Below, in pieces: positions 1-64,000 of a stretch of DNA of 64,000 nucleotides. The notes beneath the pieces are model-generated. The model saw only the letters and a list, made by a program, of their open reading frames with translations. It ran no database searches and had not been told where the DNA came from. Positions within the stretch are counted from its first letter, which is position 1, and every line of letters begins with the position of its first letter. The translations under genes and the position numbers were made by a program. The stretch spans positions 4,650,001 through 4,714,000 of the forward strand of contig NZ_CP107939.1 of NCBI RefSeq assembly GCF_036046055.1, in the 5' to 3' direction. The DNA comes from Nocardia sp. NBC_00403 (lineage in GTDB: Bacteria > Actinomycetota > Actinomycetes > Mycobacteriales > Mycobacteriaceae).

Positions 1-1
1 G

Positions 2-484
2 CGGCTGCAGCACGCCGAGCCGGAGCTGGAACTGCCGGTCGATGCACTACCTACTGGGGCGCGCCCGGGCCCGGACACCGCACCCGAGGGAACGGAGTTC
101 CCGTCGACGCAGCCGGTCGGGTTCCATACGGCCATCGAATATCGCTTCGTCTCCGGCGGTTTCGTTGAATCCGGCCCTGCCGTGTGCTGGATTCGCCTGC
201 GCTACCCGGTCGTTGCCGGCACCGTCCCCAGCCCGCTGGAACGCACGCTTGCCGCGGCCGACTGCGGCAATGGCGTCAGCTCGGTATTGGATTGGGGCAG
301 TTACTACTTCATCAATACCGATTTCACCGTGACGTTGCATCGCGAACCGGTCGGCGAATGGGTGTGCCTGGATGCGGTGACCTACCCCGAACGCAGCGGC
401 GTCGGCCTGGCCGAATCGCAGCTGTTCGACGAGAAGGGGCCCATCGGCCGCGGCACCCAGACACTGTTCATCGGCCCGCGCTGA
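2..484 (+). CDS. Acyl-CoA thioesterase family protein, C-terminal part
   Basis: The reading frame is open from the window edge to a TGA at 482-484, so the N-terminus lies outside. The visible 160 residues read as the second hotdog half of a TesB/4HBT_3-type acyl-CoA thioesterase. After a proline-rich linker comes a segment around IEYRFVSGGF, then the typical end region with the STNT-like stretch YYFINTDFTVTLHREP, VCLDAVTYPE and the final GxGxxxxxLFDEKGPIGRGTQTLFI. In this family the two fused hotdog domains hydrolyse acyl-CoA to free acid and CoA in the cytoplasm. The substrate cannot be told from this part. Assignment is by motif recognition. Confidence 0.8.
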   Translation, partial: RLQHAEPELELPVDALPTGARPGPDTAPEGTEFPSTQPVGFHTAIEYRFVSGGFVESGPAVCWIRLRYPVVAGTVPSPLERTLAAADCGNGVSSVLDWGSYYFINTDFTVTLHREPVGEWVCLDAVTYPERSGVGLAESQLFDEKGPIGRGTQTLFIGPR

Positions 485-574
485 CACCGGCGCATCGCAG
501 CCGACCCGCGCCTCTCAATTACCCAGGCCCGGTGGTCGGTTTGCGATCAACAGCCGTTGGGCAGTGCTGATTTC

Positions 575-678
575 GGCGCCCGACCCACGCGGTCCAAAGC
601 AGCCGGCGAGGCACCTCGGAAGATAAACGGGCCGCGTGGATCTGGTGCCAGCCGAACGCACTCTACTGCCGATGTGCG
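575..678. repeat. Dispersed intergenic repeat, copy F
   Basis: This stretch shares its middle (AGATAAACGGGCCG) and right end (CGAACGCACTCTACTGCCGATG) style with other intergenic copies in the window, most closely with the copy at 25673-25776, which has AGATTAACGGGCCG and CAACGCACTGAAATGCCGA. The right end is also almost repeated at 26437-26454 (GAACGCACTCTTCTGCCG). The left edge is approximate. It carries no convincing gene. Confidence 0.5.
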
Positions 679-737
679 TGCAATCGATGGTCAGTCGGCG
701 TGCCCGAAATGTCGGTGCTCCATGCCACCATCCTCAT

Positions 738-1163
738 ATGTCACTGAAGTTCTTCAATGGGTTGTCCGGGATGTTGGCGATCGAGCTGACGGAACCGACC
801 GGGAATGTCACGGCGAACCTGTCTAATCAGCGCGCGACAGCAACCGCGGCGATCAGGGGAGTCTCGTTCACGCTGAATGTGTTCGAAAATGGGGACTTTC
901 GTGACTTGGCCGTCGACGAGTTCGACCGCGTTGTCCTGGAATTGCCCATGCTGAACTTGCGTGGGTTCGGTGATCCCGTTGAACACCGAGCGCCCAACGG
1001 TGAGTGGTTCACAGTGCGTGACCTTGCCGCCGCCATCGCCGAGACGGAAAGGAGCACTCGCCAGCAGTCGCAGTGGTTCGGCGGTGTCGACGTGCATCAC
1101 ATCTTCTTCGAAGGCATCCACGAGAGGGACGATGGAGTTTGGGAGAGCTACTGGGGGTCGTGA
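738..1163 (+). CDS. Hypothetical protein, 141 aa
   Basis: I place the start at ATG 738 (MSLKFFNG), because the residues further upstream are arginine- and cysteine-rich and look like non-coding translation overlapping a repeat. The protein is mixed alpha/beta, with no signal peptide or membrane span, and ends in VDVHHIFFEGIHERDDGVWE. I recognise the ending as typical of small actinobacterial hypothetical proteins but cannot name a function. It stands alone between the thioesterase fragment and an integrase remnant. Its composition resembles its neighbours and the frame is intact. Confidence 0.6.
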   Translation: MSLKFFNGLSGMLAIELTEPTGNVTANLSNQRATATAAIRGVSFTLNVFENGDFRDLAVDEFDRVVLELPMLNLRGFGDPVEHRAPNGEWFTVRDLAAAIAETERSTRQQSQWFGGVDVHHIFFEGIHERDDGVWESYWGS

Positions 1164-1226
1164 ACATCCTGTATTGCACCGCATACCGCGCTGACCCGAC
1201 CGGCCAGTGAACGAGTTGCGCAGTGG

Positions 1227-1673
1227 TCAATGATTGAGGGCAGTGCGGCGTTCAGCGAGGTAGGTGTGCCAGTCGCGTTTGGCGATGCGGACCCACCGAA
1301 CAGCGGTGCCCGGATGCAGGCCGAGCAAATCGGCTAGGACCGCGGCTGGCAGTTCGGTTGCCAGAGTCAACAGGGCGGTGTTTCGGCTGGCGTGGGGTGT
1401 GATGCCGTGCTGGTTGAGGCGGGTCCCGAAGGTGCCGCGGAAGCCTGGAAACAACAGCAGCGCGGACTCCTCCAGGGTGGCCGGCAGCACCGCTGGCGGC
1501 GCCTGGGTTGTAGCGAGTGTTGCGGCGTCGTGCTCGGCGGCGAGCGCGGTGCAGCCCGGTCCGGCCGGGGGCCACGCACGGGATCCGCCCGGCGAGCGCT
1601 CGACGGCGCCCGAGCACGTGGCCGGTTGGGCATCCACGGGTGCAGGCTCGACCCATCCAGCCGCGGTGCGCAC
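1227..1673 (-). pseudogene. Site-specific integrase remnant, C-terminal fragment
   Basis: The last 80 residues (LTLATELPAAVLADLLGLHPGTAVRWVRIAKRDW and a final tail) match the end of the zinc-ribbon recombinase encoded at 31070-32608, where the same position reads VVADALGFHPVTTTKLAAEAATTWSRY. Only the last part of such a protein is present. The upstream part of the frame is low-complexity, rich in Pro, Ala and Arg, and has no catalytic domain. This is best read as the scar of an older mobile element of the same kind as the one at 29.8-34.2 kb. It is unlikely to be functional. Confidence 0.55.
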
Positions 1674-1908
1674 CGGACAATCGGGCGGTACAACTCTGCC
1701 GTCGACCGTGTAGAGCGGGCAGGCGGCTATCCATAAAGAATACCGCGCGGTTCGAACTTGTGTTCGATGGATGCCTCGTCTGGCAGGTCAAACTTTCTGG
1801 CAGGTTGCTGGGTTTGCGCTCCGAGCCCACGAGCCAGGAACCGATCGGTGGCGAGGCCCTCCGCGGATGCTGGGTCCGTTCGCAGGCCTTTGCTCGGCGA
1901 GCGATTGT

Positions 1909-2346
1909 TCAGCGCACGATGTGGACTGGCTGCGGACCGGTGGATGCAATGACGTCCGTGCCTTGGGCGAGTGTGACTGTGACCGTGCCACCAGATTCGT
2001 TGGGCAGTGCGCGACCGGGTGCGACGAGATTCCCCGACCAGTTGTGCGCGGTGGCGTCGCACTCGACCAGGATCGGTCCGTCGAGTTGCACGGCGATTGG
2101 GCCACCTGCGCCGCCTTGGAACATTTGCTCCAGCGAGCCGTCCACAACGTTCACTCCGGCGGTTCCGCCCCCAGCACACGTAGCCGATCCGCTGATAGTC
2201 AAGGTGGTGGTGTTGTAGCCCAGTTCAGGCTCGACAGTGATCGATGTGGGCGGCTGGGCGGCTGCGGTTGCGGCGAGGATTCCTCCGCAGAGGCCGACTG
2301 CCCCAGCGACAGCGGCCAGATCCGAGCGAAGCGAACTGTTGAACAT
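1909..2346 (-). CDS. Secreted hypothetical protein, 145 aa
   Basis: The N-terminus is a clear Sec signal peptide: a short basic start, a hydrophobic run (LAAVAGAVGLCGGILAAT) and an AAAQ-type cleavage region near residue 30. The mature part is rich in Gly, Thr and Val and reads like a small beta-sandwich (TSITVEPELGYNTTTLTISG, GTVTVTLAQGTDV), with two cysteines (CAGGG and VECDAT) that could form a disulfide. It is probably exported to the cell envelope or medium. No family can be named. The gene is monocistronic and faces the cysN group across about 600 bp. Confidence 0.7.
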   Translation of the reverse strand: MFNSSLRSDLAAVAGAVGLCGGILAATAAAQPPTSITVEPELGYNTTTLTISGSATCAGGGTAGVNVVDGSLEQMFQGGAGGPIAVQLDGPILVECDATAHNWSGNLVAPGRALPNESGGTVTVTLAQGTDVIASTGPQPVHIVR

Positions 2347-2472
2347 GATGTTCTCCCGTCGATGCTCGTTCGTAGGATGCCAACCCGCATATCATCCCAG
2401 CATCCGTCAGCCTCCACTCCAGTTTGCTAGAAGCGAGTGCCCGCTCGTTGCTACTACTGCGCGTTCGGTCGG

Positions 2473-2838
2473 TCATGGTCGGTCCGTCCGCCTAACCCCC
2501 AGATCGTGGACCGTCCGATCCTGCCAAGATCTTGACGCAAGACACTTGATGGGGAGAATCGAGCAGCGACAATCTGTGGCGGGCTGACCAGGAGGCCCAT
2601 TATTCGCGAAGTATCGCCCGTGCACCCAGGCGCGCCACTGCGCGAATTCCTTGGCGACGATCTTGCCGGTGTGCGGGCTGGATCGAACGGCCTCGTTCGG
2701 AACTTGGCGTACGGATTCGCTGGGGTGCTGGTCGATCCACAGCAGCAGCGCGACCGCCTCGGCGAGGTCGGTGGAGTTGCTCGAGTATCGACGGCCAGCG
2801 GGCACTTGCGGGGCGGGTTCGGCTACGAGCGAGGTCAT
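2473..2838 (-). CDS. Possible hypothetical protein or remnant
   Basis: From ATG 2838 the frame gives 121 residues. The first 70 (MTSLVAEPAPQV, then STDLAEAVALLLWIDQHP and VAKEFAQWRAWVHGRYF) have the balanced composition of a real protein, while the last third is cysteine- and arginine-rich and looks like read-through past a decayed end. It may be the C-terminal scrap of a DNA-binding or abortive-infection type protein. No motif settles this and no partner gene is adjacent. Treat as uncertain. Confidence 0.25.
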   Translation of the reverse strand: MTSLVAEPAPQVPAGRRYSSNSTDLAEAVALLLWIDQHPSESVRQVPNEAVRSSPHTGKIVAKEFAQWRAWVHGRYFANNGPPGQPATDCRCSILPIKCLASRSWQDRTVHDLGVRRTDRP

Positions 2839-2948
2839 TTCGTCCACGGTTGGCCGTCGCACAACTGCGCATGCCAACCGTCGTACCAGTCCTTGCGGTG
2901 GCCGAGGCCGCCGGTAACGGCCTCTCAACGGCACGGGACATACAGCCG

Positions 2949-4787
2949 TCAGTCCAGACCAGCCAACGTGGCGAGGATGGTGGCGGCCATGGCGGCAGGA
3001 TCCCCGTCGGCGGGACGCAAGACCAGCTCGGGATCGGTCGGTACGTCATACGGGTCGTCGATTCCGGTGAAGCCGCGGATCTCCCCGGCTCTGGCCTTGG
3101 CGTACATCCCCTTGGGGTCGCGGGATTCGCAGATCTCCAGCGGCGTGTCCACGAAGACCTCGACGAAGGCGATGCCCGCCGCTTCATGAGTGGCTCGTGC
3201 CCTGTCGCGATCGGCCTGGTAGGGACTGATCAGGGAAACCACCGCCACCACACCGGCTTCGGCGAACAGTCGGGCTACTTCGCCTACGCGGCGGACGTTT
3301 TCGACGCGATCCGCCGCGGCGAAACCCAGGTCGGAATTGAGACCGTGACGCAGATTGTCGCCGTCCAGCAGAAAGGCGGGGCGGCCCGCCGCGACCAGCC
3401 TGCGTTCGAGTTCCACAGCGACAGTGGACTTTCCGGATCCGGAGAGCCCGGTCAGCCAGACGGTCATGCCCTTGGTCGCACGCTCGTCGCGCCCGACAGC
3501 GGTGGAGTGCCAGACCACTCGGGAGGACGGCAGACTCGGTCCGGTGATCATGCCCGCGGCGACGGTGTTGTTGGTGGTTTCGTCGACGAGGATGAAACTG
3601 CCGGTGGTGCGGTTACGGCGATAGGGGTCGAACAGCAGCGGCTGCCGGGTGCGCAGCTGAATGCGGCCGATCTCGTTGAGCGACAGCGACTCCGCGGTCT
3701 CGTCGCGGTGCAGCGTGTTCACGTCGAGTCGGTAGTCGAGGGTGCGGATCTCGGCGGTGGCGGTGCGGGTGGTGTGCCGGATGGTGTAGGTGGCGCCGGG
3801 GGTCAGCTCGGACTCCTCGGTGAACCAGCACACCATGGCGTCGAGATCGCGACCGGCATGCGGCCGGTTGGCCGGGCGGCAGATGAGATCGCCACGCGCG
3901 ATGTCGATTTCGTCGGTCAGCTGGATGGTGACCGCCTGTGGCGGGAACGCCTCTGTGACCGGGGTGCCGCCCGGCCCCCAGATCGCCGCGACGGTGCTGG
4001 TGAATCCCGAAGGCAGCACCGCCACTTCGTCACCGGGCTTGAACACCCCGCCCGCGACGGTGCCCGCGTAGCCGCGAAAGTCCTCGGCGTGCCTGCGGGT
4101 CACGTACTGCACCGGGAAACGCGCATCGATCAGATTGCGATCGGAGGCGATGTGCACCTCTTCCAGGTGGTGCAGCAGGGGGGATCCCTCGTACCACGGC
4201 ATAGCGGTGCTGCGGTGCACGATATTGTCGCCGGTGAGCGCCGACATCGGGATAAAGGTGAGGTCGGCGACGTCGAGTTTGGTCGCGAACTGGGCGAATT
4301 CGTCGTGGATCTCTTCATAGCGTTCCTGCGACCAGCCGACCAGATCCATTTTGTTCACGCACAGCACCAGGTGTGGAATGCCGAGCAGGCTGGCGAGGAA
4401 GGCGTGCCGCCGCGTCTGCTCGACAATGCCCTTGCGGGCGTCCACCAGGATCAATGCGAGGTCCGCGGTGGAGGCGCCGGTGACCATATTGCGCGTGTAC
4501 TGGATGTGGCCGGGTGTGTCGGCGATGATGAATTTCCGTCGGGGTGTGGCGAAATAGCGGTGCGCCACATCGATGGTGATGCCTTGTTCCCGCTCGGCGC
4601 GCAGGCCGTCGGTGAGCAGTGCCAGATCGGGGTAGTCGTCGCCGCGTTCGCGGCTGGTGCGCTCCACGGCGGCGAGCTGATCGGTGAAGATGGTCTTGGA
4701 ATCGAAGAGCAGCCGCCCGATCAGGGTGGATTTGCCGTCGTCGACGCTGCCCGCCGTGGCGAGGCGCAACAGGGTTGTCGTCGTCAT
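2949..4787 (-). CDS. cysN: Bifunctional sulfate adenylyltransferase GTPase subunit / APS kinase
   Basis: A 612-residue CysNC fusion. It drives GTP-coupled formation of adenosine 5'-phosphosulfate with CysD, then phosphorylates APS to PAPS in the cytoplasm. N-terminal GTPase motifs are complete: G1 GSVDDGKST (about residue 13), switch GITIDVAHRYF, G3 DTPGH, G4 NKMD; beta-barrel domains follow. The C-terminal 190 residues form the APS kinase with Walker A GLSGSGKST. The start chosen is ATG 4787, because it overlaps the cysD stop by one base (TGATG) and begins directly with the conserved MTTTTLLRLATAGSVDDG; longer frames add only junk. It is the last gene of a probable iclR-cysD-cysNC operon. 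PAPS is needed both for cysteine synthesis and by the sulfotransferase at 8800-9969. Confidence 0.95.
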   Translation of the reverse strand: MTTTTLLRLATAGSVDDGKSTLIGRLLFDSKTIFTDQLAAVERTSRERGDDYPDLALLTDGLRAEREQGITIDVAHRYFATPRRKFIIADTPGHIQYTRNMVTGASTADLALILVDARKGIVEQTRRHAFLASLLGIPHLVLCVNKMDLVGWSQERYEEIHDEFAQFATKLDVADLTFIPMSALTGDNIVHRSTAMPWYEGSPLLHHLEEVHIASDRNLIDARFPVQYVTRRHAEDFRGYAGTVAGGVFKPGDEVAVLPSGFTSTVAAIWGPGGTPVTEAFPPQAVTIQLTDEIDIARGDLICRPANRPHAGRDLDAMVCWFTEESELTPGATYTIRHTTRTATAEIRTLDYRLDVNTLHRDETAESLSLNEIGRIQLRTRQPLLFDPYRRNRTTGSFILVDETTNNTVAAGMITGPSLPSSRVVWHSTAVGRDERATKGMTVWLTGLSGSGKSTVAVELERRLVAAGRPAFLLDGDNLRHGLNSDLGFAAADRVENVRRVGEVARLFAEAGVVAVVSLISPYQADRDRARATHEAAGIAFVEVFVDTPLEICESRDPKGMYAKARAGEIRGFTGIDDPYDVPTDPELVLRPADGDPAAMAATILATLAGLD

Positions 4788-5695
4788 CAGAAGTAGCCTT
4801 CTCGTTTGCGGTCTTCCATGCCTGCCTCGGAAATCCGGTCGTCGGCGCGGGTCGCACCGCGTTCGGTCACCCGGGTCGCCGCGACCTCGACCACCACCTC
4901 GTCCGGGGTGGACGCTGTCGATTCCACGCATCCGGTGCAGGTCGCATCGCCGACCGTGCGGAAGCGCACCGTGCTGTCATAGGGCTGCTCGCCCTCGAGG
5001 AGTTCGAGGAAGCGGGTGTGTGCCAGCAGCATGCCGTCGCGCTGCACCACCGGGCGGCGGTGGGCGTAGTACAGCGGCGGCAGCTCGATCCGCTCGGCCG
5101 CGATGTAGTGCCAGATATCGAGCTCGGTCCAGTTGGACAGCGGGAACACCCGGATGTGCTCGCCGGCGCGATGGCGGCCGTTGTAGAGGTTCCACAGTTC
5201 GGGCCGCTGGTTGCGCGGATCCCATTGGCCGTATTCGTCGCGGAAGCTGAACACGCGCTCTTTGGCGCGGGCTTTTTCCTCATCCCGGCGGGCGCCGCCG
5301 AATACCGCGTCGAAGGCGTGCTCGCGAATGGCGCGCAGCAGGGTGCCGGTCTGCAGGCGGTTGCGGGAAGCGCGTGGTCCGGTCTCCTCGACCGAGCGGC
5401 CCGCGTCGATGTCGTCCTGCACCCGGCCGACCACCAACCGCAGGCCGAGTCGTTGCACCGTGCGATCCCGGAATTCGATCACTTCGTCGAAATTGTGCCC
5501 GGTGTCGATATGCATGACAGGAAACGGCAGCGGCGCGGGCCAGAAGGCCTTGGCCGCGAGGTGCAGCATCACCACCGAGTCCTTGCCACCGGAGAACAAC
5601 AGCACCGGCCGCTCGAACGTCGCCGCGACTTCACGAAAGATGTGTGCCGACTCGGCCTCGAGTGCGTCCAGATGTGGCAGCTCGTAGGAGGACAT
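4787..5695 (-). CDS. cysD: Sulfate adenylyltransferase subunit 2 (catalytic)
   Basis: CysD makes APS from ATP and sulfate together with CysN. The PP-loop signature LLFSGGKDSVVMLHLA is near the N-terminus, followed by MHIDTGHNFDEVIEFRD, FGGARRDEEKARAKERVFS, FPLSNWTELDIW and the conserved end GATRADDRISEAGMEDRKREGYF. I prefer ATG 5695 (MSSYELPHLDALEAES), which has GGAG about nine bases upstream and gives 302 residues, the enterobacterial length. A longer form from GTG 5788 adds 31 residues and would be close to the mycobacterial length. It would begin only 10 bases from the KstR-like box at 5799-5812, so it could be nearly leaderless. The gene couples to cysN with a one-base overlap. Confidence 0.93.
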   Translation of the reverse strand: MSSYELPHLDALEAESAHIFREVAATFERPVLLFSGGKDSVVMLHLAAKAFWPAPLPFPVMHIDTGHNFDEVIEFRDRTVQRLGLRLVVGRVQDDIDAGRSVEETGPRASRNRLQTGTLLRAIREHAFDAVFGGARRDEEKARAKERVFSFRDEYGQWDPRNQRPELWNLYNGRHRAGEHIRVFPLSNWTELDIWHYIAAERIELPPLYYAHRRPVVQRDGMLLAHTRFLELLEGEQPYDSTVRFRTVGDATCTGCVESTASTPDEVVVEVAATRVTERGATRADDRISEAGMEDRKREGYF

Positions 5696-5798
5696 CCGCA
5701 TTCGCTCCAGCCGTGCGCGGGTTTCGGACGGACTACGTCCGGCAGCACCTACTTCGGTGCTCGCCGTCGACTTTGCGTACTGGCTCACGCCCCAAAAC

Positions 5799-5812
5799 TA
5801 GAACACGTTTCG
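5799..5812. promoter_or_regulatory. KstR-like operator upstream of cysD
   Basis: The sequence TAGAACACGTTTCG matches the KstR consensus TNNAACNNGTTNNA except for the last base. It lies between the iclR stop (5821) and cysD and shares the ten bases AGAACACGTT with the boxes at 6719-6732 and 10769-10782. This would put the sulfate-activation genes under the same repressor as the divergent operon. The site is inferred from sequence match only. Confidence 0.55.
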
Positions 5813-5820
5813 GTCATTGG

Positions 5821-6708
5821 TCAATGGGGTGACTCGGGTTTGCGTCCGCCGGACGCGGCGGTCACCGCATCGGCGGCGGCCACGAGAGCGGCTCCGCGGC
5901 GGGTGATTTCGGCACCCGTAATGGCGGTGCCCACATACATGGTGAGCACCATGCTCTGGTGGCCGTCGCCGCCGTAGGTCGGTGCGGCGAGCAAGCTCAC
6001 CGGATGTTCCTTGCGTGGTCGCAGATCGGTGCCGAGATGGACTCGTTCGCCGAGGCTGGTGACCAGCTCGCCGACGAGTTCGCGCACCTCTTCGGGCAGG
6101 TCACGGGCAGCGACACCGGCGAGCAAGGAGTACAGGCGGCGACCCGCGCCGGTGAGGCTCTCCACCAGGTAGCCGCGCTCCCTGCACTCCGCGACGACCT
6201 GGCGCAGCCGGGCCACATCCTGTTGCAGCGGCACCGTCGACGGCTTGGCCAGCCAAGCGTCGAAGGCTGCGTCGGAGTCCCACAGCACGTACATCAGGCC
6301 GACCGGCGGCGCGAACAGGTAGGAGGCGCCGACCTTGACCATGCCGGGCCCGGTGCTCTCCAACACCGTGATCTGCTCGCCGACCACTGCCGATGCGGTG
6401 CAGGTCGTGCGGTATTCCGCGGTGAGTTTCTCCAGCTCGACGCGTGCGATGGCGGAGATGGCGAAGCTGTCCTGGGCAACCCGTCCGGCCGCGATCAGCG
6501 CGGGTCCGAGGCCGTAGGTGCGGGTGTGTGCGTCGCGCACCAGGTAGCCGCCCGCGCTGAGCTCGGTGAGAATGCCCAGGCAGGTCGGTTTCGCCAGGTC
6601 GAGCTCGCGGGCCAGCTCGGAAAGGCCGAAGCGTTTGCCGCGCTGCTCGACAAAGAAATCCAGCACTTGGACCACCCGCTGGGTGGGCGCGGATCTACGG
6701 GCAACCAT
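5821..6708 (-). CDS. IclR family transcriptional regulator
   Basis: This 295-residue protein has an N-terminal winged helix (RVVQVLDFFVEQRGKRFGLSELARELDLAKPTCLGILTEL) and the IclR effector domain (about residues 70-260, with the AYRTTCTASAVVGEQITVLES segment and the late GTAITGAEI). IclR proteins bind small organic ligands and act on nearby catabolic operons. The gene runs toward cysD with 33 to 125 bp between them, depending on the cysD start, and is divergent from the DUF1214-SDR-sulfotransferase operon. It is therefore a plausible local regulator of both arms, in addition to KstR. Its own ATG lies 10 bases from the perfect KstR-like box, so it may itself be repressed by KstR. Confidence 0.88.
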   Translation of the reverse strand: MVARRSAPTQRVVQVLDFFVEQRGKRFGLSELARELDLAKPTCLGILTELSAGGYLVRDAHTRTYGLGPALIAAGRVAQDSFAISAIARVELEKLTAEYRTTCTASAVVGEQITVLESTGPGMVKVGASYLFAPPVGLMYVLWDSDAAFDAWLAKPSTVPLQQDVARLRQVVAECRERGYLVESLTGAGRRLYSLLAGVAARDLPEEVRELVGELVTSLGERVHLGTDLRPRKEHPVSLLAAPTYGGDGHQSMVLTMYVGTAITGAEITRRGAALVAAADAVTAASGGRKPESPH

Positions 6709-6718
6709 TGACCACTCC

Positions 6719-6732
6719 TAGAACACGTTCTA
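6719..6732. promoter_or_regulatory. KstR-type operator (perfect match)
   Basis: TAGAACACGTTCTA fits TNNAACNNGTTNNA completely, with perfectly palindromic arms TAGAAC/GTTCTA. It sits in the divergent promoter region of iclR and the DUF1214 operon, adjacent to the iclR start and about 94 bp from the TTG start of the DUF1214 gene. KstR is the TetR-type repressor of sterol catabolism in mycolic-acid actinobacteria, relieved by a steroid-acyl-CoA intermediate. Its gene is not in this window. Confidence 0.75.
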
Positions 6733-6749
6733 ATCTTGCTCGTATCGAA

Positions 6750-6768
6750 ATGTACCAGACCGGTACAT
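6750..6768. promoter_or_regulatory. Second inverted repeat in the divergent promoter
   Basis: ATGTACC-5 bp-GGTACAT is a perfect 7-bp inverted repeat of the size bound by small dimeric regulators. It lies 17 bp beyond the KstR-like box and upstream of the DUF1214 start. Candidate ligand-binding factors are the adjacent IclR protein or an unlinked TetR-type regulator. Only the symmetry is seen. Confidence 0.45.
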
Positions 6769-6825
6769 ATTTGGAACACCCAGCAGCGACTGTTCGCCGG
6801 TCGCTCGAGACAACCGGGAAGCCAC

Positions 6826-7989
6826 TTGCTCACACAGCCGTTCGCGGACGCCATCGCCGCCGCCGAGCAGATCATCACCGGCGCGCCACACATCCGGACC
6901 GAACAGGATCTCGTCGAGGGGTACGACTACCTCGCGGGCAGCATCCGCGCGGCCATCCAGATGGCCTGGGCCTATGAGCGGGACTTTCCGTTCTTTGTTC
7001 AGTCCACCGGGCCGTACACGAAAATGGGCCTGGACAACCCGGACACCCTGTACTTCCACTCCTACCTGCGACCCGACGCCGAATATGTGGTGACCGGTAA
7101 GCGCGGCAGCACCCGTGACTTGAGCTTCCAGGTGCTCAACGGCGACTACTCGCCGGTCGATGTCCCTGACAGCCTCACCGCATTCGACGACCGCGCGATC
7201 GAGGTCGCCGCCGACGGCTCCTACGAGCTGCGCCTCGGCCCCGGTGCGGCGCGCCCCGGCTATGTGCATCTCGCTCCGGACTCCGCCATGCTCGTGATTC
7301 GTGAGGTCTACAGCGATTGGGCCACTGAGAAGCCGGGCACCGTCCGTATCCAGCGGGTGGACCGGATCGGCGATGCGCCGCCCCCGCTGACCAAAGACCT
7401 GATGACCAAGCGGTACGGCGTCGCGGGAAAGATGCTGCTGTCGCGGCTGAACACCTTCCTGGCCTTCCCGAAGTGGTTCTATCTCAACCTGCCCGTCAAT
7501 ACGATGACCGAGCCGCGCTCCACCCCGGGCGGGCTCACGACGCAGTTCTCCTCGGCGGGCCACTACGAGCTGGACGACGATCAGGTCATGATCATCACGG
7601 TGCCGAAATCCGATGCGCCGTATCAGGGCTTCCAGCTCGGCAGCATGTGGTACCTGTCGCTGGACTACATCAACCACCAGACCAGCCTCACCGCAGACCA
7701 GGCGCAGCTCGACCCCGACGGCATGATCCGGCTCGTGGTCAGCGAACAGGATCCAGGACTGGCCAACTGGATCGAACGCACCGGGCACGCGCGCGGATAT
7801 CTGCAGTTCCGCTGGCAGCGGCTGGCGCGAGAAATGAAGCCGGAAGACGGACCGACGGTGGAGGTGGTGTCGCTCGACGAATTACCGCAGCGGCTGCCGT
7901 TCTACGAACAGGCGCGGGTGACTCCGGAACAGTGGCGGGCACGGATCGCGGCGCGACAGGTCGCCGTGGCGGAAAGGATGTTGGGCTGA
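6826..7989 (+). CDS. DUF1214/DUF1254 domain protein (Rv3531c-like)
   Basis: A 387-residue protein from TTG 6826 (GGGAAG five bases upstream). An in-frame extension back to 6736 would run across the operator-like repeats, so I reject it. The middle and C-terminal part contain the conserved DUF1214 features: YVVTGKRGSTRDLSFQVLNGDY, then FSSAGHYELDDDQVMIITVPKSDAPYQGFQLGSMWYLSLDYINHQTSL. No signal peptide or membrane span is present. Its biochemical role is unknown. The length, and the gene order DUF1214-SDR-sulfotransferase with a KstR site, recall Rv3531c-Rv3530c-Rv3529c of M. tuberculosis. First gene of a three-gene operon, coupled to the next by TGATG. Confidence 0.82.
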   Translation: MLTQPFADAIAAAEQIITGAPHIRTEQDLVEGYDYLAGSIRAAIQMAWAYERDFPFFVQSTGPYTKMGLDNPDTLYFHSYLRPDAEYVVTGKRGSTRDLSFQVLNGDYSPVDVPDSLTAFDDRAIEVAADGSYELRLGPGAARPGYVHLAPDSAMLVIREVYSDWATEKPGTVRIQRVDRIGDAPPPLTKDLMTKRYGVAGKMLLSRLNTFLAFPKWFYLNLPVNTMTEPRSTPGGLTTQFSSAGHYELDDDQVMIITVPKSDAPYQGFQLGSMWYLSLDYINHQTSLTADQAQLDPDGMIRLVVSEQDPGLANWIERTGHARGYLQFRWQRLAREMKPEDGPTVEVVSLDELPQRLPFYEQARVTPEQWRARIAARQVAVAERMLG

Positions 7990-8765
7990 TGTTGTTGCAG
8001 GACAAGGTCGTTGTGGTCTCGGGTGTCGGTCCCGGCCTCGGCAGGGCGATCGCGGTGCAGAGTGCGCGCGCCGGCGCCGACGTGGTACTCGCCTCGCGCA
8101 CCGAATCGCGACTGACCAAGGTGGCCAAGGAGATCACCGAACTCGGCAGGCGTGCGGTGGTGGTGCCGACCGATATCAACGACGAGGCCGCCGTGGTCAA
8201 CCTGGTCGAGACCGCGCACAGCGCGTTCGGCCGGGTCGATACCCTGGTGAACAACGCGTTCGCGATTCCACCGATCACCGATCTCGCGACCGTCGACCTG
8301 GACGACGTGCGGGCCGGCTTCGAGACGAATGTGCTTGCCGCACTGCGGCTGACCCGACTGTTCGTGCCGGCGCTCGCCGAGACCAAGGGGTCGGTGGTGA
8401 TGATCAACTCGGCGGTGCTGCGGCATTCACGACGCACCTTCGGTCCCTACAAGATGGCCAAGGCGAGCCTGCTCGCGCTGGCGCAGAGCCTGGCCACCGA
8501 GCTCGGACCGCAGGGTATCCGGGTGAATTCCGTTGCCCCCGGCTATATCTGGGCCGACAACCTGAAGTGGTATTTCAACTATCTCGCCGAGCAGCGGGGG
8601 ATCACCGCCGAAGAGGTCTACGCCGAAACGGCGAGGACCATCGACCTGCGCAAGCTTCCTGAACCCGATGAGATCGCCGACGCCGTGGTGTTCTTCGCTT
8701 CGCAGCTGGCGAGGGCGATCACCGGGGCCTGCCTGGATGTCAACGGCGGCGAGTACCACCACTGA
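7989..8765 (+). CDS. SDR family NAD(P)-dependent oxidoreductase (Rv3530c-like)
   Basis: This 258-residue classical short-chain dehydrogenase starts at ATG 7989, overlapping the previous stop by one base. Cofactor motif SGVGPGLG lies near residue 11, NNAF near residue 91, and the catalytic Ser-Tyr-Lys reads INSAVLRHS and YKMAK. The ending CLDVNGGEYHH is typical of the family. It would oxidise or reduce a hydroxyl or keto group on a lipid-like substrate. The unusual loop around IWADNLKWYFNYLAEQRGITAEE may close over a bulky substrate. The neighbouring sulfotransferase and KstR-like operator favour a sterol- or lipid-derived alcohol, but this is inference. Confidence 0.88.
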   Translation: MLLQDKVVVVSGVGPGLGRAIAVQSARAGADVVLASRTESRLTKVAKEITELGRRAVVVPTDINDEAAVVNLVETAHSAFGRVDTLVNNAFAIPPITDLATVDLDDVRAGFETNVLAALRLTRLFVPALAETKGSVVMINSAVLRHSRRTFGPYKMAKASLLALAQSLATELGPQGIRVNSVAPGYIWADNLKWYFNYLAEQRGITAEEVYAETARTIDLRKLPEPDEIADAVVFFASQLARAITGACLDVNGGEYHH

Positions 8766-8799
8766 CCGGGTGCGGGTGTCCCGCATCAATTCTGAGGAG

Positions 8800-9969
8800 A
8801 TGACTGTGATCGGCAGAGACGACGTCGGCACCATCGACGATCTGCACGCCTCGGCGACCAAGGTCGTCGGGCTGGACGACTTCGGCGACGACGGCTACCG
8901 CGAAGGACTTCAGGTACTGCTCGAGTCCTACGCCAAGGACGCGGAGCTGACCCCCTTCGGCAACAAGGTGAATCGCGCATTCCTGCGCGGCGCACTGATC
9001 GCGCGACTGCTCAGTGAATCCGCGTGGCAGCGGTTTCCCGAGCACGCCGAGGTGGCGATCGAACGGCCCATCTTCGTGACCGGGCTGCCGCGCTCGGGCA
9101 CTACGGCCGTGCACCGGTTGCTCAACGCCGACCCGGCGCACCAAGGTCTGGAAATGTGGCTGACCGAGATGCCGCAGCCGCGGCCGCCGCGCGAGACGTG
9201 GGCGGACAACCCGGTCTACCAGCGGATCGAGGCCGCGTTCGAGAAACATCACGTGGAGCACCCGGAATTCATGGGTGTGCACCATATTTCGGCCGACCAG
9301 GTAGAGGAATGCTGGCAGTTGCTGCGGCAGTCGGCGATGTCGGTGTCCTACGAATGCCTGGGCTATCTGCCCGGCTACTCCGAATGGCTGCGCGCACAGG
9401 ATTGGACCGACGCCTACCGCAGGCACCGGCGCAACCTGCAGCTGATCGGCCTGCCGGATGCCGGCCGCCGATGGGTGTTGAAGAATCCCAGCCATCTGTT
9501 CGCGTTGGATGCGATCTTCGCGACGTACCCGGATGCGCTCGTCATCCAGATGCATCGGGATCCGCGCACCATTATCGGATCGGTGTGCAGCCTCAACGAG
9601 CAGGCCTCGGCCGGGTGGTCGGACAAGTTCCGCGGACCCGTCGTCGGCGCAACGCAGTTGGACCTGTGGGCCAGGGGAGCGGACCGGTTCCTCGCCGACC
9701 GCAAGCACCACGATGCTGCACAGTTCTGCGACGTGTACTACGACGATTTCGTCGCCGACCCGATCGGCACCGTCGGCTCGATCTATCAGCGCTTCGGTCT
9801 GTCATTGAGTGCGGAGGCCGAATCGGCGATGGTGGCGCTGCATTCGGAGAGCACATCGGGCGCTGCACGTCCGGCACACCGCTACACGCTGGCGGATTTC
9901 GGGCTCACCGCCGATCAGGTCGACGCTCGCTTCGCCGACTATCGCAACGAGCACTTTCCCGGCAGGTAA
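8800..9969 (+). CDS. Sulfotransferase family protein (Rv3529c-like)
   Basis: The protein is 389 residues from ATG 8800, or 387 from GTG 8806. GAGGAG directly abuts the ATG but stands six bases before the GTG, so the GTG may be the true start. The 5'-phosphosulfate-binding loop is clear at about residue 92 (FVTGLPRSGTTAVHRLLNAD). The 3'-phosphate site follows as VIQMHRDPRTIIGSVCSLN. The domain is the Sulfotransfer_3 type found in mycolic actinobacteria. It would move sulfate from PAPS to an alcohol or phenol; the PAPS source, cysD-cysNC, is 3 kb away on the other side of the same promoter region. It closes the operon. Confidence 0.88.
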   Translation: MTVIGRDDVGTIDDLHASATKVVGLDDFGDDGYREGLQVLLESYAKDAELTPFGNKVNRAFLRGALIARLLSESAWQRFPEHAEVAIERPIFVTGLPRSGTTAVHRLLNADPAHQGLEMWLTEMPQPRPPRETWADNPVYQRIEAAFEKHHVEHPEFMGVHHISADQVEECWQLLRQSAMSVSYECLGYLPGYSEWLRAQDWTDAYRRHRRNLQLIGLPDAGRRWVLKNPSHLFALDAIFATYPDALVIQMHRDPRTIIGSVCSLNEQASAGWSDKFRGPVVGATQLDLWARGADRFLADRKHHDAAQFCDVYYDDFVADPIGTVGSIYQRFGLSLSAEAESAMVALHSESTSGAARPAHRYTLADFGLTADQVDARFADYRNEHFPGR

Positions 9970-10093
9970 GCGAATCGTTGGGTCGGATGCTGTCCCGCCC
10001 CACCGAGATTCGTGCGACGGGTGTGCCGGGACTCTGGCCACGGCCCGGCACCGCGCACCCATAGCGAGCAGACCGGACCCGTGAGCTATCGAC

Positions 10094-10768
10094 TCACGCC
10101 TGCCCGGGTTTGAGCACGATGAACAGGCCGCGTGCCTCGGCGCAGAGCCGGTCGCCGTCGTGCATGGTGGCGCGCACGAAAACCTTGCGACCCTCTTGGC
10201 GTTCGGCCCAGGCGCGGACCGTCAATTCGGTGTTGAGCGGGGTGATGGATCGGTAGTCCACGGTGAGGGAGGCGGTTCTGGTCACCGCCCCCGCGTGCAC
10301 CGCCGCGGCCATGCCGAGCAGATCGTCGAAACCGATGGCTACCTGCCCGCCGTGCGCGGCATTGTTGCCGCCGAGGTGGAAGGTGCGAAAGCTGACGCGG
10401 GCGTCGACACCGCTCGCGTCGGCGTGGTCGATCATGAAAGGCGGGAGTGTGATGTTTCCGCGGGCGGGCAGATCGAACCTGGTCCAGACCGGCGTGGACC
10501 ACTCGTCCACGATGGCCGCGTCCAGCTTGTCGTTGAGTTGCTTGAGGACGCCGATCGTCTCCAACGCCAGCTCGTCGGAGGGGCTGGCCAGCCGCACTCG
10601 ATCCATCAGGCTGCGCACCTGCTCGATGAATTCGCCGTAGTGCGGTCCGCCTCGAGTAATGTCGGCGTCCTGCTCATCGTGTGCGTTGATCAGCTCGGAC
10701 ATCGGCCGGAACCCGCCCTCGTGATGCTCTTGATCGGGTAGCGAGTCGCCGGCCTGCTGTTCGTTCAT
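10094..10768 (-). CDS. PaaI family thioesterase
   Basis: A 224-residue protein with an N-terminal helical extension of about 100 residues and a C-terminal single hotdog domain. The hotdog carries the PaaI-type FHLGGNNAAHGGQVAIGFDDLLGMAA stretch (His-Gly-Gly-x6-Asp active-site pattern), followed by TASLTVDYRSITPLNTELTVRAW. Such enzymes hydrolyse acyl-CoA thioesters, often to free CoA in catabolic pathways. A KstR-like box touches its start codon, which links it to the neighbouring set. It converges with the sulfotransferase gene. An actinobacterial hotdog of this layout is often annotated beside fatty acid and sterol degradation genes. Confidence 0.85.
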   Translation of the reverse strand: MNEQQAGDSLPDQEHHEGGFRPMSELINAHDEQDADITRGGPHYGEFIEQVRSLMDRVRLASPSDELALETIGVLKQLNDKLDAAIVDEWSTPVWTRFDLPARGNITLPPFMIDHADASGVDARVSFRTFHLGGNNAAHGGQVAIGFDDLLGMAAAVHAGAVTRTASLTVDYRSITPLNTELTVRAWAERQEGRKVFVRATMHDGDRLCAEARGLFIVLKPGQA

Positions 10769-10782
10769 GAGAACACGTTATC
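10769..10782. promoter_or_regulatory. KstR-like half-conserved operator at the PaaI start
   Basis: GAGAACACGTTATC has the same AGAACACGTT core as the two boxes around iclR but lacks the outer T and A of the consensus. It starts at the base next to the thioesterase ATG, a position where a bound repressor would block transcription. Being one of three identical ten-base cores within 5 kb, all at promoters, raises its credibility. Confidence 0.45.
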
Positions 10783-10995
10783 GGTTGCCGGCGGAATGCT
10801 CGCCCGGCGGGGTCGGCGGTGCGGCTATCGTCGGGTGTGACAGTCCCGCCGATTCCGGGGCATGCAATTCGAGTATTTCAGCTCGCCGGTTACGATGCTC
10901 CTCCATCAGGTCTTCCGAAGAACCCGAGAAACGTCGGCGGGCGACTATTCTTCGATCGGCACCCACCGGCGCGGCTGGCGAAAGGCTTTGTCCCG

Positions 10996-11646
10996 ATGCG
11001 TATTACGGCAGTTGTATTCGATATGGACGGCGTACTGATCGATTCCGAGCCGGTGTGGGAACAGGTGCGCCGCGAGTATGTCGCCGAGAAGGGCGGCCGC
11101 TGGCTACCGGATACGCAGCAGCGCTTGATGGGTATGAGCACGGGGGAGTGGTCGGACTATCTCAGTGGCGAACTCGGCGTCGGTGAATCGCCCGAGAAGG
11201 TGGCCGACGATGTGATCGAGCGGATGGCGGTCCACTACGACAGGGCGGTGCCGTTGCTACCAGGTGCGGTCGCCGCGGTGCAGCGGATGAGTGAGCAGTG
11301 GCCCCTCGGTGTGGCGAGTTCTTCGCCACGCACCCTCATCGACACCGTGCTGGGCCGCACGGGATTGATCGAATTCTTCAACGTCACGTTCTCGACCGAG
11401 GAAGTGGATCGGGGCAAGCCCGCACCGGATGTGTATGTAGCCGTTGCGGGTTTTCTGCGTCAGAAGTCGACCGAGTGTGCCGCTGTGGAGGATTCGAGCA
11501 ACGGATTGCGCGCGGCCCATGCGGCGGGCATGCGGGTGATCGCCGCGCCGCGGCCCGAGTATCCGCCTGCGCCGGATGCGCTCGCATTGGCTGCGCACGT
11601 CATCGGCGGGCTCGACGAGCTGACCCCGGAGCTGGTTTCCGGGTAG
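10996..11646 (+). CDS. HAD superfamily phosphatase (beta-phosphoglucomutase-like)
   Basis: This 216-residue protein from ATG 10996 has all HAD motifs: VVFDMDGVLIDSEPVWEQ (nucleophile Asp near residue 8), the motif II Ser region VASSSPRTLI, the motif III Lys GKPAPDVYV, and motif IV VEDSSNGLRAA. The helical cap between motifs I and II is the small type seen in phosphoglucomutase-like and sugar-phosphate phosphatases. Further upstream in-frame sequence is rejected because it does not resemble a HAD protein. The substrate is unknown. The gene stands alone, convergent with the TetR gene. Confidence 0.85.
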   Translation: MRITAVVFDMDGVLIDSEPVWEQVRREYVAEKGGRWLPDTQQRLMGMSTGEWSDYLSGELGVGESPEKVADDVIERMAVHYDRAVPLLPGAVAAVQRMSEQWPLGVASSSPRTLIDTVLGRTGLIEFFNVTFSTEEVDRGKPAPDVYVAVAGFLRQKSTECAAVEDSSNGLRAAHAAGMRVIAAPRPEYPPAPDALALAAHVIGGLDELTPELVSG

Positions 11647-11681
11647 GGGGCCTGGGTTGCGCCGGTCGTTCCCCGGGTGCG

Positions 11682-12275
11682 TCAGCGCTGGTATGAGGTC
11701 AGCAGCGTGCGAGCCGCGGTGGCGAGGTCGGTGTCGAGCCAGTCGGGCAGCTCGCGGGAATGGGCATGGCGGCGCAGCGCGGCATAGGGGAGATCGACGA
11801 CGGCGCGGCTGACGGCGTCGATCTCCCGGTCGCCGTCCGCGCCGAGGAGGTCGCGGGCCAGGCGCCGCAGGTGCTCGAACAATGGCGCGTTCATCTGGTC
11901 GAGGCGGAGGCGGAACTCCGCGTCGGGTCCGCCGTCGAGCAGGTCGCTCGGGCGCAGGTTGAGCAGAAGCTTTGCGTCGTCGGGCAATTCGCGACCGAAC
12001 CGAACGGCTGCCACCGCCATCGCTACCCCCGCCTCGACCGGGTCCCGGTTGCCTGCGCCCGCCATGACGCGCTCCTGAAAGCGTGTAAGCGCGCGCAACC
12101 ACGCCTCGGTGAGGACGCCGTTGCGGTTGCCGAAGCGGTGGTACAGCGTGCCGACGGGCGCGCCGCTCGCCGCGGCGATCGCCGCGACACTGGCCGCGCG
12201 GGGACCGTCGGCGAGCACGAGGGTGCGTGCTGCGTCGAGGATCACATCGGTGTCGTGCTTGCGGGGTGGCGCCAT
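11682..12275 (-). CDS. TetR family transcriptional regulator
   Basis: A 197-residue regulator with an N-terminal helix-turn-helix (ILDAARTLVLADGPRAASVAAIAAASGAPVGTLYHRFGNRNGVLTEAWLRAL) and an all-helical ligand-binding domain. It is divergent from the two SRPBCC-like genes with only 21 bp between the start codons. A bound repressor in that gap (CTAGTACGTTCCTTCTA) would block both directions, so autoregulation and control of the pair are likely. The ligand is unknown. Confidence 0.9.
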   Translation of the reverse strand: MAPPRKHDTDVILDAARTLVLADGPRAASVAAIAAASGAPVGTLYHRFGNRNGVLTEAWLRALTRFQERVMAGAGNRDPVEAGVAMAVAAVRFGRELPDDAKLLLNLRPSDLLDGGPDAEFRLRLDQMNAPLFEHLRRLARDLLGADGDREIDAVSRAVVDLPYAALRRHAHSRELPDWLDTDLATAARTLLTSYQR

Positions 12276-12296
12276 CTACTAGTACGTTCCTTCTAT

Positions 12297-12665
12297 ATGG
12301 AGCGATTGTCCTACATTGATGAGCATGCCAGATCGATCGACGCGAATCGGGATCGGGCCTGGAAAGCGTTGCTGAAAGTCATGTGCAAGGACCCGAACGA
12401 CCCGTCCAGTGCGCCGAGGGGATTCCAGCTCGACTCGGCCGACGCGCCCACACGGTTGGCGTTGTCGGGCCGGCATTGGTTCTCGCGCTACGCGCTGATC
12501 TTCGAACTCGACGAAGAGGGGTCGAGCCGGACTCGGATCCGGGCGCAGTCGTGGGGCGAATTCCCCGGCCTGCACGGCAAGATCTACCGAGCGCTGGTGA
12601 TCGGGAGCGGCGGTCACCAGGTGGTTGTGCGCCGGTTGCTGCGTCAGATAGCGGCGGCGGCATGA
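12297..12665 (+). CDS. SRPBCC/DUF2867-like protein, 122 aa
   Basis: The short protein begins at ATG 12297, just across the TetR promoter gap. The segment FQLDSADAPTRLALSGRHWFSRYALIFELDEEGSSRTRIRAQSWGEFPGLHGKIYRALVIGSGGH resembles the beta-strand part of SRPBCC/polyketide-cyclase-like folds that bind hydrophobic ligands. No catalytic residues can be named. Its stop overlaps the next start (ATGA), so the two proteins are translationally coupled and presumably act together under TetR control. Confidence 0.72.
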   Translation: MERLSYIDEHARSIDANRDRAWKALLKVMCKDPNDPSSAPRGFQLDSADAPTRLALSGRHWFSRYALIFELDEEGSSRTRIRAQSWGEFPGLHGKIYRALVIGSGGHQVVVRRLLRQIAAAA

Positions 12666-13156
12666 TCCCCGGGCTGGTCTGGGGTGCGACCGAGGCCGAG
12701 CGTGAGCAACCCTTGCCGTGCGACGAACTGGAATCCGGTGGGGTGCAGGCGGATCGGGCCATCAGCATCGACGCATCACCACAGGTGGTCTACGCCTGGC
12801 TGTGTCAGCTGCGCGTTGCGCCCTACAGCTACGACCTGCTCGACCGCTTCGGCCGCCGCAGCCCGCGCCTCCGCGACCCCGAGCTCACCGAGCTCGAAGT
12901 GGGGCAACGTTTCATGTCCCAGTTCGATCTGGTGTCCTTCGTCCTCGGCAGGCATATCACGCTGGTTACCGGCAAGATATGCGTCACCTACGCGGTGCGG
13001 CCCGAGGGAAGCGGAACCCGCCTCGTGGTTCGGATGCAGTGCGGCGCACCGCGGATCGTCGCGCGAGCGCTGGCACTCGGCGACCTGATCATGATGCGCA
13101 AGCAGCTGCTGACGTTGAAGAAACTGGCCGAGGTGGAGCGGCGCGCTCTCGCATGA
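12662..13156 (+). CDS. SRPBCC family protein
   Basis: This 164-residue protein starts at ATG 12662 in a four-base overlap with the previous gene. The pattern [40 protein letters not shown] followed by [15 protein letters not shown] and [19 protein letters not shown] is that of an SRPBCC (START/Bet v1-like) protein. This fold encloses a hydrophobic pocket. It has no signal peptide. It forms an operon with the preceding small protein. The role may be ligand binding or a stress response controlled by the divergent TetR regulator, but this is open. Confidence 0.82.
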
Positions 13157-13251
13157 TGTGCGGGTAACCCGGCGGTGCGGAAGCGACTGTCCAGTTCGAC
13201 AGGTTCAGCACTATGTCAACGCCGGATGTCGCCGATCCGTAGCGCCTCGCT

Positions 13252-13544
13252 ATCGCCCGTACGAGATCCTGCGCGACCCGCCCGCCCTCATCCTCGACGA
13301 GGCCACCAGCGCGCTCGACACACGCACCGAGCACGCGATCCAGGACGCCATCGACGCACCCTCGGCAGGCCGCACCACCAAAACCATCGCTCACCGCCTT
13401 TCGACCGTCCGCGACGCCGACCAGACCGTCGTCCTCGACCACGGCCGCATAGCCGAGCGGGGCACCCACGACGAACTGCTCGCCCTCGGCGGCCGGTACG
13501 CGGGCCGCGTACGACGTGACATGGAGCTGGCCCCGGCGACGTGA
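13252..13544 (+). pseudogene. ABC transporter ATPase remnant (C-terminal)
   Basis: The frame encodes a truncated nucleotide-binding domain end: [29 protein letters not shown] (Walker B and D-loop), [15 protein letters not shown] (H-loop) and [26 protein letters not shown]. Walker A, signature and the membrane domain are missing, and the upstream sequence does not continue the family. This is the tail of an exporter-type (MsbA-like) ABC protein left after deletion. A dispersed repeat copy begins immediately after its stop. Confidence 0.75.
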
Positions 13545-13545
13545 T

Positions 13546-13625
13546 TGCCGCTGGGCGCGCGTTGGTCGATCGTCCAGATCTGTTGGTCGACATGGCTTCC
13601 CAACGCGCGCAAATGCCGATGAGCG
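13546..13625. repeat. Dispersed palindromic repeat, copy A
   Basis: The left end TGCCGCTGGGCGCGCGTTGG and right end CCAACGCGCGCAAATGCCGA form an 11-bp perfect stem (GCGCGCGTTGG/CCAACGCGCGC) around a variable interior. The same ends recur at 20225-20270, 21401-21504 and 26436-26494. It sits between the ABC remnant and the kinase gene. Confidence 0.6.
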
Positions 13626-13790
13626 ATCCATCGAGTTTCTGGGGTGAGGCGCCAGGATCTCAGGATGTTGCGTAGGGTCGGGGATAGTGGGTGCCGTCGA
13701 GGTCGATGAGGACCCAGTTGTGTCGGACACGTTTGCTGTTGCTGCTCGAATTCCTATGGGGCGGAAGAAATTCGAGCACGGGTTGGACCA

Positions 13791-15767
13791 TCAGCGGGCG
13801 ATAACCGACACCTTGCTGTTGCCGACACCGTAGTCGGCCGCAAAAAGAGCATGAGTTATCGGGTCCACCGCGACACCACCGAGCCCCTTGTACGGAAGGA
13901 CGTCAGTCACCTTGCGGGTGCCCGTATCGACCACCATGACAGTTTCCGAGGTACCAACATAGAGGCAGTGCTTGACCGGATCGACTGCGATTCTGTCTAA
14001 CGAAAAATCGACCGCGATGGCGGCGGTGATGGCACGGGTCTCAGCGTTGACGACCGAGACCTTCTTATCGTTGACGACGTATACGGCATGGGCATCACTG
14101 TCCACCGCAATAGCCTCCGGTGAGCTTGGGACTCCGAACGTAGCGGTGACGGCTTTGGCGACCCCGTCGATCACTGACACCGAATTGTCGCCTGTGTTGG
14201 TGACGTAGGCGATGTGCGTGGATTCATCGACTGCTACCGAGGCTGGATCCTTCCCGACGGGAATAGTCGCGGTGACTGTCCTGGTCGTCAAATCCATCAC
14301 AGAGACTTTGCCGTCGGCAGAGCGGTCGGTTATGTAGGCAATGCGGGCGGCGGCATCGACTCCGATGCCAAAAAGGTAGCCGGGAACGTGGGCTGTGGCG
14401 GTGATCGACCGGCTGGCTGTGTCGACGATCGACACTGTCCCGAAAAAGCTGATGACGTAGGCGGTGTGGGTCAATGTATCGACCGCTACACCGGTCGGCT
14501 GCTGCTTGTTGGGGGTAGCGTTGAAATCTTGGCGGAAAGGCGGCGCGATCACGAGGGTGGCGGCGAGTGTCTGGGTCTCGGTATCGATGACCGAGACGGT
14601 GTTGCTGTCGTCGTCGTTGACGATATAAGCGGTGTGGGCGGGTCCGTCGATCGCAATTGACCGCGGTTTTCCTCCGACAGCAATAGTCGGGACAGCTGGC
14701 ACGGTGGTGGTCGGGGCTGGCGTCGACCGGGCGTCGCTGCGTGAACCGGTTGTCCCCAGCACCCCGATGCTTATGGCGGCGGCAAGGACAACTGCTGCCG
14801 CGATGCCGAGTGCGAGACCGCGCCGCCTTCTCAGCGTGCCCCCGTAGCTCCCGGTCCTTTTTGATGATGGGGAACTACGCAGCGGCGTCGTGAGCGCCGA
14901 CTGCGGGTCAACCGTTGCCGAGGCGGGATTGACCTGCGTTTCGGCCGGATGGAAAACGGTAGTGGCCGCGGCAACGGTGGCTGCAGCGAACTCTGCGGCG
15001 GTCTGATATCGACTGTCGGGGTCTTTGGCCAAACCCGTGGCGATGACGTGGTCCAGCGTGACGCCGATGTCCGGGCGTAGCAGGCTTGGGCGTGGAGGTG
15101 GCTGTGTCAGGTGCGCGGCGATCTGTTGTTCGGCCGAAGTGGCTGGATAGGGGTTTTGCCCGGTCAGACACTGGTACAGCACACACGTCAGCGCATACAC
15201 ATCGGAGCGTGCATCAGCTGTACCGGCGCTGAAACGTTCCGGAGCCATGTAGGCGAAGGTGCCGATCGCTGTACCCGCGGTGGTCATCGTGGTCTCGGCG
15301 GCGGCTCGCGCGATCCCGAAATCGATGAGATACACGAAATCGCCTGCGGTGACTAGCAGATTCGACGGCTTCACATCCCGATGGACCAAACCCTTCGCGT
15401 GTGCGGCGTCGAGCGCCTCACTTGCTTGGGCGATGATCGAGACCGCCCGGGCCAATGGCATCGGCCCCGACTCCGCCAACACTGCATCGACACCGGCACC
15501 CTCGATGAACTGCATACAAATGAACGGCCGACCTTCGATCTCGCCAAAGTCGAAGATCGGCACCACGTGCGGATGGCCCAGGCTCGCAGCTGCGCGCGCC
15601 TCACGTTGGAATCGCTGTCTGACCACCGGATCGGCCGCCAGATGTGTGTGCAGGACCTTGACCGCGACTGTTCGGTCGGTCGCACTGTCGTGCGCTCGAT
15701 ACACCTGCCCCATGCCACCCTCGCCGAGCATGGCCTGCAAGGTGTACCGACCGAAGAGCTCCCCCAC
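13791..15767 (-). CDS. Receptor-type Ser/Thr protein kinase with extracellular YVTN beta-propeller
   Basis: A 658-residue PknD-like kinase. I choose GTG 15767, which has a strong GGAGGAG nine bases upstream; an ATG at 15812 has none. Kinase motifs: glycine loop GEGGMGQVY (residues 15-23), VAVK Lys37, HRDVKPSN (129-136), DFG (149-151), activation-loop threonines TTMTTAGTAIGT. A Ser/Thr/Pro-rich linker leads to one membrane span (LALGIAAAVVLAAAISIGVL) at about residues 315-340. The outer part is a proline-threonine stalk followed by at least six repeats of the type HTAYIVNDDDSNTVSVID. That forms a sensor propeller outside the cell. The gene is monocistronic, so its substrates cannot be guessed. 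Confidence 0.9.
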   Translation of the reverse strand: MGELFGRYTLQAMLGEGGMGQVYRAHDSATDRTVAVKVLHTHLAADPVVRQRFQREARAAASLGHPHVVPIFDFGEIEGRPFICMQFIEGAGVDAVLAESGPMPLARAVSIIAQASEALDAAHAKGLVHRDVKPSNLLVTAGDFVYLIDFGIARAAAETTMTTAGTAIGTFAYMAPERFSAGTADARSDVYALTCVLYQCLTGQNPYPATSAEQQIAAHLTQPPPRPSLLRPDIGVTLDHVIATGLAKDPDSRYQTAAEFAAATVAAATTVFHPAETQVNPASATVDPQSALTTPLRSSPSSKRTGSYGGTLRRRRGLALGIAAAVVLAAAISIGVLGTTGSRSDARSTPAPTTTVPAVPTIAVGGKPRSIAIDGPAHTAYIVNDDDSNTVSVIDTETQTLAATLVIAPPFRQDFNATPNKQQPTGVAVDTLTHTAYVISFFGTVSIVDTASRSITATAHVPGYLFGIGVDAAARIAYITDRSADGKVSVMDLTTRTVTATIPVGKDPASVAVDESTHIAYVTNTGDNSVSVIDGVAKAVTATFGVPSSPEAIAVDSDAHAVYVVNDKKVSVVNAETRAITAAIAVDFSLDRIAVDPVKHCLYVGTSETVMVVDTGTRKVTDVLPYKGLGGVAVDPITHALFAADYGVGNSKVSVIAR

Positions 15768-16068
15768 GACTTTCGGCTCCTCCCAAGTCCGACAACGACT
15801 CTCAGGCATCATGTCATAAGACCAACCACCCAGCAGACCATGAACCCATTTCGTCGGGCGAGGTTCGGAACAACATCGGCAGAACTGTCACCGGACCGGG
15901 TCTGTCACGGTGCGTTCCACCAGTGCCATCCCCATCGGGCCAACTTCAGTGGGCTCAAGTGCGCGCTATTGCCGCGACCCGCGCGGTCTGGGGGCGTCCG
16001 GTACCGCCTAGGACGACGGTTTCTGCCACGGAGTGGAGGCCGGAGCTGTCGAGGGGGCATCGTTATGC

Positions 16069-16970
16069 ATGGGCACTTCACCAGACATCGACGTCACCTT
16101 CGCTGGTGACGACCTCGTGTTGCGGCTCTCCTCAGCCGCCTACCTTGCACGGTTCTCCGGAACCTCGCGCACCCACTGCAGCTCGGACCTGCGCCTGTAC
16201 TTCGCTTGGTGTGTCGAGCGCCACGCCAGCCCGCTGGCGATGAACCGGGCCGAGATCGAACGCTATGTCGGATGGATGCGGGAAGTACGCCGATTCAAGC
16301 CCGCCACCGTCGCGCGCCGGACGGCGGTGGTGACCGGCTTCTACCGCACTTGCGTCATCGACGGCGTCCTGGAGCACTCGCCGGCCGAGTACGTACGGCG
16401 CCCGCGAGTCCCGAACGAGTCACCCACACTAGGGCTTTCGCACCTGCTCTCAGTTCCGCCCGAGACTCGGCCAATCGGTTCGACTTCGCGCTCGTTGTCA
16501 TGCTCGGGATGCTCGGCTTACGTATCGCTGAAACCTGCAGCACAGACATCGCCGACGTAGGTGAAGAACACGGCCACCGTGTCCTGCGCGTCGTGGGCAA
16601 AGGCTCCAAGATCGTGCTCGTTCCATTGCCACCCGCGGTCGGACGCGGCATCGACCGAGCGATCGCCGACCGGGATATCGGACCGATCCTGCTCAACTCT
16701 CGCGGCCGACGGATGGACCGCCACTGCGCCACCCGGCGGCTCCGCGCTCTAGCCAAGGCGTCAGTGGTCCGGCTTCCGCATATGCATCCGCACATGCTGC
16801 GCCATACCTTCGTCACGACCATGCTCGACGCTGGTGTCGACCTGCGTGATGTTCAGATCGCCGCTCGCCATGCAGATCCGCGGACCACCATGCGTTACGA
16901 CCGTGCTCGGACCAATCTCGACCGGCACGCCAACTACATCCTGGCCGCCTACATGGCTTCGGGGACATGA
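16069..16970 (+). pseudogene. Tyrosine recombinase/integrase, frameshifted
   Basis: Two overlapping frames together make one integrase. The first (ATG 16069, to about 16440) encodes the SAM-like arm-binding domain (YLARFSGTSRTHCSSDLRLYFAWCVERH) and ends in TLGLSHL. The second resumes at about 16460 with SSARDSANRFDFALVVMLGMLGLRIAE and carries every catalytic residue: R of LGLR, K of GKGSKIV, HMLRHTF, ARHADPRTT and the nucleophile region MRYDRA. The switch lies between 16440 and 16480. No slippery heptamer or stop arrangement suggests programmed shifting, so it is most likely inactive. No attachment site was found. Confidence 0.78.
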
Positions 16971-17183
16971 CAACTCAACGCACGCTATTGCCGATTATGT
17001 GACGGGCTCCGCGCTACTCATTCGAAGGACCCGGGCGAGCTGATCATAGGGTCGCCTGAGGCGCGCTCCGAAGGGCGAGCATGGCGATCCGCACACGGTG
17101 AGCTGAACATCGCTGCGAGGCACCCCGCGCTGGTTCTGCGGATTACGTCGGCGTTTGTGCATAACCCGCTGTTCGACATGAGG

Positions 17184-17570
17184 TCAGGCGTGGTCGGCGG
17201 GGTTTGCGGCGGCGTCGATCTCGGCCATGTGCTCCTCCGCCCACGCCCGCAGTGCGGCCAGCGGATTCTCCAGCGAGAGCCCGAGATCGGTGAGGCGATA
17301 GTGCACGCGCGGCGGAACAGTGGGTTCGACGCGGCGGGCGACCAGGCCGTCGTGGGACAGGCTTTGCAGAGTCACCGACAGCATCTTCTGCGATACGCCG
17401 GGCATCCGACGCTGCAGTTCGGCGAAGCGCACCTCGCCGGGCGCGGCCTCGGCGAGCAGTTTCACCACCATGGACACCCATTTGGTACCGAGCCGATCCA
17501 GAAGCCGACGGGTCGGGCAGCCCGGAGCGAACAGATCCCCGCGCTGGCCTGTGCTGGGTCGGGTAGTCAC
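17184..17570 (-). CDS. HxlR family transcriptional regulator
   Basis: A 128-residue winged-helix protein of the MarR/HxlR group: CPTRRLLDRLGTKWVSMVVKLLAE, then RFAELQRRMPGVSQKMLSVTLQSLSHDGLVARRVEPTVPPRVHYRLTDLGLSL. HxlR proteins begin with a cysteine at this place (Cys18 here) that can sense electrophiles or redox change. The gene is divergent from the hydrolase at 17672 with a 101-bp shared promoter region containing AGTAAC repeats. It therefore very probably controls that hydrolase and itself. Confidence 0.9.
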   Translation of the reverse strand: MTTRPSTGQRGDLFAPGCPTRRLLDRLGTKWVSMVVKLLAEAAPGEVRFAELQRRMPGVSQKMLSVTLQSLSHDGLVARRVEPTVPPRVHYRLTDLGLSLENPLAALRAWAEEHMAEIDAAANPADHA

Positions 17571-17619
17571 CTGGAGCTCACCACCTGTATCAAAAGTGCC
17601 GTCTTGGCAGGCTACCTCA

Positions 17620-17654
17620 GGTTACCTACGGTCAGCTAGTAACTATCAGTAACC
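17620..17654. promoter_or_regulatory. Putative HxlR operator between hxlR and hydrolase
   Basis: GGTTAC at 17620-17625 is mirrored by GTAACC at 17649-17654, and AGTAAC occurs twice ten bases apart (17638 and 17648). Such repeats in a short divergent region are the expected place for a dimeric winged-helix regulator. No experimentally known HxlR site is matched exactly. Confidence 0.35.
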
Positions 17655-17671
17655 GGCTAGCGGAGGATCGA

Positions 17672-18520
17672 ATGTCTCACGAACTGCCAGATCTCACAGT
17701 GCGGATGATGGCAACCAACGGCATCGAAGCGAACGTGGCGATCGCCGGCACCGGACCGGCAGTCCTGCTGCTGCACGGCTTTCCACACACCTGGCAGCTG
17801 TGGCGCGAGGTGATGGGCCCACTCGCGCAACACCATCGGGTGATCGCGCCAGACCTGCGCGGCCTCGGCGCCAGCACACGAGCACAGGACGGCTACGACG
17901 CGGGCACGCTCGCCACCGACGCCGAGGGGCTGCTCGACGCCCTGGGCGAAACCAGCGCGTCCGTCGTCGCGATCGACGCCGGTGCTCCGCCGGCGTTCCT
18001 CTTGGCGATGCGGCGACCCGAACGAGTCGACCGGCTGGTACTCATGGAATCGCTGCTGGGCACGCTGCCCGGCGCCGAAACCTTTCTGGCCGGTGGGCCG
18101 CCCTGGTGGTTCGGGTTTCACGCGGTGCCGGGCCTGGCCGAAAAAGTCCTTGCCGGAAACGAATCCGACTACCTCGACTGGTTCCTGGCGACCGGCACCC
18201 AGGGCCGCGGCATACCCGCGGCAACCCACGATGCCTTCCTCGCCGCCTACACGGGCGCCGATTCTTTGCGGTGCGCGTTCTCCTACTACCGGGCGATGCC
18301 GATCAGCGCTGATCAGATCCGGCAGGCAGTCGATACCGCCCGGCTCACCATGCCGACAATGGCCATCGGATCCCACCCGGTCGGAACCGCACTCGAAAAC
18401 CAGCTCCGCCCCATCGCCGACACCCTGACCGGGCACCTGATCCAGGACTGTGGCCACATCATCCCCCTCGACCGCCCGGCGACGCTGGTGCCGTTGCTTG
18501 TCGACTTTCTCGATTCCTGA
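17672..18520 (+). CDS. Alpha/beta hydrolase (epoxide/haloalkane hydrolase-like)
   Basis: The 282-residue enzyme starts at ATG 17672 with GGAGGA upstream. The oxyanion region is LLLHGFPHTWQLWREV. The nucleophile elbow reads VVAIDAGAPPAFLLA, with Asp in place of Ser, the hallmark of epoxide hydrolases and dehalogenases rather than esterases. The late His lies in DCGHIIPLDRP. The cap segment is rich in aromatic residues (PPWWFGFHAV). It is expected to open an epoxide or displace a halide in the cytoplasm. Control by the divergent HxlR regulator would fit detoxification of a reactive electrophile. Confidence 0.85.
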   Translation: MSHELPDLTVRMMATNGIEANVAIAGTGPAVLLLHGFPHTWQLWREVMGPLAQHHRVIAPDLRGLGASTRAQDGYDAGTLATDAEGLLDALGETSASVVAIDAGAPPAFLLAMRRPERVDRLVLMESLLGTLPGAETFLAGGPPWWFGFHAVPGLAEKVLAGNESDYLDWFLATGTQGRGIPAATHDAFLAAYTGADSLRCAFSYYRAMPISADQIRQAVDTARLTMPTMAIGSHPVGTALENQLRPIADTLTGHLIQDCGHIIPLDRPATLVPLLVDFLDS

Positions 18521-18765
18521 GGGGCAGAAGATCTGGTCGTGAGTAACGCGCGCACATCAGCGTAAGTCGTTTTGTGTCAAGCGGTTCGGTCGGTGCCCTT
18601 GGCTGTCGTCGTCCCGGCATAGCGGTAATGGGATTGGTTCCCGGCAGCGTGTAATCGGGTTGTGTGACGACAGGTCGGGGCTGCCCATGATGTGCGACGA
18701 GATCAGCGTGTGTCTCGATGCCGCGTAGGGCTCGCCCCGACCGACTCGCTCGATGGTTCGCCTGG

Positions 18766-20124
18766 TCAGGCGGCGTTGGAGATCGTGGCGGTGCTTGTTG
18801 TTGTGGTTCCGTGGGTGGCGATGTGTGGGTTCCAGGGTTGGCGGGTGGTGACCACGGCGTGGAGTTGGCGCAGGATCGCCGCGGCGATCACGGCCTGAGC
18901 CTGGGTAGGAGTGAGCCGGTTCGTCTCTCGGGTGGTCAGATGCTGATAGCGGGCGGCATAGACCGGGTTGGCGCGTTGGGTGCCCCACACGCCTCGCCAG
19001 GCAGCTAGCCGCAGTCCGGGGCGACCCGCCCCGGTGAGCCGGGCGCGGCCGGTGAAGGTACCGGATTTCTTCTCCCGGGGCGCAAGACCAGCGTGTTTGA
19101 CTACCGCTCGGGCGGTGGGAAACCGTGTGGGGTCGCCGGTTTCGGCCAAGATCGCTGCGGCACCGACGGCGGACAACCCGACGATCGAGGTGACCAGATC
19201 GGTGAGCCGAAGCTCGTCGAGCACGCCGGTCATTCGGGCCTCTGTATCGGCCAGGCGCCGTTTGCTTTCGGCCCAGTCTTCGAGCAACAGGTGCACCCGT
19301 TCCAGGGCTCCGCGGCGGTGGGCGAGCACCCCGGCCGGATCGTCCAGTGCCGCAAAAAGTTTTCCGGTGATCCGAAAGCACGGCCGCTTCGCGCCGCCAC
19401 GGGTAACCTCGCCGCGGACGAGGCGTTCGAGCCGGCCTCGGCCCAACCGGCGAGTGCGGGCGAAATCGCCGCCGTCACGGCCGCAGATCGTTCGCAGTGC
19501 TGCCATCCAGGTCCGTGACTTGAAGGGCTGCTGGGCAGCCTCGAGCGCAGCCGGCCACACGCATTCGAGAAGGGCTCGGATCTGCTGGATCTGTGCGACC
19601 ATCTCGACCAGCAGTTGTTCGCGGCGGGCACCCAGATGCCGCAGCCGACTCCAGGTTTCATCGACAGGCTCGGGTGCATAACAGCGCAGTTGCGCCGTCA
19701 ATCGCGCGATCAACACCGCGTCTTTCTCGTCGGTTTTGTCCGTGGTGAGGTCCTCGGCGCGGCGTGACCAGGCGGTCATCGCTGGCTGCACGCAGACGAA
19801 CAACATGTTCCGATCGGTGGCCAGCTGTCCCAGCACCCGCCACCGATGCCCGGTCGGCTCACACGCCACCGTCGCCCCGGCAAATCCTGCCGCCGCAGCT
19901 CGGGCCGCGGCCCAGTCCAAAGCGGCGCCCATGTCCCAGGCTCGGCAGCGGAACGTCTTGCGGGCTAGCACTTTCGAGTCGTGGTCACACACGACGACCA
20001 TCTGCTTACGATCGGCCAGATCGATCCCGACGATCGCATTCGTGGTCGGGACCAGCCTCCGCAACCGAGCCAGCCGCGCGTTGCGGTTGCGATCACCCCT
20101 GGACACACCGCTACCGTTACTCAT
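18766..20124 (-). mobile_element. IS110 family transposase (intact)
   Basis: A 452-residue DEDD transposase from ATG 20124. The N-terminal RuvC-like domain begins with AIVGIDLADRKQMVVVCD (first Asp) and continues with GATVACEPTG (Glu) and TDKTDEKDAVLIARL (Asp pair). The C-terminal Transposase_20 part has LTDLVTSIVGLSAVGAAAILAETGDPTRFPTARAVVKHAGLAPREKKSG and RPGLRLAAW with the conserved Ser/Arg region. IS110 elements lack terminal inverted repeats and use a structured RNA encoded in their non-coding end for target choice. The coordinates given are those of the transposase gene; the element ends were not resolved. The frame is complete, so it may still be mobile. Confidence 0.88.
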
Positions 20125-20187
20125 GGAACGTCCTCCTGCTCTTGCGATGGGACACCAAGCCCGACAAGCGCATCAGGAGGACGTTCC
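20125..20187 (-). promoter_or_regulatory. Inverted repeat sequestering the IS110 ribosome binding site
   Basis: GGAACGTCCTCCTG at 20125-20138 and CAGGAGGACGTTCC at 20174-20187 are a perfect 14-bp inverted repeat with a 35-bp spacer. In the transposase mRNA the second arm contains the AGGAGG Shine-Dalgarno and ends at the base before AUG. The hairpin would hide the ribosome site on transcripts entering from outside, a known strategy of insertion sequences to stay silent. It may also be part of the non-coding end of the element. Confidence 0.7.
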
Positions 20188-20224
20188 CCACGTCCGCGAA
20201 ATCGACGCACTAAACGTCTTTCTA

Positions 20225-20270
20225 TGCCGCGTGGCGCGCGTTCGCGGACGTCCGCACCTGCCGATGAGCG
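20225..20270. repeat. Dispersed palindromic repeat, copy B (short form)
   Basis: TGCCGCGTGGCGCGCGTTCG is joined directly to CGGACGTCCGCACCTGCCGA. This is the 46-bp minimal version of the family, nearly identical to the core at 26449-26494. It lies just outside the IS110 regulatory repeat. Confidence 0.6.
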
Positions 20271-20398
20271 GTCGAATCGGCCCTTTGATCCCTGGGTTCA
20301 CGCAGCAGAACTGGCACTGGCAGGGGCGTGGGTCGGTGTGTCCGAGAATAGGCTTCGGGCAAAGATGAGCAGGACCATTGCACCCGAGCGTTAGTGCG

Positions 20399-21121
20399 TC
20401 AGGGTATGTGGTTGACCAGGGAGTTGGCGATGCGCTGGGCATCGTCGCAGGAGTTGAATCCGTCGGTGCCGCCCTGAGGGTTCCAGATTCGTGACGCCAA
20501 GAGCAAAATGTCACCACCGAAAGACGCTGGTACCGCGATGTAGCACCCGAGCTTGTGAGTGTCTTGCGCCGCACGGAATTGCTGAGATTTACGGCCGGCC
20601 ACCGTGACCGAACTGAAGTCGACGTACTTACCGGTCTGGCGCAGCTCACCTACCGGCATGCCGTAGGCCGTGACGTAGAACTCGAGCGCGTTGTCGGCGG
20701 TCTTCCATTTGCAGGACTTCTCGGTGGGGAAGCCGGGATTCGAGATCGGTTGCTCGCTGGCGACGTTCAAGCCCGCACTCGCGAGCGCGGAATCGGGAGT
20801 GTCACAAGGGTTCCAGCTGCCGGCGGGCCGATCCGTGTCGGTGCCCGGCGCCGCCGTCGTGGACTCGGACGCGACGGTCGTCGCCGGGGCTGGAACCGAT
20901 GTCGGCGCCGGCGAGGTAGCCGGCTCCGGCTCCTCGTCGGCAGGTGATGTGGTGTCGGTCGTGGGCGCGACGGTTCCGGGGGCGGGGGCTGTGCCCCGAG
21001 CGGATGTGGAAACGGTGCTCGATGCCGAAGGGGCGGCATCGGAGGCGCCCTCGCCACCGCACGCCGTGAGAGCCACCGCGAGGGTGGCCGCCGCGGTCGC
21101 GAGCAGAACAGATCGGGTCAT
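20399..21121 (-). CDS. DUF3558 family lipoprotein
   Basis: A 240-residue exported lipoprotein. The signal peptide ends in a lipobox (VALTACGG, Cys near residue 21), followed by a Ser/Thr/Pro/Ala-rich linker of about 75 residues that would span the cell envelope. The DUF3558 domain carries four cysteines in the family pattern: WNPCDTPDS, KSCKWKT, LGCYIAVP and FNSCDDAQRIA. The family is typical of mycolic-acid and related actinobacteria; its function is unknown and it is anchored to the outer face of the plasma membrane. Monocistronic. A strong hairpin lies upstream at 21355-21393. Confidence 0.88.
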   Translation of the reverse strand: MTRSVLLATAAATLAVALTACGGEGASDAAPSASSTVSTSARGTAPAPGTVAPTTDTTSPADEEPEPATSPAPTSVPAPATTVASESTTAAPGTDTDRPAGSWNPCDTPDSALASAGLNVASEQPISNPGFPTEKSCKWKTADNALEFYVTAYGMPVGELRQTGKYVDFSSVTVAGRKSQQFRAAQDTHKLGCYIAVPASFGGDILLLASRIWNPQGGTDGFNSCDDAQRIANSLVNHIP

Positions 21122-21354
21122 ATTTCCTCCGCACTAGAGGCCGCCCAACTGGCGGCCGCTTCCAGATCATCTGAGCGCGTGAAGATTTCATTACAACCGC
21201 GAACTATGGTGGAACTCACAGGACGAATCCGAAGGGGGACATCTTCGTGAACACCGACATGCGAGAGCGTGGCCGGGTGGTGCCGACCGCTCAGCCGCGA
21301 CTCTGACGCGGCGAAGGTCGCTTCGAAGGTTGAGCGTCCGCTAGTGCACTGACC
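21122..21354. other. Intergenic stretch upstream of the DUF3558 gene
   Basis: No gene was recognised here. It should contain the promoter of the DUF3558 lipoprotein gene, which reads leftward from 21121. An AT-richer patch around 21180-21210 (GAAGATTTCATTACAACC) stands out from the surroundings but no clear promoter boxes can be assigned. Confidence 0.4.
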
Positions 21355-21393
21355 ATGTTGCCCGGCGGGGCATCTTCGCCTGCCGGGCAACAT
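21355..21393. terminator. Strong GC hairpin, possibly a terminator
   Basis: ATGTTGCCCGGC (21355-21366) pairs perfectly with GCCGGGCAACAT (21382-21393), and the loop can extend the stem by GGCG/CGCC. No U-tract follows on either strand, so it could be a Rho-type or structural element. It stands directly before repeat copy C. Confidence 0.45.
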
Positions 21394-21400
21394 CCTGTCA

Positions 21401-21504
21401 TGCCGCATGGCGCGCGTTCGTTCTGACCACCCCTGCCGGTGCTGATCGGTTGGCTGATAACGCATCCGGCGCGGCGACCGAACGCTCACAACTGCCGATG
21501 AGCG
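21401..21504. repeat. Dispersed palindromic repeat, copy C (long form)
   Basis: Left end TGCCGCATGGCGCGCGTTCG and right end CGAACGCTCACAACTGCCGA enclose about 60 unrelated bases. The ends match copies A, B and D; only the interior differs. The right end touches the stop of the hypothetical gene at 21507. Confidence 0.6.
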
Positions 21505-21506
21505 TG

Positions 21507-21956
21507 CTATCCAGCGTGGTCGAAGGTGACCTGGGTCCGGTACGGGTGAGCGCTGCTGACATGAGTTGTCGCCGGGTGGTGGGCAATCAGTGCCAGAAAC
21601 GTTTCGGTCTGCTCGGGATGCGGACACCATCGGCTGCCGTTTCCGAGGCTGTGGGATGTCGCCGTTGTTGGGTAGTGCAGGGTGAGTGAGAGTTGGCGGA
21701 TGCTGTCGTCGTCTCCGGACCCGGTGATCACCTGGCGTGTGATGTCGTAGACGAATTCTTGCTGTTCGCTACCGTAGGTGCCCCACTGGAAAAACAGCAT
21801 GTCGCCGTCGTTGTCGATGTCGACATCTGTCACGCGGTGATGGGCATAGAACATGGTCATCGAGCCGATCGCGGTGGCGGCGTCGAGGTTGTCGAGGGTG
21901 CGGCCGTTGCTGCCCAGGTATCGAAGGAAGGCATTTTCGAGATCGAGGGCTCGCAC
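21507..21956 (-). CDS. Hypothetical protein, possibly 5'-truncated
   Basis: From GTG 21956 the frame gives 149 residues (VRALDLENAFLRYLGSNGRTLDNLDAATAIGSMTMFYAHHRVTDVDIDNDGDMLFFQWGTY). The acidic VDIDNDGDMLFFQWG run and later LTLHYP have the look of a real folded protein. No family is recognised. The open frame continues further upstream, but that part is arginine-rich and overlaps an IS110 remnant, so the original start may have been replaced when the element arrived. There is no signal peptide. Confidence 0.5.
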   Translation of the reverse strand: MRALDLENAFLRYLGSNGRTLDNLDAATAIGSMTMFYAHHRVTDVDIDNDGDMLFFQWGTYGSEQQEFVYDITRQVITGSGDDDSIRQLSLTLHYPTTATSHSLGNGSRWCPHPEQTETFLALIAHHPATTHVSSAHPYRTQVTFDHAG

Positions 21957-22077
21957 CCGCGCTATTGTGCCGGACCGGAGTCGGAGGCGAGTCGTCTGTA
22001 TACGTCCGCGGTCTCGGACGGACATCCGCAAATGCCGCGGAGCAGGCGGTCGGCGAACGTCCTCTTCTGGCACCCCT

Positions 22078-23009
22078 CTATGTCAAGAGGACGGTTGTTT
22101 GGGGCGTAGTCTCGCTGGTGGCGGGTTCGGGAAGTGACTTGTCCGAAGTGTCGATCGTTGGGGTTGAGTCGGCCGCGCTGGATGTCAGAGACGCCCCCGA
22201 ATGTCCTCCCGGGCTCGCCCCTGAGCGTTGGTGGGCGTCGCGGAGGAGTTGTTTGCAGACCACGTCGGATAGGTGTCGTCCGAGGCAGCGTAGTGCTTCC
22301 ATCGGTGTTTTCCCGGCGGCGAGTTTGCGCCGGTAGTAGGCGCGGCCCGGTGTGTCGTTGCGTAATTGCACGATGGCCATGATGTGCAGGACCCGGTTGA
22401 TTCGCCGGTTCCCGGTGCGGGACAAGCGATGTCGTTGGTGGTCGCCGCTGGAGGCATCGATGGGGGCGGTGCCGTTCCAGGAGGCGGACCGGCCAGCGTT
22501 GGGGAACCGGTGGATGTCGCCGATGTCGCCGAGCAGTCGTGCCGCTCCCGAAGGGCCGATGCCGTAGAGGTTCATCGCGCTGGTGCCGGTTTCGGCGAGT
22601 AGTTCGGTGAGCTGTTTGTCCGCGGTTTTGATTTTCTTGTCCAGCGTAGCGACTTCGGTGATCAGCTCGGATGCGAGCTGGCGGCGGGTCTTGCCGACCA
22701 GGTCGCGTGGCCGCACTCCGGCGAGCAGAGCGCGGGCCTGTCTGGCCGACAGGAATTGTTTGGCGCCACCGGGAATCAGCTCCAGCAGCAGCCGGTGCAG
22801 GCGGCTGACCGTGCTGGTGCGGGCGATGGGCGAGTTCGTCGCGGCGATCGGCCAGCATGCGCAACGCCACCAGGTGATCGTCGGGTCGCACTCGCAGCAG
22901 ATCCGAAGTATGCAGGGCCACAAGGGCAATCGAGTGCGTATCGGTGGTGTCGGTCTTACGGCCTTGACCGGTGGAGAATGACTGGAGCCCTTTGAGCAGG
23001 TCCAGCGGT
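22078..23009 (-). pseudogene. IS110 family transposase remnant
   Basis: The C-terminal half of a second, different IS110 transposase is readable: LIPGGAKQFLSARQARALLAGVRPRDLVGKTRRQLASELI, then MNLYGIGPSGAARLLGDIGDIHRFPNAGRSASWNG and NRRINRVLHIMAIVQL. The more N-terminal segment (GRKTDTTDTHSIALVALHTSDLLRVRPDDHL) lies in another frame, so there is a frameshift at about 22840. The first third of the protein is missing where the IS3 element begins. It is inactive. It is not the same subgroup as the intact element at 18766-20124. Confidence 0.78.
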
Positions 23010-23059
23010 TGTGAGAGTTCTGATGCACCAGAATGGGTGCAGGAGGACGAGATCACGAC

Positions 23060-23338
23060 ATGGCGCGACGACGACACACCCCCGAGCAGATCATCCGCAA
23101 GCTGCGCGAGGGCGAGAAGCTGATCGGCGAGAAATTCTCGATCGAGGAAGTGTGCAAGCACCTCGAGATTTCCGAGGCTTCCTGGCATCGCTGGCAAGCC
23201 CAGTACGGCGGCATGAAATCCGACGACGCGAAACGGCTCAAGGAGCTGGAGCGCGAGAACGCGCGGTTGAAGAAGATGGTCGCCGAGCAGGCCCTCGATA
23301 TCGACATGCTCAAGGAAGTGAACCGGGGAAACTACTGA
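23060..23338 (+). CDS. IS3 family transposase OrfA
   Basis: The 92-residue DNA-binding subunit starts at ATG 23060 (MARRRHTPEQIIRKLREGEKL). The helix-turn-helix region is FSIEEVCKHLEISEASWHRWQAQYGG and the leucine-zipper-like coil LKELERENARLKKMVAEQALDIDMLKEV follows. This arrangement is that of the IS407-like branch of IS3 elements. The end overlaps the start of OrfB, where a -1 ribosomal shift usually makes the OrfAB transposase. Confidence 0.88.
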   Translation: MARRRHTPEQIIRKLREGEKLIGEKFSIEEVCKHLEISEASWHRWQAQYGGMKSDDAKRLKELERENARLKKMVAEQALDIDMLKEVNRGNY

Positions 23339-24196
23339 GCCCGGACCGCCGTCGCAGGGCCGTGGTGGTTCTGCAGCAGCGGTTTCGGGTTTCGCAACGC
23401 CGCGCCTGCCGAGTGGTGGGGCAGTCGCGGTCGGTGCAACGTCGGCCGCCGACGGTCGCCGAGGCCGAACGGACGTTGAGGTGGCGGCTGCGCGCGATCT
23501 CCCGGCGTCATCCGCGGTGGGGCTGGCGGAAGGCACACGCGTTGTGCCGCGGCGAAGGTCTGGTCACCAACCATAAACGCACCCAACGACTCTGGCGTGA
23601 GGAGGGATTGAAGCGACCGAGTCGAGTGCGTAAGAAACGCCGCATCGGGCCGGGGCGGAATCAGCGGTTGAAGGCGTCGTTCCCGGATCAGATGTGGGCC
23701 CTGGATTTCCAGGTCGATGTCACTGTCGACGGCCGACAAGTCCGGTTCCTCAACATTATCGACGAGTTCACACGGGAAGCCTTGGCCACCAGGGCATTCC
23801 GGTCGTGTACCGCCGATCAGCTGGTCGGTGTGCTCCACGAGATCATCGTGGCCACCGGGGGTGAAGCCGACGCACATTCGCATGGACAACGGCACCGAGA
23901 TGACCGCACACGCGATGCGGGATTGGTGCCGGTTCACCGGGGTCGATGCCTCGTTCATCGATCCGGGATCGCCGTGGCAGAACGGTGTCTGCGAGTCGTT
24001 CAATGGGCGTTTCCGCGACGAATTCCTGTCCTGCGAGGTGTTTCATTCCCTGACCGAGGTGCGGGTCCTTGCCGAGGACTGGCGCATCGAGTACAACAGT
24101 TACCGGCCACACGGATCGCTGGGTTTCCTTACCCCGCAAGCATTCCGTGAGCAATGGGTACCGACCGAGTTCGAGCAGCAACTACAACTCGCATAG
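23335..24196 (+). pseudogene. IS3 family transposase OrfB, frameshifted
   Basis: The rve-type integrase domain is split across two frames. The first runs from SPDRRRRAVVVLQQRF through WALDFQVDVTVDGRQVRFLNIIDEFTREAL (first catalytic Asp) to EIIVATGG at about 23860. The second resumes with PTHIRMDNGTEMTAHAM (second Asp) and SPWQNGVCESFNGRFRDEFL (catalytic Glu) to LQLA at 24196. The break lies near 23860-23875 and needs a one-base change. All three catalytic residues survive but not in one frame. Confidence 0.8.
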
Positions 24197-24578
24197 CCGG
24201 TTGACCTGCCATCGGGGCCCAGTCACGGTGGACACGGTCTGCTCGCAGTGCTCGCGTGTCGACGGCCACCCGAACGTGCGCTCGATCGTCCACAACTGCC
24301 GCCGACCGGACCCGCGAGCGTCTATCGCTGGTGATCTACGGGGGCCGTCTTCGATGGCGACAGCGAACGCGTCATAAGCGGTGAGGGCACAATGTTCGAG
24401 TGGAGCGATCACTTCCTACCGTGATCTGCTCGCGCGACACGCAGAACACTGCCGACAGCGCAATATCCGACATAGTCCGGACAACCTGTAATGCCGCCTA
24501 CCGCGCTGAGCGAAGCGGCCACGTCGTGGTAGCTGGCGGGCCAGACCGGTTGCGGCTCAGAACATCTGGTGGTGCCGA
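24197..24578. other. Gene-poor stretch with decayed transposon scraps
   Basis: No intact gene is seen. On the minus strand around 24200-24300 the translation WTIERTFGWPSTREH resembles the end of an IS5-type transposase (the WxxERTFxW motif), which would make it another transposon scrap. The right part, near 24400-24578, shows nothing recognisable before the quinone oxidoreductase remnant. Confidence 0.35.
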
Positions 24579-25531
24579 TCAGCGGATCTCGACCACCACT
24601 TTGCCGAGGGCGCGTCCCGTACCGACGTGGGCCAGCGCGTTCGCGGTCTCGTCGAGGGGGAAACTGCGGTCGATGTGGATACCGATCCGTCCCGCGGCAC
24701 ACGACTCCGCGAGGGGTGTGAAGTGCGCGGGCCCTTCCTTCACCGCGAGGACCCCGAGCCCGCGGCCGGTCACTATTCCGGCGACCACGCCGACTGTCGT
24801 CAACCGCAGCAACGCGCGTGTGGTGCCGCCGACGCAGCGGTACCGGCCGCCACGCGCGACCGACCTGCGATAGGCGAAGACCGACCGGTGGGCGACGAGG
24901 TCGAGCACCCGGTCGTACGGTCCGGTTCGGGTGAAGTCCTCAGCGCGATAGTCGATGACCTCGTCAGCGCCGAGCGTGCGCATGAACGCCAGTTTGGCGG
25001 CGTTGTCCACCCCGGTCACATGCGCCCCGGCACTCTTGGCCAACTGGATCGCAAACGCTCCGGACCCGCCGCCCGCTCCGTTGATCAACACCGACATACC
25101 GGCTGCGATGCCGGCCGTGCCCTGCAGTGCGATCGCCCCGCCTGTGGCAGCGTCGACGCCTCGGCGAAGCTCAGCGACACCGGTTTGTGGGCCAGCGCCG
25201 ATTCAGGAACCACGGCATATTCCGCGAATCCACCCTTGAGCATGAGATTGTCGCCGTAGACCTCGTCACCCGGTGCGAACAGTGTGACCTCGGAGCCGAC
25301 GACTTCGACCCGTCCGGCGATATCGGATCCGAGAACCGGGCGCCTGGGTGCCCGGAGCCCGCCGATTCGCGAATACAGCGGCGTCCCCCGCAGTGTCTCC
25401 CAGTCGGAGAGGTTGATCGACGTCGCGTACACCTGGACGAGCACCTGTTTCGGCCCTGGGGGAGGCGCTGGGACCTCCGCGATCGACAGCACCTCGGGGC
25501 CGCCGTAGCGGTCGTACACGACGGCCCTCAT
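24579..25531 (-). pseudogene. Zinc-independent quinone oxidoreductase-like MDR, single-base frameshift
   Basis: Two frames make one medium-chain dehydrogenase/reductase. From ATG 25531: MRAVVYDRYGGPEVLSIAEVPAPPPGPKQVLVQVYATSINLSDWETLRG, the VLGSDIAGRVEVVG region and LSFAEASTLPQAG. After the break comes MSVLINGAGGGSGAFAIQLAKSAGAHVTG (NADP-binding AxxGxxG-type loop), and the end is LAHVGTGRALGKVVVEI. The shift lies in a C-run at 25136-25139 (one C short of the five needed). It could be a real inactivating mutation or a homopolymer sequencing error. If corrected, the gene gives a 317-residue NADPH:quinone reductase family protein. Confidence 0.78.
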
Positions 25532-25672
25532 GCGATTCCAGCACCGAGGATCGAGCGACAGCCTGACACATGACAAACTCTAGTCGGCGGGCCGCCCCGC
25601 GACCGGCGAACTGTGCGTCGGCATTCGGCGCGACTCGCCGAACCCTCTCCCGCAAACCAGCAACGTCCTGTA

Positions 25673-25776
25673 TTACCGCGTGACGCGCGGGTCCGACAGG
25701 CCACGCGAAACCCCCCAAAGATTAACGGGCCGAGACTATCTCGACATCCACCAACGCACTGAAATGCCGAATACCG
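25673..25776. repeat. Dispersed palindromic repeat, diverged copy E
   Basis: The left end TTACCGCGTGACGCGCG and right end CCAACGCACTGAAATGCCGA are diverged from the family consensus. The interior AGATTAACGGGCCG is shared with copy F at 575-678. Confidence 0.45.
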
Positions 25777-25889
25777 TGTGCTTTTACCCCTCGCTCCGCC
25801 GCCCCGGGGACAAGCAGCCAGATGTTGCCCGGCCCCGGTGCAGCCTTGCGTTCAGTCGTCGTCGTTCAACGCAACTACTCGGTGCTTGA

Positions 25890-26309
25890 TCAGTGCTGCT
25901 GGGCCGTGATGTTAAACATCCAGCTGATTCCGAACTTGTCCACGAGCGAGCCCGCCTCGTCGCCCCACACCTGCTCTTCGAGTGGCAGCGTTACGGTGCC
26001 GCCGACCGAAAGCTTCTCGAAGTAGCCGCGGAGTTCGTCGTCGCCACCGACGAAGACCGCAACGTTGTTACCTGGCTGATAAGGCGGGTGGCCAGGCCGG
26101 TCGTCCGGGAAGTCCCATCCCATCAGCGTGTAGCCCGCCTGCGTGTCAAGCTGGGCGTGCATGACGTTGTCAGCGTTGGGCGATTCCGGTGAGCCAAAGT
26201 CCGCGACCGTTCCGACCTCCAACTCGCCGCCGAAGACCTCCCGATAGAACTCCATCGCTCGCCGCGCGTTGCCGTTGAACACGATGCATGGGTTGACTCC
26301 AGAACTCAC
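25890..26309 (-). CDS. VOC family protein (PhnB-like)
   Basis: A 139-residue protein of the glyoxalase/bleomycin-resistance superfamily, of the PhnB/3-demethylubiquinone methyltransferase-like type: NPCIVFNGNARRAMEFYREVFGGELEVGTVADF, then NNVAVFVGGDDELRGYFEKLSVGGTVTLPLEEQVWGDEAGSLVDKFGISWMFNI. These small dimers bind ligands or metal in paired beta-alpha-beta-beta-beta units. The function is not predictable. A perfect 15-bp palindrome lies 60 bp upstream of its start (26369-26403) and is a candidate operator. Confidence 0.88.
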   Translation of the reverse strand: MSSGVNPCIVFNGNARRAMEFYREVFGGELEVGTVADFGSPESPNADNVMHAQLDTQAGYTLMGWDFPDDRPGHPPYQPGNNVAVFVGGDDELRGYFEKLSVGGTVTLPLEEQVWGDEAGSLVDKFGISWMFNITAQQH

Positions 26310-26368
26310 TTGACGCTCCTTCGTGACGTGACCGATCGGGCTGTCCGACGGTCGTCAAGTCAGCCTTT

Positions 26369-26403
26369 CAAGTAATCACGACACCTCCTGTCGTGATTAC
26401 TTG
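26369..26403. promoter_or_regulatory. Perfect 15-bp palindrome upstream of the VOC gene
   Basis: CAAGTAATCACGACA and TGTCGTGATTACTTG are exact inverse complements around the loop CCTCC. The arms are AT-richer than the surroundings and no T-run follows on either strand, which favours an operator over an intrinsic terminator. It lies between the VOC start (26309) and the stop of the SMI1 gene (26543). Confidence 0.55.
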
Positions 26404-26435
26404 TAGAACCTGGGTACCGCTGCTGCGCCAGCGTG

Positions 26436-26494
26436 GAACGCACTCTTCTGCCGCTGGGCGCGCGTTCGCGAACGTCCGCAACTGCCGATGTCCG
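26436..26494. repeat. Dispersed palindromic repeat, copy D
   Basis: A right-end type unit GAACGCACTCTTCTGCCG runs directly into the short form GGGCGCGCGTTCG-CGAACGTCCGCAACTGCCGATG. This shows that the units can be joined in tandem. It is nearly identical to copy B over the core. Confidence 0.6.
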
Positions 26495-26542
26495 TTCGGG
26501 TTGCGAGCTGCTACTCGACGTGTGATCGAGCAGGTTGCGCGC

Positions 26543-27193
26543 TCAGTATTCCCAGGGATCGAGGCCCGCCTCATATCCGGCCGCCTCGTCCTTGTCGTGC
26601 AGGAAGCGCGGGTCCGGGTCGTCCTCGAGCCCGGCGTCGCTGAGCGGCCACCGCGGCCACTCGTTGCGCAGGAGCTTGAGTAAGAACTCGGCCATACCGC
26701 ACGGGTACACCGTCCACTCGAGGTCCAGATGCGTGTACACCGCGACCGGCCATCGGTCCGGGTCCGGATCCGCTGTGATCCAGCACAGGGTGTCGGCCGC
26801 GGCTGTGCCGCCCCAGATGAGCAGGTCCTCCAGTCGATACCGGCCCTGGTCGGGCGGAGCCCACTGGTTCACCTCCGCGTTCGTGAGCGCGGCCTCCGAG
26901 AGCCCGGAGAGTGTGAACATCTGAGGCTCAGTCGAAGAGACCGCGGGGGTGTGGATATAGATCATCCCCTCGATCCCGCCGCGGCCGAAGGCCGCGACGA
27001 AAGCCCGGTAGTCGGTCGGCAGAGAGGTGCCGTAGACCGCCTGCGCCGCACTCCAGTCGATATCGTCCCCGCAGGTCGGCCCAATGCACGACAAGACTTC
27101 CGCGAGGGCCGCTATGGCGGCGGGCTGATCCGGACTCACGCTCGAGTACCCCTCGGGTTGAGGCATCCTTGCCCGTGTAGTGCCATTGGTCAT
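26543..27193 (-). CDS. SMI1/KNR4 family protein
   Basis: This 216-residue protein has the SMI1/KNR4 fold signature: DIDWSAAQAVYGTSLPTDYRAFVAAFGRGGIEGMIYIHTP, followed by LEDLLIWGGTAAADTLCWITADPDPDRWPVAVYTHLDLEWTVYPCGMAEFLLKLL. In bacteria, many members are immunity proteins against contact-dependent or polymorphic toxins. No toxin gene is adjacent, so it may be an orphan immunity gene or serve another role. It is cytoplasmic, with no membrane segment. It starts at ATG 27193 in isolation within a repeat- and IS-rich stretch. Confidence 0.8.
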   Translation of the reverse strand: MTNGTTRARMPQPEGYSSVSPDQPAAIAALAEVLSCIGPTCGDDIDWSAAQAVYGTSLPTDYRAFVAAFGRGGIEGMIYIHTPAVSSTEPQMFTLSGLSEAALTNAEVNQWAPPDQGRYRLEDLLIWGGTAAADTLCWITADPDPDRWPVAVYTHLDLEWTVYPCGMAEFLLKLLRNEWPRWPLSDAGLEDDPDPRFLHDKDEAAGYEAGLDPWEY

Positions 27194-27358
27194 CCTTCCG
27201 ATTGTCGGCGAATGCTACGACATATCGATGGACGCGAAACGTCGGAACCTTCCCGCGCCTGAAGACTCTCCAGTCCACCTCGGAGCCTGCCACCGCCGGG
27301 CCGCTGGCCCCCCTGTAACAGCAGCCGACGTCACTCGATCAGCCCCGATTAGACGACA

Positions 27359-27550
27359 ATGCCACTGGGCGCGCTGAGCCTCGAACACACCATCGCGCTC
27401 TACCGCGCGATCCCGAACTCCGAGTTGGCGGTTTTGCCTGGTGCTTCGCACCTGTTGGTTGTCGAGAAGCCCGGTGAGGTCTACCGCTCGGTCGGCGCAT
27501 TCCTCACCTCCGAGGCGCCGCGGACCTGGCAGCCGATCCGCCGAGCGTGA
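27359..27550 (+). pseudogene. Alpha/beta hydrolase C-terminal remnant
   Basis: The short frame LEHTIALYRAIPNSELAVLPGASHLLVVEKPGEVYRSVGAFLTSE is the last 50 residues of an alpha/beta hydrolase, including the catalytic His region PGASHLLVVEKP. No nucleophile elbow or core domain exists upstream. The start of the fragment (ATGCCACTGGGCGCGC) resembles the left end of the dispersed repeat, so a repeat copy may mark the deletion point. Confidence 0.6.
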
Positions 27551-27569
27551 CCTGAGCCGACCCGCCGCA

Positions 27570-28895
27570 CTAGTTCGGTTCGGCATCGGGCGCTTCGCCC
27601 GATGCCCGTTCGCACTCCGCCACTCGGTCGCGCAGGAACGCCCGCTCGGCATCATTGTCGGTCAGCGTTGCGGCGCGGGCGAACTCGGCGCGGGCCTCGT
27701 GGTGGCGGCCGAGGTGCACGAGCAGGTCGCCCCGGACGGCGGGCAGCAGGTGGTAGCTGTCGAGCACACCGGCTGCGACCAGTGCGTCGACGAGTTCGAG
27801 TCCAGCGGCGGGGCCGTGCACCTTGCTCACTGCCACGGCCCGATTCAGTTCGACGATGGGGGATGGGAATCGTTCGGCGAGAACCGCATACAGGCCTGCG
27901 ATGCGTCGCCAGTCGGTCTGCTCGGCGCTGGGCGCCATAGCGTGGACCGCGGCGATGGCCGCCTGCAGAGTGTAGCGGCCCGGCGGCAGGCCGCGGTTCC
28001 TATCGATTGCGTGGGCGCGGGCGAGGGCGGCGAAGCCGCGGCGGATCAGCAGCTGGTCCCAGCGGGATCGTTCCTGATCTGCCAGGAGGACAAGGGTTTT
28101 CGCCGGACCGACGCGAGCCCGCGAGCGTGAGGCCTGCAGCTCCAGCAGCGCGAGCAGACCGTGCGCTTCCGCCTCTTCCGGCATCAGCGTGGCGAGCATT
28201 CGTGCCAACCGCAGCGCGTCTTCGCACAGCTCGACGCGCAGCCAATCCTCGCCCGCGGTCGCCGAGTACCCCTCGTTGAAGATCAGATAGATGACCTCGA
28301 GCACGGAGTCGAGGCGGGCGGCCAGCTCGGCGCCGTGCGGTACCGCATACGGAACGCGGCGTGCGGTGATCGTCCGCTTGGCGCGCACGATGCGTTGGGC
28401 GACAGTCGATTCCGGGACCACAAACGCCCGCGCGATTTCCTCGGTGGTCAGGCCGCCGACCAAGCGCAGCGTCAAGGCGACGCGCGCCTGCGACGACAGC
28501 ACCGGATGGCAGGCGGTGAAGATCATCCGCAGCAGATCGTCCTCGATCGCCGGGTCCGGATCCAGCGCCACCGACAGTCCCGGCTGCTCCTGCTGCTCGG
28601 TCGCGAGTTCGCGACCGAGCAGCAGGAGCTTGCGCGCGAAAGTCTGATTGCGCCGGACCAGATCGATCGCCCGATGCTTCGCGGTGAGCATGAGCCAGCC
28701 GCCCGGATTCGGCGGCACCCCGTCGCGTGGCCACTGCTCCAACGCGGCGACCAGCGCGTCCTGGGCCAGCTCTTCGGCGGTGTTGATATCGCCGACAATG
28801 CGCGTCAGGCCCGCGACGAGGCGCGGCCACTCCATCCGCCACACCGCCTCGACGGCGCGACCCGGGTGCTGTTCGGACGGCTGCTCACGACTCAT
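27570..28895 (-). CDS. ECF RNA polymerase sigma factor, ECF42 type with C-terminal extension
   Basis: A 441-residue sigma-70 family protein. Region 2 is AVWRMEWPRLVAGLTRIVGDINTAEELAQDALVAALEQWP and NPGGWLMLTAKHRAIDLVRR. Region 4 is LTLRLVGGLTTEEIARAFVVPESTVAQRIVRAKRTI. The remaining 230 residues are the large helical TPR-like (DUF6596) extension found in ECF42 sigma factors, which replaces an anti-sigma factor in control. The adjacent upstream gene encodes a DGPF/YciI protein, the usual partner of this group. The pair is read leftward with 15 bp between them. Confidence 0.9.
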   Translation of the reverse strand: MSREQPSEQHPGRAVEAVWRMEWPRLVAGLTRIVGDINTAEELAQDALVAALEQWPRDGVPPNPGGWLMLTAKHRAIDLVRRNQTFARKLLLLGRELATEQQEQPGLSVALDPDPAIEDDLLRMIFTACHPVLSSQARVALTLRLVGGLTTEEIARAFVVPESTVAQRIVRAKRTITARRVPYAVPHGAELAARLDSVLEVIYLIFNEGYSATAGEDWLRVELCEDALRLARMLATLMPEEAEAHGLLALLELQASRSRARVGPAKTLVLLADQERSRWDQLLIRRGFAALARAHAIDRNRGLPPGRYTLQAAIAAVHAMAPSAEQTDWRRIAGLYAVLAERFPSPIVELNRAVAVSKVHGPAAGLELVDALVAAGVLDSYHLLPAVRGDLLVHLGRHHEARAEFARAATLTDNDAERAFLRDRVAECERASGEAPDAEPN

Positions 28896-28910
28896 CGGCG
28901 TCGAATCCGA

Positions 28911-29267
28911 TCAGGCGGGCTCGTCGAGCTGTCGAATTTCGACATCGACCTCCCAGTTCGGCCCGTGGGCCTCCAGGAAGCGCGACGACCACTCCACCGC
29001 TTCCGCCTTCGACTTGGTCTGCAGCAGGAAGTATCCGCCGACAACCTCTTTGGACTCGGTGAACGGTCCGTCGAGCACGGTGAGCTTGCCGCCGGACAGC
29101 GAGATCCGCGTCGCCTCGGCGATCGGGTGCAGCCCCGCGGTGTCCAGCAGCACCCCCGCCTTGGTCATGTCCTCGACCACCTTGCCGATGGCTTCCATCA
29201 TCGCGTCGTCCGGCACCTCCGCGGGGGCGGTGGACCTATCGAGGCGGATCAGCATCATGTATCGCAT
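28911..29267 (-). CDS. YciI-like DGPF domain protein
   Basis: The 118-residue protein has MRYMMLIRLDRSTAPAEVPDD at the start and the diagnostic TVLDGPFTESKEVVGGYFLLQTKSKAEAVEW in the middle. It is a ferredoxin-like alpha+beta fold. DGPF proteins are encoded next to ECF42 sigma factors and are thought to be their targets or signalling partners. Here it is the first gene of the pair, with the sigma gene following after 15 bp. No catalytic activity is established. Confidence 0.9.
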   Translation of the reverse strand: MRYMMLIRLDRSTAPAEVPDDAMMEAIGKVVEDMTKAGVLLDTAGLHPIAEATRISLSGGKLTVLDGPFTESKEVVGGYFLLQTKSKAEAVEWSSRFLEAHGPNWEVDVEIRQLDEPA

Positions 29268-29466
29268 AGCGGCATCCTTTGCTCGTCGTCGTCAGGATCG
29301 TTCGATCCTCACTCCACTGCATCGAACGGCCACGGCCGGAATCGACATCGCCCGGGGAACTCTTCTGCGAATTTGTCGCTGTGCTGCCCTGGGCGCAGGA
29401 CCGATCCTGCCACTCACGGCGGCGCTGGGGCGTGCGGTCGGCGACTTCGGCGCAGGTTGCCGACCG

Positions 29467-29855
29467 TCAGCGGCTGGGCTCGGCGTCGGTCGGCGCGGCC
29501 CACGGGCCGGTGTGGTGGGCGGCGCGCGCGGTCCAGCGGCCGTGGTCGTAGGTGACCCGGACGGGGTGGTCGAAGGCGGCGGTGACGTTGTCGGTGGTGA
29601 CCGTGTCGATGGCGGGGCCGCTGGCGACGGTGCGGCCGTCCGCGATGAGCAGTGCGTGGGTGGTGGTGCTCGGAAGTTCCTCGAGGTGGTGGGTGACCAG
29701 CACCGAGGCGACCTCGGGATGCGTGTCGCCGAGGGTGTCGATGGTTTCCAGCAATTGTTCGCGGGGCCGCCACGTCCAAGCCGGTGGACGGCTCGTCGAA
29801 CAGCAGCGAGCGCGGTTTCGCGATGAGGGCGCGGGCGATGAGGGTGCGGCCGCGT
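29467..29855 (-). pseudogene. ABC transporter ATPase, 3' half (split gene)
   Basis: Read leftward, the fragment begins GRTLIARALIAKPRSLLFDEPSTGLDVAA (Walker B and D-loop) and ends with the H-loop part ASVLVTHHLEELPSTTTHALLIADGRTVASGPAIDTVTTDNVTAAF. A one-base insertion in a C-run near 29775 shifts frame between GLDVAA and REQLLETIDTLG. The missing first half, up to LSQGERG, lies at 34190-34642 across a 4.34-kb insertion. Both parts overlap by the 7-bp repeat at the junctions. Confidence 0.85.
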
Positions 29856-29985
29856 GGCTAGGCAGGTGGATTCTGGCGTGGGACCGGCAGATCAACCACC
29901 TCAGCGGAGGCCGGGGCGTCTATGCCTGTGACCCCCAACGGCCACAGCTACGAACTCTTCACCACCGTGCCCTGAAGGGGTCGCC

Positions 29986-30051
29986 GACTGGTGGGCTCGC
30001 GTAATCAACTGTCGCGGCTTGTCGAGGGTTGAATACGCGATCTCACCAGTC
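29986..30051. repeat. 24-bp inverted repeat with 18-bp core, possible recombination site
   Basis: The left arm starts GACTGGTGGGCTCGCGTAAT (29986-30009) and the right arm ends ACGCGATCTCACCAGTC (30028-30051). They match as inverse complements at 20 of 24 positions around the core TGTCGCGGCTTGTCGAGG. Two inverted binding arms around a core is the geometry of a tyrosine recombinase crossover site. A third arm plus core is at 31051-31093. Confidence 0.55.
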
Positions 30052-30172
30052 AGGAACCCCAGGTCGACGCGAGTGCCGTGGGCAATGCTGGCCGCCAGCC
30101 CGACCAAGCGCTCCTCGCCGCCTCCGACGTAGCCGAGATTTTCCAGGCGGCCCAGGGCGGCCCAATTCCGCT

Positions 30173-30622
30173 CTAGTATCCCGAGCGCCTCTTGCGCTCC
30201 TGCTCGCGTTGCTTGTCGTCCTGGTCGCTCTGCTCGCGCTGCTTGCGCTGCTTCTCTTGCTCATCGCTACGCTCACGTTCGCGGCGTTGTGCGCGCTCGG
30301 AGATGGTCTCGCCGCTGGCATTCCACAAGAGCAAGGTTGCGCCCGCCCCGCAGTCCCGAGTGAATGTCACGGTGTCGGCGGGGGCGATCGGAAACTCGGG
30401 TTCGTGCAGTATCCGCAAATCGCTACACAGGGCGATCATGGTCGCGGTGGCGGCTTCGGCAGCGGTATTGGTGCAGGTGACTTCGAGGCGCGATGCGATC
30501 GGCACCGGAACACAGTTCACCTTGTCCCAAGGTGCGGCGTGCGCCAACGGCGCCGCGAGCATTGTTCCCGCTGCCGCGGCGACGGCAACCAATCCTGCGT
30601 GTACCGACCGACGAATTCGCAA
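30173..30622 (-). CDS. Secreted protein with charged coiled C-terminus
   Basis: I place the start at TTG 30622, preceded by GGAGG at a good distance; an ATG upstream at 30664 lacks this. The 149 residues begin with an export signal (VHAGLVAVAAAAGTMLAAPLAHAAP). The middle has three cysteines (VNCVPVP, VTCTNT, ALCSDL) and a fourth at TRDCGAG, so two disulfides are likely. The last 45 residues are almost only Glu, Arg, Gln, Lys, Asp and Ser (ERAQRRERERSDEQEKQRKQ), an extended charged helix. It is the only cargo-like gene in the element. Function is unknown. Confidence 0.7.
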   Translation of the reverse strand: MRIRRSVHAGLVAVAAAAGTMLAAPLAHAAPWDKVNCVPVPIASRLEVTCTNTAAEAATATMIALCSDLRILHEPEFPIAPADTVTFTRDCGAGATLLLWNASGETISERAQRRERERSDEQEKQRKQREQSDQDDKQREQERKRRSGY

Positions 30623-31050
30623 GGGGAACCTCCAGGGTGTGTGTCCGCCGAGCGACGTTTCCACTCAGCCCGCACGGTCATCCTGTCAGCTCGGGCCGGT
30701 GCTGACATGCCCCGAATTCCCACCGACGAATAGTCGGACATACCAGGCACCACGCTCCTGTCACGGTGCAATACCGATAAACCGGTGGTGATCCTTGCCG
30801 GTATGCCCATTCGCGTGGATTCTGTTGCCAGAGGCTCTCGGCGAGGAGGTGGATCCACGCGGCGAGCACCTCGCGACCCTCGATGGTAACGGTGTCGATC
30901 TTGATGTGGGCGGCCTGCACCGTGGCGCGGCCGGGCAGTTCGGTGAAGGTCAGCAGGTGAATCGCGGCGCGCTCGAATTGGGAATCGGCTGCGGCAGATC
31001 CTGTTTCGAGCAGCGGGCGCAGCTCGTCGGCGCTGTAGGGGTTCCGGACT

Positions 31051-31093
31051 GACTGGTGAGAGCGCGTATTCAGCTGTCGCGGGTTGTCGACGG
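31051..31093. repeat. Third copy of the arm-plus-core motif
   Basis: GACTGGTGAGAGCGCGTATT followed by CAGCTGTCGCGGGTTGTCGA repeats the left arm and core found at 29986-30027 with few changes. It overlaps the 3' end of the zinc-ribbon recombinase gene. Over this stretch the arm is closer to the inverse complement of the right arm at 30028-30051 than to the left arm. Confidence 0.55.
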
Positions 31094-32608
31094 TCTCCAG
31101 CCAGCGGGCGACCGGAATCTGGGGGCCGTGACGTAGCGGCTCCAGGTGGTCGCTGCTTCGGCAGCGAGTTTGGTAGTGGTGACGGGATGGAAGCCGAGGG
31201 CGTCGGCGACGACCGGGGCTGGCATCTGCTGGACGTGCTGGCGCATGGCGGAGGTTCGGGCCGCGACGTTGGCGATGCCGAGGGCTCTGAGCAACCCACC
31301 GAGTGTGTCCGGGTGCATGGGTTGTCCGGCTCGCCGGCCTGGGAACAGCCACCGCGAGTCGCGGTTGGTGGCGGTGTTCATGTTGGTGCGGTTGTCGATC
31401 CAGGCCAGGAGTAGGTCGGCGGCGGGTTGCGGAATTGGTGACGGGGGTTCGCCGAGGCGGAGCGGCACTTGCTCGCCGTCGCAGATGACGTCATCGATGG
31501 TGGGCCGGGCGATGCGGCTGAGGGGCTGGGCGTAGAGCAGGACGATGATGGCGGCCGCGCGTGAACGAAGAGGCTGGTCATCGTGGGTCAGCGTCTGCCC
31601 GATCAGTGCGATGCGGTCTTCGGGTGACATCGGCGAGCACTTGCAGGATTCGAATGTCGGCAGGCGGAGACGGCGCAGGAGTTTGCTTTCCATGCACCAG
31701 AGCAGAAAGCAGCGCAGTGCTCGCCGCCGGTGTGTGGTGTTCTCGGCGTGCCAGAGATCGATCTCGGCTTGGCCGCAGGTGTCGAGGGTGATTCCCTGGG
31801 CGGCAAGCCATTCCAGGAAATGGGTTGCTTGCCGGACCTGGTCGTCGGCGAAGCTGCGGCTGGCTTGAGTGACCGGTTTCCGTTCGGCTGCGCCGCGGAG
31901 CCGGGGTAGGACCTGCCAGGTGGCGTAGCGGCGGATGATCTGAGTGTGGTCGGCGTCGTCGATCGGTGTCAGGTGGTTGAGCAGCCAGCGTTCGAACCCG
32001 CAGACCTGCTTGTCGATCATCGGTAGGACACCGCAGGCCATAAGCAGTTCCCGAAGGTGGGCGGCTGCTCGCCAGGGCTCGGCGGTGTGGAACGCGGCAT
32101 GGGTCAGCTCGATGTTCCCGCGGCCGAGGTCGCGCAGCAGGTCCGCAGGGGTCCTGCTCTGACCTTTGCATGGGTAGAGCCACTTCAGCCCGGACAGCGG
32201 GTTGTTCATCGCGAGCATGTGCTCGGCGAACCGAACAAGCTCGGGCCGGACTCTGCCGGTGCCGTCATCGAGGAGTTCTGCAAGCCTGTCGGAGAAGGTG
32301 CAGCGGGAACACAGGCGGCGGGCATGGAGCTTGTCTTCGCGATGACAACGCGCGCATCGGTAACCGGTGCTGAATCCGGCGCAGTCGGTGCAGATCGGCT
32401 CCCGTGAGTCCGGTGCGACGCCGGGCAGGATCCGTTCTTCGTCGCATCCGGGGCAACGACCTCGGATCTTGAGGGCCCGGTCGTGGCAGGTGCGGCAGAC
32501 ATGGCCGTCGGGCCAGCCGGCCGCGAAGCATCCGAACCGGCCGCAACGGGCGCAGGTCTTCTTGTGCCAGCGCTCGAACTGCTCGACTGTCCGGTAGGCC
32601 GGACTCAC
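31070..32608 (-). CDS. Zinc-ribbon tyrosine recombinase-like protein (third recombination gene)
   Basis: The 512-residue protein starts at GTG 32608, overlapping the HTH gene by four bases. The N-terminal 130 residues contain four pairs of Cys-x2-Cys (TCARCGRFGC, CRTCHDRA, RGRCPGCDEE, CTDCAG, YRCARCHRED, LCSRC), a multi-zinc module likely to bind DNA or partner proteins. Then a SAM-like arm domain (ATHFLEWLAAQGITL) and a degenerate recombinase catalytic region follow (LLYAQPLSRIARPTIDDV, TSAMRQHVQQMPAPVVADALGFHP, WSRYV). Because the catalytic set is incomplete, it may act as an accessory to the integrase upstream. A remnant of the same family is at 1227-1673. Confidence 0.75.
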   Translation of the reverse strand: MSPAYRTVEQFERWHKKTCARCGRFGCFAAGWPDGHVCRTCHDRALKIRGRCPGCDEERILPGVAPDSREPICTDCAGFSTGYRCARCHREDKLHARRLCSRCTFSDRLAELLDDGTGRVRPELVRFAEHMLAMNNPLSGLKWLYPCKGQSRTPADLLRDLGRGNIELTHAAFHTAEPWRAAAHLRELLMACGVLPMIDKQVCGFERWLLNHLTPIDDADHTQIIRRYATWQVLPRLRGAAERKPVTQASRSFADDQVRQATHFLEWLAAQGITLDTCGQAEIDLWHAENTTHRRRALRCFLLWCMESKLLRRLRLPTFESCKCSPMSPEDRIALIGQTLTHDDQPLRSRAAAIIVLLYAQPLSRIARPTIDDVICDGEQVPLRLGEPPSPIPQPAADLLLAWIDNRTNMNTATNRDSRWLFPGRRAGQPMHPDTLGGLLRALGIANVAARTSAMRQHVQQMPAPVVADALGFHPVTTTKLAAEAATTWSRYVTAPRFRSPAGWRPSTTRDS

Positions 32609-32937
32609 TCCTCCCCGAGGATGCGCTCGGGCCGGGGCCGCAACTTGGCGACCACCGGCGCCTGCCCGGTGGCCTCAGTTCCGGTCCGGCGGACTCCGGC
32701 GTTCTCGGCGGAGGTGACAACGAGGTCGGTCGGGGTGCAGGCGAGAATGTCGCAGAGCGCCGAGAGCACCTGTAGCGAGAGCCCTTCCGGGGTGCCGGAG
32801 ACCAGACGGTGGACCTGGGAGGCGGACAGATCGATGCCGCGCTCGCGCAGCAGCGGGACCAGCTCGGTCGCGGTGAAAACGCCTTGGCTTGCCATGATCT
32901 CGCGCAGACGCCAGGTGTAGCCGATGGATCGTTTCAT
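32605..32937 (-). CDS. Helix-turn-helix (XRE-type) protein
   Basis: The 110-residue protein starts at ATG 32937 (MKRSIGYTWRLREIMASQGVFTATELVPLLRERGIDLSASQVHRLVSGTPEGLSLQVLSALCDILACTPTDLV), a compact Cro/C1-type helix-turn-helix. The last 35 residues are a loose tail. It overlaps the stop of the integrase and the start of the zinc-ribbon gene by four bases each. The three genes are thus one translationally coupled unit. It probably represses or directs the recombinase genes. Confidence 0.85.
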   Translation of the reverse strand: MKRSIGYTWRLREIMASQGVFTATELVPLLRERGIDLSASQVHRLVSGTPEGLSLQVLSALCDILACTPTDLVVTSAENAGVRRTGTEATGQAPVVAKLRPRPERILGEE

Positions 32938-33845
32938 GCCTGTTTGCCTTTCTGGGAGTGCAGAGCCGCCACGACGGTGGCATCGAGTCGTCGCCGCAAC
33001 GTGCGGGTGCGGAAGTCCGACGACACGCAGGTGTAGAGGGCGGTCGTGGAGGCGTGCTCGTGGCCGACCTGTTCCTGGACGAACCGAGGATCCCAGCCGT
33101 CCTCGATCAAATGGGTGACATAGAACCGTCGCAGAGAATGGAAGTCCAGCCCATCGTCGAGGCCGAGCGCCTGCCGGTAGGCGACGAACCGCGAGTTCAG
33201 GCGTTGGCAGCCGATCCGAAGACCGCGTTCGGACGGCCAGGCCGCCGGATTGCCATCGGCGCCGAACAGAGGCCGGATCTCGGTGAACCATTCGTCGAGG
33301 ACCTCGACTGTCCAGCCCCAGACGGTCAGCACTCCGCGCCGCTTCGGCGGCGAACCCTTCTTGGCCTTCCCGAACCGGACCTGGCAGCGACCGAACGACC
33401 CGAACTCCGGCCCGTGCGGGTTCGTCCCGAAGTCGGCGGCATCCAGCATCCGAGTCTCGTTGCGGCGCAGACCGAATGCGTACGCCGTTTTGAACAGGGT
33501 GGCGTCGCGGAACGCGGGCAGCCAGCCCTTGCGCCCGAACGATCGGATCCGGGCAACTTCGTCATCGCAGTGAGTGAAGAAGGCTTGCAGTTCCGATTTG
33601 GTGAACGCCCGTTTCGCCGGGTCGGACTCGCCTTCTTGGACGTGTGTGGCGGTGTTCCATTCGTGCACCACCTGGATCGGGTGCGTGCCGAATCGGCCTT
33701 CGCAGGTGGCCGGCCACTCATAGAGCGGATCGGTGACGAAGTGGCAGAACACCCGGACCGCCTCGGAGTAGGAGCGGATCGTCGAGCGCTTCGCCCGGCA
33801 AGGCTCCGGCGCGAGGCCGCTGCGCCGCGATCCACGAGATTTGTC
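32934..33845 (-). CDS. Tyrosine recombinase/integrase, 5' end disrupted
   Basis: The catalytic domain is complete: RDATLFKTAYAFGLRRNETRMLDA (Arg I), KAKKGSPPKRRGVLTVWG (Lys), LDFHSLRRFYVTHLIEDG (His-x2-Arg), VGHEHASTTALYTCVSSD (His and nucleophile Tyr). The arm-binding part from STIRSYSEAVRVFCHFVTDPLYEWPATCEGRFGTHP is intact too. Before it, at about 33845, the similarity stops, and the sequence is instead coding on the other strand (33886-34130). I therefore set the limit there; the open frame runs on to 34043 but is not integrase-like. The N-terminal 60-80 residues of such proteins are missing, so activity is doubtful. Confidence 0.72.
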   Translation of the reverse strand, partial: DKSRGSRRSGLAPEPCRAKRSTIRSYSEAVRVFCHFVTDPLYEWPATCEGRFGTHPIQVVHEWNTATHVQEGESDPAKRAFTKSELQAFFTHCDDEVARIRSFGRKGWLPAFRDATLFKTAYAFGLRRNETRMLDAADFGTNPHGPEFGSFGRCQVRFGKAKKGSPPKRRGVLTVWGWTVEVLDEWFTEIRPLFGADGNPAAWPSERGLRIGCQRLNSRFVAYRQALGLDDGLDFHSLRRFYVTHLIEDGWDPRFVQEQVGHEHASTTALYTCVSSDFRTRTLRRRLDATVVAALHSQKGKQA

Positions 33846-33885
33846 AGGCCCTCCGTTGTCGCGGCACCTCCTGTGCCTCGGCGCC

Positions 33886-34130
33886 TGTATCGGCACGGCG
33901 ATTTGGACAACGCATCGGCAGCCGCGCTCTACGAGGTAGCCCGTCGGTTTCGGGCCAGTCCCGACAAGCGCCACGATGTGCGCGACCGTGGGTTTCGGCT
34001 GCTGTGCGACTACCTTGTGCAGCATCCAGGGCAGACGTGGCAAGAGCGTTGGGAGGCTAGCGAACTCGGCACCCGCGCCGTGTTGTTGACCGAGCTCGTC
34101 GAGAACAGGACCCTTTGTGACCGACCTTGA
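33886..34130 (+). pseudogene. N-terminal fragment of another site-specific integrase
   Basis: On the plus strand the translation SAAALYEVARRFRASPDKRHDVRDRGFRLLCDYLVQHPGQTWQERWEASELGTRAV reads like the N-terminal domain of large actinobacterial site-specific integrases, which contain a PGxTWQxRWxASG stretch. The rest of that protein is absent: the element ends 60 bp later. It runs opposite to the integrase and appears to have replaced the first part of that gene. Confidence 0.5.
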
Positions 34131-34189
34131 ACAACGCCGCCAACGACAGATCCACCTGTAAGTGATGTCGTAGATGACCTGTAGAACCA

Positions 34190-34642
34190 GCCGCGTTCGC
34201 CCTGGGACAGGGTGGGCCAGGTGTCGTCGGCTTTGCCTTTGAGACCGACGGTGTCGATCATGGCGTCGGCACGGCGCAGTTCGTCAGCGGTCGGGGTCCA
34301 GCGCATCGGAGTATTGATGGTTGCGGTGATACCGGTCAGTACAACCTGACGGATCGTCAGCGGATACTGCAGTGGGTGGCGCGGATTGACGTGACCGATG
34401 GCATGGCGCAGGCGCGCCAGTTCGACCCGGCCGAGTTGCTCCCCGAACACGCGGACGGTGCCGGTGGTCGGGAAGGTGACCGCGCCGCAGAAACCGAGCA
34501 GGGTGCTCTTGCCCGCGCCGTTCGGGCCGAGCAGGGCCCAGTGCTCGCCCGCGCGCACGGTGAGCGAGATGCCGTCGATGATTTGTTTGCCCTCGCGGCG
34601 GAATGTCACGTCTGCCAGTTCGAGCACGGGTGTGCGGGTCAC
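34190..34642 (-). pseudogene. ABC transporter ATPase, 5' half (split gene)
   Basis: From GTG 34642 the fragment gives LELADVTFRREGKQIIDGISLTVRAGEHWALLGPNGAGKSTLLGFCGAV (Walker A), the Q-loop region and the signature LSQGERG, after which the insertion begins. With the 3' half at 29467-29855 it makes a 250-residue stand-alone ATPase of the ModF/iron-complex type. The start overlaps the stop of the GntR gene by four bases, so they formed an operon before disruption. Confidence 0.85.
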
Positions 34643-35379
34643 GTGAACGCTTCCTTCAATGTCGATAGGTGGGAGCGGCTGAATTCCGCTGCGGCCGTGG
34701 GGTTTCGGTGTGCGATCGCATCGGTGAGCCGAATGTGGGCGTCGTGGTCGGCCGGTTCGGAGGGAACCGGGCGGATCTTCAGCATGTCGATCATCGCCAT
34801 GCGCAGCCGGGGCAGGAAGGTATCGAAAAGCTGGGTGAGCACGTCATTGTGTGCGGCGAGGATCACGGTGCGGTGGAAGGCCATATCGGCGTCCACATGC
34901 TCGGGGATCGGCTCGCCGCGGGTCTCCCGCGCGGCGAGCGCACGCCGGATCGCGCGCAGATCGGCGGGGGTGCGGCGTTGCGCGGCCAGCGCGGCGGCCT
35001 CGGCCTCGATGGCGATGCGGGCCTCGATCACCGAGACGATGGTGGCGCGGCGCAGTACGACGTCCCAGTCCTCGGTGACATCGAGTGCCGTGACGAAGAC
35101 GCCCGCGCCTTGGCGGCTGTCGAGTAACCCCTTGCCCGCGAGCTCTCGGATGGCCTCACGAAGTGTCGACCGGCCGACGCCGAGTTGGGCGGCGAGGGTG
35201 GTTTCCCCGGGTAGCCGGTGACCGAGCGGCCATTCGCCGTCGCGGATGCGCGCCAGCAACAGTTCGGCGGCCTGAGCCGCCAACGGATGACGTCGCACCT
35301 GCATAGCGGCCGGATGATCGGGGGTCCGACGCTGCGGCGCACCCGGATCTCCGTCCGCCCGTGTGCTTCGAGGAACCAT
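34639..35379 (-). CDS. GntR family (FadR subfamily) transcriptional regulator
   Basis: A 246-residue regulator from ATG 35379 (AGAGG at six bases). The winged helix is LAAQAAELLLARIRDGEWPLGHRLPGETTLAAQLGVGRSTLREAIRELAGKGLLDSRQGAGVFVT. The FCD effector domain follows, with VIEARIAIEAEAAALAAQRRTPADL, HVDADMAFHRTVILAAHNDVL and late His residues that bind a metal in this family. FadR-type FCD regulators respond to organic acids. It overlaps the (now broken) ABC ATPase gene and is divergent from the leuA leader. It might regulate either. Confidence 0.88.
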   Translation of the reverse strand: MVPRSTRADGDPGAPQRRTPDHPAAMQVRRHPLAAQAAELLLARIRDGEWPLGHRLPGETTLAAQLGVGRSTLREAIRELAGKGLLDSRQGAGVFVTALDVTEDWDVVLRRATIVSVIEARIAIEAEAAALAAQRRTPADLRAIRRALAARETRGEPIPEHVDADMAFHRTVILAAHNDVLTQLFDTFLPRLRMAMIDMLKIRPVPSEPADHDAHIRLTDAIAHRNPTAAAEFSRSHLSTLKEAFT

Positions 35380-35410
35380 CGCAACCTCTCTACTTGTCTG
35401 AGGAGTTGTG

Positions 35411-35416
35411 TATAGT
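35411..35416 (+). promoter_or_regulatory. Probable -10 element of the leuA leader
   Basis: TATAGT stands ten bases before the leader ATG at 35426, so the transcript would begin just before or at the leader codon region. No convincing -35 hexamer at 17 bp spacing was found. Position is inferred. Confidence 0.4.
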
Positions 35417-35425
35417 CTAGCCATC

Positions 35426-35470
35426 ATGACGCGCACCATGCTTCTCCTTAGCCGCCACGGCGGGGCCTGA
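35426..35470 (+). CDS. leuA leader peptide
   Basis: ATG to TGA encodes MTRTMLLLSRHGGA, 14 residues with three consecutive leucine codons (CTT CTC CTT). This matches the short leucine-rich leader known upstream of leuA in actinobacteria. Ribosome stalling at these codons when leucyl-tRNA is scarce would change the fold of the following hairpin and let transcription reach leuA. The leader stop lies just after the first arm of that hairpin, as expected. Confidence 0.85.
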   Translation: MTRTMLLLSRHGGA

Positions 35471-35491
35471 ACGACCGGCCCCCCGCCGTGG
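35455..35491 (+). terminator. leuA attenuator hairpin
   Basis: CCACGGCGGGGCC (35455-35467) pairs with GGCCCCCCGCCGTGG (35477-35491) apart from bulged C residues. The first arm overlaps the end of the leader peptide, so a translating ribosome controls whether it forms. It is followed by GGGCTTTGTC. I read it as the attenuator; which alternative structure ends transcription needs folding. Confidence 0.7.
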
Positions 35492-35551
35492 GGCTTTGTC
35501 GTGGCCGGTCACTCCTTTTGTGATGGCCGACGGCCAGGAAGCAGACCCGAC

Positions 35552-37336
35552 ATGAGTATCCGCGTTTTCCCCACCATTGCGACACCAGCCGGTGACGTGC
35601 CCGCCACCGCCCCGGTGTGGAATCGGCAGCGGCATTCCCAGATGCCGTCGCACCGCTATCGCACGGTCTACGATCGCGTGGATGTGCCATTCACGCACCG
35701 TGATTGGCCGAATGCGCGACTCGCCCATGCGCCACTGTGGGTGCCTGTCGACCTGCGCGACGGCAACCAGGCCCTGGCCGAACCGATGGATCCGGCCCGC
35801 AAGCGGCGCTTCTTCGAACTGATGGTCGCGATGGGCTACAAGGAGATCGAGGTCGGCTATCCCTCCGCATCGCAGACCGATTTCGACTTCGTCCGGTTGA
35901 TCGCGGATACCGATATCGCACCGGCGGATGTCGCGATCGTCGTATTCACCCCCGCCCGAAGAGATCTGATCGAGCGCACCGTCGAATCGGTTCGCGGCAT
36001 CCGCAACGATGTGGTCGTTCATATGTACACCGCAACCGCGCCGACCTGGCGAAACATGGTGTTGGGCAAGGACCGTGACGAACTGCGGGAGTTGATCCTG
36101 GCAGGCGGACGCGACGTGCTCGCGTTCGCGGGCGACATGCCGAATGTGCGCTTCCAGTTCTCGCCCGAGGTGTTCAACCTGACCGAACCCGACTTCGTGC
36201 TCGATATCTGTGACCGCATGACGGCGCTGTGGGAGGCGACCCCACAGCGGCCGGTGGTCCTGAATCTGCCTGCGACAGTGGAGGTTGCGACTCCCAACGT
36301 GTATGCCGACCAGATCGAGTACATGCACCGGAATCTGGCGCGGCGCGAGGGCGTCATCCTTTCGGTGCACCCGCACAACGACCGCGGCACCGGAATCGCC
36401 TGCGCCGAACTGGCCTTGCTGGCCGGCGCGCAACGCGTCGAAGGCTGCGTCTTCGGCAACGGCGAGCGCACCGGCAATGTCGACATCGCCACGCTGGCGT
36501 TGAATCTGCACGCCCAGGGGGTGGATCCGATGATCGACTTCTCCGATATCGATGAGATTCGGCGCACGGTCGAGTACTGCACCCGGATGTCCGTCCATGA
36601 ACGGCATCCGTACGTGGGTGATCTCGTGCACACTGCGTTCTCCGGCACGCATCAGGACGCGATCAAGAAGGGGATGGCCGAGCATCGCGCGCGGGCGAAC
36701 GCCGCCGGCATCCCGGAGCGGGAACTCGAGTGGCAGGTCCCTTATCTGCCCATCGATCCGGCCGACATCGGCCGCAGCTACGACGCCGTGATCCGGGTCA
36801 ATTCGCAATCCGGCAAGGGCGGCATCGCCTACCTGCTGCTCACCGAATACGGCTTGGATCTGCCCCGTCGTCTGCAGATCGACTTCGCGAGACAGGTGCA
36901 GGCGCACACCGACGACACCGGCCGGGAAGTCACCGCCGCCGAACTCTATGACCTGTTCGAGGCGAGCTACCTCGACGCGATAGACCCGAGTCCGGTAGGC
37001 CTGAAGCAGTGGCGTACCCGCGGCGACGGTCCCGACACGAGCACCGAGTTCATCCTGACCGCCGGCGATGTCACCCACCGGACCGAACATCGCGGCACCG
37101 GCCCGGTCGAGGCTCTCACGGAGGCGCTTGCCCGCATCGGACATCGGGTCGAGGTGCTGAACCTGACCCAGCAGTCCATCGGGTCCGGTAATGACGGCAC
37201 GGCCATCACCTACCTCGAGTACCGCGCCGACGGCGGAACCGAATGGTCCTGCGGAAGAAGCGCTTCCGTGCTCGAGGCGACCTTTGCGGCCGTTGTCCGC
37301 GCTGTCAACATCCTCGAGCGGGGGCGCATGAAGTAG
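35552..37336 (+). CDS. leuA: 2-isopropylmalate synthase
   Basis: A 594-residue LeuA from ATG 35552 ([27 protein letters not shown]). It condenses acetyl-CoA with 2-oxoisovalerate, the first step of leucine synthesis. The catalytic barrel has [20 protein letters not shown] (metal Asp), [25 protein letters not shown] [19 protein letters not shown] (His metal ligands) and [10 protein letters not shown]. The C-terminal 130 residues are the leucine-sensing regulatory domain, complete up to [10 protein letters not shown]. So it is regulated twice: by feedback and by the upstream leader. Divergent from the GntR gene. Confidence 0.96.
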
Positions 37337-37439
37337 CGGTCGAGGGGCGGGGAAGGCTGTCTCGACCCCGTCCGCTACCACCGAGTCCACGAGCGCACGC
37401 CCCGCAGGCTCGTCGCGAGTATGCGACATCTTGGGCAAA

Positions 37440-39785
37440 ATGCCCGATATCGGCGGCGCTCGTGCGAAGGTATCCAGCGTGGTGCGGCACGTGTCAGGGA
37501 ACCTCCCCGCTGAGGTGACGAGCTTCGTCGGTCGGGGCGCGGAGGTTGCCGCGGCCAGGAAGCTGCTGGCCAGCACGCGGCTGCTCACGCTGACCGGGCC
37601 GGGCGGGGTGGGCAAGACGCGGCTGAGCAGGCGGGTCGGGGAGGCAGTGCGGCGCGCGTTCCCGGACGGGGTGTGGCTGGTCGAGGTGGCGCACGTCAAC
37701 GACGGGGAACTGGTGGCATTCAGCGTCGCGCAGGCGCTCGGGTTGCGCGATGACACAAGGGTGCCGCTGGCCGGGTTGACGGAGTTCCTGGCCGACAAGA
37801 GCCTGCTGCTGATTCTCGACAATTGTGAGCACCTCATCGATGCGTGCGCGGCGCTGGTCGATCGGCTGATTCCGGCCACAGCCGAGGTGCGAATTCTCGC
37901 GACGAGCAGAGAGCCGCTCGGTGTCTCCGGGGAACAGGTGATGCCGGTGGCTCCGCTGCCGGTGCCTGACCTGGACGAAGACTCCGATATGGCTGTCGAG
38001 GCCGGCTCCGTCGACAGCGAGGCGTTGCGGTTGCTCATCGAACGGGCCACGGCGGCCAATCCGGACTTCCGGGTGACCGACGCCAATCGCGGCGCGCTCG
38101 CGGCGATCTGTCGTCGGTTGGAGGGGATCCCGCTCGCCCTGGAGCTGGCAGCGCTGCGTTTGCGAATGTTCACGCCCGACCAGGTGCTCGCGCGGCTCGA
38201 CGATGCGATGCGCTTGCTCACCACTGGGCTGCGCACCGCGCCGGAACGGCAGCAAACCCTGGAAGCCGCGATTCGGTGGAGCTACGACCTGTGCACAACC
38301 GATGAGCAGCGCCTGTGGGAGCAACTCTCGGTGTTCGCCGGTGGCTTCGACCTGGAGGCCGCCGAGTCGGTGTGCCTGGTCGATCCGCAGGACGCGCTGC
38401 TGGATGCACTCACCGGATTGGTGGAGAAGTCGGTGCTCAGCCACCGGCACGACAGCGATGGCACCGGCCGGTACACCATGCTCGAGCCGCTGCGGCAATT
38501 CGCGCTGGCCCGGCTGAGGGCGCACGGTGACGAGCGCACCGTCCGGATCAGGCACTGCGACTACTACTATCGGGTCGCTCGACGCGGACGCACCGATTAC
38601 TGGGGCAGCCAGGACGTTATCTGGTTCCGTGACGTGACCCGCGAACACGCCAATATGCGTGCGGCACTGCAATTCTCGTTGGCCGACCGGGACGGCGCGC
38701 ATCGCGGGCTGCAGATCGCCACCGAACTGCGACCGTTCTGGGAGCACTACCGGTTCCTGCTCGAGGGCTATCGCTGGCTGCGTGACGCGCTGGACAAGGA
38801 CCTGGAACACACCACCGATCGGGCTCGAGCACTGGCGGCGGCGTCGGTCATCGCCGCCATGCTCTCGGACACCGCCGAGGCGAGGCGGTTCGTCGACGAA
38901 TGCGTCGAGATCGGCACGGAATTGGATGCGGTCGAGGTGCTGGTGGAGGCCACGCTGCTCTCGGCGCTGCTGGCGTTCACCGATGCCGATCCGCGCCGTG
39001 CTCTCGACATCGCGGAATCGGCCGCGGATCGGGCCCGCGAATGCGCGCATCATGGTGCGGAGATGGAAAGTCTCGCGTTCGCCTATGTCTGCGCGCTGGT
39101 GCTCGAAGATGCCCGCGCCGGTGCCATCGCGGAGCGCTTTCTCGCCGAGACCGCCGAGCACGGTTCGCACCTGCTCGGGGGCCTCGGGTACTGGGCGGTG
39201 GGGACGGATCAATGGCGTAAAGGCAACCAGGACAAGGCGATCGGTGCGCTGCGCCGTGCGGTCGAGCTGTTCCGGCTCTTCGACCGATGCGTATGGACCG
39301 CATCGGGCTTCGACGGACTGGCCTGGGTCGCCGCCGCCGACGGTGATCGGATCCGCGCGGCCAGGCTGATGGGCGCGGCGTCGACGGTGCGGTACGGCAG
39401 TACCCAGCGGCTCGCACATGCGATGACCCAGGCGGTCGGGGACAAGGTCCAGCAGCAAGTGCGTGTCGCGATGGGGGACAAGGAGTTCCGCACCGCCTTC
39501 GATGCGGGCGCCGCGCTCGGGCTGGACGAAGCCATCGACTACGCGTTGGGCACCGAGACCAAACCGGCCGCCGCGCCGGCGAAGGCCGTTGCCGCCGATG
39601 TGCTCACCCGACGGGAGCGGGATGTGGCGCAATTGATCGCCGCAGGTTATAGCAACAAGGGCATCGCGAGCGAGCTCGTTATCTCGATCCGCACCGCCGA
39701 GAGCCACGTCGACCATATTCTCACCAAGCTCGGGTTCACCTCCCGAACGCAGATCGCGGGCTGGGTCAGTCAGAATCCGAAGTGA
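37440..39785 (+). CDS. LuxR family regulator with NB-ARC ATPase and TPR region
   Basis: This 781-residue regulator (start ATG 37440; TTG 37431 also possible) has three parts. First, an NB-ARC/AAA-like ATPase with Walker A LTLTGPGGVGKTRLSRRVG (about residue 53) and Walker B SLLLILDNCEHLID. Next comes a long helical TPR-type region, from the LLEGYRWLRDALDKDLEH area through RMGAASTV-like repeats. Last, a C-terminal LuxR helix-turn-helix: LTRRERDVAQLIAAGYSNKGIASELVISIRTAESHVDHILTKLGFTSRTQIAGWV. Such signal-transduction ATPases switch on operons, but the target is unknown. Downstream genes are convergent, so autoregulation or control elsewhere is likely. Confidence 0.9.
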   Translation: MPDIGGARAKVSSVVRHVSGNLPAEVTSFVGRGAEVAAARKLLASTRLLTLTGPGGVGKTRLSRRVGEAVRRAFPDGVWLVEVAHVNDGELVAFSVAQALGLRDDTRVPLAGLTEFLADKSLLLILDNCEHLIDACAALVDRLIPATAEVRILATSREPLGVSGEQVMPVAPLPVPDLDEDSDMAVEAGSVDSEALRLLIERATAANPDFRVTDANRGALAAICRRLEGIPLALELAALRLRMFTPDQVLARLDDAMRLLTTGLRTAPERQQTLEAAIRWSYDLCTTDEQRLWEQLSVFAGGFDLEAAESVCLVDPQDALLDALTGLVEKSVLSHRHDSDGTGRYTMLEPLRQFALARLRAHGDERTVRIRHCDYYYRVARRGRTDYWGSQDVIWFRDVTREHANMRAALQFSLADRDGAHRGLQIATELRPFWEHYRFLLEGYRWLRDALDKDLEHTTDRARALAAASVIAAMLSDTAEARRFVDECVEIGTELDAVEVLVEATLLSALLAFTDADPRRALDIAESAADRARECAHHGAEMESLAFAYVCALVLEDARAGAIAERFLAETAEHGSHLLGGLGYWAVGTDQWRKGNQDKAIGALRRAVELFRLFDRCVWTASGFDGLAWVAAADGDRIRAARLMGAASTVRYGSTQRLAHAMTQAVGDKVQQQVRVAMGDKEFRTAFDAGAALGLDEAIDYALGTETKPAAAPAKAVAADVLTRRERDVAQLIAAGYSNKGIASELVISIRTAESHVDHILTKLGFTSRTQIAGWVSQNPK

Positions 39786-39795
39786 ATCGGCGCGG

Positions 39796-40317
39796 TCAGT
39801 CGCCGGTGACGCCGTCGATGCGCTCGCGCAGGAAGTCGGCGTGGCCGTTGTGGCGGGCGTATTCCTCGATCATGTGCACGTAGACCCAGCGCAGGCTGTA
39901 CTCGGCCGGGCGCCGGGGATGGATGAACGTGTGATCGAGCGGCAGGTCGGCGACGGCGGCATCGGCCAGTTCGACTTCACGGCGGTAAGCCGCGAAATCG
40001 GCGGCGGCGTCGGCCTCGAGGATGTCGTCGAAGTCGCCGTCGGGATTGTCCGTGCTGCAGTAGAGGTAGTCCAGCGCTTCGCCACCCGCGCCGGCGCGGA
40101 ACCATCCGCGTTCCACCTCGCTCATGTGCCGGACCAGGCCGAGCAACGACAGCGAGGACGGTGCGACACATCGCTGTTTGAGCTGCTCGGGATTGAGTCC
40201 CGCGCACTTGAGCAGCAGCGTCCGACGATGGAAATCGAGCCACGCCCGCAGCATCGGACGCTCATCGGCGATAAGTGGCGTCTTGCTTCGATCGATGTCA
40301 GGAGCGGTCCACGTCAC
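39796..40317 (-). CDS. DinB family protein (DUF664)
   Basis: The 173-residue four-helix protein has the DinB/DUF664 pattern: ERPMLRAWLDFHRRTLLLKCAGLNPEQLKQRCVAPSSLSLLGLVRHMSEVERGWF (first metal His) and SLRWVYVHMIEEYARHNGHADFLRERIDG (the second and third His). The three His positions of a mononuclear metal site are all present. The activity is often thiol-dependent (mycothiol or bacillithiol transferases) or unknown. It converges with the LuxR gene, ten bases apart. Confidence 0.88.
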   Translation of the reverse strand: MTWTAPDIDRSKTPLIADERPMLRAWLDFHRRTLLLKCAGLNPEQLKQRCVAPSSLSLLGLVRHMSEVERGWFRAGAGGEALDYLYCSTDNPDGDFDDILEADAAADFAAYRREVELADAAVADLPLDHTFIHPRRPAEYSLRWVYVHMIEEYARHNGHADFLRERIDGVTGD

Positions 40318-40443
40318 CGGCCGACTGTAACCCGAAACCGTCGGACACAGCTTGCGAATAAACGGCCGAAGCCGCGGCGCCGATGGTGTTCACCGCGGCG
40401 CCGCGGCATCGGTATGGCGGCTGTCGTCGCTGGTGACGGCTGC

Positions 40444-41298
40444 CTACAGACCCGCATTCAGGAAGTCGACGACCGCGCGCTCGAACGCATTTTTCCGCTC
40501 GATCTGGACCCAGTGCCCGCACCGGCCGAACAGCCGCAGGTCGGCGTTGGGCAGCTGCCGGGACGGCAGCAGCGCACCCTCGACCGGGGTGACCCGGTCG
40601 TCGCGGCCCCACAGCATCAGCACCTCGTGCCGCAAGTTCCGCAGCCGTGCCCACAGCGGCAGCGGTTCGGCGAACGCGGGGTTCGCGAAGGTGATGTAGG
40701 CGTCTCTGATGGCCGCGATCGCGGCGGGAGCCGAGGCCGCGACGAGCCGGTCGTCGACGAGTTCGTCGGTGAGCACCGCCTCGTCGAACACCATGGTGCG
40801 TAGCCAGCTCAACACCCGCTCGCGGGTGGGATCCGCGGTGAAGTCCAGCAGTCGCCGAATCCCCTCGGACGGCTCGGGGCCGAGCACATTGACCCCGACG
40901 CCGCCGGGGGCCATCAGGACGACGCGCTCGACGCGATCGGGATGCTCGAGCGCTATCAGGGTGGCTACCGCACCGCCCATGGAATTGCCGAGCAGATGCA
41001 CCCGAGGCAACTCCAGCTGATCCAGCAGTCCGATCACCGCATCGGCGGAAATGCGCAGATAGTTCCGCTCGTACACCTCCGGTCGCTCGCTGGCGCCGAA
41101 GCCGGGCTGATCCAGGATCAGGCAGCGGAAGTGCTCGGCGAGGACGGGCAGGTTGCCGCCGAAGTTCGCCCACCCGGACACGCCGGGTCCAGAGCCGTGC
41201 AACAGCACCAGCGGCGGACCCGAACCAGCCTCGTGGTAGCGGAGTTTCAGCCCGTCGACGGTGATGTGGCGACTGGTCGCCTCGGCGCTGAGCATCAC
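40444..41298 (-). CDS. Meta-cleavage product hydrolase, HsaD-like
   Basis: A 284-residue alpha/beta hydrolase of the carbon-carbon-bond-cleaving type: PLVLLHGSGPGVSGWANFGGNLPVLAEHFRCLILDQPGFGASE (oxyanion GSGPG), the elbow VHLLGNSMGGAVATLIALEHP with Ser nucleophile, VLMLWGRDDRVTP (Asp) and FGRCGHWVQIERKNAFERAVVDFL (His). HsaD splits the opened steroid ring acid (DSHA); BphD/CarC paralogs act on biphenyl or carbazole products. This copy is adjacent to an HsaA-like oxygenase and overlaps it by four bases (start GTG 41298 or ATG 41295). The substrate could be a steroid or another catechol-derived product. Confidence 0.85.
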   Translation of the reverse strand: MMLSAEATSRHITVDGLKLRYHEAGSGPPLVLLHGSGPGVSGWANFGGNLPVLAEHFRCLILDQPGFGASERPEVYERNYLRISADAVIGLLDQLELPRVHLLGNSMGGAVATLIALEHPDRVERVVLMAPGGVGVNVLGPEPSEGIRRLLDFTADPTRERVLSWLRTMVFDEAVLTDELVDDRLVAASAPAAIAAIRDAYITFANPAFAEPLPLWARLRNLRHEVLMLWGRDDRVTPVEGALLPSRQLPNADLRLFGRCGHWVQIERKNAFERAVVDFLNAGL

Positions 41299-42461
41299 AC
41301 CATCCGATCTTCGACCGGCAGCCCGAACTCGCCGCGGCCGAACATTGCCAAAGCGCGCTCCACATCGTTGATCACGTGCACGCTGCCCGCATGGGCGTCA
41401 CGCCAATGCCGTTCGATCGTATTGGGTTTGCGAATCGAATGGCCGCCGGAATTATCGAACAGCAGCTCGATCGCCGCGATTGCGCGTTCGGTGCCGCGCA
41501 CCTGGTCGCGACGGGTACGCAGGCGGACCTCGTCCGGAATCTCCTCGCCCGCTTCGGCATAGCGCAATTGCTCGGAGATATTGCGCTCCATCTGCAGAAT
41601 CGCGGCGTCGATCTCGGAGCCGGCGCGGGCGACCCGCACATGCGCGAAACCGTCTTCGGCGACCTTCTGCCCGCCGTAGGACAGCCGCACCCGCTCCCGC
41701 ATCATCTCGATGTGCGCCTGGTAGGCGCCCTGTGCGGCGCCGATGATCGGCGCGGTGATCGTGTTGGAGAACACCCCGGCGAACGGAATCTTGTACAGCG
41801 CAGCGGGATTGGCATCTTGACCGGGTCCGCGCAGCTGGGACTGCTCGGTGGCGCTGTAGGCGCGGTGGTGCGGCACGAACGCCTTCTCGATCACGATGTC
41901 GTTGCTGCCGGTGCCGGACAGGCCGACCACATGCCACACATCGTCGATCAGGTAGTCCGCGCGCGGCACCAGAATCGTCAAATAGTCACGGGGATTGCCG
42001 TTCTCGTCCGGCGCGAGCGCGCCGAGGAAGGCCCATTGCGCGTGGTCGCATCCGGAGGAGAAGCTCCACCGGCCGCTGACCTCGTAGCCGCCCTCGACGG
42101 GAGTGAGCCGCCCGGTCGGGGCATAGGACGACGAGATCAGGGTGTCGGAATCGGCGCCCCACACCTCTTCCTGCGCCTGCAACGGGAACAGCGCGAGCTG
42201 CCACGGATGCACGCCGAGCACCGAGGAGACCCACCCGGTGGACGGGCACGCGGAGGCGATCGCACGAATGACCTCGTAGAACGCGACGGGCGAGACCTCG
42301 TCGCCGCCGAACCGCGATGGCTGCAGCATCCGGAACACCCCGGCCTCGGTCAGCTCACTGATGCTCGCCACGGGAACGCGCCGCTGGGCGTCGGTGTCCG
42401 CGGCTCGCTCCCGGATCGCCGGAAGCAGATCCCGGACCCGATCGAGCACCTTATTGGTCAT
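41295..42461 (-). CDS. Flavin-dependent monooxygenase, HsaA-like (acyl-CoA dehydrogenase fold)
   Basis: A 388-residue group D flavin monooxygenase with the acyl-CoA dehydrogenase fold: RVPVASISELTEAGVFRMLQPSRFGGDEVSPVAFYEVIRAIASACPSTGWVSSVLGVHPWQLALFPLQAQEEVWG, GRWSFSSGCDHAQWAFLGA, and DNSGGHSIRKPNTIERHWRDAHAGSVHVINDVERAL at the end. HsaA hydroxylates 3-HSA to the catechol of the steroid ring pathway with reduced flavin from HsaB. No HsaB or HsaC gene is present here, so electrons or the ring-cleaving enzyme must come from elsewhere. It starts at ATG 42461 with AGGAGGACACCC upstream. Confidence 0.88.
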   Translation of the reverse strand: MTNKVLDRVRDLLPAIRERAADTDAQRRVPVASISELTEAGVFRMLQPSRFGGDEVSPVAFYEVIRAIASACPSTGWVSSVLGVHPWQLALFPLQAQEEVWGADSDTLISSSYAPTGRLTPVEGGYEVSGRWSFSSGCDHAQWAFLGALAPDENGNPRDYLTILVPRADYLIDDVWHVVGLSGTGSNDIVIEKAFVPHHRAYSATEQSQLRGPGQDANPAALYKIPFAGVFSNTITAPIIGAAQGAYQAHIEMMRERVRLSYGGQKVAEDGFAHVRVARAGSEIDAAILQMERNISEQLRYAEAGEEIPDEVRLRTRRDQVRGTERAIAAIELLFDNSGGHSIRKPNTIERHWRDAHAGSVHVINDVERALAMFGRGEFGLPVEDRMV

Positions 42462-42578
42462 GACGGGTGTCCTCCTGTGGTTCTGGGCTGCGGCGCGAAA
42501 AGCGCCATGCTCTGACGCTATGTGCGTCCGGGGCGGTGCAACGGCGACAGTCCCGGTGATCGGAACCGTGTCGGCCGG

Positions 42579-44105
42579 TCAGATGTTCGCGGCGGCAGCC
42601 GTCCCGGCTTTGCGGCCGAAGAAGGTGCCGTCGCCGAGGGAGGTACCGCTGATGTAGCCCTCGCCGTGCAGTCCGGAGCTCGCGCGGCCCGCGGCGAACA
42701 GGCCGGGGATGGGTGCGCCGTCGATATCGAGCACCTGGCCGTCGATGGTGGTGTGCAGGCCGCCGAGGGTGAACACGGAGGCGCCCGTGCCGCGGCGGTT
42801 GCCCGATTCCGACGGTGGGCGCACGCCGGCTTTGACCTTGATCGCGGCCAGCGGCGCGGTGAGTGGACGCAGCCAGCGTTCGGACTTGTGGAAATCGGGA
42901 TCTGCGCCGCGTGCGGCGAAGTCGTTGTATCGCTGGATCTGGGCGGCCAGCGCGCCCGGTGCCAGGCCTAGTAGCTCGTCCAGCTCGGCCGCCGATTCGG
43001 CGACATGGGTCGGACGAACGCCCCAGCGTTCCCGCTCCGGTACCTCGTCGTAGCCCTGCTCGTCGAGCACCACCCACACCTTCATGTCCTGCCGGAACAG
43101 TGCCGCCTGGCCGATGCGACCGGGATAGGTGTCTTCGTTGATGAACCGGCTGCCGTGCTCGTTGACGATCATGCCGCGCGCGGCGAAGGCGGGAACGAGT
43201 GAGATGCCGACCTGCCCGGCCGCCATGTGCCGAACCACAGCGCCCGCGGCCTGCGCCAGCCGGATGCCGCTGCCGTCGTCGGTGCCCGCGCTGACCTTGG
43301 TGTGCCCGAGCAAGCGCGGCGCGTTGGCGGCGAGCATGCCGTCGTTGTCGACGAAACCACCTGTGGTCAGCACGCATCCGCGCCGAGCCCGGATGGTGAG
43401 CTCTTTGCCGTAGCGGCGCGCGACCGCACCGACGACGCCGCCGTCCGCGCCGATAATCAGATTGGTCACGTAGGTGTCGTATTGCGCTGTCGCGCCTGCG
43501 GATTCGGCTGCGTCGACGAGGGTGTCCATCAGCAGCCTGCCACCGAAGTCGTTGGCCGTCGGCCGGTGGCCACGCGGTGCCGGGGTCGCAATCTCGGTGA
43601 ACGGCCAACTGTTCTCGCCGAGCCACATCAGCCCGTCGTCGGTGGGCGGCACCCACGCGGGCGAATCCCACAGACTCGGCTTGAACGGCACGCCACGATC
43701 GACCAGCCAGTGGAAGTGCGCCACGCTGTGCTCGCAGTAGTGCGCGATCTTCTGCTCGTCCGCGCCCGGTCCGAGCGCGGCAAGCAGGAAGGCCGCCATC
43801 TGCTCGGGGCTGTCGTCGAATCCACAGGCCTGCTGGATCGGGGTGCCGCCGCCGAGGTAGATCTCACCACCGGACATGGCCGACGCCCCGCCCGCACCAC
43901 CCGCCCGGTCGAGCACCAGCACATCAGCGCCGGTGTGCGCCGCCTCGAACGCGGCTGCCGCACCGGCACAGCCGTAGCCGACGACCAGCACGTCGGTCTC
44001 GATGTCGTAGTGGCTCACCTCGGCGGCGGCGCGCGGCGCCACCGAATTCCGGACCGTCATGGGACCGACATTTCCGGCCGCAGGGTGGGCGACGGTATCG
44101 GCCAT
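42579..44105 (-). CDS. FAD-dependent oxidoreductase, fumarate reductase/KstD-like
   Basis: The 508-residue flavoprotein (from ATG 44105; ATG 44060 would also serve, and neither has a strong ribosome site) has the dinucleotide-binding YDIETDVLVVGYGCAGAAAAFEAAHTGADVLVLDRAGGAGGASAMSGGEIYLGGG. The middle carries GGRLLMDTLVDAA and RARRGCVLTTGGFVDND, and the end GLFAAGRASSGLHGEGYISGTSLGDGTFFGRKAG, as in 3-ketosteroid-delta1-dehydrogenases and fumarate reductase flavoproteins. The substrate may be a ketosteroid or a related cyclic ketone. It lies next to the HsaA/HsaD-like genes in the same direction and is divergent from the fusion gene at 44229. Confidence 0.82.
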   Translation of the reverse strand: MADTVAHPAAGNVGPMTVRNSVAPRAAAEVSHYDIETDVLVVGYGCAGAAAAFEAAHTGADVLVLDRAGGAGGASAMSGGEIYLGGGTPIQQACGFDDSPEQMAAFLLAALGPGADEQKIAHYCEHSVAHFHWLVDRGVPFKPSLWDSPAWVPPTDDGLMWLGENSWPFTEIATPAPRGHRPTANDFGGRLLMDTLVDAAESAGATAQYDTYVTNLIIGADGGVVGAVARRYGKELTIRARRGCVLTTGGFVDNDGMLAANAPRLLGHTKVSAGTDDGSGIRLAQAAGAVVRHMAAGQVGISLVPAFAARGMIVNEHGSRFINEDTYPGRIGQAALFRQDMKVWVVLDEQGYDEVPERERWGVRPTHVAESAAELDELLGLAPGALAAQIQRYNDFAARGADPDFHKSERWLRPLTAPLAAIKVKAGVRPPSESGNRRGTGASVFTLGGLHTTIDGQVLDIDGAPIPGLFAAGRASSGLHGEGYISGTSLGDGTFFGRKAGTAAAANI

Positions 44106-44228
44106 CTCGGTAGCCGACTCGGTCCTCCCGGTCAGTGGGACTGAATCCGGTCCTCCGACGGCGCACTGGTGATGGTGTGTGAACGGCGTCACGTTGTGTA
44201 TCCCGACGCCGACGAGGAGAGGATATCG

Positions 44229-46679
44229 ATGCGGGTCCTGGTCACCGGAATCACCGAGCCGAGCGGTCGCGCGGTGGCGCGCATGCTGTTGGCCGCCGGG
44301 CACGAAGTGGTCGGCCTGGACCGCCGGTGGCATCGCCACGTCGATCCCCGGGTGCAGTTCATCGCGGGTGATCCTGCCGATGCCGGAGTCTGCGCCCGAG
44401 CGGTCGACGGATGTGCCGGCATTGTGCATCTGGCCGACTCCGGGGTGCCCGAGATCGCTGCCGCAGCACGCAAAGCTGATGCGCGCGTGGTGATTCCGGT
44501 GGTCGCGGGTGCGCGTTCGGCGCGGATGTCGGAGCATGAGGTGGCGACCATCCTGCGGACATCGGGTGCCGACGGGCTGCTGATACGCACCGCGCCGGTG
44601 GCCGGTCGCCGGATCGGCCACGAGACCCGAAGGGCACTCGAGCCGATTCTCGGCTCGCGATCCGACGACGGATTCCAAGTGCTGCACAGCGACGACCTGG
44701 ATCGGTTCCTGGTCGTCGCCGCCACCACCCTGCCCAACCGCGAGCGGGTCGAGGGTCTGGAGATCGTCGAGCTCGCCGCCTCCGGTGTCGTCACGAAAGA
44801 CGAGGTGCGCGGCATGATGCGCGCGGCGGGCGTGCGCTACTCCGCGTGGGTGCCGGGCTGGTCGGCCCGTCGGCAGCTGCTCGATCCGACTGTGGCACAG
44901 GAACAGTGGGGATTCCGCTGCGGCTGGACGGCTCGCGAGGTCATGGCCGACCTGGTGCGCGGAATGGTCGGCCGCAAGCCCGACGGCGGTGGATTCCGCA
45001 CCCGGCGCGGGGCGATTCCCCTGCCGTCACACGTCATTCCGTCGCGTGCCGCGACCTCGGACAACCATCGGCTGGCGAATGTCGCACCCGAGGGTCTCGA
45101 GGGCGAGTTCGACGATCGGGTCGACGAGCGCTACCCGGTGCACACCGCGACCAACACCTCCGAAGCGCTACCCGGCCCGATGACCCCGCTGACGATCGAC
45201 CTGCACGCGGGCGCGATCCGTCTCGCCAACGAGGCCATGGGCACCATGATCGCCCTCGATGGAATCGCCTTGGAGCACTGGACGAGTCGCGTCACCACCG
45301 TGCTCGGTCATCATGTCTACATCAACGCCTCGATCGGTGTGCTCGCCGCCGAGAATATGCCGGGCTGGGACGAGGAGAGCATCCGCCGCGACGCCTACGG
45401 CAATATCCCCGCCGAGATCGCCCTGCAGCCGCACGGCAAGCCGCCGATGCCCACCGGCTTCGCGAGCACCGTGGCGACCTTGCGGGCAACCTCCCGTGTC
45501 CTGACCACCGCGACCCACTTCCGGAAATCCGCGGAAGTGATCAATGCGGCTTCGCACGCGGAGGCGTTGAGTGCCGACGAGATTCGCGAACTGACCGACG
45601 AGCAACTGCATGTGCGCGCTTTGCTGTGGCGTGACCGGCTGCATCAAGCCTGGCAGGCCGCCTCGATCGGGGTGATGATGACCGGCGCCGCCACTGCCGT
45701 GCATGCCCGAGGCAAGGACGCGGGCGAGGTGCCCATCGATCTGAACCGCCTGGAGTCGGCGAAGCCCATGCTCGCGGTCGAACGGCTCGCGCAGCTGTGC
45801 CGTGACGATGCCGACCTCTACGAGGCGGCCCGAGCCGGGGACATCGCGGTGGCACGGGCGAATTCGCCTGCTTTCGCCGCCGCTCTCGATGCGGAACTCG
45901 CGAAGATCGGGCACCGCGGTCCCGGTGAATGCGAGCTGATCAACCCGACCTTCGGTGACCGGCCTGCCCTGCTGGTGAGTGCGGCGGCGCGAGCGGCGCA
46001 ATTGCCTGCGCCCAAACGCGAGCCCGTCGATGCTGCACCGAGCCGCACTGCGAAGATGGCGGCGGGTGCCACCGTCGCGCGGGAACGCGCCCGCGACGGT
46101 GTTGTGCGGATCACCCACTGCTTGCGACTGGCGGTGCGCGAGCGCGCGGCCCGCCTCGTCCGCGCCGGGCGACTGCGCGAGACCGACGACGCCTGCTACC
46201 TGACGCTGGACGAAATCTTCTGCCCCCCGTTCGATGTCGCCGAGAAGGTCGCGCGCAGGCGCGCCGAACGCATCAGACTGCAGGGCTTGCGCATGCCGGA
46301 TGTCATTGCCGGACACTGGGAACCGGCCGCGGACGCCGGTGCGCTCGGCACCGACGAGAGCCTGACCGGTATCGGGGTGTGCGCGGGTGTGGTGGAGGGC
46401 CGGGTGAAACTGGTGCTGTCGCTGGACGACGACATCGAACCCGGCGACATCCTGGTGGCCTCGGTAACCGACACCGGGCATACCGCGATGTTCGCCTACG
46501 CCGCCGCGGTGATCACCGATATCGGCGGCTCGGCCTCGCATGCCGCGATTGTGGCCCGCGAATTCGGCATCCCGTGCGTGGTGGACACCAAGACCGCCAC
46601 CACCAGCCTGTCCGACGGTCAGCTTGTCCGTGTCGATGGCGCCGCAGGCACCGTGACGCTGCTCGCGTCCGCGCAGTAG
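44229..46679 (+). CDS. NAD epimerase-like / PEP-utilizing enzyme fusion (Rv2047c-like)
   Basis: An 816-residue protein from ATG 44229, with GAGGAGAGG upstream. Residues 1-220 are an NAD(P)-binding epimerase-like domain (MRVLVTGITEPSGRAVARMLLAAGHEVVGLDRRW). The long middle is helical and rich in Arg, Ala and Glu (about 300-700). The last 110 residues are the swivelling phosphohistidine domain of PEP-utilizing enzymes: SVTDTGHTAMFAYAAAVITDIGGSASHAAIVAREFGIPCVVDTKTATTSLSDGQLVRVDGAAG, with the His that accepts phosphate. The ATP-grasp domain of PEP synthase or rifampin phosphotransferase is not seen at the N-terminus. An M. tuberculosis protein with the same layout, Rv2047c, is likewise uncharacterised. 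Divergent from the FAD enzyme. Confidence 0.85.
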   Translation: MRVLVTGITEPSGRAVARMLLAAGHEVVGLDRRWHRHVDPRVQFIAGDPADAGVCARAVDGCAGIVHLADSGVPEIAAAARKADARVVIPVVAGARSARMSEHEVATILRTSGADGLLIRTAPVAGRRIGHETRRALEPILGSRSDDGFQVLHSDDLDRFLVVAATTLPNRERVEGLEIVELAASGVVTKDEVRGMMRAAGVRYSAWVPGWSARRQLLDPTVAQEQWGFRCGWTAREVMADLVRGMVGRKPDGGGFRTRRGAIPLPSHVIPSRAATSDNHRLANVAPEGLEGEFDDRVDERYPVHTATNTSEALPGPMTPLTIDLHAGAIRLANEAMGTMIALDGIALEHWTSRVTTVLGHHVYINASIGVLAAENMPGWDEESIRRDAYGNIPAEIALQPHGKPPMPTGFASTVATLRATSRVLTTATHFRKSAEVINAASHAEALSADEIRELTDEQLHVRALLWRDRLHQAWQAASIGVMMTGAATAVHARGKDAGEVPIDLNRLESAKPMLAVERLAQLCRDDADLYEAARAGDIAVARANSPAFAAALDAELAKIGHRGPGECELINPTFGDRPALLVSAAARAAQLPAPKREPVDAAPSRTAKMAAGATVARERARDGVVRITHCLRLAVRERAARLVRAGRLRETDDACYLTLDEIFCPPFDVAEKVARRRAERIRLQGLRMPDVIAGHWEPAADAGALGTDESLTGIGVCAGVVEGRVKLVLSLDDDIEPGDILVASVTDTGHTAMFAYAAAVITDIGGSASHAAIVAREFGIPCVVDTKTATTSLSDGQLVRVDGAAGTVTLLASAQ

Positions 46680-46731
46680 AGCTTGGGCCGGAACCATTCT
46701 CGCCGGCTCATTGTGGAAAGGAACACCCCTC

Positions 46732-47655
46732 GTGACACTCTCGCGCGCCTTACGCGGTGCCCTGGTGGCAACGGCCGCCACGTTGGTCGGCATTTTCCCG
46801 GCCACCGCGGTCCCGGTGCTGTCGGCTCCGGCCGCAGCGGCCCCGATGCTGCAGTCGCCCGGCCAGCACGACCGCTCGCTCGGCCTCCCGCACGCGCCCA
46901 ATGCCAGGGACATCGGCGGCTACCCGGCCAAGGGTGGCGGCAAGCTGCGCTCCGGTGTCGTCTTCCGCACCGATGCACTGGCCAAACTGGATGACGGCGA
47001 GCAGCAGAAACTGGTGTCGCTGAAGATCGGTCAGGTGATCGACTTCCGCAGCCCCGTCGAGGCCGGCCGCGATCCCGACCACCTGCCTGCATCGATTCGC
47101 CGCACCGAGCAGCCCGTCTACGATCCGGCCAACGACTTCTTCGTCATGGTGTCGCGGCTGATCCAGGCCGGACCGGCGGCACAGCAGGAAGCGCTCGGTG
47201 ACGGCAAGGGCGCCGAAATCATGCGGACCTACTACCGCTGGTTCGTCACGAACCCGAGCGCGCGGGCTCAGTTCGCCGCGGCTTTCAAGGACATCGCCAC
47301 CGCGCCGGGCGGGGTGCTCTATCACTGCACCGCGGGCAAGGATCGCACCGGCTGGATGACCGCGATCCTGATGAGCGCACTCGATGTCCCGAAGGGGCAG
47401 ATCTACAACGACTTCCTGGAGTCCAACGACAATCTGGCCGCGGGCAACAAGGCGCTGCTGGATGCGCTGGTAGCACAGGGGCTGGTCACCGATCGCTCGT
47501 TGTGGGAGCCCATTGTCGGCGTGCAGCGCGACTTCCTGGACGCGGCGTTCGATGAGGTGCGGCAGTCCTACGGCTCGTTCGAGAGCTTCCTCAGCGACGG
47601 GCTCGGTGCCGACGAGGCGACTGTCGCGGCGCTGAAGGCCAAGCTGTTGAGCTAG
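46732..47655 (+). CDS. Secreted tyrosine-protein phosphatase
   Basis: The 307-residue protein starts at GTG 46732 (GAAAGGAA upstream). The N-terminal 44 residues are a signal peptide with a long hydrophobic core and an AAAAP cleavage area. The catalytic domain is of the PtpB/lipid-and-tyrosine phosphatase type: ARDIGGYPAKGGGKLRSGVVFRTDALAKLDD, IDFRSPVEAGRDPD (general acid region) and the P-loop VLYHCTAGKDRTGWMTAIL (Cys-x5-Arg). In pathogenic mycobacteria the relatives are secreted and act on host phosphoproteins or lipids. It follows the fusion gene after 53 bp and is ended by a terminator hairpin. Confidence 0.92.
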   Translation: MTLSRALRGALVATAATLVGIFPATAVPVLSAPAAAAPMLQSPGQHDRSLGLPHAPNARDIGGYPAKGGGKLRSGVVFRTDALAKLDDGEQQKLVSLKIGQVIDFRSPVEAGRDPDHLPASIRRTEQPVYDPANDFFVMVSRLIQAGPAAQQEALGDGKGAEIMRTYYRWFVTNPSARAQFAAAFKDIATAPGGVLYHCTAGKDRTGWMTAILMSALDVPKGQIYNDFLESNDNLAAGNKALLDALVAQGLVTDRSLWEPIVGVQRDFLDAAFDEVRQSYGSFESFLSDGLGADEATVAALKAKLLS

Positions 47656-47705
47656 CCGCACTGGGGCTGTGCTGCGCAGACACCGCAGTCTCAGCTCTGG
47701 CACGG

Positions 47706-47753
47706 CAGGAGATGTCGGTGTCGGGCCACCTGGTCCGGCACCGGCATCTCCTG
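47706..47753 (+). terminator. Intrinsic terminator after the phosphatase gene
   Basis: Arms of 22 bases (47706-47727 and 47732-47753, beginning CAGGAGATG and ending CATCTCCTG) pair along their whole length with only three G-U pairs, around the loop ACCT. TCTGCCGGTTTTG follows. It lies 50 bp after the phosphatase stop. Confidence 0.75.
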
Positions 47754-47865
47754 TCTGCCGGTTTTGAATGTCTGTGCAATACCTGGCGGGACCGCCACAT
47801 CGTTGCGAGCCCACCGCACAGCGAACGAAGTTATTGTCTCCCCAGGCCCTGGAGCCGTACGTCGA

Positions 47866-48276
47866 TCAGGGCCAGCCCTTCGTGGTAGACATCCCGATCG
47901 AGCGATTTCTGGTACTCGGACAAATCGGGAACAATCGCCACTGCTCCTCTTCTGCGTTCGGGTTGCGATCAAGCCATGCTTCATGGATCTCGCTGTAGGC
48001 GTGTCCGACGAAGCCAGGGCGACCTGGATCGCGTCCCGCCCGTAGCTCGGTCAGTATCCGCTCCACGGTTACTCGCGCCGATTCTTGATTGTTCTACTGC
48101 CAATCCTTCGGCAGGTCGCGATGTTCCATGTTGGCGATGTCGACCGTGTCGGTGCCGGTCGCGGCGATCCAGTCCGGGGCGATTGTCGGCTTGGGCCCAG
48201 GTTCGTGACTCCCGTCGCGCAGCAGCCGTGGCGCGCGCCGGGTGTGCTCGGTCACTCGAACTCGAGAGACCGGCAT
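47866..48276 (-). pseudogene. Hypothetical protein with an in-frame TAG
   Basis: Read leftward from ATG 48276 the frame gives MPVSRVRVTEHTRRAPRLL, ends in DTVDIANMEHRDLPKDWQ and meets TAG at 48094-48096. The same frame continues directly with NNQESARVTVERILTELRAG and VGHAYSEIHEAWLDRNPNAEEEQ to 47866. Both parts have real-protein composition and the join reads through smoothly if the TAG stood for an amino acid. I read it as one gene with a nonsense mutation. The family is not recognised; the EIHEAWLDRNP stretch recalls a common actinobacterial hypothetical. Confidence 0.55.
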
Positions 48277-48701
48277 CGAGCGTGACCCTACCTGGCGGAC
48301 CACGCTTCCAAATACTCTGCTGTCGAACAGATTTGAATCGTCTTTGACATTTCCTTTAACTGCTCTTGGTGTCTGTCGAGATACTCCTCGGTGATCTCCG
48401 CTACTGCGCGACTCGGCGAAACCGGGTACAGCCCAACGTATTTGAACATCGGTTGATAGTGACTTTAACAACCCTTGATATATGAAGGGTTGTGAGGCGT
48501 GGTCTGCGATGGCTTGGATGCAGCCAAAATCGTTGCTGGACTGGACATATAGCACTGATCAAGATCAAATCTGTTGTCCGAACCGGTAAATCGATTCGAG
48601 TAAGATCAAAAACCTTGCCCCGCAGCCGTGTTGCCCGTGTGTATGCTATCGATTCATCACGACTCACTACGAGGTGGGACGATGGCCAGGGCGGTGTCGA
48701 A

Positions 48702-49082
48702 TTGGATCTGAATACACTCCGAATGCGCCGCGCGACCATTGTCGCAGCCCTCATCGGCGCGCTCACGATGTCCGCCGCCGGCCCCCTCGATCGATTGTTG
48801 TTGGGTCTGTTCGTCTGCGCCGGAATGGGTTTGGGTTGGCTGAATGCTCATCTCACCCGAACGGCCGTCAATCGGGTTGCAGATTCGGAGTCGCCGAAGA
48901 AGCAGCGACTGCTGGTCTCCTCGGCAGTCCGATTGTTCGGCATCACAGCCGTTTCGATCGCCGTCGCTTTCCTGGCACGACCTAGTGGTATCGGAATCTT
49001 CTTCGGCATCGCCATTTTTCAAGTAATTCTGGTCCTCTGTACCGTCGTGCCCGAACTGAAGGGGATTCGCCAGCTGTCATGA
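48702..49082 (+). CDS. atpI: ATP synthase protein I-like (AtpI)
   Basis: From TTG 48702 the frame gives 126 residues ([51 protein letters not shown]) with four membrane segments and ends overlapping atpB by four bases. The start is not certain: no good ATG with a ribosome site exists, and upstream in-frame GTG codons are possible. AtpI assists assembly of the c ring or carries magnesium in other bacteria. Its place as first gene before atpB-E-F fits that role. Confidence 0.65.
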
Positions 49083-49870
49083 CGATCCAACCTGCTTCGA
49101 TTGCTCACCCGGTGCGGCAAGTCCTTGCCGAGGGCGACGCTCCATCGGATTCGAAAATCAAGGTCGGCGAACACGCGGTCTCACATCTGTGGGGCATGGC
49201 CTTCGACGTCGACACCATAGTGTCGACGAGCGTCGCCGCGATCATTGTTCTCGCGCTGGCGTTCTACCTGCGGATCAAGCTGACTTCCGGTGTGCCCAAT
49301 GGCGTACAGCTGTTCTTCGAGACCGTGACCGTCCAGATGCGCAACCAGGTGGAGAGCGCGATCGGTATGAAGGTCGCGCCGTTCGCGCTGCCGTTGGCGG
49401 TCACGCTGTTCGTCTTCATCCTGCTGTCGAACTGGCTGTCGGTACTACCGGTGCAATACGGCGCGGGCGAATTCATCGCACCGCCCGCCTCGGACGTCAA
49501 TTACGTCTACGCGCTGGCGTTGTTCGTGTTTATCTTCTACCAAGGGGCCGGGGTCGTGCGGCGCGGCCCGTTCGGGCACGTCAAGCAGTTGCTCAAGGGG
49601 CACACAGGTTGGGGCCCAATGGTTTTCATCAACATCATCGAGGAGGTCGCCAAACCTCTCTCACTGTCGCTGCGATTGTTCGGAAATATGTTCGCAGGCG
49701 GCGTGATGATCTCGGTGATCACGCTGTTCCCATTCTGGATCAGCTGGGGACCGAATGCCGTGTGGAAGCTGTTCGACCTCTTCGTCGGACTCATCCAGGC
49801 ATTTATCTTCTCGCTGCTGACCGTCCTTTACTTCAGCCAGTCGATGTCGCTGGAGAACGAACACCACTGA
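49079..49870 (+). CDS. atpB: ATP synthase F0 subunit a
   Basis: A 263-residue membrane protein with the subunit a pattern: [62 protein letters not shown] (essential Arg in LSLRLFGN) and the last helix [23 protein letters not shown]. It forms the two half-channels that pass protons to the c ring. The sequence has no visible defect, including the conserved Arg and the Gln/Glu of the last helices. It starts at ATG 49079 in overlap with the preceding gene. Confidence 0.95.
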
Positions 49871-49899
49871 TCGGCGCCGCCGATCGAGCACTGGGCTAG

Positions 49900-50172
<273 letters not shown>

Positions 50173-50178
50173 AAGAGC

Positions 50179-50661
50179 ATGGCTCCACGAACGGATGTGG
50201 TTGCCGACGGCAATTTCCTTATCCCCAACGGGACCTTCCTCGTCGAGTTGTTGATCTTCATAATCGTGCTCGGTGTCATGTGGATGTTCGTGGTTCCGCC
50301 GATCAGGGCGGTGCTCACCGAACGTGAAGCCAGAGTCGCCCAAACCGCGTCGGACGAGAAAGAGGCCAAGGAGCTGTTCGCTGACGCCGAGGCTCGATAC
50401 AAGTCGGCGATCGCCGAAGCGCGCAGTGAAGTCGTCGAGATCAGAAATCGGGCCCGCGCCGAGGGCCGGGCCATTCTCGAGCAACTGCGGGGTGAAGCAC
50501 AGCAGGAGGCTGACCGGATTGTCGAGGAGGCCGCGACGGAACTACAGGCGCAGGCGGACCGGGTCGCCTCGGAACTGCGCGAAACTGTCGAACCGCTTGC
50601 TGAGACATTGGCCGACCGAGTGCTCGGCGTCGTTGACCGAACAAGCGCAGGTAACAGGTAG
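50179..50661 (+). CDS. atpF: ATP synthase F0 subunit b
   Basis: The 160-residue subunit b has one N-terminal membrane helix (NGTFLVELLIFIIVLGVMWMFVVPPI) and a long charged coiled coil (REARVAQTASDEKEAKELFADAEARYKSAIAEARSEVVEIRNRARAEGRAILEQLRGEAQQEADRIVEEAATELQAQADRVASELR). It is the usual peripheral stalk. It follows atpE after six bases and is followed by a second b-like gene. Confidence 0.93.
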   Translation: MAPRTDVVADGNFLIPNGTFLVELLIFIIVLGVMWMFVVPPIRAVLTEREARVAQTASDEKEAKELFADAEARYKSAIAEARSEVVEIRNRARAEGRAILEQLRGEAQQEADRIVEEAATELQAQADRVASELRETVEPLAETLADRVLGVVDRTSAGNR

Positions 50662-50676
50662 GACGGGCGAGTAGTC

Positions 50677-51267
50677 ATGATCGTCACCAGCGGTATCCTC
50701 GCCGACGGGACCGTCGCATCGGGCCCCTATCACATCACGATCCAGTGGCCGGTATTCATCAGCCAGCTCTGCGCCTTCGGCTGCATCGTGTTCGTCATCG
50801 TGAAATGGGTGCTGCCACCGGTCAAGTCGATGATGGTCAAGTCGCAGGGCACCATTCAGAAACAGATCGACCAGAGCGAACAGACGGCGGTGCGGCTCGC
50901 CGAGGCCAAGATGGCCTACGCCAACGCGCTGGCGGAGGCACAGATCGAGCTGGACCAGCTCCGCGAAGACGCACGCGTCGACGCCGAACGAATCGTCGCT
51001 CATATGCGGAGAATCGCCGACAGCGAGGTCACCAGGGTCCGCAAGCAGGGCAACGACCAGATCGAGCAGATGCGCACTCAGCTGATCCGCGACCTGACCA
51101 CCGATCTGTCCGCGACGGTCCTGGAACGCACCGAAGAACGGGTGCGCCTGCAGCTCAATTCGACGCACGTGGTGTCGGACAGCATCGAGATCTTCCTGGA
51201 GGACCTCGAGGCCATGGCAAATGGGTCGCCACCGGTCCGCCGTAGCCCGCAATCCTGGGCGCACTGA
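50677..51267 (+). CDS. Second b-like F0 subunit, b-part of a b-delta protein without delta
   Basis: In mycobacteria the following gene (atpH) makes a b-delta fusion of about 450 residues. This 196-residue protein matches only the b-like half: membrane helix WPVFISQLCAFGCIVFVIVKWVLPPVKSM, coil QIDQSEQTAVRLAEAKMAYANALAEAQIELDQLREDARVDAERIVAHMRRI, then VVSDSIEIFLEDLEAMA, where the delta domain should begin. It ends shortly after with a stop. The next 330 bp show no delta-like frame and no atpA. So it would stand for a stator with no delta hinge to F1. Confidence 0.8.
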   Translation: MIVTSGILADGTVASGPYHITIQWPVFISQLCAFGCIVFVIVKWVLPPVKSMMVKSQGTIQKQIDQSEQTAVRLAEAKMAYANALAEAQIELDQLREDARVDAERIVAHMRRIADSEVTRVRKQGNDQIEQMRTQLIRDLTTDLSATVLERTEERVRLQLNSTHVVSDSIEIFLEDLEAMANGSPPVRRSPQSWAH

Positions 51268-51603
51268 GCGATCGGCCTCCGATCACCCGGCGGCACCTAC
51301 CCGATTCAGGTGTCCGGTCGCGGAATACCGCCGCGTCGGGCGCCGACTCGGTAGCGGCAATCCGGCAGGCCGCCGTCCCCTTGACGGCGGCACACGAGCG
51401 GATCTGCGCTGTAGCCGATCATCGCCGGTGACGCCGTGCTGCTGTCACCGCCGCCGGATCGGTGACAGGTTCACCCAGCGCGATCAGCGCGTGCCCTGCC
51501 GAGATGAGGAGGCAGGAAGGACCACGCCCTCCGCCGGCCGATAGTCATTGCTCCTCGGACGAACCGGACGCGGGGTATCCCGACGTATGCCGCGCTCTGC
51601 GGA
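51268..51603. other. Empty stretch after the F0 operon
   Basis: No gene is seen. I looked for a delta-subunit or AtpA start on the plus strand and found only short frames with stops (about 51350, 51410 and 51470). On the minus strand, nothing is recognised before the double hydrolase ends at 51604. This is where the F1 genes of a full operon would stand. Confidence 0.5.
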
Positions 51604-53199
51604 CTATGCGACTTTCAATGCGGCGTAGACGGCGATGAGCAGGCCGGCGACGATCGCCGCACCGGCGACCAGACCGACCATCGATACGGCGAGCCAGCCG
51701 ATGCCTAGGAGAACGGCCGCCAGGGCCCAGGTGAGGGTCGGTGCGAAACGAGACATCAGGCCGAAGGATTGCGTGGGGGTGACAAGGTCGGTTTCGCCAG
51801 GGATCTGTCCGGTTCGGACGAAGGCCGCGACTCCGGGAAGCCGGGCTGCCACCAGGGCCGCACCGTGGCCGCCCTTGATGTAGCGCACCTGGCGGGCGCC
51901 GGGCGGTACGGCATCGAATCCGGTGAACCCGCCGACTCCGACGTCGCGCATGCCCACACCGCGCAGGGCGCTGCACAGCCAGCCGACCGGCTTGTCCTGG
52001 CTCGCACAGACATTGACGAAAGACTGGACCTGACCGCTGTCCGCGCAGCGGACCCAGTCGAATTCGCGCGGCAGGACGCTGCCCGCGAGTAGGACGTGCT
52101 GGAATCGAAGTGCGGGTATTTGGTTCAGCGATTGGCCGAACAGGTAGGTGCCGTTGCTGTGGCCGACGAAATGGAACGGCTTGCCGGGGTGACGCGCTAA
52201 ATAGAAGCTGTATTGGTCGGCGAACCAGCGCAAGCTGCGGCGGCGAGTGAGCGGGAGCGCGAAGTCGTATGCCGACACTCGCCCGTACGACGGTGTCACC
52301 ACCAGCATGTCGCTTTCGCCGGTGGTGAGCTGGGTCTCCAGATCGGCGGGCCATTCACCGTTGCCGGACCGGATGCCGTGCAGCGCGAACACGATCGACG
52401 TCTTTGCCGCCTCGTCGGCGGGCACCGAACTCGGCGAGGTCGGCTCGACGGATTCGGTGATGGCCCAGCGCAGCATGTCGTAGCGCTGCCCGGGATAGTC
52501 CTCACGGACGTTGTCGGTGGCAATGATGTCGGCATGGGTGGCCAGCGGCAATGCCCGCTGCACGCCGGTCGGGAGCGCCTCGAGATCGCGGCTGTCCTCG
52601 GAGCGGACGGCGGCGTCGTTGCGTCCGCGCACCTGCACCACCATCGGCGCTTTGCCGGCGAGTGCGGCGACTTCGCGGATCCATTGGATGCGCAGGTTGG
52701 TGATGAACGGCGAGCCGGTGATCAGTTCGATCGCCGTGAACATGCGCAGCAGCGGTGCGAACAGTTTCAGCGGCCACCGCCGCCACCACGGCTGCCGATT
52801 GATATCGAGACCGCGATTCGGCGCGGCGAGCAGCACAATGCGCGTGACCGCCTGTGCCCACCGCAGGCTGGAACCGTCGAGCCCGCACAGCGCCTGCAGA
52901 TAGGCGTAGCGCAGCATGACGCCGCCCATGCTGTGCCCGATGAGAACTATTTCCGGCGCACGGCGTGGTCCCGTCCAATACGCATCGATGCGATCGGCCA
53001 GATCTCGGCAGCGACCGGCCATACTGCCGCGCGTGAATCGTCGTACCGGGTCCGGGAACTGCCAGTAGATCGTCTCGTCCAGGCCGTATCCCGGCTCGGA
53101 TCGCAGCCGAGCGAAAAGGTCGTTTACCGAACCGGGCTTTTCGGTGAGTCCTGGTACATAGACGATCAGTCGACTGGCGTGGCCTGCGGGGGATGTCAT
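51604..53199 (-). CDS. Membrane-anchored tandem alpha/beta hydrolase
   Basis: The 531-residue protein (ATG 53199, MTSPAGHASRLIVYVPGLTEKPG) contains two hydrolase units one after the other. The first has VLIGHSMGGVMLRYAYLQ, a Ser nucleophile elbow, and the second, after IVFALHGIRSGNGEWPADL, has FHFVGHSNGTYLFGQSLNQ, also with Ser. After the second unit two hydrophobic segments close the protein (FAPTLTWALAAVLLGIGWLAVSMVGLVAGAAIVAGLLIAVYAAL), a hairpin membrane anchor. I do not recognise a family name. Duplicated lipase-like domains with a C-terminal anchor suggest an envelope lipid as substrate. Confidence 0.7.
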   Translation of the reverse strand: MTSPAGHASRLIVYVPGLTEKPGSVNDLFARLRSEPGYGLDETIYWQFPDPVRRFTRGSMAGRCRDLADRIDAYWTGPRRAPEIVLIGHSMGGVMLRYAYLQALCGLDGSSLRWAQAVTRIVLLAAPNRGLDINRQPWWRRWPLKLFAPLLRMFTAIELITGSPFITNLRIQWIREVAALAGKAPMVVQVRGRNDAAVRSEDSRDLEALPTGVQRALPLATHADIIATDNVREDYPGQRYDMLRWAITESVEPTSPSSVPADEAAKTSIVFALHGIRSGNGEWPADLETQLTTGESDMLVVTPSYGRVSAYDFALPLTRRRSLRWFADQYSFYLARHPGKPFHFVGHSNGTYLFGQSLNQIPALRFQHVLLAGSVLPREFDWVRCADSGQVQSFVNVCASQDKPVGWLCSALRGVGMRDVGVGGFTGFDAVPPGARQVRYIKGGHGAALVAARLPGVAAFVRTGQIPGETDLVTPTQSFGLMSRFAPTLTWALAAVLLGIGWLAVSMVGLVAGAAIVAGLLIAVYAALKVA

Positions 53200-53317
53200 G
53201 TCGAACCCACATTCTCGCAACTGTCCGGGTCTGTCATTATGTGCAATTCGGCACCGTTTGCCGGATTATCGGCCGTATCGGAAGAATTGTTTCGCAAGCT
53301 CTCGTCGCGCGAATGGC

Positions 53318-54730
53318 TCACCGGCGGTATACGGCTTCTCGGGCTCGCTGATACTTCGCACGGATAAGGGCCCCGGCCGCGCCGCCGTCGTCGGGTGCGG
53401 CAATCTCGGCGATAGTGCGCGCCGGCCAGCGCGGGACGTGCGCCGTGCCGCTGAGCGCCCAGGCCGCCTGACGGGCGGCGCCGAGTGCGACGTACTCGGT
53501 GGGTTCGGGAACCGTGATCGCGACGCCGAAGATCTGGGCGGCGATCTCGGCGACGAGGGCGGAGCGAGCGGCCCCGCCGATGAGCAGGACGCGCCGGACC
53601 GGGACACCGGAGGCGCGGAGGTGGTCGAGCGCTTCGGCCATATTGCAGAGCATTCCCTCGAAGGCCGCGCGGGCGATCGTGCTCGGTCGCATGGAATGCG
53701 GTCGGAGTCCGTGCAGGCTGCCTGCGGCGTGTGGGAGGTTCGGTGTGCGTTCGCCGGACAGGTAGGGCAGCAGTACAACGCCGTCGGCTCCCTGCGGCGC
53801 CTGTCGGGCAAGTCTCTCCAGTTCGGTGCGGTCGACACCGAGCATTTCGGCGGCGGACCGGAGGACCAGGGCGGCGTTGAGCGTGCACACCAGCGGGAGG
53901 AAAGCTCCGGTGGCGTCGGCGAATCCGGCGATCGCGCCGGTGGCATCGGCACTGGGACGGCTTGAACGGGTGTAGACGGTGCCGCTGGTGCCGAGGGAGA
54001 CGACGATGTCGCCTTCCTCGATACCCAATCCGAGTGCCGCGCCCGCGTTGTCGCCGGTGCCCGCTGCGATCAGCGCACCGGCGGGCGTGCGCCCGACGGC
54101 CTCGGCGGCCCCTGCGACGCGCGGAAGTTCTGGTGTCCGGCCTCGGAAGGCGAGGGCGAGAAGGTCGTTGCGATAGCGCTGTGCCGCAGGCGACCAGTAG
54201 CCGGTGCCGGAGGCGTCTCCTCGATCGGTGGTCGGCTCGTTCCCGGGCGCGGTCGGCGCGCCGCGTAGCCGCCAGGTCAGATAGTCGTGCGGAAGCATGA
54301 TCCGGTGCGTCCGGTCGGCCAGATCCGGCTCGTGATCGGCCATCCAGCGCAGCTTCGCGACGGTGAACGCGGCGAGCGGCACACTGCCGACGGCGTCGGC
54401 CCATGCCTGCGGTCCGCCGAGTTCGGCGACCAGGTCTTCGGCCGCGGTCGCGGAGCGGATATCGTTCCACAGCAGCGCATCCCGTATCGGCAGCCCATCG
54501 GAATCCAGCGCGACGAGACCGTGCTGTTGACCGGCGACGGCAATGGCGTCGACGTCATCGATGAGGCCGTCTCCGGCCGCGCACAATGCCTTCCACCAGG
54601 ATTCGGCAGCCACTTCCGTGCCCGCCGGGTGCGGTGCGTGCGCTTGCGCAAGTATCTCGCCGGTGTCTGCGTCGCAGACAACGACCTTGCATGATTGGGT
54701 GGAGCTGTCCACCCCCGCGACCTTGGCCAT
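53318..54730 (-). CDS. xylB: Xylulokinase (FGGY family)
   Basis: A 470-residue FGGY kinase from ATG 54730 (MAKVAGVDSSTQSCKVVVCDADTGEILAQAHAPHP). Motifs: substrate-site stretch VAGQQHGLVALDSDG, TGDNAGAALGLG with catalytic Asp, phosphate loop DIVVSLGTSGTVYTRS, and VLLIGGAARSALVAEIAAQIFGV near the end. It most resembles D-xylulokinases, which phosphorylate D-xylulose to xylulose 5-phosphate. The related kinase at 56874 differs at the substrate site. With it and the isomerase gene, this locus can bring ketopentoses into the pentose phosphate pathway. It is read on its own, facing the hypothetical gene at 54838. Confidence 0.88.
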   Translation of the reverse strand: MAKVAGVDSSTQSCKVVVCDADTGEILAQAHAPHPAGTEVAAESWWKALCAAGDGLIDDVDAIAVAGQQHGLVALDSDGLPIRDALLWNDIRSATAAEDLVAELGGPQAWADAVGSVPLAAFTVAKLRWMADHEPDLADRTHRIMLPHDYLTWRLRGAPTAPGNEPTTDRGDASGTGYWSPAAQRYRNDLLALAFRGRTPELPRVAGAAEAVGRTPAGALIAAGTGDNAGAALGLGIEEGDIVVSLGTSGTVYTRSSRPSADATGAIAGFADATGAFLPLVCTLNAALVLRSAAEMLGVDRTELERLARQAPQGADGVVLLPYLSGERTPNLPHAAGSLHGLRPHSMRPSTIARAAFEGMLCNMAEALDHLRASGVPVRRVLLIGGAARSALVAEIAAQIFGVAITVPEPTEYVALGAARQAAWALSGTAHVPRWPARTIAEIAAPDDGGAAGALIRAKYQRAREAVYRR

Positions 54731-54837
54731 TCGGAATACTCTGCACCCGATCTGCCGTCGCTCGGTGGATTTCGGGCATCCGGTTTCCGCGGGTCCAGTC
54801 GGGCTGCCGATATCGGGCATGAGGCAGACTGTCGCGA

Positions 54838-55335
54838 GTGAGCGACGACCCGGACCCACACGCCGACGTGCACGTCCGCACCGGCGACGGGACCACGGTG
54901 CCGCAGCTGACGGACCCACTGCTCGACGACCTGCTCAGTGCCCCGTCCGATCCGGAATGTCCCTTCATCGTCGTCAGCCGCGGCGAGAACGACTACATCC
55001 AGACGCGGTTGCTGCCCGACGGCGTCTACGAGCTCGAACACCGCGCGGGCGCGCCGGACGAGCTCTGCCATCTGTACACCCCCGACGCCGCCCTGGTTCG
55101 CGATGTCATGTGGGCCTGGATCGACGGCAACCCCTGGTGGCGCGATGGCGTCGCGTGGTTCCCCGTCGACCCCGCGATCGCGGAACTCGAGACCACCCGG
55201 CGTGAGCTGGAGAGTCTGCTCGATGGTTTCGGTGTCCTCGACGACATCCAATCCAGCATGGATCAGGCGCTCGCGCGAGCAGACGAGCTGCTGGCGATGG
55301 ACATTCCCGATCTGTCGATCGACGACGTCGAATAG
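54838..55335 (+). CDS. Hypothetical protein, 165 aa
   Basis: The protein starts at GTG 54838 and is acidic, with DVHVRTGDGTTVPQLTDPLLDDLL at the N-terminus, then PFIVVSRGENDYIQTRLLPDGVYELEHRAGAPDELCHLYTPDAALVRDVMWAWIDGNPWWRDGVAWFPVDP and a helical end with DQALARADELLAMDIPDL. The middle resembles small actinobacterial proteins annotated only as hypothetical, some near ESX or toxin loci. It has no signal or membrane part. It splits the sugar genes (xylB to the left, GH172 to the right) and is read opposite to them. Confidence 0.65.
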   Translation: MSDDPDPHADVHVRTGDGTTVPQLTDPLLDDLLSAPSDPECPFIVVSRGENDYIQTRLLPDGVYELEHRAGAPDELCHLYTPDAALVRDVMWAWIDGNPWWRDGVAWFPVDPAIAELETTRRELESLLDGFGVLDDIQSSMDQALARADELLAMDIPDLSIDDVE

Positions 55336-55386
55336 CAATCCGGCCGGAGCCGCCGCTCGAGTACACCGGCCCTCGGGTCGAGGTCT

Positions 55387-56420
<1,034 letters not shown>

Positions 56421-56424
<4 letters not shown>

Positions 56425-56849
56425 AGACCCGGCCAGCCGTATCGGGCGGGCCCGGCCGGGTGGCCTGCCATTCGCTCGGCGGTGGCAGCGGGACTCGCCG
56501 CGTGGGCGGCGGCCCGGAACTGATCCATATCCAGCCATCGGATCTGTTGCACCACCTCTTCGAGCACGTCCGAAGTCAGGAAGCCGGCCTGCGAGGACAC
56601 CAGCAGCCCTTCGCGAAATCCCATCAGCGTGGGGAAGCGGTCGACGTTCGCCGAGGCGGTCAGCGCTTGCTCGGACTCGGTGTCGACCTTGCCGTGCACG
56701 ATTTCGGGATGCAGGTCGGAAGAGGCCTCGTAGACCGGCGCGAATTGGCGGCACGGCCCGCACCAGCCTGCCCACCAGTCGACAAGCACAATGGGATGGC
56801 CTGCGACGGTGCTCTGGAAATTGTGTTGGGTCAGCGTCAGTGTCGGCAT
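56421..56849 (-). CDS. Thioredoxin family protein
   Basis: The 142-residue protein from ATG 56849 (MPTLTLTQHNFQSTVAGHPIVLVDWWAGWCGPCRQFAPVYEASSDLHPEIVHGKVDTE) has the active-site motif WCGPC and the cis-Pro region DRFPTLMGFREG. The last 35 residues (DQFRAAAHAASPAATAERMA) are a tail that a minimal thioredoxin does not have. It reduces disulfides in the cytoplasm. It lies between the FGGY kinase and the GH172 gene and overlaps the latter by four bases, so it belongs to the sugar operon. Confidence 0.92.
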
Positions 56850-56873
56850 GGTGTCCTCGCGCATGCGGTGGTG

Positions 56874-58397
56874 CTACGAGTGGCGGACGGCACGGTGTTG
56901 CTCGTCCGCGAGAAAGTGTGCGATGTCCACGGTGGATTCATACATCTCGCGGTAGCGCCGGTAGTAGGACGTGTAGGTCGTGTGGCGGTCCGGATCGGGT
57001 TCGACCACGCCGATCACGGGATTCCACGCGGAGGTGTCGATGCCCGAGGCCTCCGCCGCGAGCAGCGCATCGCCGAGCGCGGCGCCGACCGTATCGGCCG
57101 GGAGTTGTTGTGGAAGACCGGTCACGTCCGCGACGATCTGCGTCCAGAGCCCGCCCTTGGTGCCGCCTCCGACGGCGACCAAACGCCGCGCCTGCCCGCC
57201 CGCCTCGGCCATCGCCTCCAGGTTGTGCCGTACGCCGTAGGCGATGCCTTCCATGGCCGCCCGGTACAGCTCGGCGCGGCCGTGCCCGAGGGTGAGGCCG
57301 GCGATGACGCCCCTGGCGTCCGGATCGAACAACGGCGTGCGTTCACCCGCGAAGTAGGGCAGCACGAGCAGGCCACGACTGCCCGCGGGCACCTCGGCGG
57401 CCGCGGTGACCAGGTCGGCGAAATCACCGCCGAGCAGTCGGCGCAACCAGTCGGTCACCGCGCCCGAGGTCGCCATGCCGGCGGCGAGAGTGTAAGTGCC
57501 AGGCCAGGTTCCGCAGGTGCACCACAAGCCTGGGTGCGGGTGCGGGTCGGTGAGCGCCTGCACCAGGAACATGGTGGTGCCGTACATGATCATGGCATCG
57601 CCGGGGCCCCGGACACCGACGCTGGCGGCTTCGGCCCAGGCGTCGATGGTGCCGGTGGTGACGGGTAAACCTGCGGGCAGGCCGGTGGTGGCCGCCGCGG
57701 CGGTGGACACCCGGCCGACGATCTCGGTGGGCCAGGCGAGTTCCGGCAGCGTCAGGCCCGGTGCGACCACCTCGGCCCAATCGGCCGCCCACTCGCGTTT
57801 GCCCAGGTCGTACATCGGAACGCATTGGCTGGCGGATTGGTGATCGAGCACATATCGGCCGGTAAGCCGATGCACGAGAAAAGAACTCGCCATAAGCAGC
57901 ATGCCGGTGCGGCTCGCAATGTCGGGTTCGTGCCTGGCCAGCCAGCGCAGCTTCGGGCCGACGGCTTGACTCGTCAGCGGTGCGCCCGCCCGCTCCAGCA
58001 CCGCCTGCACACCGAATTCAGTGTTCAGTTCCGCGATTTCGGCGGTTGCCCTGGTGTCGACGCCATAGAGAATGGCCGGTCGCAGTGGACGTCCGTCGGC
58101 ATCGGCCGGCAGCAGGCACGGCCCGATCCCGCTGACCGCCAGCGCATCGAGAAGGTGCACGCCGGTCCGGCTGCCCGGGGGACTGTCGCTGCCGAAGACG
58201 CGATGGGCGATGTCCATCAGCTCGCGGGTGATGGCGACGAAGTCGGCCCACCAAACGGCCTCGGCATCGTGCTCGAACCAACCCGGGCGCGGCGACGAAA
58301 CATCGTGTGCCCGTTCGGCTCTGGCTATCACCGTGCCATCACGTTGCACCAGTACCCCTTTGGAGCTGGAAGTCCCGATATCGATCCCCAGATACAT
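56874..58397 (-). CDS. FGGY family pentulose kinase (ribulo-/xylulokinase-like)
   Basis: A 507-residue FGGY kinase from ATG 58397 (MYLGIDIGTSSSKGVLVQRDGTVIARAERAHDVSSPRPGWFEHDAEAVWWADF). GTIDAWAEAASVGV holds the catalytic Asp and DAMIMYGTTMFLV the phosphate loop; the end is LVAVGGGTKGGLWTQIVADVTGLPQQLP. It is longer than and clearly different from the XylB copy at 53318. Next to the L-fucose/arabinose-type isomerase it most probably phosphorylates the ketose made by that enzyme, such as D-ribulose if D-arabinose is the sugar. It stands in the same operon, 45 bp after the isomerase. Confidence 0.88.
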   Translation of the reverse strand: MYLGIDIGTSSSKGVLVQRDGTVIARAERAHDVSSPRPGWFEHDAEAVWWADFVAITRELMDIAHRVFGSDSPPGSRTGVHLLDALAVSGIGPCLLPADADGRPLRPAILYGVDTRATAEIAELNTEFGVQAVLERAGAPLTSQAVGPKLRWLARHEPDIASRTGMLLMASSFLVHRLTGRYVLDHQSASQCVPMYDLGKREWAADWAEVVAPGLTLPELAWPTEIVGRVSTAAAATTGLPAGLPVTTGTIDAWAEAASVGVRGPGDAMIMYGTTMFLVQALTDPHPHPGLWCTCGTWPGTYTLAAGMATSGAVTDWLRRLLGGDFADLVTAAAEVPAGSRGLLVLPYFAGERTPLFDPDARGVIAGLTLGHGRAELYRAAMEGIAYGVRHNLEAMAEAGGQARRLVAVGGGTKGGLWTQIVADVTGLPQQLPADTVGAALGDALLAAEASGIDTSAWNPVIGVVEPDPDRHTTYTSYYRRYREMYESTVDIAHFLADEQHRAVRHS

Positions 58398-58442
58398 GCG
58401 CTACCGCCTCTCGTGGGGGAGTACCCGCGGGTCCACGGCTGC

Positions 58443-59855
58443 TCAGCGGGTGAACTCGTCGAGAGTGATATCGAGGAGTGTGCAGGCAGCGCGGACCGTG
58501 GCGCGATGATCGCCGGGAATGGCATGAATGTGGTTGGCGCCGAAGCGGGAAAGGAAATCCTCGGCCTTTGCGTCCAAGCGGGCGAACGCATGTGGCCATT
58601 CCCAGGTGGACTGCTTCATGAGGGCCTCGTTGGTGGCGTCGTCGTAGTTCTCGAACTCGCCGAGCATCAACTGCATTCGATAGTCGCCGTTGTTGCGCGT
58701 GAGGCGGGCGAGGGTCATTCGACCGGGCGCGGCGAGGTGGTGCACCGAAGCCCCGCCCGCAGGGAAGAAGAACACCTCGGGGTACAGGTGCACCTTGGCC
58801 AGGTTCTCGGCCGGGTCGTCGCTGCGAGCGGCGAACCAGGTGGCGTGCTGACCGGAATTGCACAGATCCCAGATATCGCGGTCGGCGTGGTAGTGCCGCA
58901 CATCGGCGAAAAGTACCGGACCCGCGGCTATCTGCTTGAGCAATTGCATGGTCAGCGCGCCGTCCATATCGGCCTCGGTGGCACAGACGTGCGGCTGTTT
59001 GGGGCCGTTCCAGTCGTATGGGTCATTGAGAAATGCCTCGGTGATATCCATGGTGGCGAAGTACTGGGTGAGTTCGGGTTGTCCCTTGATCCCCGAAAAG
59101 TCCAGCCGCCATTCGTCGATCAGCTCGCGCACGGCGAGATACGAGCGGATCTGGCGCTCCAGCAGTTCCGGCGTCAGCTTCACTCCGTCGTAGTGCACGC
59201 CTGCGGTGTGGCGCTCCAGCCATTCGCGCGCGGCCTTCGCCTCACCCGCGTCGGCGAGTTCCGCGCGTCGCACGATCTCCCACTGATCGATCTCCTCGAC
59301 GTCGATGCCGAACAGTCGCTGCCACTGATCGGTATTGGCCACCGCGGTGTTCATCCCCATCGGCCGCCCGCCGAAGCGCCCGAAGGTCGCCCCGCGCAGG
59401 CTGGACACCGCGGCCGCAGCGGTGGCCTGCACGCCGATCGCCTCGATCAGCGTCGGGTCGGTCGGATCACCCCACAGTCGGGTGTGTGCGCGACCGATCT
59501 GGTCCAAGGCCCCGCCCGCGGCCAGCATGCCGACCATCCCCGGCTGGACCGGGTCGATATTGGACAACAGCAGCAGCGGGCCCGAGGTGGCGCCCGCGGC
59601 CAACATGGTGAAATGCGGGAACGCCCAGACCGCGTAGTGCAGCACCGTCAGGTCCACCCCGGCGGAGCCCACCTCGCGCGCCACCGACCCGGCGAGCGCA
59701 TTGGTGCTGATTGTTTCGGAACCCCGGATGACCTCGTGCCCGGCCGTGGTGAGCTCGGATACGAGCCGGTCCTCGGCCGCCGAGATGAACTCGGCGATGC
59801 CCCCGTGCACATAGGGCCGACCGTCGGAAATGCTGATTACCCCGATACGCGCCAT
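58443..59855 (-). CDS. L-fucose/L-arabinose isomerase family protein
   Basis: The 470-residue protein starts at ATG 59855 (MARIGVISISDGRPYVHGGIAEFISAAEDRLVSELTTAGHEVIRGSETISTNALAGSVAREV). The N- and middle domains follow the FucI/AraA fold. Likely metal ligands are Glu in HVCATEADMDGALTMQLL and Asp in GPVLFADVRHYHADRDIWDLCNSG, with a His-rich end region NHIHAIPGDHRATVRAAC. At 470 residues it is shorter than FucI (about 590). The family includes enzymes active on L-fucose and D-arabinose, since these are alike at C1-C4. The neighbouring arabinofuranosidase-type GH172 favours D-arabinose to D-ribulose, but this is inference. Confidence 0.82.
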   Translation of the reverse strand: MARIGVISISDGRPYVHGGIAEFISAAEDRLVSELTTAGHEVIRGSETISTNALAGSVAREVGSAGVDLTVLHYAVWAFPHFTMLAAGATSGPLLLLSNIDPVQPGMVGMLAAGGALDQIGRAHTRLWGDPTDPTLIEAIGVQATAAAAVSSLRGATFGRFGGRPMGMNTAVANTDQWQRLFGIDVEEIDQWEIVRRAELADAGEAKAAREWLERHTAGVHYDGVKLTPELLERQIRSYLAVRELIDEWRLDFSGIKGQPELTQYFATMDITEAFLNDPYDWNGPKQPHVCATEADMDGALTMQLLKQIAAGPVLFADVRHYHADRDIWDLCNSGQHATWFAARSDDPAENLAKVHLYPEVFFFPAGGASVHHLAAPGRMTLARLTRNNGDYRMQLMLGEFENYDDATNEALMKQSTWEWPHAFARLDAKAEDFLSRFGANHIHAIPGDHRATVRAACTLLDITLDEFTR

Positions 59856-59939
59856 TCAGATCGCCTCCATATCCGCAGGCCCGCCCAGATCGGATTATCC
59901 ATGCTCGAGGGTCGCGGAGTGGGCATCTCGCCATGGTCG

Positions 59940-60827
59940 TTATCTCGGCACGTCGCTGATCACGCGTGGGCTCGGGAACGTGACCGGCGCGAGGTGCACG
60001 CCACCCTGTGCCCACCCGGCGCTGGTGATCCACCAGCGGCCGTCGTCGGCGACGAGTTCGGCGGCGTGGGCCGCGACGTGGCCGACCTTGTCGCCGATAC
60101 GGAAGCGGAAGGGATTGTCGCTGCGGAACACGTCGGTGCCGACATACTGCGGGCGCGGGCCGATGAACAGATACCACGAGCCACCATGCGGCACCACGAA
60201 CGGAGATTCGGTGTTGCCCGCCTCGGTGCCACTGGTGGGGTCGGTGTAGGCGATATGGCGCGCACTCCAATGCAGGAGGTCGCCGCTGGTGCGGTAGGCG
60301 ACCACGTGATGGCCGCCGGCGGGCGTACTCGTCGCGCAGTAGTACATGATCCACTTCTCGCCGACCCGCAGCACCATCGGATCGCGGGCGTCGTAGCCGT
60401 CGCGAAAGAGCGGACCACCAGGGTTGCGGGTCCAGTGGAACAGGTCGGTCGAGGTGGCCAGGTTCATCGCGGCCGCCGTGCGATCGGCGCCGCCGGCGGC
60501 ATAGAACATGAGATACCCGCCGCGCACCGCGACGACATACGGCGCCCACAGATGTGTTTCGCCGTACTTCGGATCGACGGTCAGCGCGGGTCGGTGTTTG
60601 GTCCAGGGCCCGTGCAACGCGGGCGCGGTGGCGTGGGCGAACTCGACTTCGTGCCAGGGATCCGCAGGTTCCGGGTGGGTGATGCCGAACAGGTGCCAAC
60701 GTCCTGCGCCGTCACGAACCACGGTGTGGTCGTTGATGTACCACGTCTCCGGCTCTCCGACGCCGGGGTCGTACACCCTCGCGAACACGCCCGCCTTCAC
60801 CACTTCGCCTGTCGCCATAGACATCAT
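59940..60827 (-). CDS. GH43-like five-bladed propeller glycoside hydrolase
   Basis: The 295-residue protein (ATG 60827; ATG 60818 also possible) is a small beta-propeller glycosidase: WYINDHTVVRDGAGRWHLFGITHPEPADPW (first Asp), ETHLWAPYVVAVRGGYLMFYAAGG, RDGYDARDPMVLRVGEKWIMYYCATS (middle Asp) and GNTESPFVVPHGGSWYLFIGP (Glu). The three acids occupy the places of the GH43/GH117-type catalytic set. There is no signal peptide, so it acts inside the cell, on an imported oligosaccharide. It is the first gene of the leftward operon. Confidence 0.78.
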   Translation of the reverse strand: MMSMATGEVVKAGVFARVYDPGVGEPETWYINDHTVVRDGAGRWHLFGITHPEPADPWHEVEFAHATAPALHGPWTKHRPALTVDPKYGETHLWAPYVVAVRGGYLMFYAAGGADRTAAAMNLATSTDLFHWTRNPGGPLFRDGYDARDPMVLRVGEKWIMYYCATSTPAGGHHVVAYRTSGDLLHWSARHIAYTDPTSGTEAGNTESPFVVPHGGSWYLFIGPRPQYVGTDVFRSDNPFRFRIGDKVGHVAAHAAELVADDGRWWITSAGWAQGGVHLAPVTFPSPRVISDVPR

Positions 60828-61479
60828 GATGCCGTCGAACGCTCTCGGCGCGGCCCGGTCTGGAAATTTGCCGTCCGCGAGTCAGGGATTGGGAGTGTCT
60901 GATTGACGGCTCTGGTGCACTTCCGGTGGCGTATTGGTGTCGGTGACGGCACGATGCGTCGGTGCGTGAGGTGAATATTGCTGTCGGGGTGCCGTTTTCG
61001 GGCTTTTCACCGCTGGTTGTCGAGGGTGCGGTGGATGAGGGCGAGCGGAATCCGGTGCCGGCACGAACGCCGAATGTCGCGGCCGGCGGCGCGGTTGTCC
61101 CGCCGAGCCGCAGCGGGTTCCACCGGACATGGTCGACTGGTTACGAGAACTGGTCGAGGCATGCGACCTCGTCGGTGTGCAGCGGAGTGTCGTGATCGAA
61201 TCCGGTCAGCGATATATAGCATTTCCGCATCAGCGCCGTGGTCTCGACCATCGTGTTATTCGGATTGATCCATTGCACCAGGACCAGGGCATGCCCGCGG
61301 GTAACAGCCGGTCCGACCGCACTAGATGTACCTGGACATACAGGAAGGACGGTTCGACTCCAGGCACCGACATCTTGCGGATCGGCCGGTAAGGGCCGCC
61401 GCGTATCGGAGCGTTACTCGCTTTAGTCGTCAGCGCCGTAGAAGTGCCGTCGGCGCATACTTGTCGAAAGGTTTGCGCG
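60828..61479. other. Intergenic region between GH43-like and endoglycoceramidase genes
   Basis: This 650-bp divergent region must contain promoters for the sugar operon (leftward) and the GH5 gene (rightward). I found no intact gene. Weak frames on the minus strand near 61000-61200 are arginine-rich (RIPLALIHRTLDNQR) and look like decayed sequence. GGTTCGACTCC near 61350 resembles a tRNA T-loop, but the flanks do not pair. Confidence 0.5.
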
Positions 61480-62883
61480 ATGACCATTATGTCCTCGACC
61501 GCACGGTGTCTCGGGTTGGTCATGTTGCTGCTGGGACTGACCACACCGGCCGCAGCGACACCGACGGCTCCGGAACTGGGGCACTCGGGTCGCTGGCTTA
61601 CCGACGAACTGGGCCGGGTGGTCACCTTGCACGGCGTGAATATGGTCTACAAGTACCCGCCGTACTTCCCCGCAGCGGGAGGTTTCGGCGAGAACGACGC
61701 CCAGTTCTTGGCGGAGAACGGTTTCAACGCGGTGCGGCTGGGTTTCGCATGGAACGCGGTCGAGCCGCAGCCCGGCGTTTACGACGACAACTACATCGCG
61801 CAGATCAAGCAGACCCAGCAGTTGCTGGCCCGGTACAACATCTACAGCCTTGTCGATTCCCATCAGGACGCGTTCAACGAATCGGTGGGCGCGAGTTGGA
61901 GCGGGTTCCCCGACTGGGCGACGGTCACCGACGGGTTCCCATTGCAGCCCGACCCCGGCTTTCCGCTGGTCTACCTGACGAGCCCCGCCCAAAATCAAAC
62001 GTGGGCGAACTTCTGGCATGACCACGCTGCGCCCGATGGCGTCGGACTGCAGGAACACTATGCGGCCATGTGGGCACATGTCGCGCAACACTTCGCAGAC
62101 GAGCCGTACGTGCTGGGCTACGACCTGATCAATGAGCCGTGGCCCGGTTGGGAATACCCGACCTGCATTCCGCATGGCTGCCCCCAGTTCGAGCGCGGTG
62201 CGCTCGCGACGTTCGAAGCAAAAGTGATGAACGCGATCCGCCGAGTCGACCCGAAACACCTGCTGTTCTACGAGCCGTCCATGACCAACGACTTCGGTAC
62301 GCCGGACTGGGTGCCGAATCCCACCGGCGATCCGAACGCGGGGTTGAGCTTTCACGACTATTGCTTCGGCCAGATCGACACCTGCGTGAGCAACGGATTG
62401 GACCGTGCCGACGCCGACGGCGTTGTCGGGCTGGTGACCGAGTTCGGCGCGACCAAGGATTGGGCGAAGCTGACTCGTCTCGCCGATACATTCGACGACA
62501 ACATGGCTTCTTGGCTGTTGTGGTCCCAACCGCAGGATCAGACACGTGATCATGCCCAGGAGCCACCGACCGGTCCCAACCTGATGGACCCGGCGATTGT
62601 CCGGCCATATCCACGTGCAATCGCAGGCACCCCGCTGCAGTGGCACTACGACAGCGCGACTGGGACGTTCACCATCCGATACAGCGCCCGCCGCGCAGAT
62701 TCCGGTCAACCGTTCCCCCGTGAAACCCACACCGAGGTATATCTGCCGCAGAGCAACTACCCCGACGGCTACCAGGTCGAAATCCAGGGCGCCGACGTCG
62801 TGTCGGTACCTGATGCCCGGCTACTTCAACTCACCACCAGCCCCGGACAGGACACTGTGACCGTGACGGTGACGCGACGGTGA
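61480..62883 (+). CDS. Endoglycoceramidase-like GH5 hydrolase, secreted
   Basis: The 467-residue protein starts at ATG 61480 (ATG 61489 also possible) with a signal peptide (CLGLVMLLLGLTTPAAA). The GH5 barrel has GHSGRWLTDELGRVVTLHGVNMVYKYPPYFP, FNAVRLGFAWNAVEPQPGVYD, SLVDSHQDAFNE, GYDLINEPWPGWEYP (acid/base Glu) and GLVTEFGATKDW (nucleophile Glu). These match rhodococcal endoglycoceramidases, which cut the bond between oligosaccharide and ceramide of glycosphingolipids. The last 90 residues form a beta-sandwich (YSARRADSGQPFPRETHTEVYLPQSNYPDG). The enzyme would act outside the cell, on host or environmental glycolipids. Confidence 0.88.
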   Translation: MTIMSSTARCLGLVMLLLGLTTPAAATPTAPELGHSGRWLTDELGRVVTLHGVNMVYKYPPYFPAAGGFGENDAQFLAENGFNAVRLGFAWNAVEPQPGVYDDNYIAQIKQTQQLLARYNIYSLVDSHQDAFNESVGASWSGFPDWATVTDGFPLQPDPGFPLVYLTSPAQNQTWANFWHDHAAPDGVGLQEHYAAMWAHVAQHFADEPYVLGYDLINEPWPGWEYPTCIPHGCPQFERGALATFEAKVMNAIRRVDPKHLLFYEPSMTNDFGTPDWVPNPTGDPNAGLSFHDYCFGQIDTCVSNGLDRADADGVVGLVTEFGATKDWAKLTRLADTFDDNMASWLLWSQPQDQTRDHAQEPPTGPNLMDPAIVRPYPRAIAGTPLQWHYDSATGTFTIRYSARRADSGQPFPRETHTEVYLPQSNYPDGYQVEIQGADVVSVPDARLLQLTTSPGQDTVTVTVTRR

Positions 62884-63143
62884 CCGGCACCGAGGGCACC
62901 TGAGGTTCTCACCGACAGCGTTCGCCACGACGTCGAGTGTCTGCGCTGCCGGCCATTCGCCGCCACCGCGAACCCGAGACAACAGTTTCCGCCGACGTCA
63001 GCGTGTCGAAATAACTACTGCTCGGTTGTTTCCGAGATGACGAACGAGAACGAACACGTCCGTCGGCAGGCGGACCTGTGGGATCTGTCGGCGGACTCCT
63101 ACGCCGCCTGGCACGCCTTGAACAGCGCGGACACCGGCCGTCA

Positions 63144-63911
63144 TCAGGGCGACTCGACGAGCACCGCCCGCAGCCGGGCCAGCTCCGCTTCGGTGAAACC
63201 GTTGGCGTGCAGCCACTCCGCGGCGCTGCCGTGGGTGGCGTGCAGGTCCTGCAGGAATCGGATGATCACCTCTGGGTCGACGGCGAGGATGCCGGTGCGC
63301 ACCGGAGGCAGGCCGTGATAGGAGGGCAGGGTGTCGAGACGTTGGCGAATGCGCTCGAGGCGTTCACCGGTGAGCGCGTAGTCGGTGGCGATGGCCTCGG
63401 CGGGGACGCCCACCGCGTCGAGCAGGACAGCGGCGAGCACGCCGGTGCGGTCTTTGCCTGCGGCGCAATGGAAGACGACGGAATGCTGGTCTGCGTCGGC
63501 GATCAGCCGAGCGGCCGCGACGACGGATTCGATACTGCCTGCGAGGAGTTCGCGATAGAGCGCGACGAGGTCGTACTCGTGACCGTCCGGGACGAGATCG
63601 GTCGGGGTCGCGCTGGTCTGGGCCTGTTTGCGCACCGGGAGATTGACCAGGCGCACCGCAGCGCCCGCGAGCAGGCCGTACCCTTCCCGTTCGATCTCGT
63701 CGGGTAGTCGTAGGTCGATCAGCGTGCGTAGCCCGACCGGACCGATCAATCTCCCGAGGTCGTCCTCGGTGAGATGCTGTGGCGTGCTGGAGCGGAACAC
63801 GACGCCGAACCGTGTGGTGCCACCGCCGGCCACCGGAAGCCCGCCGAGATCGCGGACATTGTCGATCTCGGCGAATTCCACCCATCGCCGTTGTGCGCTG
63901 TCGGTATACAT
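63144..63911 (-). CDS. Tyrosine-protein phosphatase (PtpB-like), cytoplasmic
   Basis: The 255-residue protein starts at ATG 63911 (MYTDSAQRRWVEFAEIDNVRDLGGLPVAGGGTTRFGVVFRSSTPQHLTEDDLGRL). IDLRLPDEIEREG holds the acid region and SVVFHCAAGKDRTGVLAAVLLDAVGV the P-loop (Cys-x5-Arg). It resembles the secreted copy at 46732, but no signal peptide is present. The family hydrolyses phosphotyrosine and phosphoinositides. Its upstream neighbour is outside the window. Sequence to the right of 63911 (arginine- and proline-rich) is not part of the protein. Confidence 0.92.
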   Translation of the reverse strand: MYTDSAQRRWVEFAEIDNVRDLGGLPVAGGGTTRFGVVFRSSTPQHLTEDDLGRLIGPVGLRTLIDLRLPDEIEREGYGLLAGAAVRLVNLPVRKQAQTSATPTDLVPDGHEYDLVALYRELLAGSIESVVAAARLIADADQHSVVFHCAAGKDRTGVLAAVLLDAVGVPAEAIATDYALTGERLERIRQRLDTLPSYHGLPPVRTGILAVDPEVIIRFLQDLHATHGSAAEWLHANGFTEAELARLRAVLVESP

Positions 63912-64000
63912 CGAATCCTCGCTAATGCGCTCGGCCCGCGTCGGGCTCGTTGAGTCGGCCCCGCGTCGGCTAATGGGCGCGGCCCGCCGCGGCCTCATCG

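Follow-up and report, generated by a model that had tools for sequence, protein, structure and literature searches.

A mosaic insert bounded by IS21-family ends interrupts an ABC ATPase gene in Nocardia sp. NBC_00403

In the window (the whole stretch of DNA analysed, 64,000 nucleotides from positions 4,650,001 to 4,714,000 of contig NZ_CP107939.1), an ABC ATPase gene is interrupted within the motif LSQGERGR by a 4335-bp insert with direct repeats at both sides. Both ends of an IS21-family element lie at the borders, the target site is duplicated and is empty in relatives, istA and istB are absent, and the interior is a mosaic that includes a truncated tyrosine-recombinase trio (Table 1). An IS21-type insertion into the ABC ATPase gene, with the 6 bp GCCGCG duplicated, is very likely the origin of this arrangement. 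Remodelling of the insert in place is probable as its later history and is proposed with more reserve.

The initial annotation had placed an element in the ABC signature region, with its ends marked by repeats, and this was borne out: GCCGCGT stands on both sides of the insert, at 29849-29855 and at 34190-34196. The empty site, whose recovery from related strains had been suggested as a check, was also found. The DNA to the right of the junction (the 5' half of the ABC gene and the next gene) was used as the query against 150 genomes of the genus and matched somewhere along its length in all of them. In the best-scoring relatives that were fetched (29 of 29, L104-L132), the site was uninterrupted at the same point, the joined flanks aligned across the junction with no gap within 30 bases, and LSQGERG(RT/RA)LIARAL lay in an open frame. 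The 3' half of the window gene contains a second frameshift that is absent from all 29, so that the gene is broken twice. The annotated 7-bp repeat is present; the duplication itself is counted as 6 bp, because the TG...CA element begins with the seventh base, T29855. The 7-bp count was dropped since other copies of the IS group have exact 6-bp repeats.

Each end sequence had its sole match in the window, at ≤3 mismatches, precisely at the border of the insert, and neither was matched in 100 shuffles. In the reference element from another Nocardia genome (G072), both ends enclose an istA ORF without breaks and a fragmented istB, and each end carries both terminal repeats. The TG...CA termini of the window insert match those of this cognate element, and the short target duplication with its empty site also agrees with the IS21 family. 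Two repeats per end were not found in the window insert, and istA and istB were absent from the insert and from the whole window. The istB of the group corresponds to PF01695 (E 7e-59) and IstA carries PF22483; for the borders, ISL3-type ends with an 8-bp duplication were considered and dropped, as the cognate copies carry istA and istB. The strain's own genome has a related copy in which istB is uninterrupted and istA is in pieces, as well as further IstA and IstB homologues. The left-end pattern was matched exactly at six places in the 150 genomes, the window included, and the other five carry the second terminal repeat. Allowing one mismatch gave 36 matches vs. 25 for the reversed pattern, so these are mostly noise.

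Besides the window, seven copies with a right end were examined for duplications. Exact 6-bp duplications were present at L172 and L177, each with both ends found independently, and at L178, where the left end was located through that repeat. The G072 duplication agreed at 5 of 6 bases only, the own-genome copy had none, and at L180 and L183 no credible left end could be paired with the right end through an exact repeat. The initial annotation had also suggested the conserved ABC motif as a favoured target. Inspection of the flanks by eye showed GCCGCG neither in front of eight other left-end matches (one of which, G141, is without the second repeat) nor in front of eight further ones, and the ABC signature as a preferred target is thus not supported. 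No insert matching both ends was found in another genome among the matches listed for the 150 genus genomes.

Table 1. Features of the interrupted ABC ATPase gene and of the insert, in window coordinates.
Feature	Position	Strand	Evidence
ABC ATPase gene, 3' part, with further frameshift	29467..29854	-	translation and comparison with relatives
Target duplication, left copy GCCGCG	29849..29854	.	identical to 34190-34195; site uninterrupted in 29/29 relatives; exact 6-bp duplications flank other IS-group copies
IS21-family left end, TGGCTAG..., with L1 (the first terminal repeat) only	29855..29879	+	24/25 bases as in G072 copy; 20/25 as in own-genome copy at 5888534
3' fragment of VOC/glyoxalase-like gene (named by eye)	29879..29975	+	sequence matches to relatives; intact ORF in L042
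83-bp palindrome of two inverted trio-end sequences	29977..30059	.	sequence comparison
Gene X, hypothetical, without both ends, split by ~690 bp (30165-30854)	30060..31039	-	parts 30060-30164 and 30855-31039
163-aa secreted-looking ORF	30173..30664	-	segment 30114-30744 91% identical to G088 DNA
Tyrosine-recombinase trio element, right end missing	31042..33792	-	second own-genome copy at 5477375-5480096, 92%
Trio gene 3, protein of 512 aa, zinc-ribbon-like as judged by eye	31070..32608	-	weak recombinase similarity, PF00589 E 0.11
Trio gene 2, HTH_26 (Cro/C1-type) regulator	32605..32937	-	PF13443 E 3e-15
Trio gene 1, 5'-truncated tyrosine recombinase	32934..33792	-	PF00589 E 2e-15
Fragment of N-terminal part of long (842-aa) tyrosine recombinase	33793..34106	+	79% DNA identity to G078 L028
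Right end of IS21-family element, R1 and ~14 bases of R2, read inward	34147..34189	-	41/43 bases as in G072; 35/43 as in own-genome copy
Target duplication, right copy GCCGCG	34190..34195	.	repeat identity and empty site in relatives
ABC ATPase gene, 5' part, up to LSQGERG	34190..34642	-	PF00005 E 1e-17

The interior of the insert is patched together from a VOC-like fragment, two trio ends forming a palindrome, a gene in two parts, the truncated trio, and part of a long recombinase. The intact VOC-like ORF of L042 had no Pfam match at 0.01; no other copy of the piece was present among eight own-genome matches, and the VOC-like gene lies about 0.5 Mb (G060) and 4.7 Mb (G031) away from the ABC gene in two genus genomes. 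The two parts of gene X are 9 bp apart within an intact ORF of G098 (L050 3683-4219), and gene X likewise had no other copy among the own-genome matches. The ORF of G078 that the long-recombinase fragment matches is intact, carries PF00589, and lies beside a shorter tyrosine recombinase recognised by eye; the window holds a 314-bp fragment of the long one.

As the largest coding block of the insert, and with one protein that is clearly a tyrosine recombinase, the trio invites the reading implied by the initial annotation, in which the trio itself, acting site-specifically and with a 7-bp overlap, made the insertion into the ABC signature. This reading is already contradicted by the IS21 ends at both borders, and we consider it highly improbable. 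On the left, the trio ends by itself at ~31042, 1.2 kb inside the left border, and in relatives this end is next to other DNA. On the right it breaks off at 33792, where the intact second copy of this genome continues for another ~0.5 kb, and in gene 1 the homology starts only at residue 84 of the window ORF, from where it is 98% identical to that copy (L002). The trio was accordingly ruled out as the inserting element. It is also hardly credible that the mosaic is an assembly artefact: repeats and the 92% identical second trio copy could favour one, but the assembly is a single 8.7-Mb contig that is 100% complete, and the borders, with an exact duplication and exact IS ends, make biological sense.

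We infer the following order of events. An IS21-family element (DDE transposase IstA and AAA+ ATPase IstB), from a Nocardia group with a variable passenger in many of its copies, between the left end and istB, would have entered the ABC ATPase gene and duplicated GCCGCG. Its interior would then have been remodelled. A deletion starting just inside the left end may have joined that end to the 3' end of the VOC-like gene, which was perhaps the passenger carried originally. Tyrosine-recombinase elements may have settled within the IS21 element, and a second loss would have taken both istB and istA together with the greater part of the right terminal region. The remnant, an IS21 shell without transposase, is probably immobile. 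The left border, with L1 only, suits a loss after insertion, since IstA subunits are described in the accessible part of PMC10122671 as engaging both repeats of an end. No intermediate stage of the remodelling was found.

A different history would have the mosaic enclosed by IS21 ends elsewhere beforehand and moved as one transposase-less unit, a mobile insertion cassette, by IstA and IstB acting in trans. The ends exactly at both borders and the clean 6-bp duplication are compatible with such a unit, and the related own-genome copy and further IstA/IstB homologues could have supplied the proteins. With the VOC-like piece and gene X without other copies among the own-genome matches, and the VOC-like gene distant from the ABC gene in G060 and G031, in-place remodelling must import both, and their import from elsewhere fits the arrival of a pre-built cassette equally well. 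Against the cassette stand the left end without its second terminal repeat and the lack of a second copy of the mosaic, or of such a transposase-less cassette at more than one locus, in the own genome or among the matches listed for the 150 genus genomes. We regard the cassette as possible but rather unlikely.

The variable passengers of the Nocardia IS21 group were unexpected. An IstB search matched 36 of the 150 genus genomes at E 1e-60, with at least 44 matches, and 20 of these, mostly the highest scoring and including two near-identical copies in G102, were refetched. A left end was recognised in nine (eight by the pattern, L178 through its duplication) and none was found in the other 11. 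These nine were combined with the own-genome, G072, and G025:C9 copies, all three picked through the left-end pattern, to give 12 copies with istB and a recognised left end; copies with a broken istB (G007 and G081:C16) and those with a left-end match in which no istB was found (G081:C98, G137, and G141) were not counted. The interval between istB and the left end was 0.5-2.4 kb in 11 of the 12 and 160 bp in the twelfth (L175). A gene with a Pfam domain was present in this interval in eight of the 12 copies, mostly with different domains, counting that of L187, which is just under its curated cut-off, and with the ORFs of L177, L181, and L184 outside the scan. At L172 and L178, the passenger gene lies within an IS bounded by its own duplication, as in a tIS (an IS derivative carrying passenger genes; accessible part of PMC9330008), which is not the case for the window copy without istAB.

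PMC10122671 describes IS21-family elements as a pair of ORFs enclosed by two ends, and in the accessible part of PMC4608216 ISMyo2 of Mycobacterium is of this plain kind. The window insert and its relatives share the TG...CA ends, the repeated terminal motifs, and a short target duplication with the family, and the relatives have IstB_IS21 and IstA. In contrast, the window copy has a foreign interior in place of istA/istB, and many relatives add a passenger segment. Reported duplications are 5 bp for a model IS21 element and 7 and 8 bp for ISPve1a, ISPve1, and ISPkr1 (accessible parts of PMC10122671 and PMC3281130). Like tIS and mobile insertion cassettes, the group has IS ends around passenger genes, whereas in Nocardia the passenger differs between most copies examined. 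No IS21-family example of a tIS or mobile insertion cassette was found in the accessible text of the literature searched, and no IS21 element with variable passengers in the same literature, outside which most subscription journals fall. For parts of the interior, the accessible part of PMC3414803 offers RIT elements, to which the trio is similar in having three adjacent co-oriented genes with at least one tyrosine recombinase; it is unlike their three adjacent tyrosine recombinases in that the middle gene encodes an HTH regulator and the third protein is weakly recombinase-like. The fragment at 33793-34106 derives from a long-type recombinase (842 aa in G078), as in the Tn554-related actinobacterial transposons, where the long recombinase, of 611-828 aa, is adjacent to a short one (PMC3414803), although the window has a fragment only, and its source is not the owner of the insert ends.

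For Nocardia sp. NBC_00403, the ABC gene itself is simply broken. The insert illustrates that even a convincing insertion may be attributed to the wrong machinery: the recombinase trio that catches the eye is a truncated passenger, and of the inserting element only 25 + 43 border bases survive. We think it reasonably probable that the Nocardia IS21 group loads and exchanges passenger genes at a single fixed position between the left end and istB, and that the window insert represents the collapsed final stage of such an element; the passengers would be pairs of a regulator with an enzyme or transporter, kinases, and a phosphoesterase. If this is true, IS21 would be an overlooked carrier of single genes, and the Nocardia copies with differing genes point to a testable route of single-gene transfer.

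The ends of the insert are owned by an IS21-family element, and the recombinase trio (tyrosine recombinase, HTH_26 regulator and 512-aa zinc-ribbon-like protein) is a truncated passenger. The source genome is a single 8.7-Mb contig of the genus Nocardia. The initial annotation had suggested alignment to the empty site of a related strain as a check. The joined flanks aligned across the junction in each of the 29 relatives fetched, free of gaps for 30 bases around it, and in every one (29/29) the reading frame is open and the ABC signature complete. This confirms the insertion, at a site that is normally unbroken. The ABC motif had also been proposed as a special target, and no sign of such a preference was seen.

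Features of the insert and the adjoining ABC gene in window coordinates (G numbers, Nocardia genomes from the set of 150)
Feature	Position	Strand	Remark
ABC gene, 3' half	29467-29854		second frameshift beyond the insertion, in 0/29 relatives
Left direct repeat	29849-29855
Left border	29855-29879		TGGCTAGGCAGGTGGATTCTGGCGT
VOC-like gene, 3' fragment	29879-29975	+	leftmost piece; gene in many genus genomes among the matches listed
Palindrome	29977-30059		83 bp; two inverted trio ends
Gene X (hypothetical)	30060-31039	-	third piece; cut at both ends and split; whole in G098
Secreted-looking ORF			lies in the DNA that splits gene X; also in G088
Truncated trio	31042-33792	-	right part missing; DNA similarity about 31038-33792
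Recombinase fragment			last piece, right of trio; from an 842-aa recombinase, whole in G078
Right border	34147-34189
Right direct repeat	34190-34196

Among the matches listed, the right-border sequence was present at five other places in the same genome and in genus genomes. An IS21 istA adjoined it at three of these (own genome 5893111, G015 and G072); the stretches fetched around it in G124 and G013 contained neither istA nor istB. The left border corresponds to the left ends of the same IS21 elements. Compared with the G072 element (4658 bp; istA ORF unbroken, istB in pieces), the left border was identical at 24/25 positions and the right at 41/43. Neither border matched a second place in the window at ≤3 mismatches, nor any of 100 shuffles. 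IstB of the group matched IstB_IS21 (E 7e-59). Group elements start with TG and finish with CA, and the copies seen have two terminal repeats at an end, in agreement with the TG...CA termini and two repeats per end given for IS21 in a published description (PMC10122671). A search motif for the left terminus, allowed one mismatch, gave 36 matches in the 150 genomes vs. 25 for the reversed control; therefore, only six exact matches and those with a confirmed second repeat were relied on.

The 7-bp repeat GCCGCGT reported initially was found at each insert end in the window sequence, but the target duplication was trimmed to 6 bp, because the element begins with T and the repeat thus includes one element base. 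The 6-bp length is settled by two fetched loci, L172 (CGCAGA) and L177 (CCGGGG), which are flanked by these repeats on both sides and whose ends were located independently of them. Locus L178 is flanked on both sides by GGACCC, via which its left end was located. Counter to this length, the G072 copy matched at 5/6 bases the own-genome copy showed no repeat, and no credible pair was obtained for L180 and L183. The ends, the duplication and the empty site show that IS21-type transposition produced the insertion.

The trio was considered as the owner of the insert ends and rejected, as it reaches neither border. Most longer matches among those listed end on the right at one position, where the truncation of the window copy stops them. 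A second trio copy in the same genome (L008 1486-4738, about 5477360-5480610) is intact, ~500 bp longer at the right and with a complete integrase 5' end. A further copy of its end sequence lies ~370 bp to its left, and a transposase-like ORF, judged by eye, lies past its right end. The trio left end, GGGGTTCCGGACTGGTGAG..., adjoins different DNA in different genomes, except for a common flank in L016 and L027; at L022 76-127 (G002:C38) it sits immediately next to a trio right-end sequence in inverted orientation. Insert-like DNA occurred in 172 plasmid records, including 82 from Streptomyces. The 20 best matches listed were all to the trio; where annotation existed, the labels were integrase, HTH regulator and/or hypothetical protein.

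Both istA and istB are absent from the insert. The own-genome matches included no second copy of the VOC-like gene. In two complete genomes its distance to the ABC gene is about 0.5 Mb (G060) and 4.7 Mb (G031), so the VOC-like piece did not originate in neighbouring DNA. The palindrome resembles a trio element reduced to a minimal non-coding form. The size of the 842-aa protein matches that of the long-partner recombinase in a published account of Tn554-related actinobacterial transposons (PMC3414803). We infer the origin of this interior. The single-repeat left end suggests a loss after insertion, because the published description of IS21 has IstA bound to the two repeats at each end (PMC10122671). 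Arrival of the mosaic as a ready-made cassette, for which the foreign pieces leave room, seems less likely than in-place remodelling; no second copy of the mosaic was found among the matches listed for the own genome and the 150 genus genomes, so these two histories are not separable here.

Passengers within the IS21 group were assessed in 12 Nocardia copies that have istB and whose left end was recognised (9/20 refetched loci and three picked via the left-end motif); the other 11/20 loci, lacking a recognised left end, are uninformative either way. The distance from istB to the left end was 0.5-2.4 kb in 11 copies and 160 bp in one. This interval held MerR and a methyltransferase in the own genome, HxlR and an NmrA-like protein in G072, APH-type kinases, each from a different Pfam family, in G025 and G035, MFS and TetR in G061, a phosphoesterase in G091, DUF1152 in G051, and a MazE/AbrB-like protein, just under the cut-off, in G019. 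The loci with differing passengers were L172, L178, L170, L186, L187, L102, L097 and L055/L044. Exact duplications flank L172 and L178, which places their passengers inside the transposed unit. By eye, an ORF resembling a group II intron reverse transcriptase splits istB at L100 (G081:C16), and two IS21 right-end sequences enclose a methyltransferase-like ORF at L045 1632-2630 (G015:C26). The family-wide sample covered istB only, with homologs in 28/301 genomes (E 1e-90) and 10/31 genera, Nocardia included. The insertion itself is unremarkable; what merits further attention is the IS21 group with its passengers.
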